Assembly: GCA_025774205.1 (NCBI GenBank)
Contig: JALGWK010000127.1
Location: 1 to 5,582 of the forward strand
Origin: a bacterium
Lineage (GTDB): Bacteria; Blakebacterota; Blakebacteria; Blakebacterales; Blakebacteraceae
Direction of reading: 5' to 3'
DNA length: 5,582 nucleotides
Made by a program: the position numbers and the translations under genes. This document shows, one piece after another, positions 1 through 5,582 of this stretch. The notes below the pieces were generated by a model. That model did no database searches and was not told the origin of the DNA. It saw only the letters and a program-made list of their open reading frames with translations. The first letter of the stretch is position 1, and the number at the start of each line of letters is the position of its first letter.

Positions 1-1
1 G

Positions 2-703
2 GGCGGATATGACGCCGACCTGATCCTCGACCCGAACCCCGGCACCGACCCGCTCCGGTACGAGGCGCGGCCGGTCGACACGGAATTGCTCCTGGGGGCC
101 GGGTACGCGCTGCTGCGACGCGAGTTCCGGAATCGGATCCGTACCGGGAAAACGATCTCGCTCGAGGACCATGTCATCCTTATCACCCTCGGAGGGGGAG
201 GCGAGGCAGACGGTCTGGCGGCAATGGTGCTGCGCGCGCTCGATCGTATTGTGCCGGGAGGGATCGGTCGCGCTATCGTGGTCGGAGGAGGCGTGAGCGG
301 ATTCAGCGCGGAATTGACGGAAATGGCGGCCAGGATGCCTGTCGAGATCGAACTGAGAACTCATGTGGAAGATATCAGCTCCCTGATGGATCGGGCGGAT
401 ATTGTCATTTCAGGTGGCGGCAGCACCTGCTGGGAACTGGCGTTCATGGGGGTCCCGGGTCTGACCATCATCCGGGCGGAGAACCAGCGTCTGATTGCCG
501 AGGAGCTGGATGCTGCCGGGATTCTTCTGAACCTGGGTGGAGAGGCCGGGCTGAGTGAGGGGAAGGTCGCTACCGCGATCGATGCCCTCCTGGCCTCCCC
601 GGACCGTCGGGGTGAAATGAGTCGGAAGGGACAGGCCCTGGTAGACGGACAGGGAGCATCGCGAGCCATTGAGGCGATACGCGGGGTGATGGAGAGAGGA
701 TGA
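2..703 (+). CDS. pseG: PseG, UDP-2,4-diacetamido-2,4,6-trideoxy-beta-L-altropyranose hydrolase (5' partial)
   Basis: C-terminal 233 residues of a PseG-type GT-B-fold hydrolase. The family removes UDP from the 4-N-acylated altrosamine nucleotide in the cytoplasm, giving the free sugar used by PseI. The frame is open to the left edge, so the true start and the N-terminal domain with the family's catalytic His lie outside. What remains begins with the DLILDPNPG region, then LLGAGYALLRREFR (bases 86-127), a glycine-rich ITLGGGGE stretch that opens the nucleotide-binding domain, the hallmark SGGGSTCWE (bases 410-436) and AENQ (bases 476-487). Order and spacing match PseG rather than NeuC/LegG epimerases or MurG. 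The TTG at 86 is not the start, because family-conserved residues precede it. The stop lies one base before the next ATG, so the genes are probably co-transcribed. The assignment is firm; activity cannot be judged without the N-terminus. Confidence 0.9.
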   Translation, partial: GGYDADLILDPNPGTDPLRYEARPVDTELLLGAGYALLRREFRNRIRTGKTISLEDHVILITLGGGGEADGLAAMVLRALDRIVPGGIGRAIVVGGGVSGFSAELTEMAARMPVEIELRTHVEDISSLMDRADIVISGGGSTCWELAFMGVPGLTIIRAENQRLIAEELDAAGILLNLGGEAGLSEGKVATAIDALLASPDRRGEMSRKGQALVDGQGASRAIEAIRGVMERG

Positions 704-704
704 G

Positions 705-1466
705 ATGAAGATTTTCTTCATGGGCAACAACTGGGTCGGCTGGCAGACGCTGCAGTGGCTGCGGGATCAGGACGCGGAGATCGTCGGCCTGGCGATCCAT
801 CCGGATGGCATGAGCAAGTACGGCGCGGAGATACTGGGATCGGCCGATCTGCCCGAGGAGCGGGTGTTCGACGGTTCGAACCTGGATGATCCCGGCATCA
901 TCGAACAGGTGCGGGCGCTGGCCCCCGATATGGGAGTCTCCGTCTTCCTCGGATTCATCCTCCGTCCCACCTTTCTCGATATCTTCCCCCGGGGCTGTAT
1001 CAACCTCCATCCCTCCTTTCTCCCGTATAACCGGGGGGTACACCCGAACGTGTGGAGCATCGTCGAAAGCACCCCGGCGGGGGCGACCATCCATTTCATC
1101 GACAGCGGAGTGGATACCGGAGACATCCTGGCCCGGGAGCAGGTCGAAGTGGAACCGGTCGACACCGGCCAGACACTTTACCACAAGCTCGAACAGGTCT
1201 GTGTTGATCTGTTCATACGGACGTGGCCGGCTGTCATGGATGGTACCATAGCTCCTCAACCACAGGAGTCCGGGGCGGGCACTTCACATCGTGTCAGTGA
1301 CCTGGCTCCCCTCGACCGGATCGATCTTGACCAGACCTGCACCGCTCGGGAACTCATCGATCTGATCCGGGCCAGGACATTCCCACCCTACTCAGGGGCA
1401 TACTTCGAATCGGAAGGGCGCAGGGTGCATCTTCGGCTCGAACTCGAGTACGGTGAGGAGGAATGA
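705..1466 (+). CDS. Formyltransferase family protein, probable sugar N-formyltransferase
   Basis: 253-residue protein with the N10-formyltetrahydrofolate-dependent formyltransferase fold. A Rossmann-like start (MKIFFMGNNWVGW) is followed by the catalytic core: INLHPSFLPYNRG (residues 99-111) supplies Asn100 and His102, and DSGVDTGD (133-140) supplies Asp137, the Asn/His/Asp triad of PurN, Fmt and ArnA. Residues 221-246 resemble the linker after the catalytic domain in Fmt and ArnA, but the chain ends before the OB-fold domain of Fmt (about 310 residues). The size instead fits sugar N-formyltransferases such as VioF, QdtF and WlaRD. It lies between pseG and pseI, one base after the pseG stop, with a GAGAGGA ribosome site at 694-700. 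Inferred role: formylation of the 4-amino group of the PseC product, in place of PseH acetylation. The fold is certain; the substrate is not. A role on initiator tRNA is unlikely from context and length. Confidence 0.8.
   Translation: MKIFFMGNNWVGWQTLQWLRDQDAEIVGLAIHPDGMSKYGAEILGSADLPEERVFDGSNLDDPGIIEQVRALAPDMGVSVFLGFILRPTFLDIFPRGCINLHPSFLPYNRGVHPNVWSIVESTPAGATIHFIDSGVDTGDILAREQVEVEPVDTGQTLYHKLEQVCVDLFIRTWPAVMDGTIAPQPQESGAGTSHRVSDLAPLDRIDLDQTCTARELIDLIRARTFPPYSGAYFESEGRRVHLRLELEYGEEE
1455..1461 (+). promoter_or_regulatory. Shine-Dalgarno site of pseI with three possible ATG starts
   Basis: GAGGAGG, near-perfect, lies inside the last codons of the formyltransferase gene. In-frame ATGs follow at 1463, 1466 and 1472, with 1, 4 and 10 bases of spacing. 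The first is too close for normal initiation. The last gives an N-terminus MKIG like that of typical PseI proteins. The real start is therefore probably 1466 or 1472. Confidence 0.7.
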
Positions 1467-2512
1467 TGGAGATGAAGATCGGTCGACACTCAATCGGCCC
1501 CGATCTACCGGCTCTGCTCATCGCCGAACTGTCCGGGAACCACAATCACGATTTCGACCTGGCGGTCGAGATGGTCCGGGTCGCCGCGGAGGTCGGAGCG
1601 GATGCCGTCAAACTGCAGACCTATACTCCCGATACGCTCACGATCGACTGCGACAACGAATCCTTCCGGATCGGGGAAGGTACGGTGTGGGCCGGGAAGA
1701 CCCTGTACGAACTGTACGGCGAAGCATGGACTCCCTGGGAGTGGCAACCGAAGCTGAAAGAGGTCGCCAACGAGGCAGGTATCGATCTTTTCTCGACCCC
1801 CTTCGATCAAACTGCCGTCGACTTCCTCGAGAGAATGGGAGTGCCGTGCTTCAAGATCGCCTCCTTCGAGATCGTGGACATTCCCCTGATCCGCGCGGTT
1901 GCCGCGACGGGGAAGCCGTTGATCATTTCGACCGGTATGGCGACCATCGAAGAGATCGAGGAGGCGGTCGATACGGCCCGTGAGGGAGGCTGTGGTCAGA
2001 TCTGCCTCCTGAAGTGTACCAGCGCCTATCCGGCCTCTCCGGAGATGATGAATCTCAGGGCGATCCCGGACCTGGCGGAGCGTTTTCAGGTCGAGGTCGG
2101 TCTTTCCGATCACACTCTCGATATCGAGGTTCCCCTCACCGCGGTGGCGCTGGGAGCGCGCGTGATCGAGAAGCACTTCACCCTCGATCGGTCCGCCGGC
2201 GGGCCTGACAGCGGTTTCTCACTCGAACCGGAGGAATTCCGGGAGATGGTCGAGCGGGTCCGCCTCGTGGAGCAGGCCCTCGGATCGGTCACCTACGGAC
2301 CGGGAGAGGGAGAGGAAGCATCCCGGATCTTCCGCCGTTCTCTCTTCGTGGTCGCGGACATGGCGGCAGGGGAGTCCTTCACCGGCGAGAACGTCCGCTC
2401 GATCCGACCGGGGATCGGGCTCCACACCCGCCACCTGGATGAGATCATCGGCCGCGAAGCGTCGGTGGACATCAGTCGGGGCACTCCGCTTTCATGGGAG
2501 CACCTCGCCTGA
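1463..2512 (+). CDS. pseI: PseI, pseudaminic acid synthase
   Basis: 349 residues, the usual PseI length. It condenses the free 2,4-di-N-acyl-trideoxy-altrose released by PseG with phosphoenolpyruvate to give Pse. The NeuB TIM barrel (about residues 16-260) opens with IAELSGNHN (20-28), a form typical of PseI rather than the AEIGxNHxG of NeuB/LegI. It continues with GADAVKLQTYTPDTLT (45-60), STPFDQTAVDFLERMGVPCFKIASFE (111-136) and STGMA (156-160). His217 in GLSDHT and His238 in EKHFT correspond to the metal-binding histidines of NeuB. The C-terminal SAF/antifreeze-like domain (about 289-349) contains RRSLFV and VRSIRPGIGL. The coordinates give the most upstream ATG, which overlaps the previous stop by 4 bases; ribosome-site spacing favours 1466 or 1472. 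No damage is seen. Identification is very secure, although the exact N-acyl groups on its substrate depend on the formyltransferase beside it. Confidence 0.95.
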   Translation: MMEMKIGRHSIGPDLPALLIAELSGNHNHDFDLAVEMVRVAAEVGADAVKLQTYTPDTLTIDCDNESFRIGEGTVWAGKTLYELYGEAWTPWEWQPKLKEVANEAGIDLFSTPFDQTAVDFLERMGVPCFKIASFEIVDIPLIRAVAATGKPLIISTGMATIEEIEEAVDTAREGGCGQICLLKCTSAYPASPEMMNLRAIPDLAERFQVEVGLSDHTLDIEVPLTAVALGARVIEKHFTLDRSAGGPDSGFSLEPEEFREMVERVRLVEQALGSVTYGPGEGEEASRIFRRSLFVVADMAAGESFTGENVRSIRPGIGLHTRHLDEIIGREASVDISRGTPLSWEHLA

Positions 2513-2522
2513 ATCGGCCGGA

Positions 2523-3425
2523 ATGATCATGAGCCCTCCCCGACCAGAAACGATCTGCGCCGTGATCGTCACGCGAGATCCCGATGATGCCCTCATCGAT
2601 CGCGTCGTGAGCATCCTCAGGCAGGTGGCCGCCATCGTCATCGTCGACAACGGATCAGCGCCGGCGACGGTCAGGATGCTGGAGGGAATTCGCTCCCGGC
2701 CCGGGATTCACCTGATCCTCAACGGGGAGAATGACGGCATTGCCACGGCCCTGAACCAGGGCGTCGGAAGGGCGGGAGAACTCGGCTTCGACTGGGTCGT
2801 GCTCTTCGATCACGACAGCGAACCGGACGATGACATGGTCGTCTCCCTGGCCGCCATCTTCGACCGCTTCCCCGATCGGGAGAACCTCGCCATCATCGGC
2901 TCGAACTACTACCGTCTCGATCGGGAGCACCCCGAATTCACCTTTCCCGGCCCGGAACCGCCCTGGGTCGAGAGACGATCGGTCATCACTTCAGGCAGCC
3001 TGATACCTCTTGATCGCCACACAGAGGTCGGACCGTTCCGGGACGCCCTCTTCATAGACCACGTGGATGATGAATACTCCTTCCGGGCCCGACGGCTCGG
3101 ATTCCATGTGATCATGAGCCGAGCCCCGCTGATGAGGCACGCCATCGGTGTCCGGAATGAACACCGGGCGTTCTTCAGGACGATCGAGACCTCCAATCAC
3201 TCACCCGAGCGCCGGTACTACATGGGCCGGAACGTCGTACTGGTGGCCCGCGAGTACCTCACATCCGAGCCGGGCTGGGTGGTGGTAAAAGGGTGGAAGA
3301 TCGTGAAGTCGGTGATCCTGATCATGCTGTTCGAACGCGACCGGATGGCCAAGGTGCGGAATCTGCTCAGAGGTGTCTGGCACGGTCTCAGAGGAAGAGA
3401 GGGCCGGCTCGGAGATCTGACCTGA
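2523..3425 (+). CDS. Family 2 glycosyltransferase, rhamnosyltransferase (RfbF)-like
   Basis: 300-residue GT-A glycosyltransferase of the GT2 rhamnosyltransferase-like type (RfbF/WbbL relatives), acting at the cytoplasmic face on surface polysaccharide or glycoprotein glycans. Visible are the nucleotide-binding strand CAVIVTRDP (12-20), IVIVDNGS (38-45), GIATALNQG (72-80), the metal-binding Asp-x-Asp as DHD (96-98) in VLFDHDSEPDD, ITSGSLI (155-161) and the acceptor/base region FIDHVDDEYSFRARRLGF (177-194). Residues 252-270 are hydrophobic and may touch the membrane; the basic tail ending GLRGREGRLG is common in this family. It starts 10 bases after pseI. The ribosome site is weak (GGCCGGA, 2516-2522), so ATG 2529, with better spacing, is an equal candidate. 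An ATG at 2439 would only add out-of-frame pseI sequence. Donor unknown: family precedent is dTDP-rhamnose, while context allows CMP-Pse or a neighbouring sugar. Confidence 0.85.
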   Translation: MIMSPPRPETICAVIVTRDPDDALIDRVVSILRQVAAIVIVDNGSAPATVRMLEGIRSRPGIHLILNGENDGIATALNQGVGRAGELGFDWVVLFDHDSEPDDDMVVSLAAIFDRFPDRENLAIIGSNYYRLDREHPEFTFPGPEPPWVERRSVITSGSLIPLDRHTEVGPFRDALFIDHVDDEYSFRARRLGFHVIMSRAPLMRHAIGVRNEHRAFFRTIETSNHSPERRYYMGRNVVLVAREYLTSEPGWVVVKGWKIVKSVILIMLFERDRMAKVRNLLRGVWHGLRGREGRLGDLT

Positions 3426-3442
3426 GAGTTCAGCGAGGTCAG
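3417..3442. terminator. Inverted repeat across the two convergent stop codons, possible bidirectional terminator
   Basis: Perfect arms CTGACCT (3417-3423) and AGGTCAG (3436-3442) flank a 12-base loop. The TGA of the glycosyltransferase and the TGA of the cytidylyltransferase both overlap the arms. The convergent position suits a shared terminator, but there is no T-tract on either side and the stem is short. Intrinsic termination is thus only a guess. No better terminator is visible near either gene end. Confidence 0.35.
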
Positions 3443-4152
3443 GCGTCGCGGTTCAGTGCCAGCCAATCCTCATTCTCGCCCAGCAGGGTCAGGACCTCGT
3501 TCCAGCTGAAATCATCCCGCCTGAAATGGTCGTAGATGCGTTGAAGGAGGGCCAGATCCCCGGGGGTGTCGAGGGTCCAGCGATGGTGTGAGAGGTCGAT
3601 GTCGTTCCGCACACAGTGGATGCGGAAACCGCCCTGGTCGCGGTAGATCCAGGGTGTCACATGTTCGCGATAAAACGGCTCGGGACCCTCCTGCCAGGCT
3701 CGGCTGAGGGCCTCGATCGACATCACCTCCGTGTCGAGTCCGCGGGGAAAGGTGCGGTCGGGGACGATGTTGCTGACGTAATCGAAGGCATCGGCCTGTT
3801 CGAGATACCGTAATACGACGAGATCGATAATGGCTGGTTCGATCAGCGGACAGTCGGAAGTGATGCGAACAACCAGGTCGAGTTCGTGTTCAAGCGCGGT
3901 CTGGTAGTACCGATCGAGAACATCCGCTTCGCTCCCCCGGAAACAGGCCGTTCCGGAAGCGGCGCAGAGGTCGACCAGGGGATCGTCCCCCGGTTCAGTG
4001 GTGGTCGCCACGATAACGGTGTCCAGCGTTTCGGCTCTCCGGGTGCGGTTGACCACCCGGGTGAGGGTTGGTTCACCGGCGAGATCGGCCAGCACTTTGC
4101 CGGGGAGGCGGGAACTGCCCATCCTCGCCTGGATGATCGCGCCCCTCTTCAT
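3439..4152 (-). CDS. spsF: SpsF-type cytidylyltransferase, probable CMP-pseudaminic acid synthetase
   Basis: 237-residue nucleotidyltransferase of the SpsF family (COG1861), related to CMP-KDO and CMP-sialate synthetases. The start GAIIQARMGSSRLPGKVL (4-21) is the nucleotide-binding signature loop, with Arg10, Ser14, Arg15 and Lys19. RITSDCPLI (96-104) holds the expected metal-binding Asp100. PRGLDTEV (136-143), FYREHVTP (160-167) and RWTLDTPGDL (191-200) are the other conserved blocks of the family. Its ATG overlaps the pseC stop in an ATGA, so translation is probably coupled. The canonical enzyme of the pathway is PseF, whose N-terminus differs. No PseF is seen here, and the partnership with pseC makes CMP activation of Pse the likely role of this SpsF-type protein. 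Family membership is firm; the substrate is inferred. Another nine-carbon sugar or a different alcohol could be the true acceptor. Confidence 0.8.
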   Translation of the reverse strand: MKRGAIIQARMGSSRLPGKVLADLAGEPTLTRVVNRTRRAETLDTVIVATTTEPGDDPLVDLCAASGTACFRGSEADVLDRYYQTALEHELDLVVRITSDCPLIEPAIIDLVVLRYLEQADAFDYVSNIVPDRTFPRGLDTEVMSIEALSRAWQEGPEPFYREHVTPWIYRDQGGFRIHCVRNDIDLSHHRWTLDTPGDLALLQRIYDHFRRDDFSWNEVLTLLGENEDWLALNRDA

Positions 4153-5342
4153 CGCCTGAACGCAGCAGTGACTTTCGCGACGGCGGTGACAACATCCTCG
4201 ATATCCCGGTCGGACATTTTCGGATAGAGCGGCAGGCTGAGGATCCTTTCATACGCCTCCTCGGCGATGGGGCAGAGGCCGGGGGCCGTACCGAGGCGTT
4301 CACGGTAATAGGGGTGCAGGTGGACCGGGATGTAGTGCACGTTCACTCCTATCCCTTCGGCTCTGAGAGCCCGGAACACCTCTCCCCGATCGACCGTAAG
4401 CCGATCCAGATCGAGTCTGATGACGAAGAGATGCCAGGCGTGCTCCACCTCGGGAGAGACCGTCAACGGGTGTACCGCGTCCAGTTCCCGGAAGGCTTCG
4501 GTATAGGTCTCCGCTATCTCGCGCCGGCGCTTCAGCCAGGCTGGCAGACGGGTCAACTGGCTGGACGCGAGAGCGCTCTGGATATCCGTGAACCGGTAGT
4601 TGAACCCGAGATCGACGACCTCGTAATACCAGGTGCCCTCCCGGGCGCGCTGCTGGAAAACCGAATCGATGTTGTGGTTCCGGAACTTCTTCATGGCTTC
4701 GGCATAATCGTCCCGGTCGGTCGTTATCATCCCGCCTTCACCACCGGTGATGTGCTTCACCGGGTGGAAACTGAAGGTGCTGAGATCCGCCAGGCTCCCG
4801 GTCGGACGCCCCCTGTAGAGCGCACCGACCGAATGTGAAGCGTCATCGATGAGGATGAGGTCATGCTGGTCGCAGATGCTCCGGAATCGGTCATAATCGC
4901 AGGGATGTCCAGTGTAATCGACGGTAATGACTGCACGCGTACGGTTGGTAATCAGATTCTCGACGCTGTCCGGATCGATCAACAGGGTAGCGGGATCGAC
5001 GTCGGCGAATACGGGCGAAGCCCCCTGGTAGAGAGCGCAGTTCGCGGTGGCCGCGAACGTCATGGTCGGCACGATCACCTCATCACCTTCACCGGCGCCC
5101 GCGGCGAACATTGCGGTATGCAGGGCCGCGGTCCCGCTGCTGACGGCGATCGCATGCGGGGTTTGACAGAGAGAGGCGAACGCCTCCTCGAATCGCGCTA
5201 CCGACGGGCCGGTTGTCAGCCAGTCCGATCTGAGGACCTCAATGACGGCCTGGATATCCTCTTCGTCGATCCATTGCCGTCCATAGGGAAGGATTTCGGA
5301 CCGAACCGGTGTGCCTCCATGCAGTGCCAACTGGTCCATCAT
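4149..5342 (-). CDS. pseC: PseC, UDP-4-amino-4,6-dideoxy-N-acetyl-beta-L-altrosamine transaminase
   Basis: 397-residue PLP-dependent sugar aminotransferase of the DegT/DnrJ/EryC1 (AHBA synthase) family. PseC transfers an amino group from glutamate to C4 of the 4-keto-6-deoxy-L-altrose nucleotide made by PseB. In ATG-5342 numbering, LPYGRQWIDEEDI (18-30) and SDWLTTGP (39-46) open the fold, SSGTAAL (68-74) binds the PLP phosphate, LIDDASHS (164-171) holds the Asp167 that pairs with the PLP nitrogen, and FSFHPVKHITGGEGG (190-204) carries the Schiff-base lysine Lys196. The SFHPVK form is typical of PseC, whereas LegC-type enzymes have SFNGNK. HYIPVHLHPYYR (336-347) is the C-terminal sugar-binding region. 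Start: ATGs at 5342 and 5339 follow GGGAGG by 1 and 4 bases, so 5339 may be the one used. A GTG at 5387 would add 15 residues unlike the family. First gene of the leftward operon; its promoter should lie upstream to the right. Confidence 0.93.
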   Translation of the reverse strand: MMDQLALHGGTPVRSEILPYGRQWIDEEDIQAVIEVLRSDWLTTGPSVARFEEAFASLCQTPHAIAVSSGTAALHTAMFAAGAGEGDEVIVPTMTFAATANCALYQGASPVFADVDPATLLIDPDSVENLITNRTRAVITVDYTGHPCDYDRFRSICDQHDLILIDDASHSVGALYRGRPTGSLADLSTFSFHPVKHITGGEGGMITTDRDDYAEAMKKFRNHNIDSVFQQRAREGTWYYEVVDLGFNYRFTDIQSALASSQLTRLPAWLKRRREIAETYTEAFRELDAVHPLTVSPEVEHAWHLFVIRLDLDRLTVDRGEVFRALRAEGIGVNVHYIPVHLHPYYRERLGTAPGLCPIAEEAYERILSLPLYPKMSDRDIEDVVTAVAKVTAAFRR

Positions 5343-5343
5343 G

Positions 5344-5349
5344 CCTCCC
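5344..5349 (-). promoter_or_regulatory. Shine-Dalgarno site of pseC
   Basis: On the minus strand GGGAGG is followed by C and then two consecutive ATG codons (5342 and 5339). Spacing is 1 base to the first and 4 to the second. The site supports initiation here rather than at the upstream GTG 5387, whose own AAAGGA lies only one base away. Confidence 0.65.
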
Positions 5350-5390
5350 GCGCCTCGGTAGATTGATAGCGGTGGTGTCTCGCGCACGTC

Positions 5391-5414
5391 CTTTGAGGAA
5401 TCTGAACCTCAAAG
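5391..5414. promoter_or_regulatory. Perfect 8+8 inverted repeat upstream of pseC, possible operator or leader hairpin
   Basis: CTTTGAGG (5391-5398) and CCTCAAAG (5407-5414) are exact reverse complements separated by 8 bases. The element lies 49-72 bases upstream of the pseC ATG. It could be a dimer binding site for a regulator, or an RNA stem in the pseC leader. Just beside it, TAATC occurs twice with a 7-base period (5415-5419 and 5422-5426). No regulator family is recognised from the half-sites. Confidence 0.45.
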
Positions 5415-5484
5415 TAATCGATAATCAGACAGGTTATCCACTCCCTTGCATACCGCGGGCTTCAGGCCGCGGATCAGGAACATC

Positions 5485-5512
5485 TTGACACCTTTTCAGT
5501 CCGACCAATAGT
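5485..5512 (+). promoter_or_regulatory. Candidate rightward sigma70-like promoter
   Basis: A perfect -35 hexamer TTGACA (5485-5490) is followed after 16 bases by AATAGT (5507-5512), which matches four of the six consensus -10 positions. It would fire rightward, away from pseC, out of the window. The match could be chance, and it is meaningless if the host is an archaeon. Confidence 0.3.
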
Positions 5513-5527
5513 TTGTTGTTTCTGGCC

Positions 5528-5548
5528 GGCGCACCGATAGGGTGCGCC
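5528..5548. repeat. G/C-rich hairpin
   Basis: GGCGCACC (5528-5535) and GGTGCGCC (5541-5548) form a perfect 8-base-pair stem with a 5-base loop. On the plus strand it is followed by TTACTCATTT, too poor in T for a confident terminator. If the candidate promoter is real, the hairpin lies near the 5' end of its transcript. A REP-type dispersed palindrome is another possibility that one window cannot test. Confidence 0.45.
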
Positions 5549-5582
5549 TTACTCATTTAAGGGACCCGTTCACGCACATGAC

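Follow-up and report, generated by a model that had tools for sequence, protein, structure and literature searches.

The N-acyl groups of nonulosonic acids (NulOs) alter surface recognition, and a formylated pseudaminic acid (Pse) is found in the glycan of Pseudomonas aeruginosa 1244. During Pse biosynthesis, the C4 amine is acylated by PseH (TIGR03585), a GNAT-fold enzyme with acetyl-CoA as the donor, whose product gives an [M-H]- ion at 631 (PMC7910423). The formyltransferase PseJ, named as such in its PDB entries, has been reported to formylate the product of PseC and is kin to the formylation domain of LgrA. VioF-type enzymes, for their part, act on dTDP-4-amino sugars, as the titles of PDB entries likewise state. 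The principle of Pse formylation in place of the PseH step is already known from PseJ (PDB 6ci2, 6ci4, 6ci5, and 6edk). In a literature search, PseJ was not named together with "pseudaminic," and a search on 7-N-formyl Pse found no reports. Formyltransferases with no assigned substrate have been noted in flagellin glycosylation islands (PMC5109656, PMC4875605), and a role in making N-formyl-legionaminic acid has been proposed for HrrPV6_1050, a formyltransferase of Halorubrum (PMC6137143).

The window analyzed here, a DNA stretch of 5,582 nt, is the whole of contig C388 in the MAG G000 (3.09 Mb, 527 contigs, 86% complete). It contains a gene for a sugar N-formyltransferase (FT; positions 705 to 1466, forward strand), predicted to be an N4-formylase of the PseC product, located between pseG and pseI. 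The 3' part of pseG, encoding the UDP-sugar hydrolase, occupies positions 2 to 703 (forward); its match to TIGR03590 in the NCBIfam search of the window (93.9 bits) covers part of the model because the window begins within the gene. Contig C382 from the same MAG overlaps window positions 1 to 114 exactly (114 bp), and reading through this overlap supplies the 5' end of pseG, yielding an intact PseG of 352 aa and extending the locus by 6.6 kb. On C382, a divergent GT2 gene lies 5' of pseG, and further genes upstream probably encode, by our own reading of the sequences, a large surface-polysaccharide protein, a flippase-like membrane protein, and a methyltransferase. The tight coupling of FT to both neighbors claimed in the preliminary description is borne out: the FT start codon at 705 follows the pseG stop at 703 after 1 nt, and the FT stop codon (1464 to 1466) and the pseI ATG (1463) overlap by 4 nt.

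The pseI gene (1463 to 2512, forward) encodes a Pse synthase with NeuB and SAF domains (TIGR03586, 487.9 bits; cutoff, 340). Downstream are a rhamnosyltransferase-like GT2 glycosyltransferase gene (2523 to 3425, forward, inferred start; PF00535, with TIGR01556 below its cutoff) and, convergent to it, a gene for a CMP-sugar cytidylyltransferase in the pseF role (3439 to 4152, reverse; PF02348), both of which score under the specific NCBIfam cutoffs. The GT2 is a possible transferase of the NulO or of a partner sugar. The pseC aminotransferase gene (TIGR03588, 462.9 bits; cutoff, 423.5) spans 4149 to 5387 on the reverse strand at its longest start, but its true start is more likely near 5342. 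No pseB gene was found in the G000 assembly, whereas in the sister species G001 pseB adjoins pseC. One G001 contig (L054, from 5396) carries the same pseG-FT junction and ends 43 codons into FT; a second carries accA followed by pseB-pseC-pseF, converging on GT-pseI. There, the counterpart of the PseF-like cytidylyltransferase (73% identical) is encoded directly after pseB-pseC, and the GT2 counterpart is 64% identical. Given this matching gene order, the locus is conserved in the genus, with pseB expected shortly after window position 5582.

The FT open reading frame is complete, beginning with ATG and encoding 253 aa. Its Formyl_trans_N domain (PF00551 in Pfam, E = 6e-25) is matched too strongly for the assignment to be due to chance, and N100, H102, and D137 are invariant in an alignment of 16 relatives, so that the full Asn/His/Asp formyltransferase proposed from the sequence alone is confirmed. 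The accompanying statement that FT lacks the Fmt domain holds for PF02911, which is absent, but overlooked a C-terminal N_formyltrans_C dimerization domain (PF18216, residues 199 to 249, E = 2.8e-18). In an AlphaFold model with a pLDDT of 86 and a weaker C-terminal domain, the best PDB folds, matched over the full length with TM scores of 0.81 to 0.84, are the 4-N-sugar formyltransferases 4nv1, 6v33, and VioF 4yfy. A sequence search of the PDB matched "formyltransferase PseJ" (E = 8e-28). A misplaced Fmt was considered and rejected: FT scores 107 bits against the TIGR00460 cutoff of 201.5, PF02911 is missing, and the true fmt is elsewhere, on contig C335 of G000 next to def, in a yajC-def-fmt-rsmB neighborhood (neighbor names by reading).

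FT shares with PseJ the core motifs INLHxSxLPxNxGxxPNxWS, DTGxI, and SxH, the N-H-D catalytic core, and the location inside a pse locus beside pseG and pseI; PseJ-type genes lie between pseG and pseI in loci L037, L038, and L087, where the predicted step is the same as that of FT. The two differ in that PseJ is a single-domain protein of ∼195 to 217 aa without PF18216, which is absent, for example, from the PseJ-type proteins of L037 and L085, and sequence identity is ∼30%. The VioF type (4yfv, 4nv1, 6v33, 6v2t, and 6nbp; NF005755) has the same two domains, PF00551 and PF18216, and the same overall fold as FT, but its residues differ from those of FT at S104, L106, N115, T138, L162, and H195, its signature HPGLNPYNRGW-PQVFS is absent from FT, and NF005755 gives FT 125 bits against a cutoff of 238. 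Conversely, S104, L106, N115, L162, Q187, and H195 in the active-site region are common to FT and PseJ and absent in the VioF type; the PNxWS motif is also shared by FT and PseJ. PseJ-type formyltransferases also adjoin pseI in other Firmicutes, and in many Lachnospiraceae PseI is fused to a PseJ-like formyltransferase domain in proteins of 542 to 579 aa (L069, L070, L072, L073, L075 to L078, L083, L086, and L089).

In the careful tree, where the PDB sequences are represented by aligned fragments only, PseJ groups with the formylation domain of LgrA in a clade (support, 100/99) that excludes FT; the VioF side, including haloarchaeal enzymes, forms another (96/93); and the eight rows of the window clade make up a third, which is not starred (support, 88/87, and 96 in the quick tree). 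Pairing of FT with the PDB PseJ is rejected (p-AU, 0.005). As to the sister of the window clade, its union with PseJ has a support of 46/3, and its union with the VioF side, although the clades are separate, is not rejected (p-AU, 0.47). The preliminary description had named VioF, QdtF, and Fmt for comparison but had omitted PseJ. Tree and architecture together rule out a PseJ ortholog; given the combination of a VioF-like architecture with PseJ-type residues, FT is best described as an enzyme that probably works like PseJ but is not its ortholog.

A haloarchaeal formyltransferase from Halorussus (L141), 38% identical to FT, is likewise found in a NulO locus, but this is a legionaminic acid locus and the protein belongs to the VioF side of the tree; its kinship fits the broader theme of NulO N-formylation. 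On this Halorussus plasmid (L141, 7986 to 11668), the related formyltransferase, an Fmt-like protein, and a PIG-L deacetylase are all encoded in the NulO locus. Elsewhere, two divergent ArnA/Fmt-like formyltransferase proteins are encoded near PseI in a pse locus in which no PseH was detected (L148, 10513 to 12535).

The preliminary description had noted that the window lacks a PseH-like acetyltransferase and had proposed looking for pseH in the flanking DNA. None was seen among the window genes, and none was found in C382, in the G000 genome, or in the sister species. The best TIGR03585 score in the whole G000 genome is 14.6 bits against a cutoff of 93.1, no PseH was found at E ≤ 1e-5 in G000 or G001, and the pse loci of G000 (C382 plus C388) and G001 contain no recognizable acetyltransferase. 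Because GNATs in other pse loci score about 52 to 57 bits with TIGR03585, a moderately divergent PseH would have shown if assembled; an unlinked acyltransferase could escape notice, given that the MAG is 86% complete. The presence of a formyltransferase alone is no proof of replacement because an intact PseH and a PseJ-type formyltransferase share one pse locus in G113 (L038, 9640 to 11847), whereas in G377, another member of that genus, the formyltransferase stands there alone. It is the absence of PseH here that leads to the replacement reading for FT. When PseI-bearing loci were surveyed across 386 genomes, with partly resolved results, about half of these loci showed neither PseH nor a formyltransferase with the reference sequences used.

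The position of FT is conserved across phyla. A scan of GTDB contigs identified six close relatives (54 to 60% identity) in Myxococcota, Planctomycetota, Armatimonadota, and Verrucomicrobiota; across the subfamily, identity to the window protein is 47 to 60%, and the usual order in pse loci is pseG-FT-pseI. All of the subfamily members in L061 to L066 are within pse loci, adjacent to PseG in L061, L062, L064, L065, and L066 and to PseI in L061, L063, L065, and L066; in L063, FT is placed after the cytidylyltransferase. No PseH over the cutoff was found in the genomes of L061 to L066, and no match at 1e-5 in those of L061, L065, and L066. The genomes of L062, L063, and L064 encode GNATs elsewhere with a weak PseH match, and the GNATs in or near the locus in L063 and L064 fit spermidine acetyltransferase as well as PseH or better.

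The strongest comparative evidence that FT assumes the PseH step comes from two genomes of one family. In G149, PseI is followed by a truncated PseH fragment of 113 aa (model positions 9 to 96 of 156) and then by a formyltransferase 47% identical to FT; in G286, an intact PseH-like GNAT of 168 aa comes after PseI, its score of 52.9 bits lying under the curated cutoff. Up to and including the first part of pseH, the DNA of the two loci is 70% identical across 416 bp; from there on, G149 carries the formyltransferase gene. In G149 (L034, 8500 to 9596), this gene begins exactly where pseH breaks off, after ∼100 codons, and in the related L156 pseH is intact. G149 thus looks like a natural replacement, in which a formyltransferase gene stands where the 3' half of pseH would be. 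The NeuB score of the G149 synthase is slightly above its PseI score, and because of this borderline assignment, the product in G149 may be another NulO rather than Pse.

The earlier proposal that FT substitutes for PseH is therefore supported by the lack of PseH, the pseG-FT-pseI order in other phyla, the separate fmt, and the remnant in G149. Very probably, FT is an N10-formyl-tetrahydrofolate-dependent enzyme that replaces PseH by formylating the PseC product, leading to CMP-Pse5Ac7Fo. PseB, encoded beyond the contig end, and PseC would produce UDP-4-amino-4,6-dideoxy-L-AltNAc, and FT would then, as the third step, formylate the free C4 amine, replacing the acetylation by PseH, with N10-formyl-tetrahydrofolate as the donor. 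PseG would strip UDP from the 4-formamido sugar, PseI would add three carbons from PEP, so that the C4 nitrogen becomes N7, and the PseF-like enzyme would form CMP-Pse5Ac7Fo; the adjacent GT2 may transfer the activated Pse5Ac7Fo. The fold, catalytic residues, architecture, operon position, positional conservation across phyla, and lack of a detectable pseH are read directly from the sequence; from these we infer which substrate FT uses, that its product is formylated, in what order the steps run, and that PseG and PseI accept the formylated sugar. Formyl transfer before PseG fits because the hexose C4 ends up as C7 in the nonulosonate, and the genomic evidence agrees.

Alternatively, FT might act on another nucleotide-activated amino sugar, such as dTDP-Qui4N, as a partner sugar of the glycan, with an unlinked acetyltransferase providing the PseH activity. 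The two-domain VioF-like architecture, the VioF-type best fold matches, and the grouping with the VioF type, which is not rejected, would all be compatible with such a role, but the VioF-type signature (GWFPQVFS, GNYN) is missing while PseJ-type residues are present, no dTDP-sugar genes were recognized in the 12 kb around FT, all nine subfamily loci examined (9/9) are Pse or related NulO loci, and no PseH was found in G000. Motifs and neighborhood alike thus disfavor a dTDP-sugar formyltransferase, and action on any other amino sugar appears unlikely.

Slightly less probable still is that FT works alongside an acetyltransferase gene lost from the assembly, both 7-N-acetyl and 7-N-formyl Pse being made. 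The coexistence of PseH with a PseJ-type formyltransferase in G113 and the MAG completeness of 86% leave some room for this, against which stands the lack of a recognizable acetyltransferase in the pse loci of both species or, at E ≤ 1e-5, anywhere in their genomes. A late-acting FT that modifies completed Pse or CMP-Pse, at the 7-amino group or elsewhere, is very improbable: NulOs in general are known to undergo late tailoring, but nothing would be left to acylate N4 before PseG, and both the placement of FT between pseG and pseI and the swap at the PseH remnant point to the PseH step.

In L062 (4994 to 6369), L063 (9834 to 11215), and L064 (8814 to 10199), FT and pseI adjoin genes for a PIG-L de-N-acetylase and for a further formyltransferase-like protein (PF21553); these neighbors span three phyla. 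Their gene content suggests that acetyl is exchanged for formyl at N5 too, which would give a 5,7-di-N-formyl Pse. A search of G000 and G001 for such a PIG-L-linked second formyltransferase, run without a positive control, found nothing. On balance, it seems likely that in several phyla PseH has given way to a second lineage of N7-formyltransferases, phylogenetically separate and equipped with a VioF-like dimerization domain, and that some members of this lineage (L062 to L064) could yield 5,7-di-N-formyl Pse. The separate two-domain lineage is the new part of this picture; the formylation trick itself was known from PseJ. These loci provide natural cases of an acetyl-to-formyl swap within one pathway, including a locus in which the pseH remnant is still visible. 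If this interpretation is correct, a "missing PseH" in a genome would be no sign of a broken Pse pathway, and sequence alone would suffice to predict a 7-N-formyl product where the FT subfamily is present, in phyla with little-studied Pse chemistry.
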